Shown here piece after piece: positions 1 to 64,000 of a stretch of DNA of 64,000 nt. This DNA is from Bacillota bacterium. GTDB taxonomy: Bacteria; Bacillota; Sulfobacillia; JAJZYS01; JAJZLH01. Made by a program: the position numbers and the translations under genes. The stretch spans positions 85,879-149,878 of the forward strand of contig JAJZLY010000008.1 of assembly GCA_021850485.1 (NCBI GenBank), in the 5' to 3' direction. The notes below the pieces were generated by a model, which worked only from the letters and a program-made list of their open reading frames with translations, did no database searches and was not told where the DNA came from. How positions within the stretch are numbered: position 1 is the first letter of the stretch; the number at the start of each line of letters is the position of its first letter.

Positions 1-219
1 CACCTTCATGATCTGGGCGGCGTCGACGCTGTGCCCAAAGCGGGCGGCCAGAAAAACGAGCGCCGGTCGAATGCGCTTGCCCCCGCCGGAGAGCAGGTGA
101 CCGACAACCTCGCGCACACCCTCTCGAGCCTGCTGCAGGTCGTCTTGCAGGTAGCTCTCCAGGGCGTTCAATTCCGGTCTGACCACCTGGAACAGGTTGG
201 GGAATTCCACCTTGACCAT
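1..219 (-). CDS. Polyprenyl diphosphate synthase, N-terminal part (cut by window edge)
   Basis: The first 73 residues of a trans-isoprenyl diphosphate synthase; the rest lies left of the window. Translation on the minus strand gives MVKVEFPNLFQVV followed by the motif SGGGKRIRP, the diagnostic GGGKRxRP element near the N-terminus of FPP/GGPP/heptaprenyl synthases that binds the homoallylic substrate. The aspartate-rich catalytic motifs are outside the window. These enzymes make the long prenyl chain of quinones or an undecaprenyl-type carrier in the cytosol. It follows whiA by 44 bases in the same direction. The subtype (HepT, IspA or other) cannot be decided from this piece. Confidence 0.85.
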   Translation of the reverse strand, partial: MVKVEFPNLFQVVRPELNALESYLQDDLQQAREGVREVVGHLLSGGGKRIRPALVFLAARFGHSVDAAQIMKV

Positions 220-263
220 CCTCGGCTCCACCGTTGTCTGAGGCTGGCAGAGCATGCCTAAGC

Positions 264-1187
264 TTACCTGTTCTCGTCCTCCGGCTCCAGCCCTGCCGCC
301 TGAATCAGTCTGGCCAGGCGGGCGGCGGCAGCGGACTTGGTGATGTGCAGCGCATGGCCCAGCTCCGACAATGTCGCCTCAGGATCGGCCAGCCGGGCTG
401 CTGCAGCGTCGCGGACGGCTGCCCCAAATCGATCCAGACGGCCCTCAATCTGCAGGGTTTGAATCGCCAACAGCTGGCGGGAGGCGGCTCGGGCCGACCT
501 TTGCAAATTGGCCGTCTCGGCGTTGACTAGGCGGTTGACATGATCCTTCAGCTCAGAGATGGCCCACACGTCTTCGAAAGCGAACAGGGCCCCCTTGCCG
601 CCGACGGCCGCCAGAAGAGCCGTCACCTGACGCCGGCTCTTCAGATAGACCAAAAAACGGCCGCGGCGCTCCGTCCGACGGGCGTCAATCCCCAAGGAGC
701 CAAGTAGGTCTGCAGTCTCCAGGGCGAGCTGCGGCTGGGCGTAGACAAATTCCAGATGCGGCTCCTTGTGTGGGTCGTTGATCGAGCCACATGCCAGCAG
801 GTAGCCGCGCAGCAGTGCCCCCCGTCTGGCTGAGGTGGCAGTGAGCTGCCTGGGCAGCGGCAGCAGGTCCAGGCCCAGCCCCAACATGCCCAGCCACGGC
901 GCAGCCGCGCCCAGGTCGGGCAGATGGAGGGCGAACCGGCCGTGACGGCGGTTGGCTCGGCGCAACAGGTCCGGCTTAGGCACGCCCTCTTGGCGCAACA
1001 GGTGTACGGCCAGTCTGGCCACTGCCGGGTGATCGAAGCCGGTCAGCAAAATGGCGCCGCCGGCGCCTTCTTTGACCATGCTCCCCGGTCGTAGCAATCC
1101 GGCCAGCAGCGCCCTGCGCACGACGGCCCTGTGTGGTTTGATCTGGGCCAACTCGGCCTTCAGGCGTCTTGTGAATGAATCTGCCAC
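264..1187 (-). CDS. whiA: DNA-binding regulator WhiA
   Basis: WhiA-family protein of 307 residues, the usual family length. The N-terminal two thirds is the degenerate homing-endonuclease (LAGLIDADG-like) fold, starting with the family-typical SFTRRLKAELAQ. The C-terminal part (about residues 215-300) is a helix-turn-helix domain with the phrase LADPEATLSELGHAL. In Streptomyces WhiA activates sporulation-division genes; in Bacillus it affects division and chromosome segregation. Its start overlaps the end of yvcK by 28 bases, so rapZ-yvcK-whiA is translated as a coupled set, as in most Gram-positive bacteria. Confidence 0.95.
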   Translation of the reverse strand: MADSFTRRLKAELAQIKPHRAVVRRALLAGLLRPGSMVKEGAGGAILLTGFDHPAVARLAVHLLRQEGVPKPDLLRRANRRHGRFALHLPDLGAAAPWLGMLGLGLDLLPLPRQLTATSARRGALLRGYLLACGSINDPHKEPHLEFVYAQPQLALETADLLGSLGIDARRTERRGRFLVYLKSRRQVTALLAAVGGKGALFAFEDVWAISELKDHVNRLVNAETANLQRSARAASRQLLAIQTLQIEGRLDRFGAAVRDAAAARLADPEATLSELGHALHITKSAAAARLARLIQAAGLEPEDENR

Positions 1188-2446
1188 GGCCCTGCCTCAG
1201 CGCGCCGCAATCGCTCTGCCAGCGCCAAAAAGTCCATCCGCCGGCGCGGCTCCCAGGCGTCAGAGGCATCGAGCACGATCTCCAGCACCGCCCTGGCCAG
1301 CTTCCCGGAGTCGTGCCGGACCAGGACTCCCGGTGCCAGCAGATCCCGCCGCCGCACCCGTTTTCCGCTCTCGATCAAGCCAGCCGCATCGGTTTTTACC
1401 GGCAGCGCGCCCACCCCGGCGTAGCGAGCGAGCAGCGCCGGGTCGATGTCACCTTCGTGCACCACCACCCACTCCACCGTCCCGGGGGCGTGGCGCTCGA
1501 TCGCCGCCAGGTGCTCCTTCAGTCCCATGCCACTGGTTTCGCCCGGCTGCGTCATCAGGTTCTGGACATAGATTTTGGCAGCACGGGTGGTGGCGATAGC
1601 CTTAGCCACACCGGGCGCCAATAGCACGGGCAGAATGCTGGTCCACAGGCTGCCCGGTGCGATCACGACCGCCTCCGCCGACATGATCGCTTCCACCACC
1701 GCCGGGTCGACCTGGGGCTGAGCTGGCTCCAAGCGGACGTCTTGGATGGTGTGCCCGTGGCCGGTGATCTCGGATTCTCCCTGGATCCACTGCCCGTCGT
1801 CCGTCTTGGCCCACAGCACCACTGGCTCGGCGGTGGCCATCAGCACCCGGCCCTGCACGGCCAGTACCCGGCTGGAAGCCGTGATCGCGGTTTGAAAATC
1901 CCCCGTGGTGCGCTCCATGGCGGTCAGAAAGAGGTTGCCGAAGGCATGGCCGGCCAGGTCTCCGCCCTCCTCAAAGCGGTATTGAAACAATCGCTCCAGC
2001 AATGGCTCCGCCTCTGACAGGGCAACCAGGCAATTGCGCACATCACCCGGTGGCTGGATGTTAAAGCCAGCCCGCAGCCGGCCCGTGGATCCGCCGTCGT
2101 CGGCTGAGGTAACAATGGCGGTGAGATGGGCCGTGTACGACTTGAGGCCTCTGAGCAACACCGGCATGCCGGTGCCGCCGCCCAGAACGACGATCTTCGG
2201 CCCCCGGCGCAGGGCGTGGCCTGTGACCACAGCCGCCGCCAACTCATCGGGGGCGTTGGGTGCCACCACCGCCACCACCGAGCGGATCAGTCCGCGCACG
2301 CCGACCACGCCGAGCCCGACGCCCCAGGCCAAAACGACAACATCGAAGATCGGCCCCAGGCCGAAGTGAACGTTCGGTGCCGTGGCTGGGATGAGCGGTG
2401 CCAAGCCCAGCAAGGCCACCACAAAGCCAAGCGCCATCAGCGCCAC
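1160..2446 (-). CDS. yvcK: YvcK/GlmR family gluconeogenesis factor with N-terminal membrane anchor
   Basis: CofD-like Rossmann protein needed in Bacillus for growth on gluconeogenic carbon and for correct wall precursor supply. It binds UDP-GlcNAc and helps GlmS. The nucleotide-binding start KIVVLGGGTGMPVLLRGLK is near residue 85, followed by TSADDGGSTGRLR. Ahead of it are two hydrophobic segments (about residues 3-20 and 35-55), a membrane-anchored form. The first ordinary start codon is the GTG at 2446. The frame stays open upstream, reading WLVPGLRLKRW, which looks like the conserved N-terminus of anchored YvcK proteins, so the true start may be an ATC at 2500 (see findings). Confidence 0.93.
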   Translation of the reverse strand: MALMALGFVVALLGLAPLIPATAPNVHFGLGPIFDVVVLAWGVGLGVVGVRGLIRSVVAVVAPNAPDELAAAVVTGHALRRGPKIVVLGGGTGMPVLLRGLKSYTAHLTAIVTSADDGGSTGRLRAGFNIQPPGDVRNCLVALSEAEPLLERLFQYRFEEGGDLAGHAFGNLFLTAMERTTGDFQTAITASSRVLAVQGRVLMATAEPVVLWAKTDDGQWIQGESEITGHGHTIQDVRLEPAQPQVDPAVVEAIMSAEAVVIAPGSLWTSILPVLLAPGVAKAIATTRAAKIYVQNLMTQPGETSGMGLKEHLAAIERHAPGTVEWVVVHEGDIDPALLARYAGVGALPVKTDAAGLIESGKRVRRRDLLAPGVLVRHDSGKLARAVLEIVLDASDAWEPRRRMDFLALAERLRRAEAGPWQIHSQDA

Positions 2447-2484
2447 CCAGCGTTTGAGGCGAAGTCCGGGAACGAGCCAGGAGG

Positions 2485-3363
2485 TTAAGTCTCGGACGAT
2501 GACTCCTCCTTTTCCAGGTCCCGGTGGCTAACCGTTACCGGGCTATAGTCGGAGCTCAGCCGCGAGGCTAGGTGCTCGACCACGGCGACTGACCGGTGAT
2601 GGCCACCGGTGCAGCCGATGGCCACGGTGAAGTCGCTGCGCGCATCGTCCTCCAGGTGGCCAAGGTAGTCGCGGATCAGGGCCTCCATCCGACCGACCAG
2701 TCGCCGGGCGCTTTGATCGTGGAGCACGAAAGCCATCACCCGGGCATCTGTGCCGGGCAGTGGCGCCAGATCGGGGTGGTAGTGCGGGTTGGGCAGACTG
2801 CGCACGTCCAGCACCAGGTCAGCCTCGGCCGGGGCACCGTGCTTGAAGCCAAAGCTGACGAGCCGCAGGGGCGGATGGCCAGAGGCGTCCGCAGCATAGG
2901 CTTGGGTCAAGGTCCGGCGCAGGCGGTAGAGGGTGAGGTTGGAGGTATCGAGGATCAAGGTGGCCTGCTGGCGCACCGGCTCCAGCAGGGTGCGCTCCAG
3001 GGCGATGCCCTCGGCCACCGAGCCCTGGGGTGCCATCGGGTGGCGGCGCCTCGTTTCTTTGTAGCGCCGAATCAAGGTGGCGTCATCGGCCTCCAGGTAC
3101 AGCACGGCGTAGGTGACGTCCACCTCGGCCAACACCCGCAGCGCCTCCTGGATGCCACCAAAGAAGCCCTCTTGCCGGCAGTCCACCACCAGCGCTGTGC
3201 CGCGCAACCCAGGCTCGGTCCCGAGCAGTTCAACCAGACGCGGGATCAGCGCCGGTGGGATGTTGTCCACGGCGAAAAACCCCAGGTCTTCAAAGATGTG
3301 CAGCGCATTCGTCTTGCCCGCCCCGGACAGGCCGGTAACCAGCACCACCAAGCTCTTGGTCAC
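2485..3363 (-). CDS. rapZ: RapZ/YvcJ family nucleotide-binding protein
   Basis: P-loop protein of 292 residues, the normal length. Walker A GLSGAGKT lies at residues 11-18, followed by the family phrase FEDLGFFAVDNIPPALIP. The C-terminal half carries GCTGGHHRSVAVVE, the conserved RapZ sugar/phosphate-binding loop. In E. coli RapZ links glucosamine-6-phosphate level to small-RNA decay; in Bacillus YvcJ binds GTP and influences competence. Only 6 bases separate it from the small membrane gene upstream. Its 3' end holds the ribosome-binding site used by yvcK. Confidence 0.95.
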   Translation of the reverse strand: MTKSLVVLVTGLSGAGKTNALHIFEDLGFFAVDNIPPALIPRLVELLGTEPGLRGTALVVDCRQEGFFGGIQEALRVLAEVDVTYAVLYLEADDATLIRRYKETRRRHPMAPQGSVAEGIALERTLLEPVRQQATLILDTSNLTLYRLRRTLTQAYAADASGHPPLRLVSFGFKHGAPAEADLVLDVRSLPNPHYHPDLAPLPGTDARVMAFVLHDQSARRLVGRMEALIRDYLGHLEDDARSDFTVAIGCTGGHHRSVAVVEHLASRLSSDYSPVTVSHRDLEKEESSSET

Positions 3364-3369
3364 GACGGG

Positions 3370-3738
3370 CTAAAGGGCTCCAAACAGACGGGCCAGGCCC
3401 CAGGCAATGAAGCCAACCAGCAAAGAGCCGACCAGGGCGGCCACAAATCCGGCCACGGCCAGCCCAGGCACCACACTCAACGCCAGCCAGAACAACAGGG
3501 CGTTGATCACGACCGTAAATAAGCCCAGTGTCAGCACTTGCAAGGGCAAGGTGAGCAGGACCAGCACCGGTTTGACGAACCCGTTGAGCACGCCAAGCAG
3601 CAAAGCGCCGAGGATGATCGGCCCGTAGCCGGTGGCCTGCACCCCGATATGCAACGCAGCCACCACCAGCAGTCCAATCGCTGCCGCCAGCGCCCGCAAC
3701 AAGAACAGGACGAGCGGGCTTTTCCTACGCTTGAACAT
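3370..3738 (-). CDS. Small four-helix membrane protein, phage-holin-family/YvlD type
   Basis: Membrane protein of 122 residues with four hydrophobic helices (about residues 8-30, 38-60, 64-90 and 93-116) and a basic N-terminus (MFKRRK). The pattern GVLNGFVKPVLVLLTLPL followed by LTLGLFTVVINALLFW is typical of the YvlD/phage holin family IV. Despite the family name, these are chromosomal membrane proteins in Gram-positive bacteria. The role is unknown; some members sit in envelope-stress operons. Its start overlaps the uvrC stop by 14 bases and rapZ follows after 6 bases, so it is part of the uvrBAC-to-whiA transcript. Confidence 0.8.
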   Translation of the reverse strand: MFKRRKSPLVLFLLRALAAAIGLLVVAALHIGVQATGYGPIILGALLLGVLNGFVKPVLVLLTLPLQVLTLGLFTVVINALLFWLALSVVPGLAVAGFVAALVGSLLVGFIAWGLARLFGAL

Positions 3739-5524
3739 GGTCGGAGGCCTCCTTTAGCGACACCGCCAACTTGGCTGGCAGCCCCGCCTGAATCAGGTCT
3801 TCGACGGCGGCCGCTTGAATCTTCCTGGGGGAACCGAAGGTCTTCAGTAGCAGTCGCTTGCGCTTGGGCCCGATCCCGGGCACCAGATCGAGCCACGACG
3901 TCGTCATCGCCCGGCTGCGCCGGTTGCCATGCGCCGTGTTGGCGAAGCGGTGGGCCTCGTCCCGCAACTGCTGCAACAGCTGCAGGCCAGGGTCGTGGCG
4001 CGGCAAGACGATGGCGTCTGCGTTGTGCGGCACGTACAGCCACTCTTCGCGCTTGGCCAGACCGACCACCGCCATCTCTTGGTCGAGCGTCGACAGCGTC
4101 TCGATCACAGCCGTCACCTGGCCCTTGCCGCCGTCGATCAGGAGCAGGTCTGGGCGGTTTCGAAACGAGGTATCCCGCCGATCATCCAGACGGCCCAGCC
4201 GGCGGCTGATGGCCTCTTGCAGGGAGGCGAAGTCGTTTGCCCCGCTGACGGTACGGATCGAGAACTGGCGAAAATGGGAGGGGCGGACCACACCGTCCTC
4301 GGCGACAGTCATGGCGGCCACAGACAGCGTGCCCTGGGTGTTGGAGATGTCGTAGGCTTCGATCCGCCGTGGCGGCACGGCTAATGACAGCGCATCCGCG
4401 AGGTGGGCCAACGCAGCCTCGGCCCGCTCGCTGGACCCTTCCTCCTGGCGCAGGCCCTCGGCTGCGTTCTGGGCTGCCATCTGGACCATGCGGCGCCCGT
4501 CGCCGCGGCTGGGCACCACGACGGTGACCGGCCCCTGCCGCCGCTGGCGCACCCAGGCACGCAGATCTGTGACTGCCTCTGGCAGGGCGGACATCCACAC
4601 CGTGCGTGGCGGCGTCTCCGTGCCGTAGTGGGTGCGCAGGGCGGTGGCCAAGATCACTGCCGGCTGCTCAACCTCGGGGATCTGAAACGTATACCGTTTG
4701 CGCCCCGTCAGCTTGCCGTGGCGCACCAACAGCACGTCGACTACGGCCAGCTGCCGGTTTTGCGCCAGGGCGAAGACGTCCGTGTCCCGCCCTTCCGCCA
4801 CCACCACCGTTTGGTTGGCAGTGACTGCCTCCACAGCCCTAAGCCGATCTCTGGCCTGAGCGGCGGCCTCGTAGCGGGTGGCTGCTGCTGCCTGTGCCAT
4901 CTCCTGGCGCAACGCCCGCATCACCTCTTCATGCCGCCCCTCCAGTAAGGTGGAGGCCTGGCTCACCGTGTGCTGATAGTCGTCTGAGCTGATCAGGCCA
5001 ACACAGGGAGCGGGACAGCGCTTGATGTGGTAGAGCAGGCAGGGCCGGTCCACTGTCTTGAATTTGTGGTCGCTGCAGGCACGCATCGGGAACAGGCGGG
5101 CCATCAGACGCAGGGTCTCGTGAACGGCAGCGCCGCCAGGATAGGGTCCAAAGTAGCGGGCGTTGTCGGCTTTACGCTGGCGGACGATCTCCAGGCGCGG
5201 AAACGGTTCGTCGGCCAGACGCAGGTACGGGTAGTGCTTATCGTCCCGAAGCAGCACGTTGTACTTGGGCCGATGCAGCTTGATCAAGGTCTCCTCCAGC
5301 AACAGCGCCTCCGCCTCAGTGGCGGTGAGGATCACCTCGATCTCAGCTGTCAGCCGGCGCAGGGCCGCCACCTTCGGTTCGCTGATCGGTCCTTGGAAAT
5401 ACGAGCGGACCCGATCGCGCAGACGCACCGCCTTGCCGACGTAGAGCACCCGGCTGGTCTTGTCCCGCAGCAGATAGCAGCCTGGCAACCGCGGTAGCTC
5501 CTGAGCCTGGGCCAAAAGGTTCAT
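3725..5524 (-). CDS. uvrC: Excinuclease ABC subunit C
   Basis: UvrC, 599 residues, makes the two incisions of nucleotide excision repair with the UvrAB-loaded complex. An N-terminal GIY-YIG nuclease (LPGCYLLRDKTSRVLYVGKA, residues 10-30) is followed by a cysteine-containing region (ACSDHKFKTVDRPCLLYHIKRCPAPC), a UVR motif and the RNase H-like 5' nuclease (IEAYDISNTQGT). A C-terminal helix-hairpin-helix pair (LDLVPGIGPKRKRLLLKTFG) completes it. A longer reading from 5641 would run inside uvrA. The ATG at 5524 lies one base past the uvrA stop (TGAGATG), and the protein then begins as UvrC proteins normally do. Confidence 0.97.
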   Translation of the reverse strand: MNLLAQAQELPRLPGCYLLRDKTSRVLYVGKAVRLRDRVRSYFQGPISEPKVAALRRLTAEIEVILTATEAEALLLEETLIKLHRPKYNVLLRDDKHYPYLRLADEPFPRLEIVRQRKADNARYFGPYPGGAAVHETLRLMARLFPMRACSDHKFKTVDRPCLLYHIKRCPAPCVGLISSDDYQHTVSQASTLLEGRHEEVMRALRQEMAQAAAATRYEAAAQARDRLRAVEAVTANQTVVVAEGRDTDVFALAQNRQLAVVDVLLVRHGKLTGRKRYTFQIPEVEQPAVILATALRTHYGTETPPRTVWMSALPEAVTDLRAWVRQRRQGPVTVVVPSRGDGRRMVQMAAQNAAEGLRQEEGSSERAEAALAHLADALSLAVPPRRIEAYDISNTQGTLSVAAMTVAEDGVVRPSHFRQFSIRTVSGANDFASLQEAISRRLGRLDDRRDTSFRNRPDLLLIDGGKGQVTAVIETLSTLDQEMAVVGLAKREEWLYVPHNADAIVLPRHDPGLQLLQQLRDEAHRFANTAHGNRRSRAMTTSWLDLVPGIGPKRKRLLLKTFGSPRKIQAAAVEDLIQAGLPAKLAVSLKEASDHVQA

Positions 5525-5525
5525 C

Positions 5526-8357
5526 TCAGCGCCCCGCCAACGACTCCTGGTCGGCCAAGGACGCCGCCAGAAACTGCCCGGTGTACGAGCGGGGGTGGCG
5601 GGCCAAGTCCTCCGGTGACCCTTGCGCCACCAGCTGGCCACCGCGCTCGCCGCCCTCGGGACCGAGGTCGATCAACCAGTCACAAGCCTTGATCACGTCC
5701 AGGTTGTGCTCGATCACGACCACAGTGGAGCCGCTGTCCACCAGGCGTTGCAGCACCTCGAGCAGGCGGCGGACGTCGTCCATGTGCAGGCCGGTGGTCG
5801 GCTCGTCCAAGATGTAGAAGGTGCCGTCCACCGCCTGTCGGGATAACTCGGCAGCCAGCTTCACCCGCTGCGCCTCGCCACCGGACAAGGTGGTCGCGCT
5901 CTGACCCAAGGTGACGTAGCCCAGCCCGACCTCGGCCATGACGGTGAGCTTGCGGGCCAGGCGCGGGTACGGTGCGAAGAATTCGATCGCTTCGTCGACC
6001 GTGGTGTTCAAGACGTCGGCGATCGTCTTTTGGCGAAGCGTGACCTCCAGCGTTTCCCGGTTGTAGCGCAACCCCTTGCACACTTCACAGGGCACGTAGA
6101 CGTCCGGCAAAAAGTGCATCTCAATCTTGATGATGCCGTCGCCGCGACAGGCCTCACAGCGGCCACCGGGCACGTTGAAGGAAAACCGTCCGGGACCGTA
6201 GCCGCGGATCTTGGCCTCCGGCAGTCCGGCGTACAGGCCGCGGATCAGGTCGAACAGGCCGGTGTAGGTAGCGGGGTTAGACCTAGGGGTGCGGCCAATC
6301 GGGCTCTGGTCGATGTCGATGACCTTTTCCAAGAACTCCAGACCCTCCACCGACCCGTGCTCAGCGGGTCTGAGGTGGGCCCGGTTGAGGTCGCGGGCTA
6401 GCGCCCGGTACAGCACGTCGTTGACCAGGCTGGACTTGCCGGACCCAGATACCCCGGTCACGCCGATCAACAGGCCGAGCGGAAAGCGGACGTCGATCTG
6501 CTTGAGGTTGTGGGCACTGGCTGCGCGCACCGTAATCGCCCTGGGACCTGGCAGGCGCCGTCTGGCCGGAAGCGGCACGCGCAGCCGGCCGGCCAGATAG
6601 CCGCCGGTGAGCGACCCAGGGTCGGCCATCACCTCGGCCGGTGAACCGGCGCTGACCACGTGCCCGCCGTGGCGTCCGGCGCCCGGTCCGATGTCCACGA
6701 TGTAATCCGCCGAGCGCATGGTTTCCTCATCGTGTTCGATCACGATCAGGGTGTTGCCTTGATCGCGCAGTTTCTTCAAGGTGTCGATCAGCCGCCTGTT
6801 GTCCCGCGGGTGCAGCCCGATGCTGGGCTCGTCCAGCACGTAGATGACGCCGACCAGTCCGGCACCGATCTGAGTCGCCAACCGGATGCGCTGCGCCTCA
6901 CCGCCGGACAGGCTCATCGCCGCGCGGTCCAGGGTCAGATACTCGAGGCCGACGTTGATCAAAAAACCCAGCCGCTCGATCAGTGTCTTCTTGATCTCGC
7001 GGGCGATCGTCTCCTGGCGCTCGCTCATGCGCAGTTGGAGCACGAAGTCGAGCGCTTGCTGGATGGACATGGCAGAGAGGGCGGCGATCGAGATTTCGCC
7101 CACTGTCACGGCCAGGCTTTCCGGGCGCAGACGCTGGCCCTGGCAGGCCGGGCAGGGCACCGGCGTCATGTAGGCCTCCATCTCTCGGCGGGCTTCTTCG
7201 CCCATCGCCTCTTTGTGACGGCGCTGCACGTAACTGGCCACGCCGCTGAACGGGATCGCCCGCCGGCGGTGGCCGTAGTGCGAGTCGAAATGAAAGGGAA
7301 AGACGTCCTTGGTGCCGTCCATCACCAGCCGCCGCTGTTCTTCCGACAGGTCGCGCCAAGGGCGGTCGATCGGGATGGAAAAGTGTTCGGCTGCCTGGAC
7401 CAGGTAGGCGCTGTAGTACTCGCTGTGCGCCCACGGGGCGACCGCACCGCCGAGCAGGCTGCGTCGCTCGTCTGGCACCACCAGGGCCTGATCCACCTGC
7501 AGGTGGTAACCCAATCCGTCGCAACGGGTGCATGCCCCGTACGGGTTGTTGAACGAGAACATGCGCGGCGTCAGCTCTTCCAGGCTGATCCCACATTCCG
7601 GGCAGGCGAAGTTTTGTGAGTAGGTGGTTTCCTCTCCGTCCACCACGGCCACCACGGCCAACCCGGAAGCCAGTTTCATCGCTGTCTCCAACGAATCGGC
7701 GAGCCGACTCGCCACCTCGGCCGAGATGACCAGCCGATCAACCACAGCGTCCACCGTATGCTTCTTCTTCTTGTCCAGTTCTGGCGCCTCAGAGAGATCG
7801 ACTACCTTGCCATCCACCCGGGCACGCACCAGACCCTCAGTCGCCAGTTCGGCGAACACCCGCTCATGTTCGCCCTTGCGGCCACGCACCATCGGTGCCA
7901 ACACCAAGATCCGGCTTCCCTCGGCTAGCGCAAGCACCTGATCCACCACCTGATCCACCGTCTGGCGCTGGATCGGCCGATGGCAGTTTGGGCAGTGCGG
8001 AGCACCGACTCGAGCGTAGAGCAGCCTCAAGAAGTCATGGATCTCGGTGACCGTGCCCACCGTGGAGCGGGGGTTGTGCGAGGTGGTCTTCTGGTCGATG
8101 GAGATGGCTGGGGACAGGCCCTCGATGCTGTCCACATCCGGCTTGTCCATCCGCCCCAAGAACTGGCGGGCATAGGCGGAGAGGCTTTCCACATAGCGGC
8201 GCTGGCCCTCGGCATAAATGGTGTCCAGAGCCAGAGACGACTTGCCGGACCCGGACAGCCCGGTCATCACCACCAGCTGGTTGCGGGGGATCTCCAGGTC
8301 GATGTCTTGTAGATTGTGCTGGCGGGCGCCCCGGATGATGATCTTGTCGTTGGCCAC
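5526..8357 (-). CDS. uvrA: Excinuclease ABC subunit A
   Basis: UvrA, 943 residues, the damage-sensing ATPase dimer of nucleotide excision repair. There are two ABC cassettes: Walker [10 protein letters not shown] near residue 33 and GVSGSGKSS near residue 640, with two signature LSGGEAQR motifs and Walker [11 protein letters not shown] in the second half. Zinc-finger cysteines are visible as CPEC..CTRC and CEAC..CEVC. Gene order is uvrB-uvrA-uvrC; a 50-base gap after uvrB holds a candidate extended -10 promoter. No truncation or unusual residue was seen. Confidence 0.98.
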
Positions 8358-8388
8358 CTAGCGCTACGTCCTTTCGCCACGTGTGGTG

Positions 8389-8397
8389 AGTGTAGCA
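8389..8397 (-). promoter_or_regulatory. Candidate extended -10 promoter for uvrA
   Basis: On the minus strand the short uvrB-uvrA gap reads TATGCTACACT: a TACACT -10 hexamer preceded by TGC, the extended -10 form. No good -35 lies 16-18 bases upstream. It would start a transcript about 25 bases before uvrA. Inference from pattern only; no SOS (LexA/DinR) box was recognised. Confidence 0.35.
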
Positions 8398-8407
8398 TAG
8401 GGCCGGC

Positions 8408-10411
8408 TCAACTCCCGGCGGTCTTGCGCACCGCCCGCACGGTCAGCGATGCCTCCAACTCTACGACCGCATCGCGAAGCTGCGCCGCCCGTTCAAACTC
8501 CAAGAGCTTGGCGGCCTCCCGCATCTGACGGCGCAGCCGCTCCACCAATTTCAGCTTCTCTTTGTTCGAGAGCGCACTCACGTCCAGCGGCGAACCATCG
8601 GCGTTGGCGGCCACATGGGTAGCCTCCAGCACCGCCCGCACGCCCTTGATCACACTTTGCGGCGTGATCTGGTGGCGAAGATTGTAGGCCACTTGCATCT
8701 CCCGACGGCGGCGCGTTTCTTCCATCGCCTGGTCCATGGCCGGGGTGATGCGGTCGGCGTACATGATCACCCGGCCGAACACATTGCGCGAAGCCCGGCC
8801 AATGGTTTGGATCAAGGATGTGCTCGAGCGCAGATAGCCCTCCTTGTCGGCGTCCAAGATGGCGATCAGGGATACCTCCGGCAGATCCAGTCCCTCGCGC
8901 AGCAGATTGATGCCGACCAGCACGTCGAAGGTGCCCAGTCGCAGTTCGCGGATGATCTGCATCCGCTCCAGGGTGATGATGTCCGAATGCATGTAGCGGA
9001 CCTTGACCCCACACTCTTTGAAGTACTCGGTCAGATCCTCGGCCATCTTCTTGGTCAAGGTGGTGATCAGCACCCGCTCTTGGCGGGCCACCCGCTGTTC
9101 GATCTCCGCCAGCAGGTCGTCTACCTGGTGCTGCGTTGGCCGCACCTCGATCTCCGGATCGACCAGGCCGGTCGGACGGACGATTTGCTCCACCACCTGC
9201 TGACCGGCGGCCAGCTCCCAGGGACCCGGGGTTGCCGAGACCGTGATCATGGTGCTGGTTCGGGCCAAGAACTCCTCGAAGTTGAGCGGCCGGTTGTCCA
9301 GCGCCGACGGCAGGCGAAAACCGAACTCGACCAGCGTCTTCTTGCGCTCCTGGTCGCCAGCGTACATGCCGCGGACCTGGGGGATGGAGATGTGGGATTC
9401 GTCCACAAACAACAGATAGTCTGGAGGAAAAAAGTCGAGCAGCGTGTACGGAGGTTCCCCCGGTGCCCTGCCGGTGAGATGGCGGGAATAGTTCTCGATG
9501 CCCGAGCAATACCCCACCTCCCGCAACATCTCCAAGTCGTAGGTCGTGCGCTGCTCCAGCCGCTGCGCTTCGAGCAGCCGTCCGTGCCTGCTCAGTTGGT
9601 CAAGGCGTTCTTTCAGCTCGGTCGAGATGGTCTCGATCGCCTGTTCCCGTCTTTCTAGCGGCGTCACATAGTGCGAGGCAGGGTAGATCGCCACATGGTC
9701 CCGGTGGCCGTAGATCTCACCTGTCAAGGCGTCCAGTTCGCTGATCCGCTCGATGGTGTCCCCAAAGTACTCCACCCGGATCACCCGCTCACTTGAGCCG
9801 GCCGGAAAGATCTCCAACACGTCGCCGCGCACGCGGAAGTGGCCGCGGGTCAAATTCTGGTCGTTGCGCTGATACTGGTTGTCGACCAGCTGGCGCAGCA
9901 CCTTTTGGCGCGGCCGCTCGCTGCCTCGGCGCAGCGACACACACAGATCCCGGTAGTCCTCTGGCGACCCCAGACCGAAGATGCAGCTGACCGACGCCAC
10001 GATCAGCACATCGCGCCGCTCGAACAAAGCCGTAGTGGCCGCGTGGCGCATCTTGTCGATCTCGTCGTTGATCGAGGCGTCCTTCTCGATGTAGGTGTCC
10101 GACTGTGGCACATACGCCTCAGGCTGGTAGTAATCGTAGTAGGACACGAAATACTCAACAGCGTTGTCTGGGAAAAACTGCTGAAACTCGCCGGCCAGCT
10201 GGGCAGCCAGCGTCTTGTTTGGGGCCAGGACCAGCGTTGGCCGCTGCAGGCGGGCGACGGTACTGGCCATGGTGTACGTCTTGCCGGATCCGGTCACACC
10301 GAGCAGAACCTGCCGGTTCAGGCCGCGCTGCACCCCTTCGACCAACTGCGCGATGGCCTGTGGCTGATCACCCTTGGGCGTGAAATCCTGGGTCAGTGTG
10401 AACTCAGCCAT
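8408..10411 (-). CDS. uvrB: Excinuclease ABC subunit B
   Basis: UvrB, 667 residues, the helicase-like damage verifier of excision repair. The Q-motif region [11 protein letters not shown] and Walker [11 protein letters not shown] (about residues 38-48) are followed by the beta-hairpin region with [17 protein letters not shown]. The helicase motif VDESH, the later [12 protein letters not shown] and the QTIGRASRN motif are present. A C-terminal UVR motif binds UvrC ([22 protein letters not shown]). The ATG is preceded by GGAGGAG. A strong hairpin separates it from the bactofilin gene upstream, so uvrB probably has its own promoter. Confidence 0.98.
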
Positions 10412-10443
10412 CTGCTCCTCCTTCGATCAGGGGTCACCAATAG

Positions 10444-10476
10444 GGCGGGCGGGGCGCCCTGGGTGCCCCGCCCGCC
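10444..10476 (-). terminator. Strong GC hairpin, likely terminator of the bactofilin transcript
   Basis: Perfect 12-base inverted repeat (GGCGGGCGGGGC at 10444-10455, complement at 10465-10476) with a 9-base loop, lying between bactofilin and uvrB. On the minus strand it is followed by CTATTGG rather than a clean T-run, so intrinsic termination is likely but may be leaky. Confidence 0.55.
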
Positions 10477-10493
10477 GATGGTCCAGCTGAACT

Positions 10494-10919
10494 TCAGGCT
10501 ATGCCGGTCGGCGCATCCACCTCTGGCGGCGGGTCGTCGTCGGCCGCCACCGCCACTTCGCACGAACCGATCAGGCTCGCCCCATCCTCCACCGTCAGCC
10601 GACGGGCTTTCAGGTTCCCGACCACCCGCGCCGTGGGCTTGAGATCCAGCCGCCGGGCGGCGGTGATGTCGCCTTCAACCAGCCCCATCACAATCACTTC
10701 TTGACCTTCGACCGTGGCGTTCACCACCGCCGTCTCGGCGATGATCAGTTGGCCCTCGTGCCGAATCTTGCCCTTGAAGTGGCCCTCCAGCCGGATCAGA
10801 CCGCGCCCTGACCCCACCAACGTGCCGTCGAAAGACACGTTGCGAGAGAGCAACGCGGTACCTTCTTGGCCGTTGGGCATCGCTTGATCGCCACGGCCCT
10901 TCCCCATCTGCACGACCAT
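10494..10919 (-). CDS. Bactofilin-family polymer-forming cytoskeletal protein
   Basis: Protein of 141 residues with the bactofilin (DUF583) beta-helix, about residues 22-122. Repeats of roughly 17 residues are rich in glycine and hydrophobics (VSFDGTLVGSGRGLIRLEG, HFKGKIRHEGQLIIAETA, VEGDITAARRLDLKPTARV). Bactofilins polymerise without nucleotide into membrane-associated filaments and in several bacteria place M23 peptidases or shape the cell. Here the gene lies just downstream of two LytM-type genes and ftsEX, which supports a wall-remodelling role. The acidic, proline-rich tail (residues 125-141) is probably disordered. Confidence 0.85.
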   Translation of the reverse strand: MVVQMGKGRGDQAMPNGQEGTALLSRNVSFDGTLVGSGRGLIRLEGHFKGKIRHEGQLIIAETAVVNATVEGQEVIVMGLVEGDITAARRLDLKPTARVVGNLKARRLTVEDGASLIGSCEVAVAADDDPPPEVDAPTGIA

Positions 10920-11014
10920 GACCGCAAGTCCCCTTCCCAGTCCTCTGGCGCCGGCAAAGTGGAACTAGTTTCTGCGACCTCGATCAGATTCCTACTATCC
11001 GGTCCTGATCAGGT

Positions 11015-11848
11015 CTAGAGACTTCCGGGCACAGGCGCGCTGCGGATCACACTGAGTGGATTTTGACTCTGGCCCCACACCCACACGGTGAATCCCACGG
11101 CTGACTTGCCGGCGGTGGCCAGAGTTTGCCCCTGTTGCACCGGCTGTCCGACGCGCACCCGCGGTGTGCTGAGCTGGGCGTAGGCAACTTGCAGTCCGGC
11201 AGGGCTGGCCACCACCACCGTGGTGCCGCCGTGGGCCGACGCGCTGATCGAAGCGACCGTGCCAGCCGCAACCGCCAGCACTGGGGCACCCGGTGTCGCC
11301 TGGATCTGCACGCCCGGACTAAACTGGCTGCCGGTGGGCACACTGTGCCAGCCGTAGCCCACGGTCACCTTGCCGGCCACCGGCAGCTGCCGGGGCCAGG
11401 ACACGGCGACAGCGCTGGCGCCTTGGCTGCCGAGCTGCCCGGTGAGCTGCTGCAAGGCGCTGATCAGGGTCTGGAAGCCGGCAATGGCCGGTGTGCCGTA
11501 GCCGTCGATCGCCGAGACCCGGCTCTCGGCGCTTGTGACCGCTTGTTCCAAGGTGCTGAGGCTGCTGGAGATTTGGGCTACCGACTTCTCGTCTGCGAGA
11601 TAGCCGACCTTTTTCTGCTGCTCGGCAGTGACCAGCTGGTGCAGGGCCGCGATATGCGCGGCGGCCAGTTGGTTGGCCCGAGCGGTTCCCAGATAGGCTG
11701 CGAAGAACAGCATCGCCACCGACACGGCGACAGCACAAACCACAAAGGCGGCCAGCACCACAGTGCGCAGGCCCAGGCCAAACGAAAGTTCCTGGGCGGT
11801 GCCGTCTCGCTCGGAGAGGACCACCAGCCGATAACTTGGGGTGTCCAA
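11015..11848 (-). CDS. Degenerate LytM (M23-like) membrane protein, probably non-catalytic
   Basis: About 277 residues. A cytoplasmic start is followed by one transmembrane helix (about residues 27-55), a coiled-coil stretch (about 60-125) and a C-terminal LytM-like beta domain (GKVTVGYGWHSVPTGSQFSPGV onward). The zinc ligands are missing: the usual HxGxD motif reads SPGVQI and the usual HxH reads VWV. It is probably a regulator rather than an enzyme, like EnvC or NlpD. The TTG at 11848 is chosen because GGGAGG sits 6 bases upstream; an 11-residue longer reading from 11881 lacks such a site. It follows the intact M23 gene. Confidence 0.72.
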   Translation of the reverse strand: MDTPSYRLVVLSERDGTAQELSFGLGLRTVVLAAFVVCAVAVSVAMLFFAAYLGTARANQLAAAHIAALHQLVTAEQQKKVGYLADEKSVAQISSSLSTLEQAVTSAESRVSAIDGYGTPAIAGFQTLISALQQLTGQLGSQGASAVAVSWPRQLPVAGKVTVGYGWHSVPTGSQFSPGVQIQATPGAPVLAVAAGTVASISASAHGGTTVVVASPAGLQVAYAQLSTPRVRVGQPVQQGQTLATAGKSAVGFTVWVWGQSQNPLSVIRSAPVPGSL

Positions 11849-11912
11849 CTCGTCCCTCCCACCGCGCTGCGCCAGAGGCAATTAGCCGTCTCACCAGACC
11901 GCGACAAAGGTG

Positions 11913-11941
11913 AGCGTAGTCACAAGGATACTGGAGGTCAA
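11913..11941 (-). promoter_or_regulatory. Candidate sigma-A promoter for the degenerate LytM gene
   Basis: Minus-strand TTGACC (11941-11936), a 17-base spacer, then TACGCT (11918-11913), in the gap between the two LytM-type genes and about 65 bases upstream of the TTG start. The -35 is good and the -10 moderate. It would let the degenerate LytM protein and bactofilin be expressed apart from ftsEX. Confidence 0.4.
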
Positions 11942-11960
11942 CCCCTGCCGCTGCGGCGAG

Positions 11961-13133
11961 TTAGCGCTTGGGCAGATACAGAACCGGGTTGACAGGTTTT
12001 CCATCGATCCGGATCTCGAAGTGCACATGCGGTCCGGTGGCCCAGCCGGTCATCCCGACCAGTCCGATCACCTGGCCCTGCGCCACCGTCTCGCCCACCT
12101 GCACCTCGATGTGGCTCTGATGGGCGTATAGGGTGGAGACGCCGCCGCCGTTATCCAGCACCACCGTGTTGCCGTAGCCGTTGATCCAGCCGGCGATGAT
12201 CACCCTCCCGGCGGCGGCGGCGTGGATCGGCGTGTACATCGGCACCCCGATGTCGATACCGGTGTGCAGCTCCCACTTATGGGCGAACGGGTCGTACCAA
12301 TAGGCAAACGGGTTGGTGATCGGACCGTTGACCGGCCAGATGAAGGCCATTGAGTTGACCGAGGCACCGCTGCCAGGTGACTCCAGTGCGGTGATGGCGG
12401 CAGTGACCGCCTGCTGGTTGGCCTCGTCGGCGCCCACCACCCGTTGCTGCTGGCCCTGAGCCGAAATCAGGGCCGTGACCTGACCTTCAACCCGCTGTTG
12501 CTCCTGACTCAGCTGCACCCCCTGGGCGGTGGCTTGGGCGAGCAGCGTCGCCAGCTGGGTCTTCTCGGCCAGGAGTTGGCTGGACAAACTGAGCAGGGTC
12601 TGAGCTTCGACCTGCGTCCTCGTGATCACGCCCAGGTCCGCACCGATCAACTGTTGCACCAGTTGCAGCCTGGTCAGGAAATCAGAAAAACTCTGGGCCT
12701 GGAGCAGCACGGACAAAAACCCGCCCATCCCCTGCATCTGCAGGTTCTGCAATGCACCATCCACCTGTGTGCGGTCGACCCCTAACTGGGCCTTGGTCGC
12801 TTGATAAGACGACAGGGTCAGGGCCTGCTTGGCCTCGACGGCACTGACCTCGGCACCGAGATAGGCGATGTGAGCTGTGGTGGTCTGCATCTCGGCCTGG
12901 AGCACAGCCAGCCGCTGCTTGGCCTGCAAGTAGGCGCCGTGGATCTGGCTCAGTTTGCTCTTGTCCTGATTCAACGACTGCTGATCTTGGGCCAGCTGCT
13001 GTTGCAGCTGGGACAGGCTTTGGCCACCGCCGGACGCGCCAGCGGCACCCGGTAGGGCCAGGGCCAGCACCAAAACCGCTCCGCTGGCCAGCAGGCCGAG
13101 GCGGGCAGTGAAACCAGGACGGGTCAACTTCAT
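11961..13133 (-). CDS. Secreted coiled-coil M23 peptidoglycan endopeptidase (PcsB/EnvC/CwlO-like)
   Basis: 390 residues. A signal peptide (residues 1-33, hydrophobic core LGLLASGAVLVLALALPG) is followed by a long coiled coil rich in Gln, Leu and Lys (about 36-245) and a C-terminal M23 domain with intact zinc ligands (HTGIDIGVP and GPHVHFEI). This is the layout of EnvC/PcsB partners opened by FtsEX. The link is direct here: the ATG overlaps the ftsX stop as TGATG. It likely cleaves peptide cross-links outside the membrane. The gene symbol is left empty because the fold matches several named families. Confidence 0.88.
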   Translation of the reverse strand: MKLTRPGFTARLGLLASGAVLVLALALPGAAGASGGGQSLSQLQQQLAQDQQSLNQDKSKLSQIHGAYLQAKQRLAVLQAEMQTTTAHIAYLGAEVSAVEAKQALTLSSYQATKAQLGVDRTQVDGALQNLQMQGMGGFLSVLLQAQSFSDFLTRLQLVQQLIGADLGVITRTQVEAQTLLSLSSQLLAEKTQLATLLAQATAQGVQLSQEQQRVEGQVTALISAQGQQQRVVGADEANQQAVTAAITALESPGSGASVNSMAFIWPVNGPITNPFAYWYDPFAHKWELHTGIDIGVPMYTPIHAAAAGRVIIAGWINGYGNTVVLDNGGGVSTLYAHQSHIEVQVGETVAQGQVIGLVGMTGWATGPHVHFEIRIDGKPVNPVLYLPKR

Positions 13134-14017
13134 CAGATGCGGCCCCGGCGAATGGACAGCTGACTTGCGAGCAGACCGATCACCAGGCCCACACCCAAGG
13201 TGAGGGGCAAGATGGTCTGATCAGCGCTGTACTCTCCCACCACCGGCAAAAACGGCAAGTCGGCGTGGACGGTCGCGGCGTAGACATGGTACAGGCCTGC
13301 CGTCACCAGTGACGCCACCACGCCACCGCAAAGACCGAGCAACATGCCCTCCAACAAGAACGGCAGCCGAATGAAGCCTTCCGTGGCGCCGACCAGGCGC
13401 ATGATGTGAATCTCGCGGCGGCGGGCGAAGATCCCGGTGCGGATGGCGTTTTGAATCACCAGCAAGGTGCCGAGCGCCAGCAGGATCCCCATCGCCAGCC
13501 CGACCAGACGCACGATGTCAACGGCCTTGAACAGACGCTGGACCACGGGGGCCTGATAGTTGACGGTCTGCACCTCAGTGAGGGTCTTCAGGCGCACCGC
13601 CAATGGCGCCACCGCCTTGGTGGTGGTGGCCTTTACATAGATCGCATCCAGCAGCGGGTTTTGGCTGCCAAGCGGCTTGAAGTTCTGGCCGGACGGTCCA
13701 AAGTCTCGCTCCAGTTGGGCGAGCGCCTGCTGTTTGGAAACGAAGGTAGCGCTTTGGACATCGGCCCAGGTGCGCACCGAACTCGCCAACTGGGTGCCCT
13801 GGGCCGTGGTCACGGACGGCTTCAAGAACGCCTCGATTCCGACCTGGCCCTCCATCGACGTGGCGATCCGGCCCACATTCAAGGAGAGTGCGGCGAACAC
13901 AGCCAGCACCAGCAACGCCACCGCTGCCGATGTCACGGAGGCAAAGGTGAGAACTGGGTTCTGGCGCATGTTCTGCCAGACCTCCGCGAAGTAAAAGCGC
14001 CAGCTGTGGATGTTCAT
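13133..14017 (-). CDS. ftsX: Cell-division ABC transporter permease FtsX
   Basis: FtsX, 294 residues. A cytoplasmic N-terminus and first transmembrane helix (about residues 24-46) are followed by a large extracellular loop (about 47-165), then three helices (about 170-190, 220-245 and 265-287). Between helices 2 and 3 lies the conserved NAIRTGIFARRREIHIMRLVGA. FtsX passes the ATPase cycle of FtsE to an extracellular hydrolase through the loop. It overlaps ftsE by 4 bases (ATGA) and the M23 gene by 1 base, so the three products are made in step. Confidence 0.95.
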   Translation of the reverse strand: MNIHSWRFYFAEVWQNMRQNPVLTFASVTSAAVALLVLAVFAALSLNVGRIATSMEGQVGIEAFLKPSVTTAQGTQLASSVRTWADVQSATFVSKQQALAQLERDFGPSGQNFKPLGSQNPLLDAIYVKATTTKAVAPLAVRLKTLTEVQTVNYQAPVVQRLFKAVDIVRLVGLAMGILLALGTLLVIQNAIRTGIFARRREIHIMRLVGATEGFIRLPFLLEGMLLGLCGGVVASLVTAGLYHVYAATVHADLPFLPVVGEYSADQTILPLTLGVGLVIGLLASQLSIRRGRI

Positions 14018-14736
14018 TGACCCACCGTGCCGGTGCGCCAGTCTTCAGGGTGGCTGTCCTCGAAGTAGGCGCCGGACAGTTCGTCGCGGGTGATGCGGCC
14101 CTGATCGATGGCAACCACTCGTTGGCGAAAGTTATCGACCAGCGCCACTGCGTGGGTGGCCATCAGGACGGTGGTACCCATCCGGTTGATATCGAGAAAA
14201 CAACGCAAGATGTCTTCCGAGGTTTTGGGGTCCAAATTGCCGGTCGGCTCGTCGCCGAGCAGCACCAGCGGCCGCCCGACAATCGCCCTGGCGATGCCGA
14301 TCCGCTGTTGCTCGCCAGCCGACAACTGATTGGGGTACTTGGCGGCATGATTCGCCAGGCCCACGATCTCCAGCGCCTCCATCACCCGCCGTTTGAGGTC
14401 GCGATGCACCTCTTCGGTAACCCGCAGGTTGAAGGCGATGTTGTCGAAGACCGTCCGTTGGGACAGCAATAGGAAGTCTTGAAACACGATCCCGATCTCC
14501 CGGCGCAAAAATGGGACCCGCTTCATCGGCAGTCGGCCCACATCCCAGCCATTGACCACCACTGAGCCGGAACTCGGGGTGTCTCCCCGGTAGATCATGC
14601 GCATCAAGGTCGTCTTTCCGGCACCGCTCGGTCCGACCAGAAACACAAACTCGCCCTTGCCAACCTCCAGGTCGACATGGTCGAGGGCAAGTGTGTCCTT
14701 GCCGTACTTCTTGGTGACAGAACGAAAGCTAATCAA
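14014..14736 (-). CDS. ftsE: Cell-division ATP-binding protein FtsE
   Basis: FtsE, 240 residues, the ATPase of the FtsEX complex. Walker A GPSGAGKTT (about residues 35-43), Q-loop VFQDFLLL, signature LSAGEQQR, Walker B VLLGDEPTGNLD and H-loop ATHA are all intact. FtsEX does not import a solute; it powers activation of wall hydrolases at the septum or along the cylinder. It begins the ftsE-ftsX-M23 set and follows tagA by 30 bases. Confidence 0.96.
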   Translation of the reverse strand: MISFRSVTKKYGKDTLALDHVDLEVGKGEFVFLVGPSGAGKTTLMRMIYRGDTPSSGSVVVNGWDVGRLPMKRVPFLRREIGIVFQDFLLLSQRTVFDNIAFNLRVTEEVHRDLKRRVMEALEIVGLANHAAKYPNQLSAGEQQRIGIARAIVGRPLVLLGDEPTGNLDPKTSEDILRCFLDINRMGTTVLMATHAVALVDNFRQRVVAIDQGRITRDELSGAYFEDSHPEDWRTGTVGQ

Positions 14737-14766
14737 TGGCTTACCTCCCAGGGCGCAACGGGCCGA

Positions 14767-15522
14767 CTATTCTCGGTTTCTCTTCGCCTCTCCTGCTGGA
14801 TCCGCATCATTATGTCCCCTTCTGAATGCCATAGTCCAGACAAATCCGACCAGCGCTACCAGCCGGAGCAGCCGCCGCGGCTCATGCAGCGTCCGCCACA
14901 CCCACTCAATACCCAGCTGGCGCACCGGCCGGGGGGCCCGGCGTTTGTCGCCGGCCCAGACGTCGAACGCGCCACCGACCACCATCGTGACTGGGACCCG
15001 CAACCGGCTGCGCATCACACCCAAGAAGGCCTCTTGGCGCGGGGAACCGAGGGCGACCAGCAGGATCTGAGCGTGGCTCTGGTTCACCTCATGGGCCACC
15101 TGGTCGACCTCGCTAGCAGAGAAGTAGCCGTGTCGCGCCCCGACCACCTCAGCTCCCCACTCCTCCATTTTGGTACCGGCCCGTCTCGCCACGCCGGGTC
15201 TGGCGCCGAGCAGAAAAAGGCGGGGCTGCAATTGGCGGATGATCGCTTCGGCCAGCTCGATGCCAGGCAGACGGTGCACCTCTTTCTCACCTTGAAGCCG
15301 CGCCGCCAGCACGATGCCGATGCCGTCCGGCACCAGCAGGTCGCCGGCCAGCAAGGCCTGACGGACCGCCTCGTCGCGCCTGGCATTCCATAAGATCTCC
15401 GGATTTGGGGTGTAGATGGAGTGCTGAGCGGCCGGCGTGTCCAGCCACGAACGAACCAAGCTCAGGGCCTCTGCCTGGGTGACAGATTGCAGCGGGATAC
15501 CCATCAGGCGAAAGCTCTTCAC
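14767..15522 (-). CDS. tagA: WecG/TagA-family N-acetylmannosamine transferase
   Basis: 251 residues. TagA adds ManNAc to undecaprenyl-PP-GlcNAc, completing the linkage disaccharide of wall teichoic or secondary wall polymers at the inner membrane face. Family signatures: LMGIPLQSV at the start, YTPNPEILWNARRD, LLVPDGIGIV, LFLLGARPGV and LVALGSPRQE. The start is the GTG at 15522, overlapping the csaB stop by 4 bases (GTGA). A 590-residue open frame running further upstream is a read-through of the csaB region in another frame. The C-terminal tail has a membrane-associating hydrophobic stretch after LHEPRRLLRL. Confidence 0.9.
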   Translation of the reverse strand: MKSFRLMGIPLQSVTQAEALSLVRSWLDTPAAQHSIYTPNPEILWNARRDEAVRQALLAGDLLVPDGIGIVLAARLQGEKEVHRLPGIELAEAIIRQLQPRLFLLGARPGVARRAGTKMEEWGAEVVGARHGYFSASEVDQVAHEVNQSHAQILLVALGSPRQEAFLGVMRSRLRVPVTMVVGGAFDVWAGDKRRAPRPVRQLGIEWVWRTLHEPRRLLRLVALVGFVWTMAFRRGHNDADPAGEAKRNRE

Positions 15523-16532
15523 GCCAGCGCCTGCCACATGGCCGCGAAGGCAGACTGCAGCTGCGTGCGTCTCCCAGCCACGCTGGCCGCCAACTGGCCG
15601 CGCCCAGGACCAGGGGTGGTTTGGGGGTGCAGGTGCCATTCGCTCCACAGCGGCATTCCGAGCAGTCGCGCCTCCCGCTCCACCTTGGGATCGTAGGGCA
15701 CAGCCACAGACGGCACTCCCGCCAAGCTGGCCAAAATCATGGCATGCAGACGAATCGCAACCATGTACTCGAGTTCCGAGAACAGCGTAAGGATTCCTTC
15801 GGACTCCGCTGGCAGCTCGCAAAACTCCATCACCGGCCCATGGCTGCGAACCAGTTGGCGGACCAAGTCCGAATCCTGTCGGCTGTCCATGGCGAACACC
15901 CTGATCTGGCGGCCACTGTCCCTGGCCACGAGCACCAGTTGGCGAGCCAGTGCCTCGACGTCGAGGCCAGGCACAGACCGCGGTGCGAAGCCGATCCAGC
16001 GTGAGGTTCGCGCCGGCACGGATAGCAACTGGTACGCTGCGTCGGCACCAAGCACCAGCCGATCGGCCGGCACGCCAGAGTGGCCGAGCAGGGCCAAAGA
16101 CGCCGGGTCGCGGGCCACCGCCACCTGCGGTGCGGGGGCTCGGGCCAAGACCCATCTGCCGGTACGAGATAGCGGCCCAACGCCGATCGCCCAGTACGCC
16201 ACCGGACTCCTGCGGCCCGCCGCCGCCGCCGCCCGCAGGTAGTAGCCGAGCGAGCCAAGCGAGGTTGAGTCCTGGAGCAAACCGCCGCCGCCGAGCAAAA
16301 AGCGGTCGCCTGCGCCCAGCGTCTTCAGTAACGCGCCAAACCTGGTGCGCGGCCAAGCCTCCACCTGATGGCGGCGTTCGGTGTCCGCAGGGTCGAGTGA
16401 AACGACCAGCGGCGTGAAATCGTCCCCAAACGTGCGAATCAGGTCCAAGGATCCAGCCAAAATCGCCTCGTCGCCCAGGTTCTGGGCACCGGCGTAGCCA
16501 AGCAGCACGACCCGGCCAGCTGCGCCCGGCAT
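15519..16532 (-). CDS. csaB: Polysaccharide pyruvyl transferase CsaB
   Basis: 337 residues of the CsaB/polysaccharide pyruvyl transferase family, a GT-B-like enzyme that puts ketal pyruvate on ManNAc of secondary wall polymers, the anchor for SLH-domain S-layer proteins. Visible signatures are VVLLGYAGAQNLGDEAIL at the N-terminus, LLGGGGLLQD (about residues 95-105), YWAIGVGPLSRTG, and a C-terminal AIRLHAMILASLAGVPSVAV with a conserved histidine. The tight overlap with tagA suggests the substrate is the TagA product or a polymer built on it. S-layer genes themselves are not in this window. Confidence 0.9.
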   Translation of the reverse strand: MPGAAGRVVLLGYAGAQNLGDEAILAGSLDLIRTFGDDFTPLVVSLDPADTERRHQVEAWPRTRFGALLKTLGAGDRFLLGGGGLLQDSTSLGSLGYYLRAAAAAGRRSPVAYWAIGVGPLSRTGRWVLARAPAPQVAVARDPASLALLGHSGVPADRLVLGADAAYQLLSVPARTSRWIGFAPRSVPGLDVEALARQLVLVARDSGRQIRVFAMDSRQDSDLVRQLVRSHGPVMEFCELPAESEGILTLFSELEYMVAIRLHAMILASLAGVPSVAVPYDPKVEREARLLGMPLWSEWHLHPQTTPGPGRGQLAASVAGRRTQLQSAFAAMWQALA

Positions 16533-16565
16533 CAGCCACCCTCCTGCCGATGGCGTTGCAACAGC

Positions 16566-17691
16566 CTAAGCCTGAGGTGCGGAGTCGAGCTCGGAGGCCG
16601 ACAGGCGCTTGGCCTCAAATTCTAGATAGGCCCGGATGAACGGGGAGAGTTCACCGTCCATCACGGCCTGGACATCTCCGGTCTCGTGCCCGGTGCGGTG
16701 GTCTTTGACCATGGTAAACGGCTGGAAAACGTAGGACCGAATTTGGCTCCCCCAGCTGATGTCTTGCTGGATGCCGCGCAGCTGAGCCATCTCGTGCTGC
16801 TGATCCAGTTCCTTCTTCTCCAGTAGTTTGGCCCTCAGGATCCGCATCGCCGTCTCCCGGTTGGCATGTTGCGAACGCTCGTTCTGGCAGCTGACCACGA
16901 TGCCGGTGGCCAAGTGGGTGATGCGCACCGCCGACTCGGTTTTGTTCACGTGCTGGCCGCCGGCACCGCTGGAGCGGTAGGTGTCGATGCGCAATTCTTC
17001 CGGTGTCAGCGGCACCTCGTCCTCGCTCTCGATCACCGGCAGCACGTCCAGTGAGGCGAACGAGGTGTGCCTGCGGCCGCTGGAGTCAAAGGGCGACATC
17101 CTGACCAGGCGGTGTACTCCGCGCTCTGCTTTCAAAAACCCATATCCCATGTGACCGGAGATCTGGAAGGTGACGCCTTTGACGCCGGCTTCCTCGCCGG
17201 GCAAAAAGTCCAATACCTCCACCTGATACCCCTGGCGTTCGCAAAAGCGTGTGTACATGCGGTAGAGCATCTGCGCCCAGTCCATGGCATCCACGCCGCC
17301 GGCGCCGCCATGGATGGACAAGATGGCGTCGTGAGAGTCGTAGGGGCCAGACAGCAGGACGGACAGGTCGAGCCGCTCCATGCGCTGCTCAAGCTCGCCG
17401 ATCAAGTTTGTCGCCTCTTGTGCCACGTCCGCATCGGCCGTCTCTTCGGCCAGCTCCAAGAGCACGCCCACGTCCTCGGCGGAATGCTCTAGGGCAGCCA
17501 GTTCCTCGATCGGTGTCTTCAGCCGGCGCAGGGCGTGCACGGCCTCCTGAGCAGCCTTGCCATCTGCCCACACCGAGGGGTCCTCGAGCTTCTTTTCCCA
17601 GGCGTCGATCGCCGCCTTGCGCGCATCGGGGTCAAAGAGACCTCCGCAGTCGTTCTAGGCGGGCCAGGAGCTGACGCAGGCGATCTTCCAT
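16566..17691 (-). CDS. prfB: Peptide chain release factor 2 (programmed +1 frameshift)
   Basis: RF2, 374 residues once the frameshift is counted, recognises UGA and UAA stops. The first 19 codons run from the ATG at 17691 to an in-frame TGA at 17634-17632; skipping one base continues LDPDARKAA and the rest of the protein. Domains: coiled N-terminal domain, stop-codon motif SPF in RMSPFDSSGRR, and the catalytic SGAGGQHVN loop. A start further in, at 17573, would lose about 60 N-terminal residues. It follows secA by 26 bases, the common secA-prfB pairing. Confidence 0.96.
17629..17646 (-). promoter_or_regulatory. prfB autoregulatory frameshift site
   Basis: Minus strand reads CGGAGG TCT CTT TGA C: an internal Shine-Dalgarno-like GGAGG three bases before the slippery CTT, then the in-frame TGA followed by C. 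This is the standard RF2 feedback device: low RF2 slows termination at UGA, the ribosome slips +1 and makes more RF2. Confidence 0.93.
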
Positions 17692-17717
17692 CTCAGCCTT
17701 CCTTTCGCTCAGCGGGT

Positions 17718-20294
17718 CTAGCTGCTGGCCCTGCCATGGCAGCGCTTGTACTTCTTTCCGGAGCCGCAGGGACAGGGGTCGTTGCGGCCGACGTGCTGCG
17801 TGGCCGCTGGCGCAAGCGGCTGGTGGGAGACCACAGCGCCGGCTGGGTTGGCGGTCTGTTCGCTGATCACCACGCCGCCGCCGCCGGCGGGGGGCGCGGC
17901 CGGATGGATGGGTCGACCGCTGAACCCCTCCTCCGGGGGCGTCACGTTCACCTGCACCTTGAGCACGAAGCGCACCATGTCCTGGCGGACGGCATCCGTC
18001 ATCTCCTGAAACATGGCGAAGGCCTCTTGCTTATAGGCGACCAGGGGGTCCAGCTGGCCGTAGGCGCGCAGCCCAATGCCCTCTCTCACGTCGTCCATGG
18101 CCTGCATGTGCGAGATCCACTTCTCATCCACGACCCGCAGTGCGATCAGACGTTCCAGCTGACGCAACAACTCGGGGCTGAGCTCTTGCTCCTTTTTCTC
18201 GTAGGCCTCGAGGGCCTTGGCCTGGATCAGGTCCTCGATCTCCTCGCCGCTGAGCGGCTCCAGGTCGGCCTCGGTCACCTGGCCGGGATTCAGAAAGTTC
18301 GCTTCGGCATACTCCAGCATGCCTTTGAGGTTCCACTCGCCGCCGTCTTGGTCCGGCTCGAACAAATCGACGGTGTGCTCCACCTCTTGATCGATCATCG
18401 ACAACATCCGCTCTCTGAGGTCGAGCGTCCCGTCCAGGATCTGGCGGCGCTCCCCGTAGACCACCTCGCGCTGGGTGTTCATCACGTCGTCGTAGTCCAA
18501 AAGGTGTTTTCTCATGTCAAAGTTCCGGCCCTCCACCCGCTTTTGCGCCCGCTCGATGCTGCGGGTGAGGATGGTGTGTTGAATCGCCTCATCGTCGGGA
18601 AGACCCAGACGGTCCATCAGACTCTGCAGATTTTCTCCGCCGAAGATGCGCATCAGGTCGTCTTCCAGGCTGACGTAGAACTGTGACGATCCGGGGTCGC
18701 CCTGGCGGCCGGACCGCCCTCTCAACTGATTGTCGATGCGCCGGCTCTCGTGCCGCTCGGTGCCCAGAACGTGCAGCCCGCCAAGCGCCGCCACGCCCTC
18801 GCCCAGCTTGATGTCCGTACCTCGGCCAGCCATGTTGGTGGCAATCGTGACCGCCGCCATCTGGCCCGCCTCGGCGATAATGGCGGCTTCTTTCTCATGT
18901 TGCTTGGCGTTGAGCACCCGGTGCGGGATGCCCCGCTTATCGAGGAGACGAGCCAGATGCTCTGACTTCTCAATCGAAATGGTGCCAACCAGAACCGGCT
19001 GGCCGCGGCTGTGACGAGTCACGATGTCCTCCACCACCGCGCTGAATTTGGCCTCTTCGCGCTTATAGACCAGGTCAGGCATATCCTCGCGGATCATCGG
19101 CATGTTGGTGGGAATGGCCACCACTGAGATCTGGTAGATCTTGCGAAACTCCTCTTCCTCCGTGACGGCCGTACCAGTCATGCCGGCCAGCTTTTTGTAC
19201 ATCCGGAAGAAGTTCTGGAAGGTGATGGTGGCCAGCGTCACATTCTCTGACGCGATCTTGACGTTCTCCTTGGCCTCAATCGCCTGGTGCAGGCCGTCGG
19301 AGTAGCGGCGGCCAAACATCAGCCGGCCGGTGAACTCGTCGACGATCAGCACTTCGCCGTCTTTGACCACGTAGTCACGATCCAGCTTCATCAGGGCGTG
19401 CGCCTTCAGGGCCTGCATCAGGTAGTGCGAGAGATCAGTGCGGGCGTCGGCGTAGAGGTTGTCCACGCCGAGGGCGCGTTCCACCCGGGTCACACCAGCC
19501 TCGGTGGGGGCGACTGTCTTCGCCTTTTCATCCTTGGTGTAATCCTCACCCTCGGTCAGGGTTGGGATGATCTGGGCAAAGCGATGGTACAGCTCGGTCG
19601 ACTCATCGCCAGCTCCGGAGATGATCAGCGGCGTCCTCGCCTCGTCGATTAGCACCGAGTCCACCTCGTCGACGATGGCGTAGTGGTGGCCGCGCTGGAC
19701 CATATCTTCCGGCCGCACCACCATGTTGTCTCTGAGGTAGTCGAATCCGGCCTCGTTGTTGGTGATGTACGTGATGTCGCAGGCGTAGGACTGGCGGCGC
19801 ACGGACGTCTCCATGTTGCTGATCACCACGCCGACCTGCAGGCCGAGCAGCTCGTACGCCGGCGCCATCCAGTCCCGGTCTCGCTGGACTAGGTAGTCGT
19901 TGACCGAGACAATGTGCACGCCGCGGCCGCTCAAGGCGTTCAGATAAGCCGGCAGCACGGCGACCATCGTCTTTCCTTCACCGGTCTTCATCTCGGCGAT
20001 CCGTCCATCGTTCAGCACACAGGCACCCAGCACCTGAACGTCATAGGGTTTCAGCCCCACCGCCCGGGCACAGGCCTCACGGGCGTACGTGAAGGCCTCG
20101 ACCTGGAACTGGTCTATGCTCTCGCCGTTTTGGGCGCGCTCACGCAGGCCGAGGCTCTTCTGCCGCAACTGTTCATCTGTGAGTTTTTCCGCTTCATCGC
20201 CGAGCGCGTTGACAGCCTCAACGATGGGCAGGTGCCGCTTCAGTTCGCGTCCGTTGACGTCCCCCAGCAGCAACCCGCTGAGCATCTTGATCAT
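17718..20294 (-). CDS. secA: Preprotein translocase ATPase SecA
   Basis: SecA, 858 residues, drives Sec-dependent export through SecYEG. Visible in order: [11 protein letters not shown] (Walker A, about residues 100-110), the [19 protein letters not shown] motif, the AGMTGTA and [13 protein letters not shown] helicase motifs, [11 protein letters not shown], and a C-terminal zinc-binding SEC-C tail [17 protein letters not shown] that binds SecB or ribosomes. A glycine- and proline-rich linker precedes the tail. Upstream is a candidate extended -10 promoter; downstream prfB follows closely. Confidence 0.98.
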
Positions 20295-20349
20295 GGCGCA
20301 CCTCGCCAGTCATCAGATCAGCCCATGCGCATGCCGTGGGCTCCCTGTC

Positions 20350-20358
20350 AGTCTAGCA
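20350..20358 (-). promoter_or_regulatory. Candidate extended -10 promoter for secA-prfB
   Basis: Minus strand GATGCTAGACT: TAGACT with TGC just upstream, about 55 bases before the secA ATG and downstream of the HD-GYP stop. The -35 match is poor. The form resembles the candidate uvrA, murJ and rpmE promoters in this window. Confidence 0.4.
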
Positions 20359-20388
20359 TCCACGGCCTGTGGAGACTACCGGACCCCT

Positions 20389-21759
20389 TTAACCGACCTG
20401 TTCGACCTTGCCGACTTCTTGCTCCAGATGGGCGCGCAGTCGGTCGGTCAGTTCTGCCTTTTCCATGTCCAAAAACGCCTTCGCCACCCGTGGGTCGAAC
20501 TGGGTCCCGGCAGCCCGGGCGATTTCCTGATGGGCGATCGTGGGCTCGGCACCCTTACGATAGGGGCGATCGGAGGTCATGGCATCGTAGGTGTCGACCA
20601 CGCTGATCAGCCGGGCGCCGTACGGGATCTCCTCGCCGCCGATACGGTCTGGGAACCCCTGCCCGTCCCAGCGCTCATGGTGGGCACCGACCCAGCGGAT
20701 GCCTGGACCGAGGAAGCGCAAGTGACTGAGGATGCGCTCGCCAATAGGGGCGTGCTGCTGCATGATCAGGTACTCGCGCAGCACAAAGGCGCCAGCCTTG
20801 TTCAGGATCTCATCTGGAATGGCGATCTTGCCAACGTCGTGCAGGATGGAACTGAAGTACAAGGTGTCCATGTCCTTGTCCGACAGCTTCAGGTACTCGC
20901 CGAGGGCAATAGTCCCTTCGGCCACTCGCTGCGAATGTCCGAAGGTATAGCTGTCCTTTGCATCCAGGGCGTTCACCAAGGTGGCAACCACGTCCAGATA
21001 GGCCTCACGCAACTGAACGAAGCGCTCCATGGTCCAGCGGGAGAAGAGCAGGGGCCCGAAGAACAGGGCCGGGCCGATCACACCCAAGCCAACGTATGAC
21101 GCGGCGATGAGGAGTCCCAGAAGAATGTCACCCAGGTAATTGGCCCAGGCAAAACTGAGATCCACACGCCAGATGGTGCGGAGGGATTTTCCCAACCACC
21201 ACGACAAGTATTGAGCGGTTATGCTCAGGTTCAGTATTGCAAAGACAACGCCCGCCAAGGTTGCGGGAATGATGTCAGAGACTACTGACAATCCGCTGTG
21301 CGCTAGAGTTCCTCCAACCAAGTGGAAGACCACGGCACCAACGAAGACGCCAAGAAAGAGCTGGCTCCGATTAAAGATCAGTGCACGCAGTGGCGTCTGG
21401 CCCAGAAGATCTCGAAGTCGAAGACTGCCAACCAGCGCCAAGAGACCGACAACCAGTGGGGGGAACAGCACGATTTCGGCCAGATAACACGCGCTGCTGA
21501 CCGAGATGGTTCCCTTGTCTGCATTAAACGGGAGGTGCACTGGAAATGCCTCAATAGCTAGGTTCAAAAGGAGGAAAAAGCCGACTGTGGGCCATGAGAC
21601 GGGAGTGAGACCCAAGCGCCACGCGCCTACACCCAGCACCACAGCCAGAATGGCTAGGCCAAGGGTATAGATCCACAACTTCCTATGGACGGTCCGCTCG
21701 GCGCGCTCCGCCACCTCGGTAACCCTCCGCTCTTGTCTCTCCCGGCCCCCGTGGAACAT
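20389..21759 (-). CDS. Membrane HD-GYP domain protein (probable cyclic di-GMP phosphodiesterase)
   Basis: 456 residues. The N-terminal half (about residues 28-235) holds about seven hydrophobic helices, an integral membrane sensor resembling MASE-type domains. The C-terminal half is an HD-GYP domain with the metal motif HDVGKIAIPDEIL and the GYP-loop variant HHERWDGQGFP, plus DTYDAMTSDRPYR. Such proteins hydrolyse cyclic di-GMP. HHE, D and G are kept; only the tyrosine of GYP is phenylalanine, a common active variant. It lies between a phosphotransferase gene and secA, with a GGDEF-type gene nearby. The ligand of the membrane part is unknown. Confidence 0.88.
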   Translation of the reverse strand: MFHGGRERQERRVTEVAERAERTVHRKLWIYTLGLAILAVVLGVGAWRLGLTPVSWPTVGFFLLLNLAIEAFPVHLPFNADKGTISVSSACYLAEIVLFPPLVVGLLALVGSLRLRDLLGQTPLRALIFNRSQLFLGVFVGAVVFHLVGGTLAHSGLSVVSDIIPATLAGVVFAILNLSITAQYLSWWLGKSLRTIWRVDLSFAWANYLGDILLGLLIAASYVGLGVIGPALFFGPLLFSRWTMERFVQLREAYLDVVATLVNALDAKDSYTFGHSQRVAEGTIALGEYLKLSDKDMDTLYFSSILHDVGKIAIPDEILNKAGAFVLREYLIMQQHAPIGERILSHLRFLGPGIRWVGAHHERWDGQGFPDRIGGEEIPYGARLISVVDTYDAMTSDRPYRKGAEPTIAHQEIARAAGTQFDPRVAKAFLDMEKAELTDRLRAHLEQEVGKVEQVG

Positions 21760-22028
21760 GGCTCGTCATCAGCCGTTGACCTGAACGGTAGCGTTCCCAG
21801 TCACGACACGAACAATCGAAGCAACCAACTTGCGCAAGATAGATCCCCTTTACACTGGATCCCGCCAGACCGCTAATCTCTGGCCAAGAACCCCGCTGGG
21901 CTCAGTTCTGCGCGTTGGGGCCGGGAGTGAGACGGCGCTAAGAGTTCGCTCCTTGCACGCGTTTCCCTCTTCGCACCATAGATCCTGAGTCCCTGCGACT
22001 CCGACATTTCGGCGCCGCTGGCCCGAGC
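21760..22028 (-). other. Non-coding gap, 269 bases
   Basis: Spacer between the phosphotransferase and HD-GYP genes. No convincing open frame, RNA fold or intrinsic terminator was recognised, and a T-box was looked for and not found. A short GAGTC/GACTC repeat near 22000 is too weak to call. It presumably holds the HD-GYP promoter. Confidence 0.4.
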
Positions 22029-22946
22029 TTAGGGTCGACTCCTCGCCGACGCGCTCCGGCGGAGCTCATCGGCCACAACCTCGGCGATCACATGGCGGGC
22101 GTTGGCGGCGAGGGCCGGATTTCGCTCTCGGTAGTAAGGGAGCTGAATCAATGCCACCGAAAGCGCCCAGCCACGGCCGCGCGCCCAGGTGGCATCATCA
22201 ACCTCCAACGCGGCACGAAACGTCTCTCTCGCATCGGCCGAGAGGAGGTTCCAGCCCACGATCAGGTCACAGGCCGGGTCGCCTGTACCCATCATTCCGA
22301 AGTCGATGACCGCACTCAGCCGTCCGTTGGTGACCAAGACATTTCCGGGTGACAGGTCTCCATGCAGCCAAAGAGGCGGGCCGATCCACTGTGGAGTGCA
22401 CAACGCCGCTTCCCAAGCGGCGACAGTCGCGTCGGTATCGATCATCCCAGTGAGTTCCGTGATCGCCGCCCGGGTCTTTGCATCTCTCTCGATCAGCGGC
22501 ACGCCTCGGCTGGCCGTCGGCCCGCCAGCCAGGTCGAATTGGTGCAGGGCTGAGATAAACCCGGCCAGATCTCGGGCCAGCAGATCGGGCTCAGCCAGCC
22601 GGCCAACCACTGGGTTTCGGCCAGTCAGCCATGGGCAGACCGACCACCGCCACGGATAGCCATCAGCGGGCAGACCCTGGGCCAGCGGTACCGGGATCGC
22701 ACATGGCAGCCGTGGCGCCAGTTGCTTCAGCCATCGCTGCTCTCTGTCTTCGTCGTCCAGGTCATCGACGCCAGACCAAGGCGCGCGTGGTAATCGCACG
22801 ACCAGCTCAGTGCCCAGACGGTAGAGGGCGTTGTCCGTCCCGCTGGACCGGACCGCTCTCAGCGGTAGGTCAGCCCACTTCGGAAACTGCTCGGCAAGCA
22901 GCCGCCGCACCAAAGACGCATCGATGTCCAGTTCGTGGTCATGCAT
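22029..22946 (-). CDS. Aminoglycoside phosphotransferase-family kinase
   Basis: About 305 residues with the APH/choline-kinase fold. It has the catalytic (Brenner) loop WLHGDLSPGNVLV and the metal-binding AVIDFGMMGTGDPACDL. The nucleotide-side N-lobe is visible as VRSSGTDNALYRLGTELVVRLPR. These enzymes phosphorylate small hydroxylated molecules; sequence alone does not show whether this one inactivates an aminoglycoside or acts on another metabolite. The ATG at 22946 is preferred, since it starts MHDHELDIDASLVRRLL like family members; a longer reading to 23120 adds an arginine-rich extension. No second resistance gene is nearby. Confidence 0.82.
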   Translation of the reverse strand: MHDHELDIDASLVRRLLAEQFPKWADLPLRAVRSSGTDNALYRLGTELVVRLPRAPWSGVDDLDDEDREQRWLKQLAPRLPCAIPVPLAQGLPADGYPWRWSVCPWLTGRNPVVGRLAEPDLLARDLAGFISALHQFDLAGGPTASRGVPLIERDAKTRAAITELTGMIDTDATVAAWEAALCTPQWIGPPLWLHGDLSPGNVLVTNGRLSAVIDFGMMGTGDPACDLIVGWNLLSADARETFRAALEVDDATWARGRGWALSVALIQLPYYRERNPALAANARHVIAEVVADELRRSASARSRP

Positions 22947-23061
22947 CTTGCGCCTGGGTGTCCGCCGGCTCACCGTGCGTCTTCGGCGCTGCCACGAATG
23001 GTGCACAGCCAGCCTTGCCGCCATCTCTTGGCCAGATCCAAAAGTCCTAGGCGATCGGCCC

Positions 23062-24102
23062 TCACGGTCCGTTAGTCGGTGGCTTTCTGGCCGCTTTTTC
23101 GGCCCGGGCCAAGACGTCATGGGCGCTGTCTTTGTCCCACCTCGAGGCTGACCCGACCGAAAGCTGAATGGCCGACATCGGATCGTGCATCAGCGACTCG
23201 TGCAACCCGGCGGCGCTCAGGGCTGCCAGCCGCTCGACGTCATTCCAGCGGGACAGCTCGCGAACCAGGTGCTGCCTGATGTACTCGGTACGGGCAGGCT
23301 CTGGGTCATCCACAACCACCACAAACTCGTCGCCGTGAAGGCGGGCACACCAGGCCTCCCTGGGCACGGCTTGGCGCAAGATACGGCCCATGCTCTTGAC
23401 CACTTCGTCGCGAAAGCGACGGCCCAGGCGCTGGTGCACATTGTCCAAATCCTTGATCAGCAGGTACATCAGTGAAAAAGGGGCACCGTTCTTGTCCAGG
23501 CGCGCAAAGGCTTCCGCAACCCAGAGGTCGTTGCCCAGTCCGGTCAAGCCATCGGACCGGCGCAACAATTCCATCTCGAGCAAGTTGGCCGCTTCGGAGG
23601 CGAACAGGCGGATGACCTCAGCCTCGGCGGCGCCCGGCACCTTTCCGTTGGTCGGATCGTCGCAGGTCAGATTACCGACCGAGTCGGCGGTTGTGCTATC
23701 CAGCAGGACCAAGAACATATCGTCCGGGTGCCACTCGGTGAAGTCACCCGCCTCATGGTGCGAGGCGAGCATGGCCGCCATCTCGTCAGCGGACACAGCC
23801 GTGTGCGAAATGAAGAAGGCACCCGGCGTCAGTTCTTGACCGCGTGCGGTCAGGTCTCGGTAGTACTTCGGACCGTGCCCGTGGGTGGCGATCCACTGGA
23901 TTTCATCGGCGGTCAGACCGGCACCGCCGATCAAGTGGCCAAGCGGGGCCGTTCCGTAGACCTGAATCAAGGCCCGGCGGAAGATGCCGGTAGCAACCAC
24001 ACCGTCGGCGACCGCGGTCAGCTTTTCGGTCAGATCAGTGGCCGCGTTGATCCGGTTTTGGGCCTGGAGCAACGCTCGCAGGGCCTCGGCGTTAAAGTCC
24101 AT
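23062..24102 (-). CDS. GAF-like plus degenerate GGDEF domain protein
   Basis: About 346 residues. Residues 1-175 look like a GAF-type sensor: paired helices around a core ending DDMFLVLLDSTTADSVGNLTCDDP, then a helix with EAEVIRLFASEAANLLEMELLRR. The rest is a GGDEF domain beginning DGLTGLGN. The active-site motif reads HGDEF instead of GGDEF, and the substrate motif normally NDxxGHxxGD reads VHQRLGRRFRD, so diguanylate cyclase activity is doubtful. It may bind GTP or act as a regulator. The start at 24102 (MDFNAEALRALLQ) leaves a 37-base gap to hpf; a longer form would overlap it. Confidence 0.78.
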   Translation of the reverse strand: MDFNAEALRALLQAQNRINAATDLTEKLTAVADGVVATGIFRRALIQVYGTAPLGHLIGGAGLTADEIQWIATHGHGPKYYRDLTARGQELTPGAFFISHTAVSADEMAAMLASHHEAGDFTEWHPDDMFLVLLDSTTADSVGNLTCDDPTNGKVPGAAEAEVIRLFASEAANLLEMELLRRSDGLTGLGNDLWVAEAFARLDKNGAPFSLMYLLIKDLDNVHQRLGRRFRDEVVKSMGRILRQAVPREAWCARLHGDEFVVVVDDPEPARTEYIRQHLVRELSRWNDVERLAALSAAGLHESLMHDPMSAIQLSVGSASRWDKDSAHDVLARAEKAARKPPTNGP

Positions 24103-24139
24103 GTCGTCCCTGCCTTGCTTGTGACGTAGGAGCTCTCCC

Positions 24140-24646
24140 CTAACCTTCGGGGCCGAGAAGGCCGTACCGTCCGTCGTGCCGCCGGTAGACGACATTGACG
24201 TGGTTGGACTCCGCGTTCATAAACGCGAAAAAATCATGCCCCAGAAGATTCATCTGCATGACCGCCTCTTGCGGATCCATGGGCTTCAATGAGAACTGCT
24301 TCTGGCGAACAATTTCATCTCGCACTATAGGATTCGGTGCACTCCGATCCGGTGTGACCGTCGTCCGTTCGAAACGGGCCCGATACCTCTGGATCTGCCG
24401 CTCCAGTTTGGCCACAGCTTCGTCGATGGCGGCGTACATGTCCTTGGTGCGGGCTTCGCCGCGCAACACGGCACCCCTTAGCGGCACCGTCGCCTCACAA
24501 ATATGCTGTCCCCGTTCCACCTCCAGCAGGACCTGAGCCGCCTGCACCCCGCTCCAAAATCGGGCAAGGTGGGCGAGCTTCTTTTGCGCATACGACTCCA
24601 GCGCCTCGGTGACGACCACATTGTGCCCGTGCACGACCAGTTCCAT
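24140..24646 (-). CDS. hpf: Ribosome hibernation promoting factor, long form
   Basis: 168 residues. The N-terminal S30AE/YfiA domain (MELVVHGHNVVVTEALESYAQKKL to about residue 100) binds the 30S A/P site. A linker follows, then the C-terminal dimerisation domain (IVRDEIVRQKQFSLKPMDPQEAVMQMNLLGHDFFAFMNAE), which joins two ribosomes into 100S particles. That makes it the long HPF of Gram-positive bacteria. The ATG at 24646 is chosen because the conserved domain starts there and GGTGAG lies upstream; a reading to 24790 would run into metK. In Bacillus hpf also lies beside secA; here three genes separate them. Confidence 0.93.
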   Translation of the reverse strand: MELVVHGHNVVVTEALESYAQKKLAHLARFWSGVQAAQVLLEVERGQHICEATVPLRGAVLRGEARTKDMYAAIDEAVAKLERQIQRYRARFERTTVTPDRSAPNPIVRDEIVRQKQFSLKPMDPQEAVMQMNLLGHDFFAFMNAESNHVNVVYRRHDGRYGLLGPEG

Positions 24647-24672
24647 GTGTCTCACCTGCCTGGGTGAGGTGT

Positions 24673-24690
24673 TCTGGGCGAAAACCCAGA
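24673..24690 (-). repeat. Small hairpin between metK and hpf
   Basis: TCTGGG (24673-24678) and its complement CCCAGA (24685-24690) around a 6-base loop. No T-run follows on the minus strand, so it is a weak candidate for an attenuating or processing hairpin at the metK end. Confidence 0.3.
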
Positions 24691-24732
24691 CCCCTGCCCA
24701 CGGCTTGGTGGCTGGCGGCCGAACCGCCGCGT

Positions 24733-25911
24733 TCAGCGGTAGACGGCGGCCGCCTTTTTCATATCGGCCAAGCGGTCCAGCCGTTCCCACGGAAAGTCGG
24801 CTCCGGGCCGGCCAAAGTGGCCGTAACTGGCGGTTTGCCGGTAGATCGGCCGACGCAGGTCGAGCGCTTCGATAATGGCGGCAGGTCGAAAGTCGAAGAC
24901 CTGGGCCACTGCCTGTGCCAGCTGGGCGTCTGGCAACACTCCTGTACCAAAGGTGTCTATATGCACGGCCAGCGGCCTAGCCACGCCGATGGCGTAGGCA
25001 ATTTGAATCTCGCAGCGCCGGGCCAGACCGGCGCTGACCACGTGCTTGGCCGCCCACCTGGCGGCATACGCACCGGAGCGGTCGACCTTGGTCGGGTCTT
25101 TTCCGGAGAAGGCGCCACCGCCGTGGTGAGCGACCCCGCCGTAACTGTCGACAATGATCTTGCGCCCGGTCAGACCGGTGTCGGCGTGTGGCCCGCCCAG
25201 CACGAAGCGGCCCGACGGGTTGACCAAGACCCGGGTGTGTGCGCCGACCCATTCCGGCGGCAGCACCGGATCGATCACGTGCTGGCGGATCTGTTCGCCA
25301 ATGTCGTCGTTGGACACCCCTGATTTGTGCTGCGTCGAGACCACCACCGTCTCCACGCCCTGGACGACCCCGTCTTGGTAGGAGACGGTGACCTGAGTCT
25401 TGCCGTCCGGCAAGACGAAGGGCAGAAGCTGGCTCTTGCGCACCTCGGCCAGTCGTTCGGCCAGCCGGTGCGCCAGGAAGATCGGTAGCGGCATCAACTC
25501 GGTGGTTTCGTCGCAGGCAAATCCAACCACCATGCCCTGGTCGCCAGCCCCCAGATCCTGATCGCCGCCTTGGCGGGTCTCCACCGACCGGCTGACCCCG
25601 TGGGCGATGTCCTGGGACTGATCGTGGATCGACGTGAGCACAGCACAGGTATCGGCGTCGAAACCGTACTTGGCCCGGGTGTATCCGATGTCCCGGATGA
25701 TCTCCCGGCAAAGACGCGGCACATCCACATAGGCCTCAGTCGTGATCTCGCCCGAGACCAAGACCAGACCGGTCGTGACCAACGTCTCGCAGGCCACCCG
25801 GGAATTGGGGTCCTGGGCCAACAGGGCGTCCAGAATCCCGTCCGAGATCTGGTCGGCGATCTTGTCCGGGTGGCCCTCCGTAACCGACTCCGAGGTGATC
25901 AGCTGTGGCAC
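24733..25911 (-). CDS. metK: S-adenosylmethionine synthetase
   Basis: MetK, 392 residues, joins methionine and ATP to S-adenosylmethionine. Typical signatures: [30 protein letters not shown] at the N-terminus, the loop [16 protein letters not shown], and the glycine-rich [19 protein letters not shown]. It starts at the GTG at 25911. Expression is set by the SAM-I riboswitch and terminator directly upstream, so the product limits its own synthesis. No feature departs from the family. Confidence 0.98.
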
Positions 25912-25933
25912 GTCCTATCCCTTCCCTTTCGAC

Positions 25934-26068
25934 AAAAAATCACGCCCCAAAAGAGGGCGTGACCGATCCCTCTCTCATCCTGCGGTCACCCGCCGGGATT
26001 GGCACCGCACCCTTCGGGCCGGTTGCCGGGCTTCATCGGGCCGTCCCCTCAGCCGCTCTCGATAAGAG
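25934..26068 (-). ncRNA. SAM-I (S-box) riboswitch with intrinsic terminator, upstream of metK
   Basis: The aptamer runs from about 26068 to 25972 on the minus strand. P1 pairs CTCTTATC with GGATGAGAG. The conserved core GAGAGCGGCTGAGGGGACGG is followed by CCCGATGAAGCCCGGCAACC and GGTGCCAATCC, a close S-box match. An expression-platform hairpin follows: TCACGCCC (25962-25955) pairs with GGGCGTGA (25947-25940), then six T. High S-adenosylmethionine should favour the terminator and stop metK transcription. The platform ends 23 bases before the metK GTG. Confidence 0.95.
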
Positions 26069-26092
26069 CAAAACGCTGTGCGATTTATGACG

Positions 26093-26121
26093 AATCAACC
26101 ACACTGGCCGCGCGGTGTCAA
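26093..26121 (-). promoter_or_regulatory. Candidate promoter for the metK riboswitch transcript
   Basis: Perfect -35 TTGACA (26121-26116), 17-base spacer, then TTGATT (26098-26093). The distance places transcription start about 20 bases before the aptamer. The -35 includes the fabZ stop codon TGA (26120-26118). Confidence 0.5.
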
Positions 26122-26543
26122 CCGAGATCGGTACGGGGCCTGATCGCAAACAAGATGGTGGCCTCCGCCACCACCTCGCCGTCCACCCGCGCCATGCCAT
26201 GCGCCTTGCCCATGTTGTGGCGCAGTGACAAGATCTCGGCATCAACGACCACCACGTCACCGGGCCGCACTGGGCGGCGAAAGCGGGCCTGATCGATGCC
26301 GGCCAACAGTCCGATCGTCCCCTCGGCCTGGGAGACGGCAATGGCCGCTGCCTGGGCGATCGCCTCCACCAGCAGCACGCCTGGCATCACGGGCAACCCC
26401 GGAAAATGGCCCGCTAAGAAGGGCTCGTTTTCGGCCACGCATTTTTGGGTGCGGGCTCGCTTGCCGTCTTCCACTTCCAGCACCCGGTCCACCAGCAGAA
26501 ATGGCGGGCGGTGCGGCAGCCGGTCGCGCACGTTGATCGTCAC
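26118..26543 (-). CDS. fabZ: 3-hydroxyacyl-[acyl-carrier-protein] dehydratase FabZ
   Basis: FabZ, 141 residues, a hot-dog-fold dehydratase of fatty acid elongation. The signature [13 protein letters not shown] is followed by the catalytic region [21 protein letters not shown] with its conserved His and Glu. It starts at GTG (26543), 4 bases after the mbl stop, so the two are co-translated. The mbl-fabZ neighbourhood also occurs in Bacillus. No other fatty-acid genes are in the window. Confidence 0.95.
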
Positions 26544-26547
26544 GGTC

Positions 26548-27552
26548 TCAGCTCACCGGCTTGAACAGCACCAGATGGCCGTTTTCCATGTCAGACTCCA
26601 GTGCCTTGGCCGTACCGATGGCCACCGTGGACAGGGGGTCCTCGGCCAGGTGCGTGGCCACGCCGGTGTCCTCTGCCACCAGCTCGATCAGTCCGTGCAG
26701 CAGCGAACCGCCTCCGGTGAACCAGATGCCGTTTTTCGCCACGTCCGAAACCAGCTCCGGCGGCGCCTCCTCGAAGGCCTTATGGATGGCATCCAAAATC
26801 ATGCCCACTGGCTCCATCAGGGCACCCTTGAGCTCATGCGGATGGATCGTGTAGTTTCTCGGCAAGCCGTTAACGAGGTCGCGACCGCGCAGCGCATACT
26901 CTCCGTCACGGCCCTTGGGGTGGACCGAGCCGATCATCATCTTGATCTCCTCAGCCGTACGCTCCCCGATCGCCACTCCGAACAGCCGGCGCACTTCGTT
27001 CTGGACCGCCAGATCCATCCGGTCTCCGCCGGAGCGGACTGAGGTGGCAGAGGCGATGCCGCCGAGACTGAGCACGGCGATGTCGGCGGTGCCGCCGCCG
27101 ATATCCACCACCATCTGACCTTCCGGACGCTGGATCTCCAGTCCGATACCGAGCGCCGCCGCCATCGCCTCGTCGATCAGCTCGACCCGACCGGCGCCGG
27201 CTTCCTTGGCCGCCTCCAGCACCGCCCGCTTCTCGGCGCCGGTGGCACCGGTCGGGATGCAGACCATGACCCGGGGTCTGGTCAGGCGCACGTTGCCGGA
27301 GACCTTCTCTATGAAATAGCGCAACATCGCCTCGGTGACCTCATAGTCGGCGATCACGCCGTCTTTCATCGGTCTGGTGGCGACGATCGAGTCTGGTGTC
27401 TTGCCGATCATGCGGCGGGCCTCCTCGCCCAGCGCCATGATCTCGTTGGTATCAGCGTGGCGGGCCACCACCGACGGCTCACGCAGCACGATGCCTTTGC
27501 CGCGCACACAGACGATGGAGTTGGCGGTTCCCAGGTCGATGGCGATTTCCAT
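26548..27552 (-). CDS. mbl: MreB/Mbl actin-like cell-shape protein
   Basis: 334 residues of the MreB family. It has the nucleotide phosphate-1 motif [18 protein letters not shown], phosphate-2 [18 protein letters not shown], and adenosine motif [13 protein letters not shown]. MreB-type filaments guide lateral wall synthesis along the inner membrane. mreC and mreD are absent here, and the gene lies between atpC and fabZ, the place of mbl in Bacillus-type genomes, so Mbl is preferred over MreB. This is inferred from position; the sequence alone does not separate the paralogues. Confidence 0.9.
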
Positions 27553-27610
27553 CAGATGCCGGCCCCCTGATCAGTGCACTTCCAGCGACGGCTTCCACCT
27601 GACTGGGACT

Positions 27611-29520
<1,910 letters not shown>

Positions 29521-30372
29521 TTACTCTAGAGCAGCTGCTCCGCCGACGATTTCGGCGATCTCACTGGTGATCGCCGCCTGTCTGGCCCGGTTGCGCAACA
29601 GCACCAGCGACCGGATCAAATCGCCGGCGTTGCGGGTGGCGTTGTCCATCGCCAGCATGCGAGCGGCGTGCTCTGCCGCCTTGGCATCGACCAAGGCCGA
29701 GTAGATCACGCCGTTCACGTAGGCGGGCAAAAGCCCTGCCAACACCCGATCCTCGTCCGGCTCAAACAGCGGCGGCACATGACTGGTGGTCGTCTCAGTC
29801 TGGGGCGGTATCACCGGCAACAGCCGCTGCGCCTTGGGCCGAGACAACACCGAGGATACCGATGCCGCCCACACCAGCTCAACCTGATCGACCGTTCCGG
29901 CTAAGAAGGCGTCAGTGGCACTTTGGCCGATCGCCTCCGCCAGCAGGTAGTCCGGGTTGTCGCCAATCGGCGTGAACTCAGCCAAGATCTCGTCCTGGCG
30001 GCGGCGAAAGATGTCGCGGCCCTTCTTGCCGACCGCCACCAAGACGGCCTCAGCGCCCTGGCGCTGGCCCTCGACCAGCCGCATCACGCCTGAGTTGTAG
30101 GGTCCGCACAGGCCGCGATCGGATGTCAGCACAATGTAACCCCGGCGGTGCACCGGGCGTTCGGTCATCAGCGGGTGGTGCAAGCCGGAGGCGCTTTTGG
30201 CCAGTTCTTCAAGCACGTCGCGCAGAGCCTGGGCATACGGCCGGGCCAGGCTGGCCCGCTCCTGAGCGCGCCGTAGCTTGGCCGCTGACACCAGCTTCAT
30301 GGCCTGGGTCATCTTGCGCGTGCTCTCGACGCTCTTGATCCGCCGCCGGATGGCCTTGAGGTTTTCTGCCAC
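29521..30372 (-). CDS. atpG: F1Fo ATP synthase gamma subunit
   Basis: 283 residues, the rotor shaft. The N-terminal helix LKAIRRRIKSVESTRKMTQAMKLVSAAKLRRAQ and the C-terminal helix AARMLAMDNATRNAGDLIRSLVLLRNRARQAAITSEI form the coiled coil turned by the c-ring. A Rossmann-like middle domain contains YIVLTSDRGLCGPYN. It is separated from atpA by 2 bases and from atpD by 54 bases, which hold the atpD ribosome-binding region. Confidence 0.97.
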   Translation of the reverse strand: MAENLKAIRRRIKSVESTRKMTQAMKLVSAAKLRRAQERASLARPYAQALRDVLEELAKSASGLHHPLMTERPVHRRGYIVLTSDRGLCGPYNSGVMRLVEGQRQGAEAVLVAVGKKGRDIFRRRQDEILAEFTPIGDNPDYLLAEAIGQSATDAFLAGTVDQVELVWAASVSSVLSRPKAQRLLPVIPPQTETTTSHVPPLFEPDEDRVLAGLLPAYVNGVIYSALVDAKAAEHAARMLAMDNATRNAGDLIRSLVLLRNRARQAAITSEIAEIVGGAAALE

Positions 30373-30374
30373 CT

Positions 30375-31883
30375 TTACCCTCCGAAAAGTTTCTTGAACT
30401 CGCCGATGGCGGCCGTGAGTGCGGCGTCTGTGTCCTTGGAGATCTGCTTTTCGGTCCGGATGGCCGCCAAGATCTCCGGCGCAGAGGACTTCAGGTAAGA
30501 CAAGAGCCCTTCCTCAAACGGCCCCACCTGGTCGATGGCCAAGTCGTCGATCAGGCCGCGCGTACCGGCGAAGATCATGGCCACTTGCTCTTCCACCGTC
30601 TGCGGCCGGTACTGCGGCTGCTTGAGCAGCTCCACCATGCGCTGACCTCGGCTCAACAAGCGCTGGGTGGCCCGATCCAGGTCGGAGCCGAACTGGGAAA
30701 AAGCCTGCAGTTCCCGATATTGGGCGAGGTCCAGGCGCAACGAGCCGGCCACCTGACGCATCGCCCTGATCTGGGCGTTGCCGCCGACTCGGGAGACGGA
30801 CACGCCGACGTTGACCGCTGGCCGAACGCCGGCGAAGAAGAGGTCGGTCTCCAGGAAGATCTGACCGTCGGTGATCGAGATCACGTTGGTCGGGATGTAG
30901 GCGGCGATGTCGCCAGCTTGCGTCTCAATGATCGGCAAGGCGGTCAAAGACCCGCCGCCCAGTTCGTCGTTCAACTTGGCGGCCCGCTCCAGCAGGCGGG
31001 AGTGCAGGTAAAAGACGTCGCCCGGAAAGGCCTCGCGACCAGGCGGCCGACGCAACAGCAGGCTCATCGCCCGGTAGGCAACGGCGTGCTTGGACAAATC
31101 GTCGTAGATGACCAGTGCGTGCTTGCCCTGGCGCATGAAGAACTCGCCGATGGCGCACCCGGCGTAAGGTGCCAGGTACTGCAACGACGCCGGCTCGGCG
31201 GCGGTGGCGGCCACCACGATGGTGTAGGCGAGCGCCCCGTTTTCCTCCAAGGTGCGCACCACGCTGGCCACGCTGGAGGCCTTTTGGCCGATGGCCACGT
31301 AGATGCAGATCATGTCCTGATCCTTCTGGTTGATGATGGCGTCTAGCACAATCGCCGTCTTGCCAGTGGAGCGGTCCCCGATGATCAGTTCGCGCTGACC
31401 GCGTCCGATCGGGATCATGGAGTCGATCGCCTTGATCCCGGTCTGCAACGGCTCGAAAACGCTTTTGCGGTCGATCACGCCCGGCGCCGGAGATTCCAGC
31501 GCCCAGGTCGCGGTGGTGGCAATCTCGCCCTTGCCGTCCAAGGGCTCGCCCAAGGCGTTCACCACCCGGCCGACCAGAGCATCCCCCACCGGGATCTCGG
31601 CGATCCGGCCGGTGCGGCGCACCACTTGGCCCTCTTGGATCTCCTGGTCAGCGCCGAGCAACACCACACCCACACTCGCCTCATCGAGGTTGAGGATCAT
31701 GCCGACGACGCCGCCCTCGAAGGTCACCAATTCTCCGGCCATCGCCTTGGTCAGACCGAACACCTGGGCGATGCCGTCGCCGACCGACAGCACGGTGCCG
31801 ATCTCCTCCACTTCGGAGGTGAGTTGGTAGTCCTCGATCTCCCGCTTCAAGATGGCGGTGATCTCTTCTGGGTTTACCTTCAT
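30375..31883 (-). CDS. atpA: F1Fo ATP synthase alpha subunit
   Basis: 502 residues, the non-catalytic nucleotide-binding F1 subunit. It has the P-loop [15 protein letters not shown] (serine in place of the usual Gln of GDRQTGKT), the lead-in [28 protein letters not shown], and the arginine-finger region [15 protein letters not shown]. The N-terminal helix [13 protein letters not shown] docks the delta subunit. It lies 15 bases after atpH. Confidence 0.98.
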
Positions 31884-31898
31884 GTTCTCTCCCTCACT

Positions 31899-32441
31899 TC
31901 AGGCCGGTGTCTTTTCTTCGAGCCGCTGCCTAAGCTTCGTCAACTGCCAGATCAAGGACTGATCCCACACCCGGTCGGAAAACACCACCCGAAATCCACC
32001 CACCACAGCCGGGTTGACCTGCACCTCGAGTTCCACGGTCTGGCCGCTCTCTTCGCCGATGCGCTGGCTTATCGCCGCCAGCTGTTCGGCACTCAACTCG
32101 ACGGCTGCCTCCACTCGGGCCCGGACCACTCCCGCCAGCTGGTCTGAGAGCCGGCAGAAGGCATCTGCCACCGCCACCACTTGGTCGGACCGCCCTTTGG
32201 CCAGCAGTAGCTGGAACATGCGCAACAGGTGCGCTGACTCCTCACCGCAGGTGGCAGCGATCACGCGCAGCTTGGCACTGTCAGAAACCCTGGGGTTGAG
32301 CAGGGCCCGGGCCAGGGCGTCGCTCGCCTTCACAGAGGCGCTCAGCTGCGCCATGGCTTGGCGGTAACGCTCTACCTCGGCCGGCTCAAGCCCGTTGAGC
32401 AGCGCCTGAGCGTACCGGTCGGCTGCCGAATTGGCGCTCAC
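31899..32441 (-). CDS. atpH: F1Fo ATP synthase delta subunit
   Basis: 180 residues, the stator protein joining the b subunits to the top of F1. An N-terminal six-helix bundle (RYAQALLNGLEPAEVERYRQAM to about residue 105) is followed by a C-terminal domain with VRARVEAAVELSAEQLAAISQRI and the conserved VNPAVVGGFRVVFSDRVWDQSLI. It overlaps atpF by 4 bases, keeping the stator proteins in equal supply. Confidence 0.95.
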   Translation of the reverse strand: MSANSAADRYAQALLNGLEPAEVERYRQAMAQLSASVKASDALARALLNPRVSDSAKLRVIAATCGEESAHLLRMFQLLLAKGRSDQVVAVADAFCRLSDQLAGVVRARVEAAVELSAEQLAAISQRIGEESGQTVELEVQVNPAVVGGFRVVFSDRVWDQSLIWQLTKLRQRLEEKTPA

Positions 32442-32929
32442 TGATCTTTGCCGCCGTGCAACAGGTGCTCCACCAACCGATGCTGTTCGGCCTGGTCCAG
32501 CTTGTGCCGCAGCAGCTTCTCGGTGGCAGACAGGGCCAGCTCGGCCACCTGGGAACTCACGTCGCGCAAGGCGGCGTCCTTTTCCGCTTGGATCTCTTGG
32601 CGGGCCGTCTGGATCAGGCGCTCAGACTGTTGGCGGGCCTGGGCCAGGAGTTCTTGGCTCTGACTGGAAGCGGCCTTGCGGGCCTCTTCGAGCAGCCGCT
32701 GCCCTTGCTCCCGGCTGGCCTTGAGCTCGGCCTCCAGTTCCACTCTCAGCGCCTCCGCCTGCTGGCGGTCTTTGGCCGCGGCTTCGATCGTCTCCCCAAT
32801 TCGCTGCTGGCGCTCGGCCAGGGTACGGCGAATCAGCGGCAGGGCAAATGGCAGCCGCGACAGCAAGAACAAAAAGACCAGGAATGAGGCAATCTCGGCG
32901 ATCAGCGTGGGGAGACCGATGCCCAGCAT
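32438..32929 (-). CDS. atpF: F1Fo ATP synthase b subunit
   Basis: 163 residues, the peripheral stalk. One N-terminal membrane helix (about residues 8-30, LIAEIASFLVFLFLLSRLPF) is followed by a long charged, Gln/Glu/Ala-rich coiled coil, then LALSATEKLLRHKLDQAEQHRLVEHLL at the end that binds delta. A single b gene is present, so a homodimer is expected. It follows atpE by 37 bases. Confidence 0.95.
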   Translation of the reverse strand: MLGIGLPTLIAEIASFLVFLFLLSRLPFALPLIRRTLAERQQRIGETIEAAAKDRQQAEALRVELEAELKASREQGQRLLEEARKAASSQSQELLAQARQQSERLIQTARQEIQAEKDAALRDVSSQVAELALSATEKLLRHKLDQAEQHRLVEHLLHGGKDQ

Positions 32930-32966
32930 CCGGGACCACCTTTCATCTCAAGGCGTGGCGAAGACC

Positions 32967-33209
32967 CTACTTGGTGCCGAGCAAGACGAATCCCATCACC
33001 AGGGCGATGATCGGCAACGCCTCGATCAGACCGATGAAGATCAAGGTGCGACCGAACAGGGCACCCCAGGCCTCTGGTTGCCGGGCTGCTCCCTCGATCG
33101 TCTTGGAGGTGACGATGCCGTCACCGATGGCGGCACCGATGGCGGCACCCCCGAAGGCGATACCTGCACCCAACAGGGCCAGGCCTTGGACGAACGCTGT
33201 GGAAGTCAA
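32967..33209 (-). CDS. atpE: F1Fo ATP synthase c subunit
   Basis: 80-residue hairpin forming the rotor ring. Helix 1 (GLALLGAGIAFGGAAIGAAIGDGIV) is glycine/alanine rich, the polar loop is EGAARQPEA, and helix 2 (FGRTLIFIGLIEALPIIALVMGFVLL) carries the ion-binding glutamate in GLIEALP. The residue after that Glu is Ala rather than the Ser/Thr of sodium-type rings, which suggests proton coupling (inference from known Na+ motifs). Confidence 0.96.
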   Translation of the reverse strand: MTSTAFVQGLALLGAGIAFGGAAIGAAIGDGIVTSKTIEGAARQPEAWGALFGRTLIFIGLIEALPIIALVMGFVLLGTK

Positions 33210-33249
33210 AAGTCCACCTCCTCTCGTCGGCTCAGTGGGAAGGAATCAC

Positions 33250-33963
33250 TCAGTGCTCGCCGACCGCTCCCATGGAACCGGCTACGTACGCCAAGGTGAG
33301 CACCATGAAGATGAAGGACTGGATCAGGTCGATGAAGGTATTGAAGGACAGCGCCAGCGTCTGCACCAGGACCGAGCCGATCAGCCCAACCACCGGGCCT
33401 AGTCCTGAGATGGCGACCGGGGCCAGCTGGATGCCCAAGCCGATCAGAATGGTGCCGGCGAAGATGTTGCCGAAAAGACGCAGGGCCAACGTGGCCGGAT
33501 TCGACAGCGCCTCCAACAGGTTGATCGGAAAGAGCAAGGCGAACGGCTTGAAGAAACTGGACAGATGGCCGCCCACGCCCCGGTAGTGGATGCCATAGGC
33601 GTGGATCAAGATGAAGACGATCAAGGCCAGGCCAATGGTGGTGTTGGCGTCGGAGGTGGGGGAGAAGAAGAGCGGGAACAACCCGATCAAGTTGGCCATC
33701 AGCACGAACATGAACACGGCCACCAGCAGGTTGTACAGCCGCTGGCGCTGGTGGTCAGCACTCAGCCGGTCATGCAAGAAGCCGGTCACAAACTCGACGA
33801 TAAACTCGATCAGGTTTTGCACCGCGCTGGGCACGTCATCCTTGCGATTGCGCGAGGCCACATAGAATAGGATCAAGATCAAGGCCATAGCCAGCCAGGT
33901 CCAGATCAAGGTGGTCGAACGCAGGGCGATGGGCCCGATCATCCACAGGGGCTGTGGTCCCAT
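33250..33963 (-). CDS. atpB: F1Fo ATP synthase a subunit
   Basis: 237 residues, the membrane stator carrying the ion half-channels. Five to six hydrophobic helices; the essential arginine is in LALRLFGNIFAGTILIGLG, and the last helices read TLALSFNTFIDLIQSFIFMVLTLAYV. The ATG at 33963 is chosen over a longer reading to 34020 because AAGGAG lies 7 bases upstream and the extension would run into the preceding gene. The protein ends MGAVGEH. Confidence 0.95.
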   Translation of the reverse strand: MGPQPLWMIGPIALRSTTLIWTWLAMALILILFYVASRNRKDDVPSAVQNLIEFIVEFVTGFLHDRLSADHQRQRLYNLLVAVFMFVLMANLIGLFPLFFSPTSDANTTIGLALIVFILIHAYGIHYRGVGGHLSSFFKPFALLFPINLLEALSNPATLALRLFGNIFAGTILIGLGIQLAPVAISGLGPVVGLIGSVLVQTLALSFNTFIDLIQSFIFMVLTLAYVAGSMGAVGEH

Positions 33964-33967
33964 TCGC

Positions 33968-34324
33968 TCACTCCTTCGCGGGCTGGGCGATGCCAATCCA
34001 GGACAAAACCTGGCAGACAAAATAAGCGATCAAGAAGACAGCGGCGGTACCGATACTGAGGTGGGGGCCGAGCACAATCACGGCGAGGGCGACCAGGGCG
34101 AAACGCGACGAGGTGTTGAAGGCCATCTGCCAAGCGGAGCGCTTGGGAGGCGTACCTCTCAGGCCGCGCAACCGGATTGCCAGCAGTGCCTGTCCGAGGA
34201 CACTCACGCCGGCTCCAAGGGTGGCCGCTTCTGCCTGCGATTGGCCTGTGAGAACATACCACAGGCCCACCGAAAAGAGAACTAACCAAGGGCAGATCTT
34301 GATCAGCCGCCTGGAGCGGCTCAC
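33968..34324 (-). CDS. atpI: AtpI-like ATP synthase assembly protein
   Basis: 118 residues with about four hydrophobic helices (residues 10-27, 33-50, 70-88 and 90-112). Position directly before atpB and size match AtpI, the membrane protein that helps assemble the c-ring in several bacteria. Sequence identity in this family is low, so the call rests on topology and place. It ends 4 bases before the atpB start and overlaps the upstream small gene by 4 bases. Confidence 0.72.
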   Translation of the reverse strand: MSRSRRLIKICPWLVLFSVGLWYVLTGQSQAEAATLGAGVSVLGQALLAIRLRGLRGTPPKRSAWQMAFNTSSRFALVALAVIVLGPHLSIGTAAVFLIAYFVCQVLSWIGIAQPAKE

Positions 34325-34584
34325 CTGTCGGGTCCGCTTTGGCGCAAGCCGGTGCGGATGGTGACGACTAGGGCGACCGCCATGCCACCCAAAAGCCCGA
34401 CCACGGTCAGGATATAGCCGGTGCCAAGGCGCTGGTCCAGCCAGCGGCCCACAAACAGCCCGCCGACCAGGGCCACGGCCCAGGTCACACCCAGCGACAT
34501 GCCGCTTGCGCCCAAGCCGCCACCAGCCGGTCTAGACTTGAAAGCCCCCACCTCCTCAGCTTGGGAGGGTCGTCGCCAGATCAA
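34321..34584 (-). CDS. atpZ: AtpZ-like small membrane protein
   Basis: Up to 87 residues with two membrane helices (MSLGVTWAVALVGGLFVGRWLD and GYILTVVGLLGGMAVALVVTI), the pattern of AtpZ/AtpI-family proteins at the head of ATP synthase operons. AtpZ has been linked to magnesium uptake for the synthase. The first start is a TTG overlapping the mnaA stop (TTGA). A later ATG, about residue 29, just before the first helix, is also possible, so the N-terminus is uncertain. Confidence 0.65.
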   Translation of the reverse strand: MIWRRPSQAEEVGAFKSRPAGGGLGASGMSLGVTWAVALVGGLFVGRWLDQRLGTGYILTVVGLLGGMAVALVVTIRTGLRQSGPDR

Positions 34585-35729
34585 TTCTGGGGTAGCAATC
34601 CGGCTATGGCGGGCGAATAGGGAGCAGGCGGCGCATCGGTCAAGCCCATGGTATGGGCCAGCCCGGCGACCACCCGGCTGGCCGCCCGACCGTCGCCGTA
34701 GGGGTTGATGGCGCTCGCCATCTGCTGGTAGCGGACAGGGTCGGTGAGGAGCACCTGCACGGCCTGGCGCACCTCTTGCCGGCTCGGATCAACCCGCCAC
34801 ACGGTGCCGGCAGCTACTGCCTCTGGCCGCTCGGTACGCCGACGCACCAGCACCACTGGCACACCCAGCGCCGGAGCCTCTTCCTGGGCGCCTCCGGAGT
34901 CAGTGACCAATAAGGTGGCAGACTCCAGCAGGGAGATCCACTGGGGGTAGCCCGGCGGTTCGATCATCTGCACGCCGCTTCGCCCAGCGAAGGCCGCCGC
35001 CAGTGGAGCCTGGACGTTGGGATTGGGATGGACCGAGATCACCATGCGCAGCCCCGGTCGACTGGACAGCACCTCGGCCAAGCCCGCAAAGACCTCAGCC
35101 AATGGCTCGCCGAAGTTCTCCCGGCGATGGCACTCCACCACCACCAGAGGTCGATCCGGTGCGCCCTGCCTGCGCCGGGCGATGGTCAACAAGGTATCAA
35201 TCGCTGTATTGCCGGTGACATAGATGTGTTGGTCGGCCACGCCTTCCTTGAGCAGGTTCACCCGGGCCTGGGCCGTGGGGGCGAAGTGGGCCTGGGCCAG
35301 CTGCGCCACCAGCCGTCGGTTGGCTTCCTCTGGGAACGGATTGCTGAGGTCTCCGGTGCGTAGACCAGCCTCCACATGCCCGACTGGGATCTGGCGGTAG
35401 AAGGCAGCCAGTGCCCCCACCAACGTGGTCGAGGTGTCACCGTGGACTAGCAGGGCGTCCGGACATTCTGTGGCAAGTGCCTGGTCCAGTCCGGCCAGGG
35501 CGCGCACGGCCAACTCGGCCAGGCTCTGATCCGGCAACATCACATCCAGGTCGACGTCCGGGCTGAGCTGGAAGTGGTCGAGCACCTGATCTAGAAGGGT
35601 GCGGTGCTGGCCGGTGGCGATCAAGCGCACGGCGAAGCGGTGATCCGCCTTCAGGGCAAGCACCACCGGCACCATCTTGACGGCTTCTGGCCGAGTGCCG
35701 ATCACCACGGCAACCTTCAGCGCCTTCAC
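34581..35729 (-). CDS. mnaA: UDP-N-acetylglucosamine 2-epimerase (non-hydrolysing)
   Basis: 382 residues of the WecB/MnaA family, interconverting UDP-GlcNAc and UDP-ManNAc, the sugar donor used by TagA. It has the GT-B fold with VVIGTRPEAVKMVPVVLAL at the N-terminus, VHGDTSTTLVGALAAF, GHVEAGLRTGDLSNPFPEEANR, and the nucleotide-binding VTDSGGAQEEAPALGVPVVL. Its start overlaps tagO by 4 bases, so the first two steps of the linkage-unit route are co-translated. Confidence 0.95.
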   Translation of the reverse strand: MKALKVAVVIGTRPEAVKMVPVVLALKADHRFAVRLIATGQHRTLLDQVLDHFQLSPDVDLDVMLPDQSLAELAVRALAGLDQALATECPDALLVHGDTSTTLVGALAAFYRQIPVGHVEAGLRTGDLSNPFPEEANRRLVAQLAQAHFAPTAQARVNLLKEGVADQHIYVTGNTAIDTLLTIARRRQGAPDRPLVVVECHRRENFGEPLAEVFAGLAEVLSSRPGLRMVISVHPNPNVQAPLAAAFAGRSGVQMIEPPGYPQWISLLESATLLVTDSGGAQEEAPALGVPVVLVRRRTERPEAVAAGTVWRVDPSRQEVRQAVQVLLTDPVRYQQMASAINPYGDGRAASRVVAGLAHTMGLTDAPPAPYSPAIAGLLPQN

Positions 35730-36808
35730 GGATTCAGCTCTTGCGGTCGGTCGGCCGGCGCTTCCTCACTCGGCGTCTGGTGGGGTGCTTCGGGCATGGT
35801 GAACAGGCCCCAGCGCCTGGCCATCAATCCGGTGGCCACAATCACCAAAAGACCGGTGCCTAAGATCAGCTTCGATGGGAAGCGCACCACCAGCACCGCC
35901 AGAGCGCCAAACAGAGCGGTGATCAGATACAGGCTGATCACCGCCCGGCGCTGGCCGAAGCCGCGCCCGAGCAGGCGGTGGTGGATATGGTCGCGGTCCG
36001 CTTGGCCAATAGGCTGGCCCAGCCGGACCCGGCGGACGATCGCAAAGCCGGTATCGAAAATGGGCAGCGCCAAAGCGATCAGCGGGGCTGCCAGGGTGAG
36101 GGCAGTGGTGTCCTTGACTGACCCGATCACCGCAACCGCGGCCAGAGCAAAGCCCAGCAGCCCGGAGCCGACGTCGCCCATGAAGATCTTGGCTGGCCAG
36201 AAATTGTAGATCAAAAACGCCCCAGCCGCCCCCACCACGGCCAGAGCGATCACCGCCACGGCCGCCTCCTGGCGGATCATCGCCACCATGGTCATGGCCC
36301 CAGCCACGATCACGGCGATCCCGCTGGCCAGACCATCCAAACCGTCGATCAGATTGACGATGTTGATCACCGCCACCACCCAGACCACGGTCAACGGGAT
36401 GCCCAACCAGCCCAGCTGCACACCGGCGCCAAAGGCCACAAACGGGTTTGTGAGCAAAGAGACGGCTCCGCCCAAGCCGGCAAACACTGCGCCCGCCACC
36501 AGTTGGCCTACGAGCTTGAGCTTCCAGCTCAGCCCCCAGATGTCGTCGATCAGGCCCACTGCCACGATCACCAATCCACCGGCGAAAAAACCGCCGAGCG
36601 GCGTACCGAGCGGGATCGCCAACAGAGCCGACGTGCCCAAGATGGCGATCGCCATCGGCACGCCGCCCAAAGTTGGCACCGGCTGCGGATGGATGTGCCG
36701 GCCGCCGGGAGCCTTCAATAATCCCCAGCGCCGGCTGAGCACGGCCATGATCGGTGTTGCCACCACAGCGACCACAAAGCTGAGGCCAAAGGCCTCGGCC
36801 AGAATCAT
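35726..36808 (-). CDS. tagO: Undecaprenyl-phosphate GlcNAc-1-phosphate transferase
   Basis: 360 residues with about ten membrane helices, of the TagO/WecA/MraY superfamily. Cytosolic catalytic motifs are GLIDDIWGL (DD pair), NLIDGLDGLASG, FMGDVGSGLLGF and DHIHHRLL. It starts lipid-linked wall polymer synthesis by moving GlcNAc-1-P to undecaprenyl phosphate. Together with mnaA just downstream and tagA/csaB at 15 kb it defines the polymer route in this genome. The C-terminal proline-rich tail is cytoplasmic and unconserved. Confidence 0.93.
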   Translation of the reverse strand: MILAEAFGLSFVVAVVATPIMAVLSRRWGLLKAPGGRHIHPQPVPTLGGVPMAIAILGTSALLAIPLGTPLGGFFAGGLVIVAVGLIDDIWGLSWKLKLVGQLVAGAVFAGLGGAVSLLTNPFVAFGAGVQLGWLGIPLTVVWVVAVINIVNLIDGLDGLASGIAVIVAGAMTMVAMIRQEAAVAVIALAVVGAAGAFLIYNFWPAKIFMGDVGSGLLGFALAAVAVIGSVKDTTALTLAAPLIALALPIFDTGFAIVRRVRLGQPIGQADRDHIHHRLLGRGFGQRRAVISLYLITALFGALAVLVVRFPSKLILGTGLLVIVATGLMARRWGLFTMPEAPHQTPSEEAPADRPQELNP

Positions 36809-36868
36809 GCGCTGGCCCTCACGGCCGCCGGGCGCACCGGCAGTCGGGCGGTCGGTCGGGTCAGGCCA

Positions 36869-37204
36869 CTAGCCGTCAAGCGCTGCATCTGCCTCCAGAT
36901 ATCCCTTTCGACGCAACTTGTCGAGGTGGGCCTGGCGCATCTCGGCCACATCCATACCATAGTCCTTCTCCAACACGAACATCATGGTCACCGCGGTCTG
37001 GGCAACGTCCAGCAGTTCGGCGGCCACGTGGGTCAAAGCGGCGTCTTCGCTCCAGCGCTGGCGTTCGCCAGAGAGCCCGCGCACCTTGCCGATGGCAGCG
37101 CCGAGCTCGCCGGCCTCCTCCATCAATTTGAGCGCCGTCGACTCGAGCGTCGGCACCAGTCCATTCAACCGGGGCAGTTCAAGCCCCTTGTGATCCGTCC
37201 CCAC
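36869..37204 (-). CDS. MazG-like nucleotide pyrophosphohydrolase
   Basis: 111 residues, all-alpha MazG-like. The metal motif is EEAGELGAAIGK (EExxE) with a second ELLDVAQTAV (ExxxD). Family members split non-canonical or damaged nucleoside triphosphates to monophosphates. It overlaps the end of the dCMP deaminase gene by 26 bases, and the pairing of two deoxynucleotide-pool enzymes supports a house-cleaning or dNTP-balancing role. The substrate is not deducible. Confidence 0.78.
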   Translation of the reverse strand: MGTDHKGLELPRLNGLVPTLESTALKLMEEAGELGAAIGKVRGLSGERQRWSEDAALTHVAAELLDVAQTAVTMMFVLEKDYGMDVAEMRQAHLDKLRRKGYLEADAALDG

Positions 37205-37685
37205 TGCCTAGGTCAGCCTCCTCCTGGATCTCATAGCCGCCGTCCGGCCGCGCCTCAGCGCGCAGCAGATGAATACCGGCCTCTTGCAGAATACGAGCCG
37301 AGTGCCGGTCCGGATAGGGGGCCAGATAGACCACCCGCTCAACCCCAGCCTGGATCATGGCCTTGGCGCAGGTAACACAGGGGAAGTCGGTGGTGTAGAC
37401 GCTGGCCCCTTTTGAGCTGACACCCTCCCAGGCGCACTGGATGATGGCGTTGAGCTCGGCATGAACCGCCCGCACACAGTGCCCGTCCTCCATCAAACAG
37501 CCCACGTCGTCGCAGTGCGCCGCACCGCGCACCGCCCCATTGTACCCGGTGGCGATCAGGCGTTGGTTCTTGACCATCGCCGCCCCCACCCGACGGCGCG
37601 GGCAGGTGGAGCGACCGGCGACCAAGCGCGCCATGTCGACATAGTAGTCTTCCCAGCTAGGGCGCCGTCCGCGATTTTCTACCAT
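37179..37685 (-). CDS. comEB: Deoxycytidylate deaminase family protein ComEB
   Basis: 168 residues. Zinc-dependent CDA fold with VHAELNAI (His-Ala-Glu) and PCVTCAKAMI (PCxxC). The N-terminal SWEDYYVDMARLVAGRSTCPRRRVGA is typical of dCMP deaminases, and CDDVGCLMEDGHCVR provides the second zinc-like site seen in phage T4/ComEB enzymes. It converts dCMP to dUMP for thymidylate. The name comes from the Bacillus late competence operon; here it is in the ywlG-tagO block. Confidence 0.92.
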   Translation of the reverse strand: MVENRGRRPSWEDYYVDMARLVAGRSTCPRRRVGAAMVKNQRLIATGYNGAVRGAAHCDDVGCLMEDGHCVRAVHAELNAIIQCAWEGVSSKGASVYTTDFPCVTCAKAMIQAGVERVVYLAPYPDRHSARILQEAGIHLLRAEARPDGGYEIQEEADLGSGDGSQGA

Positions 37686-38239
37686 GTCAACTCCCGGGGC
37701 CGCTCGTGGGCAGCGCGGTCACCGCCGATCAGCTTTGGCCGTGCGAAGGCGGCGGTCAACACCGCTACCCCTACCGTCTTCTGAGCCAGGCGCACCGGCG
37801 TTGCCACCGGGCGGATGTGCATGCCGACCAGTGTTTGTCCGATGTCCAGGCCGCCGTCGGCGCAAACGGCTTCCACCAGCTGCCGGCCGGGGTCGAACAA
37901 CATGGCGGCACAGGCCACGGCACCACCGGCTCCGGGCAGCGGAAAGGCATGCACCTGGGTCAGGGCGGCCGCCTGCACCCGTCCGGCGGTCACCACCAGG
38001 GCGCGATTTAAGTGTTCGCAGCACTGGTACGCCAGCTCTATGCCGCTCTTGGCCGCCCCCTCTTCCAGCGCCGAGACCAATTCCTTGCCTAGCTCCAGAG
38101 ATGAGGCGGTGCCGATCGGCTGGCCCGCCACTTCCGAGGTGGAGCAGCCAACCACCACCAGTGCCCCAGGCTCCAATCCGGCCGCCTGCACCAGTTGCGC
38201 CAGCGCCTCCTTGGCCTGCTGGCCCACGCTCACGGCCAC
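37679..38239 (-). CDS. ywlG: YwlG/UPF0340 family protein
   Basis: 186 residues of the UPF0340 (TIGR01440, DUF436) family. Signatures are VVVGCSTSEVAGQPIGTASSLE, AYQCCEHLNRALVV and GMHIRPVATPVRL. The fold is an alpha/beta phosphotransferase-like unit; no biochemical function is established. Its place between rpiB and comEB is conserved in Bacillota. It overlaps both neighbours by 7-10 bases. Confidence 0.9.
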   Translation of the reverse strand: MAVSVGQQAKEALAQLVQAAGLEPGALVVVGCSTSEVAGQPIGTASSLELGKELVSALEEGAAKSGIELAYQCCEHLNRALVVTAGRVQAAALTQVHAFPLPGAGGAVACAAMLFDPGRQLVEAVCADGGLDIGQTLVGMHIRPVATPVRLAQKTVGVAVLTAAFARPKLIGGDRAAHERPRELTW

Positions 38240-39105
38240 TTATGCCCTTCCAGGGCACCGATCTCGGCGATGCGTCTAGCGTGACGGCCGCCTTCAAACT
38301 CTGTGTGCAAGAACTCACGCAGAGCGTCTTCTGCGACCACCGGGCCGATCAACCGCTCGCCAAAGCAGATCACATTGGCGTTGTTGTGCGCCCGGGCCAG
38401 ATGCGCCGAACTGACGTCAAAGACTACGGCGGCGCGCACGCCGGGCAGTTTGTTGGCGGCGATCGACATGCCGATGCCGGTGCCGCAGACCAAGAGGCCG
38501 ACCTGGGCACGACCTTGTCCGACCAGCGCAGCCACCACTTCAGCGAAGTTCGGATAGTCCACCGAAGTGGCGTCATGGGTGCCGACGTCCAGCACGGGGG
38601 TCGGCAGCTGCGCCAACAGGCGGTCTTTCATCTGGTAGCCGGCGTGGTCGGCTCCGGCGACAGCCTGGTAGCGGGGTCCCACCTGCTGCGTGGCAAGGCC
38701 GCTGTCGATCAGTTTGGAGATGTGCGTCATGGTGGCCTGATAGACCCGGTCGCTGGAGCCAATCGGATCCTCGACGTCCTCGCCGCTACCAGCCCATTCG
38801 CCCAGCGTCCGGACCCAGTCCTTGGCCCAAGGATAGCGCCGGATCAACTCTAGCTTTTGGCCGCGGGTCATGGCCAGCACCCAGTCCGCCCACACCATCC
38901 GCTCTACCGACGGCTCTTGGCTCGCATGTTCTGGCACGGCCAGGCCTGCCCCGGCCAGTGCCCGCCGGGCTCCCTCTGAGATGGCGGAACCAGCAGTGGC
39001 GGCCACACCCGCCGAGTCTGCCTCCACCCCTGGGTGGGCCCCAGCCAACGCCTCCGCCATCGGGCTGCGGCAGATGTTGCCGGTACAGACGAACAGTAGT
39101 CGCAC
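38230..39105 (-). CDS. Fusion of low-molecular-weight protein phosphatase and ribose-5-phosphate isomerase B
   Basis: One 291-residue frame joins two proteins that are separate neighbours (ywlE, rpiB) in Bacillus. Residues 1-140: LMW phosphatase with the P-loop VCTGNICRSPMAEAL (C7, R13) and the general-acid loop EDVEDPIG. Residues 147-291: RpiB with AGADHAGYQMKDRLL, GLLVCGTGIGMSIAANK (catalytic Cys) and AHNNANVICFGERLIG. Residue 11 of the P-loop is Ile, as in tyrosine phosphatases, whereas the arginine phosphatase YwlE has Thr there. The linker is about 10 residues. No stop or frameshift separates the halves. Confidence 0.93.
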   Translation of the reverse strand: MRLLFVCTGNICRSPMAEALAGAHPGVEADSAGVAATAGSAISEGARRALAGAGLAVPEHASQEPSVERMVWADWVLAMTRGQKLELIRRYPWAKDWVRTLGEWAGSGEDVEDPIGSSDRVYQATMTHISKLIDSGLATQQVGPRYQAVAGADHAGYQMKDRLLAQLPTPVLDVGTHDATSVDYPNFAEVVAALVGQGRAQVGLLVCGTGIGMSIAANKLPGVRAAVVFDVSSAHLARAHNNANVICFGERLIGPVVAEDALREFLHTEFEGGRHARRIAEIGALEGHKWP

Positions 39106-39107
39106 GG

Positions 39108-40106
39108 TCAGTCCCCCTTACCCAGATCCACTGATGGCAGCTGGCCGGCGATGCGAAAGACGCCGCCAGCCGCCCGCCACAGTCGGTCGCGAATGGCGTG
39201 TCCGATGCCCTCAGCTGGCGGTGCGGCAACCACCAAGACGGTCGCCTTGGTCTCTAATTCTCGCATCGCCGCGAACAGCCCTGTCGCCATCGCCGCGCTG
39301 CTGGCAAAGCACCGTCCTGGCCACTTGGTCGGGCGTCGGTCGCCTACCCACACCAGCGCCGGCACCTCGCCCGCTTGCGCCAAGACCAGGGCCCACTCGT
39401 CGATCACCTGGGCCGCCGACTGATTCGGCCCGTCTACCAGCACCACCACCGGTATCGCCGGGCGGTAGTGCCGATAGCGGGTGCCAGGCGATGGCGCATG
39501 GCTGTCGCCAGCAGCGGTGGCCAACACCCCATATGCGGCCAGCGCCTCTGGCGAGATGGCGCCGGGGCGCAAGATCACCGGCACCTTCGCACTCAGGTCG
39601 ACCACGGTGGACTCCAGGCCAACCGTGGTCGGCCCCCCGTCCAAAATCAGCCCTACCAGCCCGGCCAGCTCGGCTGCGACATGTTGGGCGGTGGTGGGGC
39701 TCGGCCGGCCAGACAGGTTGGCCGATGGAGCGGCCAACGGCCGCTCACTTAGGGCGATCAACTGGCGGGCCACCGGATGGGCCGGCGCCCTCAAGGCGAT
39801 GGTGCCGCCGCCTTGGCGGGAGCGCACCACCAGAGTGATCGGCCCCGGCCAAAAGGCCTCGGCCAGCCGCTGGCCCAAGGGGCCCAGATCACCCAACGCA
39901 GACGCCTGCGCCGCATCCAGGACATGAACAATCAACGGGTTGTCAGCTGGCCGCCGCTTGACGGCGAAGATGCTGGTGCAGGCAGCCACGTCCAAGGCGT
40001 TGGCCGCCAGGCCGTAGACCGTCTCGGTCGGCATGCCAACCAGCCGTCCGGCCCGGATCAACCCGGCCGCCAGGGCCAGTGCCTGGGCGGTGGGAGCTGC
40101 CACCAC
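39108..40106 (-). CDS. ywlC: Threonylcarbamoyl-AMP synthase (Sua5/YwlC)
   Basis: About 332 residues. The N-terminal YrdC domain (PTETVYGLAANAL, IFAVKRRPADNPLIVHV, AFWPGPITLVVR, SANLSGRPSPTTAQHV) makes threonylcarbamoyl-AMP for the tRNA t6A modification. The C-terminal Sua5 domain follows the linker GTRYRHYRPAIPVVVL. A longer frame to 40325 reads into prmC and looks non-native (Gly/Arg/Pro rich). The GTG at 40106, five bases after the prmC stop, fits; the GTG at 40103 is an equal choice. Confidence 0.92.
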   Translation of the reverse strand: MVAAPTAQALALAAGLIRAGRLVGMPTETVYGLAANALDVAACTSIFAVKRRPADNPLIVHVLDAAQASALGDLGPLGQRLAEAFWPGPITLVVRSRQGGGTIALRAPAHPVARQLIALSERPLAAPSANLSGRPSPTTAQHVAAELAGLVGLILDGGPTTVGLESTVVDLSAKVPVILRPGAISPEALAAYGVLATAAGDSHAPSPGTRYRHYRPAIPVVVLVDGPNQSAAQVIDEWALVLAQAGEVPALVWVGDRRPTKWPGRCFASSAAMATGLFAAMRELETKATVLVVAAPPAEGIGHAIRDRLWRAAGGVFRIAGQLPSVDLGKGD

Positions 40107-40111
40107 TGACG

Positions 40112-40927
40112 CTAGGCGCTCTTGCGTAACACCACCACCCGCGGGTGGCCGGCCAAGTCGCTGTGCACGCTGGCCGTGGCCTGCAGCACAGCGGCCGCGA
40201 GGGCCGCCACCGCCTTGGCCTGACCCGCCCCCACCTCCAGCAGCAGCTGGCCGCCCGGTGCCAAGGTCTCCGCTGCCTGGGCGATCAGGCGCCGGAGATG
40301 GCTGAGTCCATCGGCTCCACTCCACACGGCGTCTGGCGGCTCACGGTGCACCTCTTGGTCGACGGCCTGACCCCGACCGACATATGGCAAATTGGCCACG
40401 ACCAAGGACATCTGCAGATGGCGCATGCGCACTGGGGTCAGCAGGTCCCCCCACCACCAGTGTACCGCCGGCGCCAGCCGCTCGCCGTTTTCGCGGGCGA
40501 TCTCCAGGGCTGGCCGCGACCGGTCGGTGCCGACCACCTGCCAATTCGGGTGCAGGCGGCTGAGTCCGATGGCCAATGCGCCCGAGCCAGTGCCCACGTC
40601 GACCGCCCACGCTCCTGGTTTCAGGACGATCTGCTCGCTCAGCTCCAAGAGCAGTTCGCTCTCCGGCCTCGGACACAGCACGCTCGGGCTAACCGTGAGT
40701 TCCATGTCCCAGAAGGCGGCCCGTCGGCGCAGGTAGGCCAGCGGCCAGCCTTGAGACCGGCGGCGGATCAACTGGCGGCAGAGCTGGACTTGGGGCCAGG
40801 TCAGTACTCGCTGGCGATCGCGACTCGGCCCGAAGCCGGCCTCGGCCAAGACGTGGCCGACAATCAGGCGGGCGTCGCGCACCGCCACCCGGTGACTGGC
40901 CTCTGCGATCATCGCCTGACTGGTCAC
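40112..40927 (-). CDS. prmC: Release factor glutamine methyltransferase PrmC
   Basis: 271 residues. PrmC methylates the Gln of the GGQ loop in RF1 and RF2. An N-terminal helical domain is followed by the SAM-binding Rossmann fold ([18 protein letters not shown]) and the target-binding motif, here [13 protein letters not shown] instead of the usual NPPY, a variant known in some lineages. It lies right after prfA with a 4-base overlap, the usual operon partner. The prior of function from context is strong. Confidence 0.93.
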
Positions 40928-42003
40928 TGCACGGCCGCCTCATCCTCAAATCGGTTCAAGCTGTCGATCAGCTCGGTCAGATCGCCGTCTAACACCTCGG
41001 CCAAGTGGTAGAGGGTGAGGCCGATGCGATGGTCTGTGACCCGGCCCTGAGGGAAATTGTAGGTGCGGATCCGCTCGCTGCGGTCGCCGGTGCCGACCTG
41101 GCTCTTGCGGGTAGAGGCCGTCGCTTCCTGCTGCGCCGACGACGCCTGCTCGAACAGCCTGGCCCGCAGGACCCGCATCGCCTTGTCCCGGTTTTTGTGC
41201 TGGGAGCGCTCGTCCTGGCAGGTCACGACCATGCCGGTGGGCAGGTGCACGATGCGGATCGCGGAGTCGGTCTTGTTCACGTGCTGACCGCCAGCGCCAG
41301 ACGCCCGGTGGCTCTCGATGCGTAACTCCTCTGGCCGGATCACAATCTCCACCTCTCCCGGCTCCGCCAGCACCGCCACCGTCGCGGTCGAGGTGTGGAT
41401 GCGACCTTGGGCCTCTGTTTCCGGGACCCGCTGCACCCGGTGGACGCCGCTCTCGTGGCGCAGCTGGTGGAAGGTGCCGCGGCCCTTGACCGACAAAATG
41501 CCCTCGCGCACGCCACCGATCTGATTTTCCGCCAGTTCCAACACCTCGTAGCGCCAGCCCTGGCGTTCGGCGAAGCGGCTGTACATGCGCAGCAAATCGG
41601 CTGCGAACAGGGCGGCCTCGTCGCCGCCGGTGCCGGCCCGTACCTCCATGATCACATCGTGGTTCTCCCTGCGGTCGGCCGGCATCATCAGCGCCCGCCA
41701 CTGAGCCTCAGCGGCTCTAAGCGCCACGCTGAGCCGGGCGGACTCCTCTTGGGCCAGCTCGGCCAGTTCCAGGTCGCTGCCATCGGCGGCCAGTTGCTCC
41801 GCCTCGGCCAGGCCCTGGCGCAAGTCGGCAAGCGTGTCCCACAGGGCGATCTGTTCGGAGATCTCAGCCAGCTCGCGGCCAAGCTGGGCCGTTTGGTCCT
41901 GGTCATCCCAGGCCCCCGGCTGGCCCAGGGTGTGTTCGATCTCGGCTCGTCTGGCCCGCAGGGCCTCGATCCGCTCGGAAAACGGTACGCCGGTCTCGTT
42001 CAC
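40924..42003 (-). CDS. prfA: Peptide chain release factor 1
   Basis: RF1, 359 residues, terminates at UAA and UAG. The stop-codon motif PET is in [15 protein letters not shown], the catalytic loop is [16 protein letters not shown], and an N-terminal coiled domain is present. Length is normal. It is followed by prmC, which methylates it, and preceded by rpmE by 70 bases. It differs from prfB by the PxT motif, so the two calls are secure. Confidence 0.97.
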
Positions 42004-42073
42004 GGCCGCTCCCTCCCCTCAGGGACGCGAAGGGAGGACGCCCGAAAGGACGTCCTCCGGGTAGGCGGTGCGG

Positions 42074-42271
42074 CTAAAGACCGTACTTTTTCTTGAACTT
42101 CTCCACCCGGCCGGCTGCGTCCAGAATCTTCTGGGTGCCGGTGAAGACCGGATGGCAGGCGGCGCACACGTCGACCCGGATGTTCGCTTTGGTGGAGCCC
42201 ACATTGTAGACCGCGCCGCAAGCGCAGGTGATGGTGGTCTTCTGATAACTGGGATGGATTCCGGCCTTCAC
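42074..42271 (-). CDS. rpmE: Ribosomal protein bL31, zinc-binding form
   Basis: 65 residues. The start [27 protein letters not shown] is typical of bL31. The zinc ligands CxC and CAAC are intact, so this is the C+ form, stable when zinc is sufficient. It ends [10 protein letters not shown]. Preceded by a promoter-like TGGTACAAT, it appears to head a new transcription unit leading into prfA. Confidence 0.96.
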
Positions 42272-42309
42272 GGGGTCTCACCTCATCTTGAAATTTCGGT
42301 GCAAGGGGC

Positions 42310-42318
42310 ATTGTACCA
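42310..42318 (-). promoter_or_regulatory. Candidate extended -10 promoter for rpmE-prfA operon
   Basis: In the 77-base glpX-rpmE gap the minus strand reads TGTGGTACAAT: TACAAT (5 of 6 to consensus) with TGG just before it. The -35 region is GC-rich with no match. It lies about 40 bases before the rpmE start. Confidence 0.5.
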
Positions 42319-42348
42319 CACCAGGCCCAGATGCCGGTCACGTCTTGC

Positions 42349-43278
42349 CTAGGCTTGTGTCGATGGGTAGCGGGAGTGGATGCGGCGTACGGTTTGGGCG
42401 TTGCCGTCGATCACCAGTGAGTGCACCCAGATCGACTGCCCGACCACCGTGGGCCGGTCCAGCTGCCAGCCGCCGGTCACGGAGGTGGCGCAAAAGACGC
42501 CGTGCCTGCTGACCACGTCCTTGACGGCGAGCACCCGACCGGGCTTGAGCCCCAGGCTGGCCATCGCCGCCAGGTCGTCTTTGCCTTCGGGCAGCAGCCG
42601 CCCCTCAAAGACACCACCCAGGGCGGCGATGGCGACCGCTGCCAGCACGCCCTCGGGGGCGCCGCCCGAGCCCAGCACCAAGTCGACGTCGCTGCCGTCA
42701 ATCGCCGCCAGCACCGACGGCATCACATCTCCGTCTGAGATCAAGCGCAGTCTGGCCCCGGCCCGCAGCACGCCCTCCATCAGGCTCAGGTGGCGGTCGC
42801 GATCGAGCATCACCACCACCACCTGCGACACGTCCTTGCCCAGGCCGCGGGCGACCTCGGCCACCATCTCCTCCACCGGCTGGTCGAGGGACAGGCGGCC
42901 GCGGCAGGCAGGCGGCCCAGCCAGTCGCTGCATCATCATGTCAGGCGCCTCGAGCAGGCTCTGCGGCGGGCCGGCGGCAATCACACAGACTGCTCCGGGC
43001 TGGTTTTTGGCTGTGAGGTTGGTGCCCTCCAGGGGGTCGACGGCGATATCCATCCGCCGCCTGCCCCGGCCCACTTCCTCACCCCGATAAAGCATCGGCG
43101 CTTCGTCCATCTCGCCCTCGCCGATCACCACCCGGCCCCGGATCGGAGCCTTGCCTAGCACTTGGCGCAGTGTGCTGACGGCGGCTTGGTCGGCTGCCAC
43201 CTTGTCCCGCTTGCCGACCAGCGGCCAGACCGCGATCGCCGCCTGCTCGGTGGCTGCCAGCAGATCCTCGGCGATCAT
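42349..43278 (-). CDS. glpX: Class II fructose-1,6-bisphosphatase GlpX
   Basis: 309 residues. Metal and substrate motifs: VVIGEGEMDEAPML, DIAVDPLEGTNLTAKNQPGA, and DLVLGSGGAPEGVLAA. It turns fructose-1,6-bisphosphate into fructose-6-phosphate in gluconeogenesis, which fits with yvcK elsewhere in the window and with the transaldolase and rpiB domain nearby. Its ATG overlaps the tal stop (ATGA). In Bacillus glpX also lies near rho-rpmE. Confidence 0.95.
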   Translation of the reverse strand: MIAEDLLAATEQAAIAVWPLVGKRDKVAADQAAVSTLRQVLGKAPIRGRVVIGEGEMDEAPMLYRGEEVGRGRRRMDIAVDPLEGTNLTAKNQPGAVCVIAAGPPQSLLEAPDMMMQRLAGPPACRGRLSLDQPVEEMVAEVARGLGKDVSQVVVVMLDRDRHLSLMEGVLRAGARLRLISDGDVMPSVLAAIDGSDVDLVLGSGGAPEGVLAAVAIAALGGVFEGRLLPEGKDDLAAMASLGLKPGRVLAVKDVVSRHGVFCATSVTGGWQLDRPTVVGQSIWVHSLVIDGNAQTVRRIHSRYPSTQA

Positions 43279-43937
43279 GTCTGCGGGTTGGCCTGCTTCC
43301 AGTCGGAGAGAAACTTCTCGATGCCGGCATCGGTCAGCGGGTGGCGAAACAGCTGCTTGAGCACGGAAAACGGGCAGGTGGCGATGTCGGAACCGGCCAG
43401 GGCTGCCCGTTCGATGTGCACCGGATGGCGGATGGAGGCGGCGATGATCTCAGCCCGCCGCTGCTCTGGCATGAAGCTGTAGTCAAACACATCGCGGATG
43501 GTTTGGACCAACTGGATGCCGTCTTGGCCGATGTCGTCCAGGCGGCCGACAAACGGCGACACGTAGCGGGCCCCGGCCAACGACGCCATCAGGGCCTGGT
43601 TGGCCGTGAAGATCAAGGTGACGTTGGTGTCGATGCCAAGCGCGGTCAAGGCGGCGCAGGCCGCCAACCCTGCTGGCGTGATCGGCAATTTGACCACCAC
43701 ATTCTCGTCCAGGTCAGCGAGTCTCTTGCCCTGTTCCACCATCGCCGGCGCCTCGGTGGCGGTCACCTCGGCCGAGACCGGCGCTTGCACCACCTGGCAG
43801 ATGTCGCGCACCCGTTGGTGAAAGTCTGCTCCCTCTTTGGCCACCAGGCTGGGGTTGGTGGTGACGCCGGAGATGATGCCCCAGGAATGGGCCTCTCGAA
43901 TTTCGTCCAAGTTGGCCGAGTCGATGAACAACCGCAT
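43275..43937 (-). CDS. tal: Transaldolase, short (TalC/fructose-6-phosphate aldolase-like) type
   Basis: 220 residues, a single TIM barrel. Signatures are MRLFIDSANLDEIREA, GVTTNPSLVAKEG, VVVKLPITPAGLAA (Schiff-base Lys) and ARYVSPFVGRLDDIG. It belongs to the compact transaldolase group (Bacillus YwjH) of the pentose phosphate pathway. The ATG at 43937 is chosen with AAGGG upstream; a reading to 43982 adds a non-conserved stretch. It is co-translated with glpX. Confidence 0.94.
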   Translation of the reverse strand: MRLFIDSANLDEIREAHSWGIISGVTTNPSLVAKEGADFHQRVRDICQVVQAPVSAEVTATEAPAMVEQGKRLADLDENVVVKLPITPAGLAACAALTALGIDTNVTLIFTANQALMASLAGARYVSPFVGRLDDIGQDGIQLVQTIRDVFDYSFMPEQRRAEIIAASIRHPVHIERAALAGSDIATCPFSVLKQLFRHPLTDAGIEKFLSDWKQANPQT

Positions 43938-43941
43938 GCGC

Positions 43942-44397
43942 TCACCCTTCCTTTCCGGGATCTGCGATCGGGTCGGAATCAACCATCCGGCGGCCCCTTT
44001 GGCCAGCCCCCAAACTGCCGCCGACCAGGCCGACCACGCCGGCGAACAATGCGGTCAGCAGCACCGCGAGCAAGACCGCTGTCAGCTTCGCCCCACCGCT
44101 GAGCAGAATCCTGGTCGGGGCGATCACGTAGAGTTCAGGAACGGCCGTCAGCAGTGCGAAGAAAGCTCCGGCGAGCACACCGGCCAGGGCGCCCCACACC
44201 GCCGACCCACTTTGGCGGCCAAGTCGCCAGCCGAGCCAGCCGAAGACCGCCAGTCCCGCCAGCGGCTGTGCGGCGCTGAGCACGCCGACCCAGTTGCCGG
44301 GGAAGGCCGAAGTCAATAGGGTGAGTGCCCATGATGCCATGGCCAGCAGCAGGCCAGTGAACAGAGCGATCCGAACCACCAGTCGCAAGCCTGCCAT
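43942..44397 (-). CDS. Four-helix membrane protein of unknown function
   Basis: Up to 151 residues with four hydrophobic segments (about 5-30, 36-56, 66-86 and 102-128) and a basic, hydrophilic C-terminus. No motif was recognised. AAGGAG abuts the ATG at 44397 with no spacer, so initiation three codons later at TTG (44388) is equally likely. It is the first gene of the leftward tal-glpX run and is divergent from murJ, 94 bases away. Confidence 0.6.
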   Translation of the reverse strand: MAGLRLVVRIALFTGLLLAMASWALTLLTSAFPGNWVGVLSAAQPLAGLAVFGWLGWRLGRQSGSAVWGALAGVLAGAFFALLTAVPELYVIAPTRILLSGGAKLTAVLLAVLLTALFAGVVGLVGGSLGAGQRGRRMVDSDPIADPGKEG

Positions 44398-44448
44398 CTC
44401 CTTAAAGTGCGCTCCGGTTCAGCGGTTCGCTTCCTGCGGTTGAGGCTA

Positions 44449-44457
44449 TGCGATAAT
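44449..44457 (+). promoter_or_regulatory. Candidate extended -10 promoter for murJ
   Basis: Plus strand CTATGCGATAATG: GATAAT (44452-44457) with TGC just upstream. It overlaps an ATG at 44456 that would otherwise extend murJ, which supports the GTG at 44492 as the start. Confidence 0.45.
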
Positions 44458-44491
44458 GAGGCCCGACACAAGCCAGCGAAGGGGCAAGGCC

Positions 44492-46102
44492 GTGTCTCGG
44501 AACCAAGCGACCAAGACAGCCCTGGTATCGGCGGCAGCCCTCGTTGGCTCCGCCCTATTCGTATCCCGCATCCTTGGGTTCTTCCGCAACTCGGTGATCG
44601 CGGCCTTGTTCGGCCAAAACAACATCACCGACGCCTACAACACAGCCTATCTGTTCCCAGACACCCTGTATCTGATCTTGATCGGCGGTGCCGTGTCCTC
44701 GGCCTTCATTCCGGTGATCGCCCGCTACATCCACGAGCAGCAGGAAGATGAGGCCTGGCGGGTGGTCTCGATCGCCTTCTCGGTGACCCTGGTCGGGATG
44801 TCCGCCATCATCCTGCTCGGCCTGATCTTCGCTCCGGTCTTCGTCAAGCTGATCGCCCCCGGTTTCGGACCGGCCAAGTTCGCCTTCACCGTCATGCTCA
44901 CCCGGATCACCATCTTGGCCATCTTATTTCACAGCCTGAACGGGGTGCTGATCGGCACCGAGTTCTCGTACAACACCTTCTTGGCCACATCCATCGGGCC
45001 GCTGGTGTACAACACCACGATCATCGTGATGGGCGTGACATTGGCTCCGCGCCTGGGCATCGTAGCCTTCGCCTGGGCCACCGTGGTCGGTGCCTTCTTG
45101 AATTTCCTGATCCAGCTGTGGGGCACCTGGCGGCTCAAACCCAAGTTCACCTGGTCTTTGGACATCCGCCACCCGGGTGTGCGGCGGATTGGCCGCCTGA
45201 TGCTGCCGGTGATGATCGGGCTGTCCATCGCCCAGATCAACTTGCTGTTCAACCAGATCTTCTTGGCCTCGCTGTTGCCAGGCGGCACCATCAACGCCCT
45301 GGTGATCAGTTCGCGGATCATGCTGGTGCCGATCCTGGTCGCCACGTCGATCGGCATCGCCCTGCTGCCCAGTCTGACCAGGGAGGCGGTGCGCCAGGAC
45401 CATGACGCCTTTCGCGGCTTGTTCACCGAGGCGATGCGGGCGGTCTTCTTCGTGTCCATTCCGGCCTCTGTCGCTCTGATCATTCTGGCCCACCCGCTGA
45501 TCCGCATCTTGTTCCAACACGGTGCCTTCACCGACGAAGCCACGACCGTGACGGCCGGGGCGCTGCTGTTTTACTCCATCGGCATCGTCGGCTACGGCAC
45601 CTATGAGATCATCAGCCGGGCCTTTTTTGCGATGGAGGACACCACTACTCCGTTGAAGACCGGGCTGGTCAGCGTCGGCATCGGGTTGGTATTGAACCTG
45701 ATCCTGATCCGGCTGTTTTCCTTTCGCGGCCTGGCCTTGGCCTTTTCACTGACCGGCTTTTTGAACGCCGGCATCTTACTGTGGGCCCTGCGCCGGCGGA
45801 TGGGCCGGCTGGGCGGGCTGAGGCTGTGGGACGCCACCTGGCGGACGTCGCTCGCCACCTTGGCGATGGCGGCGGTGTTGCTGACCGGTGGGTTGGCCAT
45901 CGCCCACAATGTGGTGATCGGACCGCCGATCGTGGCCGACCTGATCCAGTTGCTAGTCCCGATTGCGATCGGCATGACCGCCTTCGTGGCGGTCGCCCGC
46001 TGGCTGAAGATGCCCGAGTTGTCCTTGGTCTTTGGCATCGTGCGCAGGAGGCTGCGGCCCGGCCACGCCCGCGCTACAGCCGATCAGGGCGGACCGCAGT
46101 AG
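44492..46102 (+). CDS. murJ: Lipid II flippase MurJ
   Basis: About 536 residues with roughly 14 membrane helices, MOP/MviN superfamily. Signatures are SALFVSRILGFFRNSVIAALFGQNNITDAY near the N-terminus, LFQHGAFTDEAT, and LLFYSIGIVGYGTYEIISRAFFAMEDTTTPLK. It flips lipid II or a related lipid-linked wall precursor across the membrane. The GTG at 44492 has AAGGGG 7 bases upstream. It is the first plus-strand gene of the window and stands alone, converging on the VapC-type toxin gene. Confidence 0.93.
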   Translation: MSRNQATKTALVSAAALVGSALFVSRILGFFRNSVIAALFGQNNITDAYNTAYLFPDTLYLILIGGAVSSAFIPVIARYIHEQQEDEAWRVVSIAFSVTLVGMSAIILLGLIFAPVFVKLIAPGFGPAKFAFTVMLTRITILAILFHSLNGVLIGTEFSYNTFLATSIGPLVYNTTIIVMGVTLAPRLGIVAFAWATVVGAFLNFLIQLWGTWRLKPKFTWSLDIRHPGVRRIGRLMLPVMIGLSIAQINLLFNQIFLASLLPGGTINALVISSRIMLVPILVATSIGIALLPSLTREAVRQDHDAFRGLFTEAMRAVFFVSIPASVALIILAHPLIRILFQHGAFTDEATTVTAGALLFYSIGIVGYGTYEIISRAFFAMEDTTTPLKTGLVSVGIGLVLNLILIRLFSFRGLALAFSLTGFLNAGILLWALRRRMGRLGGLRLWDATWRTSLATLAMAAVLLTGGLAIAHNVVIGPPIVADLIQLLVPIAIGMTAFVAVARWLKMPELSLVFGIVRRRLRPGHARATADQGGPQ

Positions 46103-46123
46103 GCGCTGGGACCCGGGTGCCAA

Positions 46124-46143
46124 CGCCAGCCAGGATTCTGGCG
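46124..46143. terminator. Hairpin between convergent murJ and PIN genes
   Basis: CGCCAG (46124-46129) with complement CTGGCG (46138-46143), 8-base loop, in the 46-base gap between convergent genes. No T-run follows, so it is a weak bidirectional terminator candidate. Confidence 0.3.
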
Positions 46144-46148
46144 CTCCC

Positions 46149-46556
46149 TTACTCCGGAGCAGCTGCGCCTGCCGCCAGCAGATGGCGGTCGAAGGAAAAA
46201 ACTCTCCGTTGCGCCAGTGCGGCTATCAGCAGGGCGTCAACCCAGTCCACAGTCGTGCCGGCATAGATCTGCAACGCCTGCAGCACACCCGGCAGATCAT
46301 CGATCTCAATGCCGGTCATGGTCAGAAACTGACTGAGGACACGGGTGATGTCAGTTCTGGCCAGGCCCAGCCCATGGGGTGAAGCGGCGACGTAGACCAC
46401 CTCGGCCAAAATGGCTGGATGGACCTGGACGCGCAACTCGCCCAGTTGCGCCCGTTCGAACAACGCCTCAGCCGCCCGGGCTTGTCCTTCCGGACGGCCG
46501 TCCAAGAAGCGCAGGATCACATTGGCGTCCATTAAGCAGACCTCAGCTGTCTTCAC
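46149..46556 (-). CDS. PIN-domain toxin (VapC-like)
   Basis: About 135 residues. PIN ribonuclease acidic residues are visible in CLMDANVILRFL (first Asp), ILAEVVYV (Glu) and TVDWVDALLIAALAQ (Asp pair), with a final FDRHL. Start: the GTG at 46556 overlaps the antitoxin stop by 14 bases and keeps the first beta strand (EVCLMDAN). The ATG at 46532 would remove that strand, though GAGG precedes it. It likely cleaves RNA when the partner is lost. The RNA target is unknown. Confidence 0.82.
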   Translation of the reverse strand: MKTAEVCLMDANVILRFLDGRPEGQARAAEALFERAQLGELRVQVHPAILAEVVYVAASPHGLGLARTDITRVLSQFLTMTGIEIDDLPGVLQALQIYAGTTVDWVDALLIAALAQRRVFSFDRHLLAAGAAAPE

Positions 46557-46809
46557 GCAGGCTCTCCCTGTAGGCATCGGCCAGTTCTCGCTGGCGGGTC
46601 TGACGCAGCGCATCCAAGCTCGGCTGCGCCAGCGCAGACTGAAACGCGCCTCTCAGCTGCGATGGTGTCATCGACGGAACCGCGACCAGGTGTACCGACT
46701 GTGCCGTCAGGTCAAACCCGATGCGGTCTCCGGGCAAAACCCCCAGCGCCTCTCGCACCGCCTTCGGAATGTTGACTTGGCCGTTGGCGCTAACCTTGGC
46801 AGTGATCAT
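46543..46809 (-). CDS. AbrB/MazE-fold antitoxin
   Basis: 88 residues. The N-terminal SpoVT-AbrB swapped-hairpin DNA-binding domain (ITAKVSANGQVNIPKAVREALGVLPGDRIGF) is followed by a charged C-terminal tail that would wrap the toxin. Directly upstream of, and overlapping, the PIN toxin gene. Such antitoxins repress their own promoter; the AT-richer stretch at 46832-46865 upstream holds TATAGT and may be that promoter. Confidence 0.85.
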   Translation of the reverse strand: MITAKVSANGQVNIPKAVREALGVLPGDRIGFDLTAQSVHLVAVPSMTPSQLRGAFQSALAQPSLDALRQTRQRELADAYRESLREDS

Positions 46810-46998
46810 CCGTGGCGTGCCTCCCCGCTCTTTATCCTACTGACTATACTTTATTCTCTTTGCAGAACTTTGTGTAGGGCAGACCGTCTTGCGGCCGGCG
46901 ACGCGCCGAACAAAACCCGGCCATGCGGGCCCGGTGGGGGCGCCGGAGTGCGGGTCCAGGCGCATCAAGCGCAGACAGGCACCACCCAGGGCCGAGGG

Positions 46999-47175
46999 TC
47001 AGCCGAGCAACTGATTGGGCGTCAGGATGCGGGCGATTTCGTCGTCGATCAGATTGATCTTGCGATACGCCTCGTTGCGGTCATTGGGTTTGAGCTCAGC
47101 TGCTCGCCGGCGCAGAGTCTCCTTCTTCCGCTCCAACTCTGCCACCCGAGCCTGAATGTCTAGCGGAAAGTTCAT
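46999..47175 (-). CDS. Small charged coiled-coil protein, unknown
   Basis: 58 residues, starting MNFPLDIQARVAELERKKE, almost wholly helical and rich in Glu, Arg and Lys; one coiled coil is likely. A strong GGGAGG lies 7 bases before the ATG at 47175, which supports translation and picks this start over a 28-residue longer reading. No family recognised. It is last in the leftward run of the DNA-pump operon, 80 bases after the LCP-like gene, so it may be co-transcribed. Confidence 0.6.
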   Translation of the reverse strand: MNFPLDIQARVAELERKKETLRRRAAELKPNDRNEAYRKINLIDDEIARILTPNQLLG

Positions 47176-47255
47176 CGCTCTGCCTCCCTGGCGTTCGTTT
47201 GCGGTGCCATCGTGTTGAGTCCACCTTAGACTGCCGAAGCGCTTGAGACAAGGCG

Positions 47256-48089
47256 TCACTTGCCTTGCTCGAGAGCCAGGGCTGCTGCCTGCGCGTGCGG
47301 GTCCGCCACCGGCGACAGCACGCCGGTCAATTCCGCTGACCAGGCTCTAGCCACGTCGGCTGGCACCACCAGCCACTGGTCGCCGCTCGTGAAGTGCAAG
47401 ACGGCGCCTGGCACCACCTCGGCGCTCACGGCCGGACCCTCGCCCCACAGCCGCACCTCTGCGATCAAGGTGCTCCAAGGCAACGTGCCCGTGGTGTTGG
47501 CCCACACGCTTTCGGCGAAAAGCGGTGCCTTCAGCCATTGGCCGGCACTGCCCACCTGCGCCAAAAGCGCCACCGTGCTGGCCACGGCGGCGGAACTGCC
47601 GGATCCCGCTGCCACCTGCCAGCTGGCTACCACCTGGGCACCGCTCTCGGCCGTGGTGCCGACGCGCACGCCGCCCAACTGGTCGATCTCGGACGCCAGC
47701 GCCGGCAGAGGCATCACGGCGACCGGCACAGATGGCAGGCGGACTAATGCAGCGACCGTCTCGGCCAGCAGGCGGGTGCCACCGAAGGTATAGGCTCGGC
47801 CGATCTGCTGTGCCCCATAGCCGCTGAGCGTGACCCGGGTATCCGGCGGGATGATCAGCACGCTGGTGCGCCCGGCCTGATGGTTGACCAGCAACAAGAC
47901 GGCGGCCACCTGGACCACGCCACTTGGCCCTGGCGCCGGCAGCGTGCCGACCACCAGCACGGTGGGCGGCAGTGCAACTTTGGGCAGGTGGCTCAGTACA
48001 ATCAGGCCGCGGTGGATGGCAAACCCGGCGATCAGCATGATCACGGTCCCGATCAAAAGCCCCCGGCCCTGGCGGCGGCGCCGGCTCAT
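47256..48089 (-). CDS. LytR-CpsA-Psr-like membrane protein with degraded active site
   Basis: About 277 residues. A basic start and one membrane helix (about residues 10-30) precede an outside domain resembling LCP phosphotransferases. TSVLIIPPDTRVTLSGYG matches the usual SIPRDTxVxIPG, IGRAYTFGGTRLLAETVAALVRLPSVPVAVMPL matches NAAYxxGGxxLxxxTV, and IDQLGGVRV matches VDxLGGVxV. The catalytic arginine of the RDT motif is Pro and the Lys before NAAY is absent, so ligase activity is doubtful. The start ATG at 48089 overlaps the upstream gene's stop (ATGA); a 58-residue longer frame reads through that gene. Confidence 0.68.
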   Translation of the reverse strand: MSRRRRQGRGLLIGTVIMLIAGFAIHRGLIVLSHLPKVALPPTVLVVGTLPAPGPSGVVQVAAVLLLVNHQAGRTSVLIIPPDTRVTLSGYGAQQIGRAYTFGGTRLLAETVAALVRLPSVPVAVMPLPALASEIDQLGGVRVGTTAESGAQVVASWQVAAGSGSSAAVASTVALLAQVGSAGQWLKAPLFAESVWANTTGTLPWSTLIAEVRLWGEGPAVSAEVVPGAVLHFTSGDQWLVVPADVARAWSAELTGVLSPVADPHAQAAALALEQGK

Positions 48090-48634
48090 CGCTCCACCGC
48101 AGCCAAGGCTGCGAGCGCAGCACCAAGATCCGGGCCCACACCCACCTCGGCAAGCGTGCACTGGGCCACGGTGGTGGTGATCAGATCCAGTCGAGACAAG
48201 GGCGCCACCACCGCCAGGCGAAGCGGTACCACCTCTTGACCGTATTCCCGGTAGCGCCACCACTTGTGGCGGAGCACGGTGCCAGACTCTGTGCCCAGGT
48301 CCACCTCCACAGCCACTGGCATACCGCCCAGGTGGAGCAAGGCGTCCGGGTCGAGACTACGCGCACCGCCCGCTGGCGACCGATAGGGCAGGCGTGGCTC
48401 CACCGTCACCGCTTCGGGCGGGTGGCCGAGCGCCACCATGTCGACCAGCAGCTGGGCCACAGCCAGCTGATGCGCGAGCAGCCGGGGCAGGGGACCGCGA
48501 CACCACAGCCGATGCGATCTCCGATAGGTGAAGCCAGCCCTCTTCAGGTCCTGGCAAGAGGGGGCCCACCGCCCCAATTTGCGCCTTTGGCCAGCGCTGA
48601 TCAGCCCCAGTGCGGCCACTGCCTCAGGCACCAC
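48086..48634 (-). CDS. Replication-relaxation (Replic_Relax)-like protein
   Basis: 182 residues. The C-terminal half has the Replic_Relax pattern: SLDPDALLHLGGMPVAVEVD, GTESGTVLRHKWWRYREYG, then VVPLRLAVVAP. That is a nuclease-like beta-alpha core with conserved Asp, Glu and Lys (D..ExD..K). The N-terminal part contains YRRSHRLWCRGPLPRLLAHQLAV, resembling a winged-helix region. The family occurs on plasmids and integrative elements beside TraG/VirD4 genes, as here. Activity is not proven for the family. The GTG start overlaps the pump gene by 11 bases. Confidence 0.7.
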   Translation of the reverse strand: MVPEAVAALGLISAGQRRKLGRWAPSCQDLKRAGFTYRRSHRLWCRGPLPRLLAHQLAVAQLLVDMVALGHPPEAVTVEPRLPYRSPAGGARSLDPDALLHLGGMPVAVEVDLGTESGTVLRHKWWRYREYGQEVVPLRLAVVAPLSRLDLITTTVAQCTLAEVGVGPDLGAALAALAAVER

Positions 48635-50102
48635 GGGGTGTCGGCAACCTCACCAGCCGGGGGTCGAGCAGGCGGCCAGCCAATACCACCTGGACCAAGG
48701 CCAACCCACGCGGCAGTTGATGCACCAGTTCGGGCCGGAATTTGGGCTCCATGACCAGGGTGCGGCCTTTCACCAAGCCAGCGGCGTCCTCGGTTACCCG
48801 CACCCCCATCTTGGCTCCCAGCGTGTCCTTCAGGCGGAGCAGGTCCTCTCCCGACACGCCGCCCAACAGCACCCGGTTGCGACAGTTGGCCAGCACCGAC
48901 TGGGTGAGGGATTCCGGCAATTGGCCCAAGTTCTGATGCGCCAGCACAGCGCCTACCTGATCCTGGCGGGCCAGCTCGAGGAACTGGGCGAAGGAGCTGG
49001 TGGCGAAGGTCTGAAACTCGTCCACATACAAAAAGTGTGGCGCCCCCTTGGCCCGACCCAAGACAGCTTGCTGCAATCTGGCCAGGATATAGGCGCCGAA
49101 CAGCCTGCCGGCATCACCCAGCTGGCCGGCTGGCAAGGACACCACCAGCACCTCGCCGGCGGCCAAGATGCGATCCAACGGCAAGGCTTCGCTGCCGCTC
49201 ATCATCCGGCTGACCTCTGGGTGATCGGCCAGCGACTGCAAGGCGTTTCTCAGGCCCAAGGTGTACTCCCGTTGCGCCTTCACCGTCCACTGGGCGTACT
49301 CGCGCCGAAAGTAGGCCTTGACCGCCGGATCGGCGCAGCGCACCAGGACCTGACGGCGGACGTCTTCTTCCGCCAAAAACGCCTGCAAATCCGCCAAACC
49401 GGCGTGTTCATCAGGCACTGCCTTCACGGCCAGCACCGCCTGGCGCAGCAAGGTGCGACCCAGCGTGCGAAAGAAGCTGTCCGTGCTGGGAAAGAGCTTG
49501 TCCACAGCTTCCACCATCGCCCCAGCGGCCTGGTCGGGCTCGCCGGCCAGCGGGTTGAATGTGTCGGCAAAGCCCGGGCCCAGGGCGTAGACCGCTCTCC
49601 CCAGCCGCCTGGCTTCGGCTGCAGTTGCGGCCGCCAGGTCGCCCTTCGGGTCGATCACGGTGATCCCCACTGGCCGTCTCAGGTCCTGGCGGATGAGCGG
49701 TTGCAGCACACTTGCGGTCTTGCCCGAGCCGGTCGGTCCCAGGACATGCAGGTGCAGATAGCGGTCGTCCCGGGAAATCAGCACGCGGCTGCGCATCCAG
49801 CCACTGGTGCCAATCACCGCCGGATAGTCTTGATCCACTACGAAGCGGCTGCGCACCGACTGCCAGATCCACAGGGCCACCGAAACCTCGGCCAAAAAAG
49901 AGGCCGCAAGCCACCAGCCACCGGCGGCCTGTACCCCGGACAGCACCGGGACCACGACCCCGCCGAATAAGAACAAGATGCCAAGTCCATAGCGCAGGTG
50001 GAGCGAGCGGGCCAGTGGTGAACGCCAAAAACCGACCACCGCCACGGTGCCGAAGATCAGTGCCAGCTGCCACGGCCAGGGCTGGCTGTACGCCAAGATC
50101 AA
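48624..50102 (-). CDS. VirD4/TraG-like DNA-translocating ATPase
   Basis: 492 residues from the first ordinary start (TTG 50102). Membrane helices lie near the N-terminus (WQLALIFGTVAVVGF, LGILFLFGGVVVPV, WWLAASFLAEVSVALWIW). The motor domain has Walker A VLGPTGSGKTASVLQPLI, IDPKGDLAAA, Walker B FLYVDEFQTF and a final VLAHQNLGQLPESL (arginine/sensor region). Coupling proteins of this type pump DNA through conjugation pores, but no relaxase, VirB4 or pore gene is in the window. The frame is open 20 codons further upstream with another hydrophobic stretch (see findings on the start). Confidence 0.85.
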   Translation of the reverse strand: MILAYSQPWPWQLALIFGTVAVVGFWRSPLARSLHLRYGLGILFLFGGVVVPVLSGVQAAGGWWLAASFLAEVSVALWIWQSVRSRFVVDQDYPAVIGTSGWMRSRVLISRDDRYLHLHVLGPTGSGKTASVLQPLIRQDLRRPVGITVIDPKGDLAAATAAEARRLGRAVYALGPGFADTFNPLAGEPDQAAGAMVEAVDKLFPSTDSFFRTLGRTLLRQAVLAVKAVPDEHAGLADLQAFLAEEDVRRQVLVRCADPAVKAYFRREYAQWTVKAQREYTLGLRNALQSLADHPEVSRMMSGSEALPLDRILAAGEVLVVSLPAGQLGDAGRLFGAYILARLQQAVLGRAKGAPHFLYVDEFQTFATSSFAQFLELARQDQVGAVLAHQNLGQLPESLTQSVLANCRNRVLLGGVSGEDLLRLKDTLGAKMGVRVTEDAAGLVKGRTLVMEPKFRPELVHQLPRGLALVQVVLAGRLLDPRLVRLPTPRGA

Positions 50103-50174
50103 GTTGACGAATCCCAGTCCGATCGCCCACGGGCCGATGAGGCGGGCCGTCAGGCTCTTAATGCATGTTCCCTC

Positions 50175-52424
50175 CTAGTGCCGGATCTTCACCCGGGCGT
50201 CTTGGGCTGGTTCCAAGACGCTGGCACCGGCTGCCGCCAGGGCGTCGCGCTCCCAGGGATGACAGGTCAGCACCACCACCTGGCGATGGGCAGAAATCTC
50301 CGCCAGTGCCGTGACCAAACGGGCGTGGCGCTCGGGGTCGAGGTGGGCGGCGGGCTCGTCGACGATCAGGGGCACGGTTTCATCGGCAAACACCAGTTCG
50401 CAAAGGGCCAGCCGCAGGCTCAGGTAGGCCAGGTCCTGGGTGCCTTGGGACAACTCCTCAGGCGCGCGCAGGGCGATTTCTCCGGGCCCCGAGATGCGGG
50501 GATCGCCACTGTCTTGCAGTGTGGCCTGATTGTACCGCCCGCCGCTCAGCCGCTCCAGCCACCTGCCCATCCGGGCCGCCAGCTCCGGTCCCATCTGGCG
50601 GTGAAACTCGGCGCCGACCTCACTCAGCACCAGTTGGGCCAGGGCGAGGGCCTGGCGTTCGTGCTGCCGGCGGCCGACCAGGGCATCTGCCCGCCGAAAG
50701 GCGGCCTCCAGCTCAGGCAACTCGGTCGGTTCGCCCAACCGCCGGCGCAGGGCTTGGGCCAGGGCCTGACTGGTCACCTGACTGGCCTGCAGGGCGGCCT
50801 CCAGGCGCTGCACCTCGCGGTCTTGGGCGGCCAGGTCTCCCGCCTCGGCCGTGTCTGCCCCGTCTTGCCAGGCGACCAGCGTCGACTCAGGCAGATCGAG
50901 CAGCCGATTGTGGGCCTGCCTGGCGGCCACCAGCTGTTGTTGCAGTTCGCCCAAGCGGTTGCGTTTGGCCGCCAGTTCGCCGAGGTCTGTGCCCTCGCCC
51001 AGTCCCGCCATCAGGCGGGCCAGATCCGCCTCGGTTCGATTCGCCTGCTCGAGTCGAGTCTGGGCCGACGCCTCCAGCCGATCTGCCTCTGCCGCCCACT
51101 CCTGCTGCGCCAGCTGCTGTTGGCGCCAGCTTGCCCAGGCGGCTTCTACGCGCCGCACCAGCTCCAAGCTCAGCACTGACTCGCCAGCCTCTTGGGCCAG
51201 GGCAGACCGCCGGCTGGAGTCGCCGTGGGCGGCGCGCTTCAGCCGCAGCGCCAAGACGCAAGCTGCTATTGCAGCCACGAGCGCTACGCCGCCAGCCGCT
51301 GGCTGACCCGTGGCGAACAGGGCGGCCGCTGCTACCACCAGCACACCACTCGCCAGCCAAGGCCACCAGGTGACCTTTTGGCTCTGAACCGGCTGGCTCT
51401 TGTTCATCTCCTGCCACGCCCGGTCCACCCAGTCGGCGGCGATGGTCGGCGCTGGGCTAGCGGCCGCCGCCTGCGCACGCAGGGCCTCAGCGCGCTCCAT
51501 CTCCTGGTGGGCGCTCGTTTGCGCGGCGGTGATCGCTTCTTTGAGGCCGCGTGCCGCCTGCGGGTCGACCTGGGCCAAGGCCGCCAGCGGCTTGATCTCT
51601 TGCTCCAACCGCTCGATCTGGGCGCTGCTTTCGGCAAGTTCGGCGATCCGGCGCTGCGCCGTCCAGCGCCGGATGGCCGCCTGCTGGCGTCTCGCCTGCG
51701 CCAGGGCCTCGGTCTGCGCCAGAGCTGCCTGCTCTGCAGCCTGCTGGGCCGCTTGGTCGACCAGCGTGCTCTGGCGGCGCTCGGTCAGCACCCGGATTTC
51801 ATCCTCCAGTCGCTGGCGGCTGGCGATGGCCTGACCGATCTTGGTCTGGCGGGCCTGGTCGGTCTTTCCGACCTCGCCCAGCTGCGTCTCGATCAGCTCC
51901 ACCGCCCGTTTGACCGACACCGTCTCATCGCCACTGCTGGTCAGGTTCGAAGCGCGTTCGTGCAGGGCTTGTGTGTCGATGGCGCCGGTGGGCAGGTCGG
52001 AGATCAGGACGCTGGCCCGAAACATCTGGGCTGAGATCCCCGCCAGCAACTCCAGGGCGACCGCCGCTCGCTCGCCGTTTGGCTGCAGATCCTGGCCGGT
52101 GGCCAGGTCGGTGACCCTCAGATCGTCCTTGCGGCTGGCCAGGCGGCGGACTATGGCCAGACGCTGGCCGCTGGCCAAGACCACGTCCACTGCCACCGTG
52201 AAGTCTCCGCCTGCCCACGGCTTCAGACGGCTCACTTCAGGCCGGGCCCTGAGTCGGCTTCCATTCGCTTCCTGGGCACCGTACAGGGCGGCAAAAATCA
52301 CCTCTGCCAGTGTGCTCTTGCCGCTCTCGTTGGCTCCGTGCACCACGCAAAGATGCTCCGGCAGCGTCAACTCCAGCGTCTCGAACAGCCCGAAGCCACG
52401 GGCCCGCACCTTTTCAATAATCAC
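50175..52424 (-). CDS. YhaN/SbcC-like AAA ATPase with central membrane helices
   Basis: About 749 residues. Walker A HGANESGKST at residues 29-38; long coiled coils rich in Gln, Ala and Arg; in the middle two hydrophobic helices (WWPWLASGVLVVAAAALFAT and GGVALVAAIAACVLAL), as in Bacillus YhaN. A C-terminal ATPase half carries GGRYNQATL, LSQGTQDLAYLSLRLAL (signature) and LIVDEPAAHLDPER (Walker B). It would form a membrane-bound Rad50-like clamp with the YhaO-like nuclease. The GTG at 52424 overlaps that gene's stop by 11 bases. It is shorter than typical YhaN. Confidence 0.85.
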   Translation of the reverse strand: MIIEKVRARGFGLFETLELTLPEHLCVVHGANESGKSTLAEVIFAALYGAQEANGSRLRARPEVSRLKPWAGGDFTVAVDVVLASGQRLAIVRRLASRKDDLRVTDLATGQDLQPNGERAAVALELLAGISAQMFRASVLISDLPTGAIDTQALHERASNLTSSGDETVSVKRAVELIETQLGEVGKTDQARQTKIGQAIASRQRLEDEIRVLTERRQSTLVDQAAQQAAEQAALAQTEALAQARRQQAAIRRWTAQRRIAELAESSAQIERLEQEIKPLAALAQVDPQAARGLKEAITAAQTSAHQEMERAEALRAQAAAASPAPTIAADWVDRAWQEMNKSQPVQSQKVTWWPWLASGVLVVAAAALFATGQPAAGGVALVAAIAACVLALRLKRAAHGDSSRRSALAQEAGESVLSLELVRRVEAAWASWRQQQLAQQEWAAEADRLEASAQTRLEQANRTEADLARLMAGLGEGTDLGELAAKRNRLGELQQQLVAARQAHNRLLDLPESTLVAWQDGADTAEAGDLAAQDREVQRLEAALQASQVTSQALAQALRRRLGEPTELPELEAAFRRADALVGRRQHERQALALAQLVLSEVGAEFHRQMGPELAARMGRWLERLSGGRYNQATLQDSGDPRISGPGEIALRAPEELSQGTQDLAYLSLRLALCELVFADETVPLIVDEPAAHLDPERHARLVTALAEISAHRQVVVLTCHPWERDALAAAGASVLEPAQDARVKIRH

Positions 52425-53496
52425 TGGCCCGCCTCCCCTCCAGTGCGGCCAGACCGATGCGCAAGGCATCCGCCAGCAGCTGGCGTTGGGCCTCGTCTGC
52501 CTGCTCCATCTGAGCCATGATCCGGCCAGCGAAGCGCCCGCGCACCGTGAACTGATCGGTGAGATCGACCGGTGGCAGCCGCAGGTCGCGCACCTCGCAG
52601 TGCAGCCAGCCGCTGGCGAGCTCTCCTTGCCAGCGTCCGACCGGCCACCCGTCTTGGGCTGCCGGGCCGACCAGTTCCACCCGCAGCAAAGTCGTCTCCG
52701 GGTCCCACTCCCGTATGCGCACCGCGAGTTCGTCCAGGGCCTGCTGGTCGGTGCGAGCCGCCAGATCGACCGTCATGGTTTCGTACCGGCAGCGGGCCAG
52801 TGGTAATGATCGCCACTGCTTTTGCCGGGTCTTCAGGTCCAGATCCACGACCAGCGCACCGTGCACACCGGGCTCGTCGAAGCCAAGCGGCTCCAGCGAC
52901 CCAGCATAGGCACCGAGGTCAGCGATCGGCATCGGTTTATGGATGTGTCCGACCGCTGCCCAGATGGCGCCCAATTCAGCGAGCCGGGTGCGGGTGAAGG
53001 GCGCATAGTCGCTGTCTCCCGGCAACTTGTCACAGTCGCCGTGAAAGACCACGATGTCCGGCCTTTGGCCTGAGGGGAAATCTGCCAGCGGGTCGGAAGG
53101 TTCGTGTTCGGCCAGAAAGCCGCGGCCCCAGATGGCGGCATCAGCCACCCTGTGACTTTGCCAGGCGCCGCCAAAAACCACCACGTTGTCCGGTCGCTCC
53201 AGCTTCCAGAAGCTGGCTGCCTCCCAGGGGTCGTGGTTGCCAGGGGCGATCAACACGGGCACAGGAGTGAGCGAGGCCAGCAGGTCGAGCACCCACTTCA
53301 CCGTGCCAAGCCGGGTGCTGCGCCGCTCGAACACGTCACCGGGCAGCAACAAGGCATCCGCCTGTAGATCGCGCACCAACTCGATCAACCGCTGGAAGGT
53401 TGCGATCTGGTCCTGGCGCCGGCGTTTGCCCAACTCGTCGTCCAAGGTGGCAAAGGGACTATCCAGATGCATGTCGGAGGCCTGCACAAGGCGCAT
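52414..53496 (-). CDS. YhaO/SbcD-like metallophosphoesterase (DNA exonuclease)
   Basis: 360 residues. Calcineurin-like phosphoesterase with the metal motifs SDMHLDSPFATLDDE (DxH), LLPGDVFERRS (GD), APGNHDPWE (GNHD), VVFHGDCD (GD) and VGHIHKP (GHxH), in the order of Mre11/SbcD. The C-terminal capping domain begins about residue 240. It is probably a double-strand-dependent nuclease driven by the ATPase encoded next. This is the first gene of the leftward run and is divergent from panD, 162 bases away. Confidence 0.87.
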   Translation of the reverse strand: MRLVQASDMHLDSPFATLDDELGKRRRQDQIATFQRLIELVRDLQADALLLPGDVFERRSTRLGTVKWVLDLLASLTPVPVLIAPGNHDPWEAASFWKLERPDNVVVFGGAWQSHRVADAAIWGRGFLAEHEPSDPLADFPSGQRPDIVVFHGDCDKLPGDSDYAPFTRTRLAELGAIWAAVGHIHKPMPIADLGAYAGSLEPLGFDEPGVHGALVVDLDLKTRQKQWRSLPLARCRYETMTVDLAARTDQQALDELAVRIREWDPETTLLRVELVGPAAQDGWPVGRWQGELASGWLHCEVRDLRLPPVDLTDQFTVRGRFAGRIMAQMEQADEAQRQLLADALRIGLAALEGRRASDY

Positions 53497-53658
53497 CGTA
53501 TGGGCCCTCGCCCGTCCCTCCGTTTCGCTCAGGTCAAGTCCGCTGATCTTTCCCCAAGCCAGAGGACGCTACCTGCCGGGCTTGACTCGCCAGAGTGGCT
53601 GGCCCACGCTGAAGGCGAATGAGAGCCTGGCCACGGGCCAGCAGAGGAGGACCGGGCG

Positions 53659-54048
53659 TTGTTCATCCCGATGCTGAAGGCGAAACTGCATCGACTGACC
53701 GTGACTCAGGCAGACCTCAACTATGTGGGCAGTATCACGCTTGACCAGAAGCTTCTGGACGCCTCGGGTATCCGGCCCTATGAGCTCGTGACCATCACCA
53801 GCGTCGAAAACGGCACCTTCTGGCAGACGTACGTCATCGCCGGCCCCCGCGGGTCGGGCACGGTTTGCCTGAACGGATCGTCTGCCCGCTGGTTCGCGCC
53901 TGGCGACACCATCATCGTCATGGCCTACAACCAGTACAGTGAAGACGATCTGAAGCACTACCAACCAAAAGTGGTGTACGTGGACGAAAAAAACCAGGTC
54001 ACCCGAGTCAGTGTCGACGAGACGCCGTTCACGGTGTTTAAGCCCTAG
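53659..54048 (+). CDS. panD: Aspartate 1-decarboxylase
   Basis: 129 residues, PanD makes beta-alanine for pantothenate. The pro-enzyme self-cleaves between Gly24 and Ser25 (YVGSITLD), leaving a pyruvoyl group, the same numbering as E. coli when the TTG at 53659 is used. GAGGAGG lies 8 bases before that TTG, while the ATG four codons later is 20 bases away. Other conserved parts are KLHRLTVTQADLNY and NGSSARWFAPGDTIIVMAY. panB and panC are not nearby. Confidence 0.95.
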   Translation: MFIPMLKAKLHRLTVTQADLNYVGSITLDQKLLDASGIRPYELVTITSVENGTFWQTYVIAGPRGSGTVCLNGSSARWFAPGDTIIVMAYNQYSEDDLKHYQPKVVYVDEKNQVTRVSVDETPFTVFKP

Positions 54049-54125
54049 GCTCGGCACAGATCAGCCATCAGCGCAAGTCGCATGGTTTGTCCGATGGCAC
54101 GACGGCAGCGGCGGACCGCCTTTCT

Positions 54126-54163
54126 GCGGCACAGAGAGCTGGGTCGCGATGACCCTGTGCCGC
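54126..54163. repeat. Long inverted repeat between convergent panD and PIN gene
   Basis: GCGGCACAG (54126-54134) and its exact complement CTGTGCCGC (54155-54163); inside it GGGTC (54141-54145) pairs with GACCC (54151-54155). The two stems share a base and suit a single bulged hairpin. With no T-run it may be a bidirectional transcription barrier or a structured 3' end. Confidence 0.45.
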
Positions 54164-54199
54164 TGGGCTCAACGTAGCTCAGTCGCTGACGGCGTCGAG

Positions 54200-54634
54200 C
54201 TAGCCCCGTGAGTGATACAGATCGAAAAAGGCTCTCGGGCTGAGCACCGACACCGCTCCACATAGAGCCACCGGAAAGTGTCGGAGGTTCCCGGTGACCA
54301 GCACTGCCGGAGGGGTGACTGCGGCTGCAACCTCGAGAAACTTGCAGTCTGCAAGGTCCGGGAGCCGCCGGGCCAAGGGCCGGGCAGCTACGGTCAGGGC
54401 GTTGTACTCCAATGCCTCCAGCACGACGCCAACCAGTGTCTGATCGAAGCGGAATGCCGGCCTACCAAGCACGTCACGGTATTCCAAGAGGATGCGGGCA
54501 TCCACAGCAATTTGCTGACGGCCGCTCAGGATGGACCCCAGCAGCATGGCGGGCATGCTATCGGCCTTGAGCAATGCAGACACGATCACGTTGGTGTCAA
54601 CGACGATGAAGGGGCTCGGCGCCAGAGACTTCAT
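54200..54634 (-). CDS. PIN-domain toxin (VapC-like), second module
   Basis: 144 residues. PIN fold: FIVVDTNVIVSALL (first Asp), ILLEYRDVL (Glu) and LPDLADCKFLEVAAAV (Asp pair), of the PF13470-like subgroup common in Bacillota and Cyanobacteria. Overlaps the upstream antitoxin by 4 bases (ATGA). It probably acts as an RNase when free; its target is unknown. Confidence 0.82.
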   Translation of the reverse strand: MKSLAPSPFIVVDTNVIVSALLKADSMPAMLLGSILSGRQQIAVDARILLEYRDVLGRPAFRFDQTLVGVVLEALEYNALTVAARPLARRLPDLADCKFLEVAAAVTPPAVLVTGNLRHFPVALCGAVSVLSPRAFFDLYHSRG

Positions 54635-54921
54635 TCGGTAATCGGTCGCTCGCGCCGCGCCGCAGCAATCTCGGACAATACCTGCTGATCGTTCATGCGA
54701 TCCGCGCCCTGGCTCGCACTTCGCGTCTGCAGTTCAACCATGGCCAAGACCGCACGCGCCTGGCGCTGGGCACGTAGCATCAGGTCAAGCGACTCTGGGG
54801 TGACCGCTGTCAGGAGCGCCACCGGCGTCCCACCTGAGGTGATAACGGCGTCAGCATTGCCCAGGTCTTTCAGAATCTGAGCCGATCGACTCCTCAGGTC
54901 ACGGATGGTGACAAATCGCAC
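54631..54921 (-). CDS. Phd/YefM-like antitoxin, second module
   Basis: About 96 residues, MRFVTIRDLRSRSAQILKDLG then ADAVITSGGTPVALLTAV, the Phd/YefM N-terminal DNA-binding fold, with a helical C-terminal toxin-binding part ending ERPITE. The start is the GTG at 54921 with AGGGGG 7 bases upstream; a longer reading to 54966 lacks one. Likely self-repressing with the toxin encoded next. Confidence 0.78.
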   Translation of the reverse strand: MRFVTIRDLRSRSAQILKDLGNADAVITSGGTPVALLTAVTPESLDLMLRAQRQARAVLAMVELQTRSASQGADRMNDQQVLSEIAAARRERPITE

Positions 54922-55185
54922 ACGAACACCCCCTGGCATACATTTCGCGACATTATCGTAGCACACTTCTGTTCCGTATCGGCCCGCTTACGCTCCACGT
55001 CAGGTTGGCACGAGCGCTACCAAGCGCGGCGCTGGACCCTAACGACGGCCGACGGCACGCTGCTCATCGAACATGACTCGAAGGAACGTGAAGGAACCCA
55101 CGGCCCAACTTTTCGAGTCTTAGTTCATGATAGAGATTGCACGACCCCTTCACCGTGTCCTCAGTAGAAAGGTCGGTTACACGAA

Positions 55186-57213
55186 ATGAGACCCTGGCAG
55201 TGGCGACGATGGCTGAGGTGGTCGGGCTTGCTGCTGATTTCAGCAGCACTGACCGGTTGTGGGCTTTGGCCGGCGGCCAAGCCGAAGACGCCGCCACCGG
55301 CGTCCCCACAGATGACCCAATCGGCCAAGCCGCCCACGGTGGCAGGTGCCTGGCTGAAAGTCCCGCCCGGCACGGTGCACCCCGGTGAACGGATCACGGT
55401 CACCGGATACATGCCCGGTGCCACGCCGCCTTCCGCCAGCGCAGCGGCCTATAGCAGCGCCACCTTGTGCTTTGGCGGCTGCTCGGCTGGGCTCTTGGAG
55501 CAGGCAGTACCGATCCACTGGTCCGCCAGCATCAAAGATCAGTTCACCATGACTCTGTACGTACCGGCCACCGCCTGGCTCACACCCAGCGGGACGCAGC
55601 CACTGGAAGACGGCACCTATCGGCTGTCTGCCCAGTGCGTGATCAGCGCTCCCGGCTGTGGCACCCGCCCTGGTCAGGTCAGCACCGTGGTGCACCTGGC
55701 CTCTGTCAGCTACAAGCCGTGTCCGAAGACAGCCTGTGGTGAGATCTCCCTGTCGGCCACCAGCGCCGCCCCTGGCAACCTGGTCCACTTCCATGGCTGG
55801 GCTCCCCTGAATGAGATCATCGGTACGCCCTTTCCCTACAACCTGGTGATGGAGTCGGGCAGCCCGGGCTCACGCTTCGTTGTCACCGTCCCATCCAAGG
55901 GTAGCGGTGCCCAGAGCCCAGGCACCCAGGTGGCATCTGTCCAGCAGGCCCTTAACGGCACGTTTTCTGGTTCCCTGCGCATACCGGCTGTCTTGTCCGG
56001 TAGCCAGACCGTGACACCTGGCAGCTACACGCTGGCTCTCCAGGCCTCTTTCACTGCAGGCAGCTTCACCGACGTGACCCTTGCCCCGACCGCACTGCAG
56101 GTCAGCGCCAATCAGACCTGGGCCAGCCTCGGCCCGCTGGCGCCGATCGCCGCCACCTGGAGCGCAAACTTGTTTCCTCCGTCTGTGTCAGCGCTGGCCC
56201 AGACCTCTAGTCAAATCGTGGCCTGCGTGAACCAGCAGATTTTGCTCTCCACGGATGGTGGCCAGCACTGGGCGCAGATACCGGATACCGCGGTGATCTC
56301 CCTGGCGGCCAAAACGGCGTATCCCCTGGCGATTGTGCCCGCTGGGACCAATACGGCACCATGCACGTCGGTGCAACTCGACCCTACCCACCCCGACACC
56401 ATCTACGCCACCTTCGCTGCCGAATCAGCCCAGTATAAGAGCATTCCGCCCATCTTCACGGTTGGCTATGTGACCACCAATTTGGGTCAGACCTGGCGGG
56501 CCGTGCCACCACCCAGCGGCTACAGCCTGGGCGACTCCGGCGGCTTTCAGGCGGACGGTGCCAAGACCCTGGCCCTGTTCGATAGTTCCAACACCCAAAG
56601 CGGCCTGCCGGTCGCTCAGGTGCAAACCACAGACGGCGGGCTGATCTGGACTTCCGGTCAGGCCACCTGCCCGGCGCTCGGGCCGTGCTTACGCTTCGGA
56701 GCCGCCCCCGCCCAGACCGGCGGCATGGGCGTGGGCTACGCCCAGTCCCTGCAATGGTCGGCCAACGGCGGTAGCACCTGGCAGTCTCCGGCCTGGCCGT
56801 CCCAGGTCATCTTGAACCAAGGGCCAAGCCAGCTGGTCGCCCTCAGTTCCAGCCGGGCGCTGTTGCTCTCTGGGGCTTCCCAGTACCCCGTGCGGCTGAC
56901 CACAGACGGCGGGCGACTGTGGCAAAACATCGCCCTTCCGCCGGTTCCAAACGCCCAAAATGGTGCTGCCGGCCTGAGCGACGCTGTGATCTTGCCCAAC
57001 GGCTCGCTGCTGGCCCAAGATCCGAACACGCAGTCCTGGATCTTGTTGCCGGCGGGTCAGAGTGCTTGGTGTACACTCACCGGCCTGCCGTCGGGCCTCG
57101 TGTCCCAGCCGACCGTGGTCGGCAGCCAGCTCTGGTATGTCTCTGAACCGGCAAACGGCGGCCAACAGGCCATCGGTAGCACACCGCTCAGTGCAGTACA
57201 CTGCGGCGGCTAG
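55186..57213 (+). CDS. Secreted lipoprotein with BNR/Asp-box beta-propeller
   Basis: 675 residues. A signal peptide with lipobox LTGC (residues 22-25) is followed by a proline-rich linker (25-50). Residues 55-300 look like repeated beta-sandwich (Ig-like) units with cysteine-rich loops (CFGGC, CVISAPGCG, CPKTACG). From about 300 on there are at least five Asp-box repeats (STDGGQHW, TTNLGQTW, TTDGGLIW, SANGGSTW, TTDGGRLW), a propeller on the outer membrane face. No sialidase catalytic residues were recognised, so binding of a ligand or surface is more likely than hydrolysis. It stands alone. Confidence 0.75.
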   Translation: MRPWQWRRWLRWSGLLLISAALTGCGLWPAAKPKTPPPASPQMTQSAKPPTVAGAWLKVPPGTVHPGERITVTGYMPGATPPSASAAAYSSATLCFGGCSAGLLEQAVPIHWSASIKDQFTMTLYVPATAWLTPSGTQPLEDGTYRLSAQCVISAPGCGTRPGQVSTVVHLASVSYKPCPKTACGEISLSATSAAPGNLVHFHGWAPLNEIIGTPFPYNLVMESGSPGSRFVVTVPSKGSGAQSPGTQVASVQQALNGTFSGSLRIPAVLSGSQTVTPGSYTLALQASFTAGSFTDVTLAPTALQVSANQTWASLGPLAPIAATWSANLFPPSVSALAQTSSQIVACVNQQILLSTDGGQHWAQIPDTAVISLAAKTAYPLAIVPAGTNTAPCTSVQLDPTHPDTIYATFAAESAQYKSIPPIFTVGYVTTNLGQTWRAVPPPSGYSLGDSGGFQADGAKTLALFDSSNTQSGLPVAQVQTTDGGLIWTSGQATCPALGPCLRFGAAPAQTGGMGVGYAQSLQWSANGGSTWQSPAWPSQVILNQGPSQLVALSSSRALLLSGASQYPVRLTTDGGRLWQNIALPPVPNAQNGAAGLSDAVILPNGSLLAQDPNTQSWILLPAGQSAWCTLTGLPSGLVSQPTVVGSQLWYVSEPANGGQQAIGSTPLSAVHCGG

Positions 57214-57309
57214 TCGCTGGGAAGCGCCTGGATCGGATGGTCTCCAGGCCGTCTTGAACGGAGCGGCTGGGCACCGCCGCTGCAAGATCAGGGTTGGTAC
57301 AGGAGCGAA

Positions 57310-57735
57310 TCAGCGGGGAACTGGGCTGACGGCAACCACCTCGAGCAGGCCAGACAAGCCCGTGAAGTCTTGTGGATTCCTGGTGAACAGCGGGAGTTCC
57401 GCCGCCAGAGCGGTGGCGGCGATCAGCAGATCAAACGCCCGGCGACCAGGAACGGTCCCGCCAGCCGCAGCCACTGCCGCGTACATGCGGGCGTATGCTC
57501 TGGCCACATCAGCATCTACCGGCAGCGGGTCGAAGCTGGCCTCCATCCGCTGCAGCCGGTCCTGGCGCCGGGCCCGCTCCTCAGAACTGTGCGCTGCATG
57601 CGGTCCCGCTGCCAATTCAGCCATGGTGACAGCCGACACGGCCAGTTCCCGAGGCAAGTCGACCGGGTCCAGGTGCTCCAAGTCGATGACGACCGACGTG
57701 TCGACCAGCCCGCGCTCGTGGCGCTCACTATCCAC
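57310..57735 (-). CDS. PIN-domain toxin (VapC-like), third module
   Basis: About 141 residues. PIN acidic motifs: RGLVDTSVVIDLE (Asp), VTMAELAAGPH (Glu), and RRAFDLLIAATALAAELPLFTRNP (Asp, then Asn-Pro), the classic VapC layout. The GTG at 57735 overlaps the antitoxin stop by 8 bases; the reading to 57771 would start inside the antitoxin gene. Mycobacterial-type VapC toxins with this layout cleave tRNA or rRNA. Confidence 0.84.
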   Translation of the reverse strand: MDSERHERGLVDTSVVIDLEHLDPVDLPRELAVSAVTMAELAAGPHAAHSSEERARRQDRLQRMEASFDPLPVDADVARAYARMYAAVAAAGGTVPGRRAFDLLIAATALAAELPLFTRNPQDFTGLSGLLEVVAVSPVPR

Positions 57736-57982
57736 GGGGCTGAAGGTCCTGGTCGAGATACCTGTCCACATCTAGGCGAAACGTCGTCCAGTCAATCGTC
57801 GGCGCGCCCTTAAAGGCGGCCACAACCACTTCGGCACTGACGAAGGATCGGCTGCGTATGGGCACTAATTCCCCGACCCCAACTCCGTTGCGGGTGACGA
57901 TGAACGTCTCGCCGCGGTCGAGGGCGCGCATGACATCCCCACTGTTGTTGCGCAGTTCGCGCTGGGTCAGTTGTCTCTTCAT
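57728..57982 (-). CDS. Phd/YefM-like antitoxin, third module
   Basis: 84 residues, MKRQLTQRELRNNSGDVMRALDRGETFIVTRNGVGVGELVP. This is the Phd/YefM fold (TQRELRNNSGDVMRAL is close to the VapB/Phd consensus), with a C-terminal toxin-binding segment. It overlaps the PIN gene. The gap before fdhD (57983-58097) should contain the operator; no clear palindrome was found there. Confidence 0.86.
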   Translation of the reverse strand: MKRQLTQRELRNNSGDVMRALDRGETFIVTRNGVGVGELVPIRSRSFVSAEVVVAAFKGAPTIDWTTFRLDVDRYLDQDLQPRG

Positions 57983-58097
57983 GCCGTCATCGTAGCATGC
58001 GTGCTACGCCCGGCGCCATCCCACATCTACCCAGGCGGTTTGCGAGGGACAGCCACCATGCGGGGGGTTGCGGGCCATGGCCCACCACCAGCCGCAC

Positions 58098-58913
58098 TCA
58101 GGCCAAGACCACCCGTTGCACGTGGGTATAGACGTTCAGCCGATCGCCGCGGATGAAGCCCACCACCGTGATGCCGAGATCCTCGGCCATGGCCAGGGCT
58201 AGTTCGGTTGGCGCCGACTTGGACAAGACGATTGGGATTTGCATCTTGGACACCTTGAGCAAGATCTCAGACGACACCCGACCGCTGAAGGCAACCACCG
58301 CCTGGGTGACGTCGCGCCCGTGGATCATGGACCAGCCGTAGAGTTTGTCCAGGGCGTTGTGCCGTCCAATGTCGCTTCTCGCCACCCAGATGCCTTCCTC
58401 CGGGGTGGCAAAGCAGGCGTTGTGGACGCCGCCGGTGGCTCGGAAGACATCGCTCGACTCTTGCAACTTGGCGATCAGGTCTTGAGCCTCCCCCGGTGTC
58501 ACGGTCAGGTCGGAAGCCACTGCCTTGGCCGTCCGGTAGTCGTTGTCGAAGTAGATGGCGGCTCGCCCCTTGCCGCAGCAAGACGTGATGTAGCGGCGGG
58601 CGAACAGTTTGTCCTTGAGCCCGGCCGTGTCCACGGCCAACTCGGCTCTGGCATCGCCCGTCTCTGGGTCAAAGCTGATCTGGCGGATCTGATCGAGCGA
58701 CTGGATCACACCCTCAGACGCCAAAAAACCGGTGACTAACTCGTCCAGATGGTCCGGGCTCGCCACCAGCGTGACGAACTCCTCGCCGTTCAGATAAAGC
58801 GTGAGCGGCCACTCGGTGACCACCTTGTCTCTGACCCAGGTGCCCTCCGTGCCGCTCAGATGGAACACCATGCGGTCGGTCGTGGTCGGCTGCTGAAAGG
58901 AGACCTCGGCCAT
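58098..58913 (-). CDS. fdhD: Formate dehydrogenase accessory sulfurtransferase FdhD
   Basis: About 271 residues. FdhD transfers sulfur to the molybdenum cofactor of formate dehydrogenases. Conserved parts: YLNGEEFVTLVASPDHLDELVTGFLASEG, the cysteine loop TSCCGKG, TGGVHNACFA, DIGRHNALDKLYGW, SGRVSSEILLKVSKM and SKSAPTELAL. The start at 58913 puts GGGGGTGAG upstream; longer readings run to 58964. No formate dehydrogenase is nearby, so its client enzyme is encoded elsewhere. Confidence 0.92.
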   Translation of the reverse strand: MAEVSFQQPTTTDRMVFHLSGTEGTWVRDKVVTEWPLTLYLNGEEFVTLVASPDHLDELVTGFLASEGVIQSLDQIRQISFDPETGDARAELAVDTAGLKDKLFARRYITSCCGKGRAAIYFDNDYRTAKAVASDLTVTPGEAQDLIAKLQESSDVFRATGGVHNACFATPEEGIWVARSDIGRHNALDKLYGWSMIHGRDVTQAVVAFSGRVSSEILLKVSKMQIPIVLSKSAPTELALAMAEDLGITVVGFIRGDRLNVYTHVQRVVLA

Positions 58914-58998
58914 CTCACTCACCCCCGTCTGCGCCATTGTCGCGCATCTTACCAGGGCGCACATGGCAGGGGGATTTTCGCTCTGCTAGACTCCAGCC

Positions 58999-59427
58999 AT
59001 GATCGTTAAGCGGCCCCGCTCTTTGTGGCTGTGGGCGCTTTTGGCATTGATCTTGACCCAGCTCAGTCTGTGGCTGGCGGTCTCGGCTCATCTCACCATC
59101 CTCGCCAATCACGGCATCAGCTTCGGCCTGCTGGCGCATACCGGCGTCTTGCCTACCTTGCTGGAGACAGCGGGCGTCGTGGTCGTGTTGCTGGCGGCGC
59201 ACTGGTGGCCGACCAAGTGGGTGTGGCCGGAGGCGATCGTCATCGGCGGCGCCATCGGCAACCTCCTGGACCGGCTGGCCTTGGGCGCCGTGCCAGACCC
59301 CTTGCACATCGCACCCTACCCGTACAGTTTCAACCTGGCGGACGTCTTAATCCGCCTTGGCCTCGTCGTCTGGTTGGGCTGGCTGGCCGTGGCGGCGCTC
59401 AGGCAGCGAAGCGCTCAGCGCCCCTGA
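58999..59427 (+). CDS. Short lipoprotein signal peptidase (LspA-like)
   Basis: 142 residues with four membrane helices, of the LspA/signal peptidase II family. The aspartyl-protease signatures are present but loose: NHGISFGLL (for NxGxAFG), GGAIGNLLDRLALGAVPDP with the first catalytic Asp, and YSFNLADVLI with the second. The family is usually 150-170 residues, so this is compact. It would cut signal peptides of lipidated prolipoproteins such as the 55 kb lipoprotein. The last 13 bases overlap the convergent MFS gene. Confidence 0.8.
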   Translation: MIVKRPRSLWLWALLALILTQLSLWLAVSAHLTILANHGISFGLLAHTGVLPTLLETAGVVVVLLAAHWWPTKWVWPEAIVIGGAIGNLLDRLALGAVPDPLHIAPYPYSFNLADVLIRLGLVVWLGWLAVAALRQRSAQRP

Positions 59428-60692
59428 AAATGTGCTTCGTCCGGCTGGCTGGGCATCGGCGTGCGGCCGACGCCGGAAGCGAGCATGGCGAGCGCCACGG
59501 CGATGGCGCCACAAGACGCCAGCCAAAAGGCCGCCCTGACTCCGACGGCGGTGGCGAGCAGACCGGCGCCCAGTGCTCCGACCACGCCCAGCGCACCTGC
59601 CACCCAACTCATGGCGCCGTTGACCCGGCCCAAGAAGCGGTCCGGTGTGATCGCCTGGCGCAGGCTGACCTCGCTGATGTCGTAGACAGTGCCGGCCAAG
59701 TCGCCCAGAAACTGGGCCCCGGCCAGCGCCAGCACAGCCATCAGCCAGACACCCCCGGCCAAGGGCACCAGCAGGCTGAGCAGGGCATAGAGGAGCAGCG
59801 ACCAGACCAAGGCCCGGCCGACCCCCAGCCGCCTGGTCAGCGGCGCGAAGAGACTGGCACCCGCCATCGCCCCGACGCCGCCCAGCGTGACCAAGATGCC
59901 CATGGTCAGCGGACTGAGTGCCAACACCCGCAACACGTAGATCTCATAGAGGGTGCCGAACACGCCGCCCAAAAACAGCTGCAGCCCGCCCGAGGTGAAC
60001 AGGAACCAGCGCAACACCGGATGGGCCAGCGCCGCTCTCAAGCCAGAGGCAGCGTCTGGCCTTGCCGTTTCCTCCTGGTTGTCCTGAGGATGGGGCTCGA
60101 TGCGGCGAATCGTGAGCAAGGTCAGGGCTGAGAAGAGGTAGGAGACAGCGTCCGCCAAGATGGCCAAGGGCGCCCCCAGGGCCTGCACCAACACCCCCAT
60201 CAGGGTGGGGCCGGCGATCTCGCCGGTGGCGTCCGCCACATTGACCAGGGCGTTGCCCTCGGTCAGCCGGCCGCGCCCGACCAGCGACGGCAGATACGCC
60301 TGGTCGGCGATGCGGTAGAAGACGGTGATGGCGCTGACCACCACCGAGACGATCAGCACCTGCCAAAAAAATAGTCTGTGGGCCAGCCAGAGCACCGGGA
60401 TCGCCATCAGGGCCAGAGCCCGCAACAGATCCCCCCAGATCAGCAGCGGCCGCCTGCGGCTGCGATCGGTGAGATTGCCGGCCGCTGGGCTGATCAGGAG
60501 TCCGGGCAACATGGTCAAGGCCGCCAGCCAGGAGAGTTGCAGCGGCGTGGCAGCCAGCACCAGCACCACCGTCACCGGCAGCCCCTCGCGGGTGATGCGC
60601 GACCCGATCTCGGACACCACCCGGCCGATCAGGTAGCGGCGCGCAGAGGGATCTTTCAGCAGCGGTGCTGATCGGGCGCCTTGGTCAGTCAC
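59415..60692 (-). CDS. Major facilitator superfamily transporter, EntS/MFS_3-like
   Basis: 425 residues with about 12 hydrophobic helices. The signature SEIGSRITREGLPVTVVLVLA and LINVADATGEIAGPTLMGVLVQALGAPLAILADAVSYL-like stretches (the latter as NALVNVADATGEIAGP) are those of MFS_3/EntS exporters. Between helices 2 and 3 lies NLTDRSRRRPLLIWGDLLRA. The substrate is unknown. It overlaps the proline dehydrogenase gene by 4 bases, so the two are co-translated, which is unexpected for an exporter and may mean uptake or export of a related compound. Confidence 0.85.
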   Translation of the reverse strand: MTDQGARSAPLLKDPSARRYLIGRVVSEIGSRITREGLPVTVVLVLAATPLQLSWLAALTMLPGLLISPAAGNLTDRSRRRPLLIWGDLLRALALMAIPVLWLAHRLFFWQVLIVSVVVSAITVFYRIADQAYLPSLVGRGRLTEGNALVNVADATGEIAGPTLMGVLVQALGAPLAILADAVSYLFSALTLLTIRRIEPHPQDNQEETARPDAASGLRAALAHPVLRWFLFTSGGLQLFLGGVFGTLYEIYVLRVLALSPLTMGILVTLGGVGAMAGASLFAPLTRRLGVGRALVWSLLLYALLSLLVPLAGGVWLMAVLALAGAQFLGDLAGTVYDISEVSLRQAITPDRFLGRVNGAMSWVAGALGVVGALGAGLLATAVGVRAAFWLASCGAIAVALAMLASGVGRTPMPSQPDEAHFQGR

Positions 60693-61609
60693 CGGCGCCA
60701 GAGATTTTTCACAAAGAAGCCCAAGTTGGCAGGGCGCTCCGCCAACCGGCGCATGAAGTACGGGTACCAGTCCGGACCAAACGGCACATAGACCCGCACC
60801 TGGTAGCCCTCTGCCACCAGCTGCCGCTGCAGATCCGGACGGATGCCAAAGAGCATCTGAAACTCGAAGCGGTCGTTCCCAATGCCGTGGCGCTTGGCAT
60901 AGGCCTGGGCGGAGGCGATCAGGGCTGGGTCATGGGTGGCCACCGCGGTGAAGCAGCCTGCATCCAGGTGCATCTCGACCAGCCGCTGATAGTTGCGGTC
61001 CACGTCGGCCTTTTGGGCGAAGGCCATCGGCTCGGCTTCCAAATAGGCACCCTTGACCAGGCGCACGTTGGCGGCCAGCTGGGCCATCTTTCTCAGATCG
61101 GCCTCAGACCGCCGCAGGTAGGCCTGGATCACGATCCCCACCGCCGGGTGTCCCGGCCGCAGCCGGGAGAACAGCTGCACGGTCGCCTCGGTGTGCCGGC
61201 TGTCCTCCATGTCGACGCGCACGAAACTGCCCTGGGCTTCGGCCCGCTCCACGATCTCTAAGAGGCGGCTCTCAGCGGCCGAGGGGTCCAGGTCCAATCC
61301 CAGCTGAGTCAGCTTCAACGACACATGGGAATGCAGCCGCTCAGCGGCAATCCGGTCTAAGATCCCTAAATAGGCCGCCTTGGCGCTATCGGCGTAGCTG
61401 GCGTCCACCTCACCCTCGCCCAGGCGGTCCAGCGTCACCTGCAACTGCTGGCGGTTGAGCTCTTGCACCACCGGCACAGTCTCATCCAGGGTGTTCCCCG
61501 CCACGAACCGAAAGGCCCCCAGCTTCGGCCCGTAGCGGTTCACCAGCTCGGCCACGTGTTGACTCTCAGCGGCGGCCAGGATGGCTCGGCGGAGCAAGGG
61601 TTGACTCAT
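60689..61609 (-). CDS. Proline dehydrogenase
   Basis: 306 residues, a monofunctional PRODH TIM barrel that oxidises proline to pyrroline-5-carboxylate with FAD. Motifs are HVSLKLTQLGLDLD, VRVDMEDSRHTEATVQL, GIVIQAYLRRSEADL, VRLVKGAYLEAE, and the C-terminal FEFQMLFGIRPDLQRQL with VYVPFGPDWYPYFMRRLAERPANLGFF carrying the double-arginine substrate contact. It overlaps both neighbours by ATGA. The next enzyme expected, P5C dehydrogenase, is not clearly present; the aldehyde dehydrogenase across the divergent gap looks more like a succinate-semialdehyde type. Confidence 0.93.
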   Translation of the reverse strand: MSQPLLRRAILAAAESQHVAELVNRYGPKLGAFRFVAGNTLDETVPVVQELNRQQLQVTLDRLGEGEVDASYADSAKAAYLGILDRIAAERLHSHVSLKLTQLGLDLDPSAAESRLLEIVERAEAQGSFVRVDMEDSRHTEATVQLFSRLRPGHPAVGIVIQAYLRRSEADLRKMAQLAANVRLVKGAYLEAEPMAFAQKADVDRNYQRLVEMHLDAGCFTAVATHDPALIASAQAYAKRHGIGNDRFEFQMLFGIRPDLQRQLVAEGYQVRVYVPFGPDWYPYFMRRLAERPANLGFFVKNLWRR

Positions 61610-61965
61610 GCCAGAGGCGGCTGCGTCGGCACCGAAGTGGTTCCGAAGTGGTCCTCACTGGAGGCCGGCATCAGGACCCGCATCGAGACGACGGCGAAGG
61701 CGCCGCCGTCTTCCAGGTGACCCAGTCCCCTGCCCCACAGCAGCCGCCCGTTGCCGCCCTTGTCCACCATTTTCAGGGCGATGGTCAGGCGCGCCGGCCG
61801 AATCACTGGCTTCAGCAGGTCGCACTCGGCCGCCAGCACCTTAGTGTCTTGGCCAAAGAGATCCACCGCCAGCGGTGCGAACAGAGCCAACACATCGAGC
61901 CAAGAGGCCTCACCGGTGCCGGTGAGCGACACCTCCCGGGTGATCTCGTCGCCGATCGCCACCAT
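61606..61965 (-). CDS. Small protein of unknown function, possible hot-dog fold
   Basis: About 119 residues beginning MVAIGDEITREVSLTGTGEAS. No family was recognised with confidence. The alternation of strands around LLKPVIRPARLTIALKMVDKGGNGRLLWGRGLG resembles hot-dog thioesterases or dehydratases, but no catalytic motif is seen. GGAGGG lies 9 bases before the ATG at 61965, and the gene overlaps proline dehydrogenase by ATGA, so it is translated with it. First gene of the leftward set. Confidence 0.5.
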   Translation of the reverse strand: MVAIGDEITREVSLTGTGEASWLDVLALFAPLAVDLFGQDTKVLAAECDLLKPVIRPARLTIALKMVDKGGNGRLLWGRGLGHLEDGGAFAVVSMRVLMPASSEDHFGTTSVPTQPPLA

Positions 61966-62031
61966 CTGGGTCGACCCTCCTGTCTGACGCCTTGCCAGGG
62001 ATACCACGTCCGGGTGCGGTCGCCCTCTCTC

Positions 62032-62047
62032 CTAGATTACAATCTAG
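62032..62047. promoter_or_regulatory. Perfect 16-base palindrome in the divergent promoter region
   Basis: CTAGATT AC AATCTAG: seven-base arms, exact, with a two-base centre, between the divergent proline dehydrogenase set and the aldehyde dehydrogenase gene. It contains TACAAT on the plus strand and TGTAAT on the minus strand, both -10-like. Size and symmetry suit a dimeric repressor (GntR or similar) acting on both directions. Confidence 0.55.
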
Positions 62048-62118
62048 AGGTGCGTTCTGCCCTAGTTCGCACGGCCGGTCGCAAGTTTTGAACGTCCCCA
62101 TCCAGGAGGCAACCACCG

Positions 62119-63594
62119 ATGGCCGCACGCCAAGTCGATACCACACTACCAAAAGATGTGCCGACCCAGTTGCTGATTGGCGGCAAGTGGCGCCCCGCCC
62201 ACAGCAGCCAGACGCTGGCGGTGTCCGATCCGGCCACCGAACAGGTGGTGGCCGAGGTGGCCGACGGCTCGGTCGAAGACGCCCGGCTGGCACTTGAGGC
62301 CGCAGTGGTGGCCTTTTCCGGCTTCAAGAAAACCTCGGCCTATCAGCGCAGCCGCTGGCTGCGGTCTTGGTTTGAGGCCATCTTGGCCCATCGCGATCCG
62401 CTGGCTCGGTTGATCACCATCGAAAACGGCAAGCCGCTGACCGAGGCGCTGGGCGAGGTGGACTACGCTGCCAGCTTCGTGGAGTGGTTTTCCGAGGAGG
62501 CGAAGCGGGTCTATGGCCGCACCATCCCCGCCACCACCACCGACCGCCGCTTGCTGGCCATCCGCCAGCCGGTAGGCGTGGTGGCGGCCATCACCCCGTG
62601 GAATTTTCCGGCTGCCATGATCACGCGCAAACTGGCGCCGGCGTTGGCCGCTGGCTGTACAGTGGTGCTCAAGCCGGCCTCCCTGACTCCGCTGACCGCC
62701 CTCTACCTGGCCAAGTTGTGGCAAGAGGCGGGCCCACCGGATGGCACCTTGAACGTGATCACCACTTCTCAGGCCTCTGCCGTCGCCGACGCCTGGATGT
62801 CCGATCAGCGGCTGCGCAAGGTCACCTTCACCGGCTCCACCCCGATCGGCCAGGAGCTGATCCGAAAGTCCGCCGACCAGGTGCAGCGGCTGTCTCTGGA
62901 GCTGGGCGGGCAGGCACCCTTTGTGGTGTTCGACGACGCCGACCTCGATCTCACCATCGCCGCCATGCTGGTCAGCAAGTTCCGAAACGGCGGCCAGTCG
63001 TGCGTTGCCTCCAATCGCATGCTGGTGCAGCGCAACATCCTGGCCGCCTTCACCGAACGGGCCACGGCCGCCACGGCTGCCCTGCGCATCGGGCACGGCC
63101 TGACGCCTGGGGTGGAGATCGGTCCCTTGATCGATCGACCCGGGCGACAGAAGGTACTCGATCACATTGCGGACGCCCTGGCCAAGGGCGCCCAGGTGCA
63201 GACCGGCGGCCGGGCCTTGGACGGATCAGGGTTCTTCGTCCAGCCGACAGTGCTGTCCGGGGTCCAGCCCGGCATGCGGGTGATGGAAGAGGAAACCTTC
63301 GGCCCGCTGGTGGCGATCAGCGCCTTTGACACCGAGGAACAAGGTGTGGCCCTGGCCAACTCGAGCCCATTCGGGCTGGCTGCCTACGCCTTCACCGCCT
63401 CCGCCGGACGGGCTTGGCGCGTGGCGGAACGCTTGGAGTACGGCATCGTCGGGCTGAACGAGGGATTGCCGTCCACCGCCCAGGCGCCGTTTGGCGGCTG
63501 GAAACTTTCCGGCATCGGCCGCGAGGGTGCCAGTGAGGGACTGGACGCCTTCTTAGAAGAAAAATACATCGCCTGGGGCGGCATCGACGCCTGA
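62119..63594 (+). CDS. NAD(P)-dependent aldehyde dehydrogenase, succinate-semialdehyde type
   Basis: 491 residues. Catalytic residues: Asn in ITPWNFPAAM, Glu in LELGGQAPFVV, Cys in NGGQSCVASNRM. Cofactor loop TFTGSTPIGQEL; end AQAPFGGWKLSGIGREGASEG. The closest known class is ALDH5 (GabD/SSADH), by NEGLPSTAQAPFGG and the substrate region. It is divergent from the proline dehydrogenase operon over a 153-base gap with a palindrome. CAGGAGG precedes the ATG. An alternative role as P5C dehydrogenase cannot be excluded. Confidence 0.9.
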   Translation: MAARQVDTTLPKDVPTQLLIGGKWRPAHSSQTLAVSDPATEQVVAEVADGSVEDARLALEAAVVAFSGFKKTSAYQRSRWLRSWFEAILAHRDPLARLITIENGKPLTEALGEVDYAASFVEWFSEEAKRVYGRTIPATTTDRRLLAIRQPVGVVAAITPWNFPAAMITRKLAPALAAGCTVVLKPASLTPLTALYLAKLWQEAGPPDGTLNVITTSQASAVADAWMSDQRLRKVTFTGSTPIGQELIRKSADQVQRLSLELGGQAPFVVFDDADLDLTIAAMLVSKFRNGGQSCVASNRMLVQRNILAAFTERATAATAALRIGHGLTPGVEIGPLIDRPGRQKVLDHIADALAKGAQVQTGGRALDGSGFFVQPTVLSGVQPGMRVMEEETFGPLVAISAFDTEEQGVALANSSPFGLAAYAFTASAGRAWRVAERLEYGIVGLNEGLPSTAQAPFGGWKLSGIGREGASEGLDAFLEEKYIAWGGIDA

Positions 63595-63931
63595 TTTCCC
63601 AGAGCCGGGGACCATGTGTACACCTAGATCAACTGCCCGATACCCCGTCCAGCCGTCTCGTGCAGGGTTCGGTGCCACCCAGACGATGTGATAGACGCAA
63701 CTGTGATCGGCAAGATCGCCCATCCGCTCCGCCTCCGGACTGCCGCTTAGGATGAACTCCGGTTCCGAGCGAAACTGCTCGGAAAAGTGGACGACAGCAC
63801 ATCGGCCAGGCGACCGCCAGCACCTCTGGCACTCCGGTGCTGGCGGCAATCGCCACGCTCATGGGGAGAGCCCGGTCGAGGTCCTGCTGGCACAAGACCC
63901 GGACCGGTCTGGGCGGGGGCTCGACCGTCAT
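63553..63931 (-). pseudogene. Possible frameshifted small gene
   Basis: From the ATG at 63931 the frame reads MTVEPPPRPVRVLCQQDL up to VPEVLAVAWP and then becomes unconvincing. A second frame from about 63810 down to 63553 reads protein-like CAVVHFSEQFRSEPEFILSG and ADHSCVYHIVWVAPNP. Joining them would need one indel near 63805-63815. The tail overlaps the end of the aldehyde dehydrogenase gene by about 40 bases. No family recognised; it may be a real pseudogene, a sequencing indel, or spurious. Confidence 0.3.
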
Positions 63932-64000
63932 TACCCCAGCTGTCTGCGCATGTACTCCAGCACCCGCCGGTCGATGGCCGCCCCTTCGGGTCGTCGGTCT
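63931..64000 (-). CDS. C-terminal fragment of an unknown gene (cut by window edge)
   Basis: Minus strand, last 22 codons: ends IDRRVLEYMRRQLG then TAA (63933-63931). The stop overlaps the ATG of the next frame as TAATG, which marks an operon. Too short to identify. Confidence 0.45.
   Translation of the reverse strand, partial: DRRPEGAAIDRRVLEYMRRQLG

Follow-up and report, generated by a model that had tools for sequence, protein, structure and literature searches.

A gene joining a low-molecular-weight phosphatase to ribose-5-phosphate isomerase B in a conserved operon, and its unusual P-loop residue

The fused gene and its surroundings

Within the window, the 64,000-nucleotide stretch of DNA analysed here, one uninterrupted open reading frame on the minus strand (38230–39105) starts with GTG and encodes 291 amino acids, with no stop codon between an N-terminal low-molecular-weight (LMW) phosphatase half and a C-terminal ribose-5-phosphate isomerase B (RpiB) half. 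Both halves give Pfam matches above the curated cut-offs, which bears out the original prediction of a single-frame fusion, made without mention of strand. The phosphatase domain (residues 1–132, 38710–39105, minus strand) matches PF01451 LMWPc over residues 4–132 (3.7e-22; 79.5 bits against a cut-off of 23.2) and has the two hallmarks of the LMW-PTP family, a CX5R P-loop (C7-T-G-N-I-C-R13, 39067–39087, minus strand) and a general acid, placed by alignment at Asp113 in a DPIG motif (38767–38769, minus strand). The fifth P-loop position (PX5) is Ile11, encoded by ATC (39073–39075, minus strand); other readable members of the class have Thr here and the genus has Ile or Val. The RpiB domain (residues 149–291, 38233–38661, minus strand) matches LacAB_rpiB over residues 151–282 (1.5e-49), and the fusion protein scores 146.9 bits against the cut-off of 138.65 for the equivalog-level model TIGR01120 rpiB. 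In alignment it keeps D153-H154-A-G (residues 153–156), C207-G-T-G and H240, so that this half qualifies as RpiB by both score and motifs. With C7, R13 and D113 present as well, the expectation that both catalytic sets would be intact was correct.

Residues 133–148 (38662–38709, minus strand) form a linker of about 10–16 residues, close to the roughly ten first proposed; it is the fastest-changing part of the protein and the least conserved segment among three congeners. An AlphaFold2 model built from a five-row alignment has two domains joined by a linker of low confidence (mean pLDDT 79, pTM 0.53; pLDDT below 50 at residues 145–154), and its best Foldseek matches are YwlE (4PIC) and RpiB (3HE8). 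A Shine-Dalgarno-like sequence, AAGGGGGA, lies upstream of the GTG start (39112–39119, minus strand). In none of the genus's three genomes did we find an internal start with a Shine-Dalgarno sequence ahead of the RpiB half; therefore both enzymes are taken to be physically joined throughout the genus, where the fusion is, as read from the sequence, obligate. Some other fusions keep a Shine-Dalgarno sequence and start codon directly before RpiB (L014, 1339–2481; L098, 922–1974; L156 and L162) and may also produce free RpiB.

Immediately upstream is the gene for Sua5, L-threonylcarbamoyladenylate synthase (39108–40325, minus strand; TIGR00057 above cut-off), whose stop lies 2 nt upstream of the start of the fusion. 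Downstream, a gene identified by profile matches as DUF436/TIGR01440 (37679–38239, minus strand) shares 10 nt with the end of the fusion. The order around the fusion, sua5 - phosphatase - rpiB - DUF436, is one known from Bacillus. Two further sugar-phosphate genes had been said to lie nearby: upstream of the fusion, glpX is indeed found at 42349–43278, and the gene called tal is present at 43275–43982 but belongs to the fsa/talC family.

The fused RpiB is the single RpiB copy in the window genome (a 1.61-Mb assembly, 97% complete) and the only ribose-5-phosphate isomerase found there. Because a search for RpiA in all three genomes of the genus (G000–G002, assemblies 96–97% complete) found none, this one RpiB must, by prediction, work as an isomerase. 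Elsewhere in the same order, genome G003 (L024/L140, 877–1707) has a phosphatase fused to an RpiB-like pseudo-isomerase without DHAG and CGTG. The phosphatase half of that protein is intact and RpiA is present in the genome; the RpiB-like half may have a structural role or be decaying, as seen in the one genome of its family that was examined.

Fusions across the class and beyond

In a search of 145 class genomes, the regions surrounding the matches were extracted and their open frames classified with profiles of Sua5, the phosphatase, RpiB and DUF436; fusions are thus called from open frames, and the genomes are drafts. A phosphatase-RpiB fusion is seen at 23 of the 118 class loci having both domains and a Sua5-phosphatase fusion at 28 of the 118. 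One or the other phosphatase junction is fused at 51 of these loci and both at none (Fisher p = 0.0018, uncorrected for kinship), nor did any of the 165 loci examined in all hold a double Sua5-phosphatase-RpiB fusion. RpiB is fused to DUF436 at two of 64 loci with DUF436 in reach. Every junction of the operon is therefore seen fused somewhere, and Verrucomicrobiota add an arrangement in which serine hydroxymethyltransferase (SHMT) follows phosphatase and RpiB. The two RpiB-DUF436 fusions (L087, 1642–2946, minus strand; L126, 1378–2721) stand beside a Sua5-phosphatase fusion, so that four genes have become two.

Outside the class, named genomes were chosen by similarity and form a biased sample, among which phosphatase-RpiB fusions occur in Verrucomicrobiota, a Thermoanaerobacter metagenome-assembled genome (MAG) and other Bacillota, and Sua5-phosphatase fusions in Planctomycetota. 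The two genes are separate in Bacillus, Paenibacillus and Macrococcus; the separate but adjacent ywlE and rpiB attributed to Bacillus were seen at L153 and L173. The Verrucomicrobiota proteins have three domains, LMW phosphatase, RpiB and SHMT, in about 730–760 amino acids, with Val or Ile at PX5 (L155, 2887–5160; L158, 2995–5172).

A quick tree of the 165 loci, with many open branches, requires at least 13 state changes for the phosphatase-RpiB fusion and at least 14 for the Sua5-phosphatase fusion, part of which may be losses. The fusions of the window lineage cluster in this tree with those of families f3 and f4 of the order (SH-aLRT 93) and are therefore considered old and inherited. Among split phosphatase and RpiB pairs of the class, 15 have exactly one in-frame stop between the genes, which would offer a one-step route to fusion. 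Both states occur in genus g31, where G040 is fused, whereas G062, with one in-frame stop, and G063 are split.

Fusions of this kind were already in the databases, as shown by PDB entry 4EGS (released 2012), which is titled as LMW-PTP from T. tengcongensis with its molecule named 'Ribose 5-phosphate isomerase RpiB', and by the full fusion in the MAG of Thermoanaerobacter sp. Bu09 (L152), whose phosphatase half scores 237 bits against 4EGS. The 4EGS domain was evidently excised from a phosphatase-RpiB fusion product; its P-loop, CTGNTCRS, has Thr at PX5, whereas the window protein has Ile. No paper discussing the phosphatase-RpiB fusion was found in the literature searched. Geobacillus YwlE (4PIC) is the closest solved phosphatase to the window's phosphatase half (3e-25). 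Like the arginine phosphatase YwlE of B. subtilis (4KK3, 1ZGG), it shares with the window protein the LMW-PTP fold, the CX5R motif, the Asp and the operon position between sua5 and rpiB, but both YwlE proteins are encoded by separate genes and have Thr11 in place of Ile11. The RpiB half resembles RpiB of Clostridium thermocellum (3HE8) and E. coli (2VVR) in its above-cut-off TIGR01120 score and catalytic motifs and differs in bearing an N-terminal phosphatase domain. The Verrucomicrobiota fusions share with the window protein the order of the first two domains, the Val or Ile at PX5 and the DPI motif, but their third domain is GlyA/SHMT and their evolutionary origin is separate. The Sua5-LMW phosphatase fusions (Planctomycetota L166 and many class members) involve the same phosphatase in the same operon, joined to its upstream rather than its downstream neighbour. 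What is new here is the genus-specific Ile or Val at PX5 alongside a retained arginine kinase, McsB.

Origin and meaning of the fusion

We consider it probable that the bifunctional protein arose when two neighbouring genes, translated together from a conserved operon, merged, and that it reflects gene order and co-expression rather than a sugar-phosphate signal. Two neighbours in the co-translated sua5 - phosphatase - rpiB - DUF436 operon, lying close together or overlapping, would have merged when the stop codon separating them was lost; this probably happened a single time, in a common ancestor of families f1, f3 and f4. Judging from known RpiB structures, the RpiB half would dimerise as RpiB usually does, with active sites to which both subunits contribute, and this dimer would carry two phosphatase domains at its N termini, placing phosphatase and isomerase side by side without allosteric cross-talk. 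The fusion partner seems to be set by operon position and not by pathway. Since this phosphatase is found joined to an enzyme of tRNA modification no less readily than to one of the pentose phosphate pathway, the two activities probably just share one chain.

The original prediction had read the fusion as coupling protein dephosphorylation to the pentose phosphate pathway. The physical joining of the two enzymes stands, but a specific coupling is unsupported because Sua5 fusions (28) rival RpiB fusions (23) and because RpiB itself also joins DUF436 or SHMT. A single fusion is thus poor ground for inferring pathway coupling when the same domain joins either neighbour, and never both. One could still propose that ribose-5-phosphate binding or the state of RpiB regulates the phosphatase, or the reverse, and that the fusion was selected for this. 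The repeated origin of phosphatase-RpiB fusions, including in Verrucomicrobiota and several Bacillota clades, is consistent with such regulation, but Sua5, which is fused equally often, is unconnected with the pentose phosphate pathway, the linkers of the fusions are unconserved, with lengths between about 17 and 100 residues, and the frame of G003 is still fused even though DHAG and CGTG are gone from its RpiB half. We therefore regard functional coupling as unlikely.

Gene order may nevertheless not be the whole explanation, as fusion is much commoner at the phosphatase junctions (51 of 118 class loci) than at the RpiB-DUF436 junction (2 of 64), and the phosphatase may gain from tethering. 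RpiB could, for example, be a scaffold for oligomerisation through which the phosphatase is dimerised or localised, in which case tethering and not sugar sensing would have been selected. Such a role would fit both this disparity and the RpiA-containing G003, where an RpiB-like half without catalytic motifs is still fused. However, only one genome of the G003 family was examined and its RpiB-like half is possibly just decaying, and the RpiB of the window genus has intact catalytic motifs and is the sole isomerase found. A scaffold is in our judgement no more probable than functional coupling, and the merger of neighbouring co-translated genes remains our preferred reading.

Both halves are under purifying selection, with within-genus dN/dS among the three congeners of about 0.19–0.28 for the phosphatase half and 0.13–0.15 for the RpiB half. 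The faster evolution of the phosphatase half, together with its altered PX5 residue, might suggest that it is degenerate and that RpiB alone is working, but none of its catalytic residues (Cys, Arg, Asp) is lost in any of the three genomes of the genus, and its dN/dS, at about 0.2, is well below 1, which makes degeneration very improbable. A sequencing or assembly error that deleted a stop has a negligible probability and is ruled out, because the same fused frame occurs in both other genomes of the genus (82 and 77% identity) and in further independent genomes of the order. The fusion recurs across the genus and in most genomes of the order, and the genes are split in other families of the class.

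The P-loop residue and phosphoarginine

Merger of this phosphatase with whichever gene adjoins it has happened many times in bacteria, so that the fusion is mostly ordinary and its odd part is the P-loop residue. According to PMC8001253, the fifth P-loop position sets the specificity of LMW phosphatases, with Thr conferring activity on phosphoarginine (YwlE, S. aureus PtpB) and Ile on phosphotyrosine, a rule demonstrated by a T-to-I exchange (Fuhrmann 2013, as cited there). Among the class loci whose P-loop could be read (113), 110 have Thr at PX5. Only the three species of the window's genus differ: G000 and G002 have an ATC codon (Ile) and G001 has GTC (Val). The fused phosphatases of this genus therefore have the gene neighbourhood of a YwlE-type enzyme (sua5 - phosphatase - rpiB - DUF436, together with McsB in the genome) and lack its Thr. 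Because the residue that determines phosphoarginine specificity is Ile here, YwlE is doubtful as a functional name for the phosphatase half, as is the identity implied by the original prediction. The altered residue predicts weaker phosphoarginine activity and higher activity of the aryl or phosphotyrosine type.

McsB is present in G000–G002 with its core motifs kept, and no other YwlE-type phosphatase was found in the window genome. A second LMWPc match in that genome was considered as a Thr-type phosphatase and rejected, being ArsC-like instead (CTGNACRSQMAE; 171 bits against the TIGR02691 cut-off of 174.3). Assignment of the fused enzyme as a phosphotyrosine-specific LMW-PTP with a cognate BY-type tyrosine kinase (CpsD/eps) was likewise rejected, as all TIGR01007 matches in G000–G002 (assemblies 96–97% complete) fall below the cut-off. 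We tentatively raise the possibility, which we think somewhat doubtful, that the fused phosphatase of this genus is no longer an arginine phosphatase, even though McsB is kept and another YwlE-type gene was not found. If so, the phosphoarginine mark would lack its usual eraser and would either lead only to degradation or be removed by some different kind of enzyme.

The fusions of Verrucomicrobiota likewise have Ile or Val at PX5, with DPI after it, and eight of the nine fusion-bearing genomes tested in that phylum encode McsB. This shared change in phosphatase-RpiB-SHMT proteins, with McsB kept in most, suggests convergence. A changed P-loop residue beside a retained McsB opens to experiment the question of how phosphoarginine signalling is switched off in bacteria. 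The phosphoarginine receptor site of McsB consists of R337, D338 and R341 (eLife 63505). In McsB of the genus (L132, L133 and L134), Phe replaces Asp338 of this site, so that RDxxRA becomes RFQLRA, and the site is also altered in McsB of family f4 (L137 and L138).

Follow-up and report, generated by a model that had tools for sequence, protein, structure and literature searches.

What would a VirD4-type DNA pump and a protein of the replication-relaxation family (RR) do in one operon with a YhaO-YhaN nuclease-ATPase pair? The question is raised by five leftward genes in the window analysed here, a stretch of 64,000 nucleotides from a member of the Bacillota. A profile scan of the operon proteins showed the five genes to be real and of the families named in the original prediction, with Pfam matches all above the curated cut-offs (Table 1). 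The overlaps claimed between YhaO and YhaN (11 bases), VirD4 and RR (11 bases) and RR and the LCP-like gene (4 bases, ATGA) were found as described. The gap between YhaN and VirD4, on the other hand, is of 12 and not 73 bases, because VirD4 starts at an upstream AUU. In fact, frame comparison gave VirD4 a 20-codon N-terminal extension beginning at 50162, which matches the N terminus of homologues from the same order. The frame 5′ of the TTG at 50102 is kept in all three species of the genus (starting with ATT in the window, ATT in G002 and GTG in G001), and the good ribosome-binding site before the upstream start is conserved in G002 and G001. Judged from these alignments, the TTG is not the likely start.

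Table 1. Features of the operon, in window coordinates
Feature	Position	Strand	Details
YhaO-like (Mre11/SbcD-type) metallophosphoesterase nuclease	52414..53496	-	360 aa; gene 1 of operon; PF00149 Metallophos 2.9e-13
YhaN/SbcE-like SMC/Rad50-type ATPase	50175..52424	-	749 aa; GTG start; AAA_23/AAA_27 (PF13476, PF13514) and SMC_N above cut-off
VirD4/TraG-type coupling-protein ATPase	48624..50162	-	512 aa; AUU start; PF02534 T4SS-DNA_transf 6.3e-9
RR, Replic_Relax/MOBC-relaxase-type PD-(D/E)XK protein (fold predicted)	48086..48634	-	182 aa; PF13814 3.5e-12
Proposed RR catalytic motif D97 ... E110-x-D112 ... K124	48263..48346	-	conserved in homologue alignments
LCP-like membrane protein (putative pseudo-LCP)	47256..48089	-	277 aa; PF03816 LytR_cpsA_psr 5e-7
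Predicted coiled-coil protein	46999..47175	-	58 residues; final gene of the run

The genus comprises three species, namely that of the window, G001 and G002, and the gene order is not limited to one strain, as it recurs intact in G002 and over two contigs in G001, where the break falls within VirD4. Protein identity across the three species is 55–85%, order and couplings are kept with translational coupling retained in 3/3 species, and dN/dS values of 0.13–0.42 for every operon gene indicate purifying selection, VirD4 being the most conserved (0.13). The 58-residue protein, whose membership of the run had been suggested, is kept in G001 and G002 as well (77–82% identity, dN/dS 0.14–0.24, again purifying selection) and has no match in Pfam or NCBIfam. 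Three PIN modules do lie within 12 kb of the operon as noticed earlier, yet two of them are missing from the corresponding positions in G002, and we therefore place them outside the unit.

The argument that close coupling implies one function is borne out within the genus but not elsewhere. Among the genomes examined, YhaO-YhaN is joined to VirD4-RR only in these three species, whereas outside the genus the two pairs are unlinked and VirD4-RR is found with a MinC paralogue; a joint function thus rests on three species. The confinement of the linkage to one genus is what would be expected if two unrelated pairs simply shared a transcript, YhaO-YhaN repairing breaks in the cytoplasm and VirD4-RR doing something else. 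We hold this to be very improbable, given that the 12-base spacing, the ribosome-binding site and the overlaps are kept in three diverged species and that no terminator-like site was seen in the gap between YhaN and VirD4.

VirD4 itself has the features of a T4SS coupling protein, with a nucleotide-binding domain, Walker A and B motifs and an N-terminal membrane anchor. Its Walker A GPTGSGK, PKGDL and DEF boxes are invariant in 12 homologues, and its N-terminal region is hydrophobic, one segment exceeding the hydropathy threshold. Against DUF87/HerA it reached 0.027 only, and it is not a true HerA. That it replaces FtsK was rejected, FtsK being encoded elsewhere in the genome.

The original prediction had stated that no relaxase, VirB4, pore or integrase is present, and the first part of this does not hold. 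PF13814 (Replic_Relax) represents the MobC superfamily, or MOBC relaxase family, and RR scores 47.2 bits against this profile, the cut-off being 25.3; on this family assignment, RR is the relaxase of the operon. Across two alignments, one of 13 homologues and the other of 12, D97, E110 and D112 are invariant and K124 is at least 90% conserved. In the structural model of RR, the best blocks of the core have pLDDT values of 83–93 and the N-terminal quarter is poorly predicted; D97 lies just ahead of the strand at 98–102, E110 near the end of the strand at 105–111 and K124 in the helix at 118–134. The leading Foldseek matches are mostly PD-(D/E)XK nucleases (Can2/Card1, McrC, Bax1 and restriction enzymes), with marginal E-values of 5.8e-3 at best. 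The predicted fold of RR is that of a PD-(D/E)XK nuclease, with the metal-site residues in place. No match to RR was obtained in plasmids by tblastn or in the PDB by profile. In the best frame of CloDF13, VPDRLAEL...VAFEVERT lies in register with the RR motif, at an E-value of 0.07 and with the deposited mob frames broken. VirD4 and RR, as far as their sequences tell, are a coupling protein-MOBC relaxase couple of the kind known from CloDF13-type mobilizable plasmids, which would give the vague replication-relaxation label a concrete meaning, that of a MOBC relaxase adjoining its own coupling protein.

The LCP-like protein had been called degenerate, and the comparison with TagU and the LCP protein of G003 agrees, the DT-motif Asp, the PRDT Arg and the KIN Lys being replaced. 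The catalytic Asp and Arg are lost in the proteins of the window and G001 and intact in the G003 homologue, which is encoded downstream of VirD4-RR. By alignment, then, it is a pseudo-LCP that has lost the LCP catalytic residues.

VirD4 and RR are adjacent in 20 genomes from the order and two related families; G030 and G050, where VirD4 has no adjoining RR, were left out of the chromosomal pairs. The VirD4 tree mirrors taxonomy and is separate from the plasmid and ICE copies (an rpoB tree was used only loosely, since it separated the long-branched genus of the window from the rest of its order, at low support), and the surroundings of the couple are similar across families, including on the chromosome-sized contigs G045, G081 and G088. 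The remainder of the earlier statement stands as regards VirB4, which was not found in the genus (the only AAA_10 match is FtsK, below the cut-off), and the integrase, which a Pfam scan did not find among the flanking genes. A PF03432 relaxase was likewise not found in the genus. No tandem repeats were detected at 44–58 kb, no flanking direct repeats were seen, no tRNA lies within the window and there is no composition shift at the locus. With neither integrase nor attachment-site repeats it does not classify as an IME or ICE, nor, with no VirB4 found in the genus, as a conjugative element; around the operon, no element with a relaxase, a pore and clear ends came to light, and VirD4-RR here does not look mobile.

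Could it nonetheless be the remnant of an integrated mobilizable element, composed of VirD4 and a MOBC relaxase like CloDF13-type plasmids and some IMEs, which has lost its integrase and ends and lies 3′ of yhaON by chance? VirD4-RR stands beside a serine recombinase in Amycolatopsis and Oscillospiraceae contigs among the matches listed and is common among the IMG/VR contigs found, and VirD4 and RR genes are both present in Bacillales plasmids. The taxonomy-like VirD4 tree and the synteny had already weakened this explanation, and we consider it improbable in view of the strong purifying selection (strongest on VirD4, dN/dS 0.13), the similar chromosomal surroundings and the lack of an integrase, flanking direct repeats or a composition shift.

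ComEC was found neither in the genus nor anywhere in its order, so that ComEC-based DNA uptake is unlikely, and it was set aside. ComEC is missing in 22/22 genomes of the chromosomal VirD4 group against 10/79 other members of the class, the 22 being largely one lineage and non-independent.

In 17 genomes VirD4 has a second MinC paralogue as a neighbour, 0.4–2.5 kb away and in either of two orientations, and most of these genomes encode another MinC elsewhere; no MinC was detectable in the genus of the window. This neighbourhood would fit a role in segregation or in the clearing of septal DNA, in which VirD4-RR, acting with this second MinC, would cut and pump trapped DNA at the septum or the poles; the genus of the window would have lost MinC, YhaO-YhaN replacing it. 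The CloDF13 coupling protein MobB indeed localizes mainly to two poles (PMC7431656). Even so, the genus keeps VirD4-RR though its MinC is undetectable, it has FtsK, and a MOBC nuclease is no obvious segregation enzyme, which makes a septal role rather unlikely.

In Bacillus pumilus, yhaONM is an SOS-induced, putative double-strand break (DSB) repair cluster, and the same paper cites a work whose title concerns SbcE/YhaN in DSB repair and competence of B. subtilis (PMC3896406). The YhaO studied here finds its best PDB matches in Thermotoga Mre11/SbcD, has the DxH, GD, GNHD and GHIH motifs all intact and is the sole Mre11-type match in the genome, its match to TIGR00619 sbcd (8.9e-11) being under the cut-off of that model. 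YhaN scores below the cut-off of the Rad50 models, and hydropathy gave two central hydrophobic segments, at residues 351–369 and 375–393, as a predicted transmembrane pair. The pair is hence composed as YhaO-YhaN should be, of a metallophosphoesterase followed by an SMC-like ATPase with a central membrane hairpin.

An SMC-like ATPase, a nuclease and a HerA/FtsK-superfamily pump make up a common grammar of defence systems. The operon may accordingly be read as a membrane sentinel against plasmids or phages, in which YhaO-YhaN would grab incoming DNA ends, RR shred them and VirD4 pull, and PADLOC profiles do match YhaN (mad3, 1.8e-21) and VirD4 (mad8, 1.1e-19), with the PIN modules close by. However, the mad8 model is non-specific, since coupling proteins of plasmids and mobile elements match it too, at 45–70 bits; neither a methyltransferase nor any further MADS component is encoded among the operon proteins, G002 is without two of the three PIN modules, and inheritance of the locus is vertical and its distribution in the group wide rather than patchy. 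A defence function is quite improbable, and MADS or general defence was set aside, only the generic mad3 and mad8 ATPase profiles and none specific to mad genes having matched.

We prefer, at somewhat short of an even chance, a domesticated, membrane-anchored nuclease-pump joined to Mre11-Rad50-type end processing. The membrane DNA-handling machine of the original prediction is still the best reading, with YhaN and VirD4 as membrane proteins, nuclease motifs in YhaO and RR, purifying selection and coupling behind it; uptake through ComEC is its unlikely variant. VirD4-RR would be a domesticated coupling protein and MOBC-type relaxase, chromosomally fixed and vertically inherited in one group of related lineages and working with neither VirB4 nor a mating pore; in the genus of the window it would have come to share an operon with YhaO-YhaN and an LCP protein that is catalytically dead. 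Going by their families, membrane-tethered YhaO-YhaN would capture and trim broken or incoming DNA ends, the predicted PD-(D/E)XK site of RR would cut or nick one strand, and a VirD4 hexamer would use ATP to pull the strand so produced across the membrane or along it. Perhaps the pseudo-LCP and the coiled-coil protein anchor the complex at the cell envelope. The likely outcome would be recombinational repair, or exchange of the cell's own DNA between cells. Against the nuclease-pump reading stand the confinement of the YhaO-YhaN link to one genus, the marginal Foldseek E-values of RR and the poor prediction of its N-terminal quarter. In addition, a repeat-based search of the surroundings showed no cluster of oriT-like repeats, no LexA box was found 5′ of YhaO, and the company of VirD4-RR and MinC in the other lineages of the group suggests a role linked to division.

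The Ced and Ted DNA import systems are domesticated conjugation machinery, and it was stated in 2023 that a host takeover of such machinery for its own DNA was unreported outside the Ced/Ted archaea (PMC9905601). An inherited coupling protein-relaxase pair, joined in one genus to Mre11-Rad50-type proteins, would be a bacterial case. This bolder claim, that a lineage without ComEC domesticated both parts for chromosomal DNA exchange or repair and that one genus added end processing, we regard as unlikely, if less so than the rivals above. No VirB4/CedB-type partner was found here, which sets the locus apart from Ced/Ted. The system would offer direct tests of how a transferable strand arises and moves without a plasmid relaxosome.

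Among the nearest known systems are the CloDF13 MobB-MobC couple and the VirD4-MOBC mobilizable elements, in which, as here, a VirD4-type coupling protein goes together with a MOBC relaxase of the PD-(D/E)XK type and no pore is encoded alongside (PMC7431656; PMC5704250). In contrast to them, the couple here is chromosomal and vertically inherited, has no recombinase or recognizable oriT and forms an operon with YhaO-YhaN, and the motif-bearing CloDF13 frame is weakly similar in sequence to RR. Mobilizable plasmids known to have a VirD4 of their own are few, and these encode MOBC as well. In its mode of working, and in that only, since true HerA and NurA are missing, the operon, itself made of parts taken from conjugation, may resemble the archaeal Mre11-Rad50-HerA-NurA operon or Thermus TdtA-NurA. 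With the former it shares an Mre11-type nuclease, a Rad50-type ATPase, an FtsK/HerA-superfamily pump and a second nuclease, but the pump here is VirD4-type and membrane-anchored, and the second nuclease is PD-(D/E)XK whereas NurA has an RNase H fold. With TdtA-NurA of Thermus ICETh1, which donates chromosomal DNA in transjugation without a classical T4SS (PMC5365140), it shares a hexameric membrane pump and a nuclease; TdtA, however, is carried on a mobile element, and transjugation requires competence of the recipient, while the window's lineage has no detected ComEC. Finally, the order of YhaO and YhaN and the membrane hairpin of YhaN are shared with Bacillus YhaO-YhaN(SbcE)-YhaM, where YhaN is followed by YhaM and not, as here, by VirD4, RR and the LCP-like protein.

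We read this operon as a chromosomal VirD4–Replic_Relax (RR) pair, probably domesticated from conjugation parts, and joined to YhaO–YhaN. The five originally predicted families were each recovered above their Pfam cut-off, while the 58-residue protein had no family match among Pfam and NCBIfam profiles. From YhaO to the LCP-like gene the junctions are an 11-base overlap, a 12-base gap, an 11-base overlap and a 4-base ATGA overlap, and the run is translationally tight. The closest PDB relatives of YhaO are Thermotoga Mre11/SbcD, and apart from YhaO no Mre11-type protein was detected in the host genome (G000) or in the two other species of its genus (G001, G002). In the mid-region of YhaN, hydropathy revealed two adjoining hydrophobic segments, as expected for YhaN-type proteins.

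Genes of the operon and neighbouring PIN modules in the window
Feature	Position	Strand	Support
YhaO	52414-53496	minus	Pfam above cut-off
YhaN	50175-52424	minus	Pfam above cut-off
VirD4	48624-50162	minus	Pfam above cut-off
RR (Replic_Relax)	48086-48634	minus	Pfam above cut-off
LCP-like gene	47256-48089	minus	Pfam above cut-off
58-residue protein	46999-47175	minus	conserved, predicted coiled coil
PIN/antitoxin pair	54200-54966
PIN/antitoxin pair	57310-57982
AbrB/PIN pair	46149-46809

VirD4 had been assigned a TTG start (50102), leaving a 73-base gap after YhaN. All three species of the genus conserve the segment between the YhaN stop and this TTG, and in frame it encodes a hydrophobic N terminus similar to that of order-mate coupling proteins. 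This frame opens with ATT (G000, G002) or GTG (G001) and is preceded by a purine-rich ribosome-binding site (AGGAGGG or AGGGGGG). Because the conserved extension starts upstream of TTG, the gap is 12 bases, and VirD4 probably starts at an AUU codon (50102-50162, minus strand), kept in G002.

Comparing G000 pairwise with its sister species gave dN/dS values of 0.13-0.17 for VirD4, 0.22-0.31 for RR, 0.18-0.28 for YhaO, 0.28-0.42 for YhaN and 0.24-0.30 for LCP; the 58-residue protein gave 0.14-0.24. By these sequence comparisons, all operon genes are living genes, including the LCP, whose predicted degeneracy is real: it has lost the Asp, Arg and Lys retained by TagU-type enzymes and by the intact homologue of G003 (same order, other genus).

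The operon does not look like a mobile element. We found neither a tRNA nor a tandem repeat nor a composition shift around it, and the genus has no PF03432 relaxase; the absence of VirB4 holds genus-wide, the only AAA_10 (VirB4-type) match per genome being a sub-cut-off FtsK. As the assemblies are drafts (G000 is 97% complete), such absences are not absolute. The claim that no relaxase is present has to be withdrawn, since RR itself belongs to a relaxase family, a membership well supported by its PF13814 profile match and predicted PD-(D/E)XK fold. PF13814 is a profile of the MobC/MOBC superfamily (PMC5357655 Table 1) and serves as a relaxase marker elsewhere (PMC11104534); MOBC is related to PD-(D/E)XK restriction endonucleases (PMC12857230). 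Two alignments of RR, one with 13 chromosomal homologues and one with 12 that are mostly mobile, show no variation at D97, E110, D112 or Y128 and almost none at K124. A single AlphaFold prediction gives a core at about residues 50-145 (ten-residue mean pLDDT 73-93), ordered helix–beta strands–helix–strand, with D97 and E110/D112 at neighbouring strands and K124 on the following helix. Top Foldseek matches in the PDB were mostly PD-(D/E)XK nucleases (Can2, VC1899, Card1, McrC, Bax1, restriction enzymes), with probability up to 0.99, yet the best E value of 5.8e-3 is marginal. Nicking by RR is putative. The model coupling protein/relaxase pair is CloDF13 MobB–MobC (PMC7431656), and MOBC is also present on the few mobilizable plasmids known to encode a VirD4 of their own (PMC5704250). 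The deposited CloDF13 sequence (L241) has broken mob-region frames at 6469-9259, which is why MobC is unannotated there; one of these broken frames matches weakly, in register with the RR motif (E 0.07).

VirD4 was detected in 34 of 101 relatives, and RR adjoins it in 20 genomes by profile search (the order and related families f10 and f45); G004 has no RR directly downstream. In the VirD4 tree, chromosomal copies group by taxonomy, apart from plasmid, Amycolatopsis, Oscillospiraceae and IMG/VR copies; those of G063 and G092 cluster with plasmid copies. Compact VirD4–RR–large serine recombinase modules occur in Amycolatopsis (L122:7038-12411) and an Oscillospiraceae MAG (L124:675-5801), and IMG/VR contigs L136-L138 carry an Amidoligase_2 gene downstream of VirD4–RR. 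VirD4 and a gene of the "replication-relaxation" (MOBC) type are both present on two Bacillales megaplasmids (L127, L128) that MOB-suite types as non-mobilizable, and L127 also has Tad/Flp pilus-type genes; MOB-suite typing may overlook this relaxase family.

A MinC_C protein, a second MinC paralogue, lies 0.4-2.5 kb from VirD4 in 17 genomes (G003, G005-G009, G011-G014, G020, G045, G061, G073, G081, G088, G095; e.g. L040:9043-11945 and L045:7571-10479) by coordinate comparison. In the order this MinC gene is divergent from VirD4; in f10/f45 it follows downstream on the same strand. All 17 except G013 (78% complete) have a further MinC elsewhere. Within the group this neighbourhood is not seen in G004 and G010, whose VirD4 lies at the end of a contig, or in the genus of the window, in which no MinC was found (G000, G001, G002). 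These three alone among the genomes examined have YhaO–YhaN adjoining VirD4–RR, so the gene order is not confined to one strain. Since in G003 an intact LCP gene follows VirD4–RR and MinC lies upstream, the likely history runs from VirD4–RR with MinC to VirD4–RR–LCP, then to MinC loss and yhaON capture in this small-genome genus.

Missing from the same positions in G002, two PIN/antitoxin pairs (54200 and 57310 onwards) are probably recent insertions; the AbrB/PIN pair is conserved in G001. Of the PADLOC models considered, PDLC04140 (mad8) and PDLC04135 (mad3), mad8 picks up ordinary coupling proteins of conjugation at 45-70 bits and probably generates false defence calls.

Every one of the 22 genomes in the chromosomal VirD4 group lacks ComEC (PF03772), vs 10 of 79 others (Fisher's p 7e-15), a correlation and not evidence of replacement, because the 22 are largely one lineage in the species tree (single gene, rpoB). 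The entire order of the window lacks ComEC, as do f10 and f45; these are the lineages in which VirD4–RR is chromosomal, and most other class members possess ComEC. This absence speaks against the operon being partnered with conventional DNA uptake through ComEC.

Our observations concern gene order, coupling, selection, conserved active-site residues, predicted folds and vertical synteny. From the families, YhaO–YhaN would perform Mre11–Rad50-type end processing, RR would cut a DNA strand and VirD4 would move DNA, driven by ATP; perhaps the pseudo-LCP anchors the machinery to the envelope, and the outcome may be DNA exchange. In B. pumilus yhaONM is SOS-induced (PMC3896406), and the title of a paper cited there ties SbcE/YhaN to double-strand break repair and competence. 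Archaeal Mre11–Rad50–HerA–NurA, the proposed feeder of domesticated Ced/Ted conjugation systems (PMC9905601), and Thermus TdtA–NurA (PMC5365140) are parallel in anatomy, but their protein families differ from those of this operon, and the likeness is therefore one of working and not of membership.
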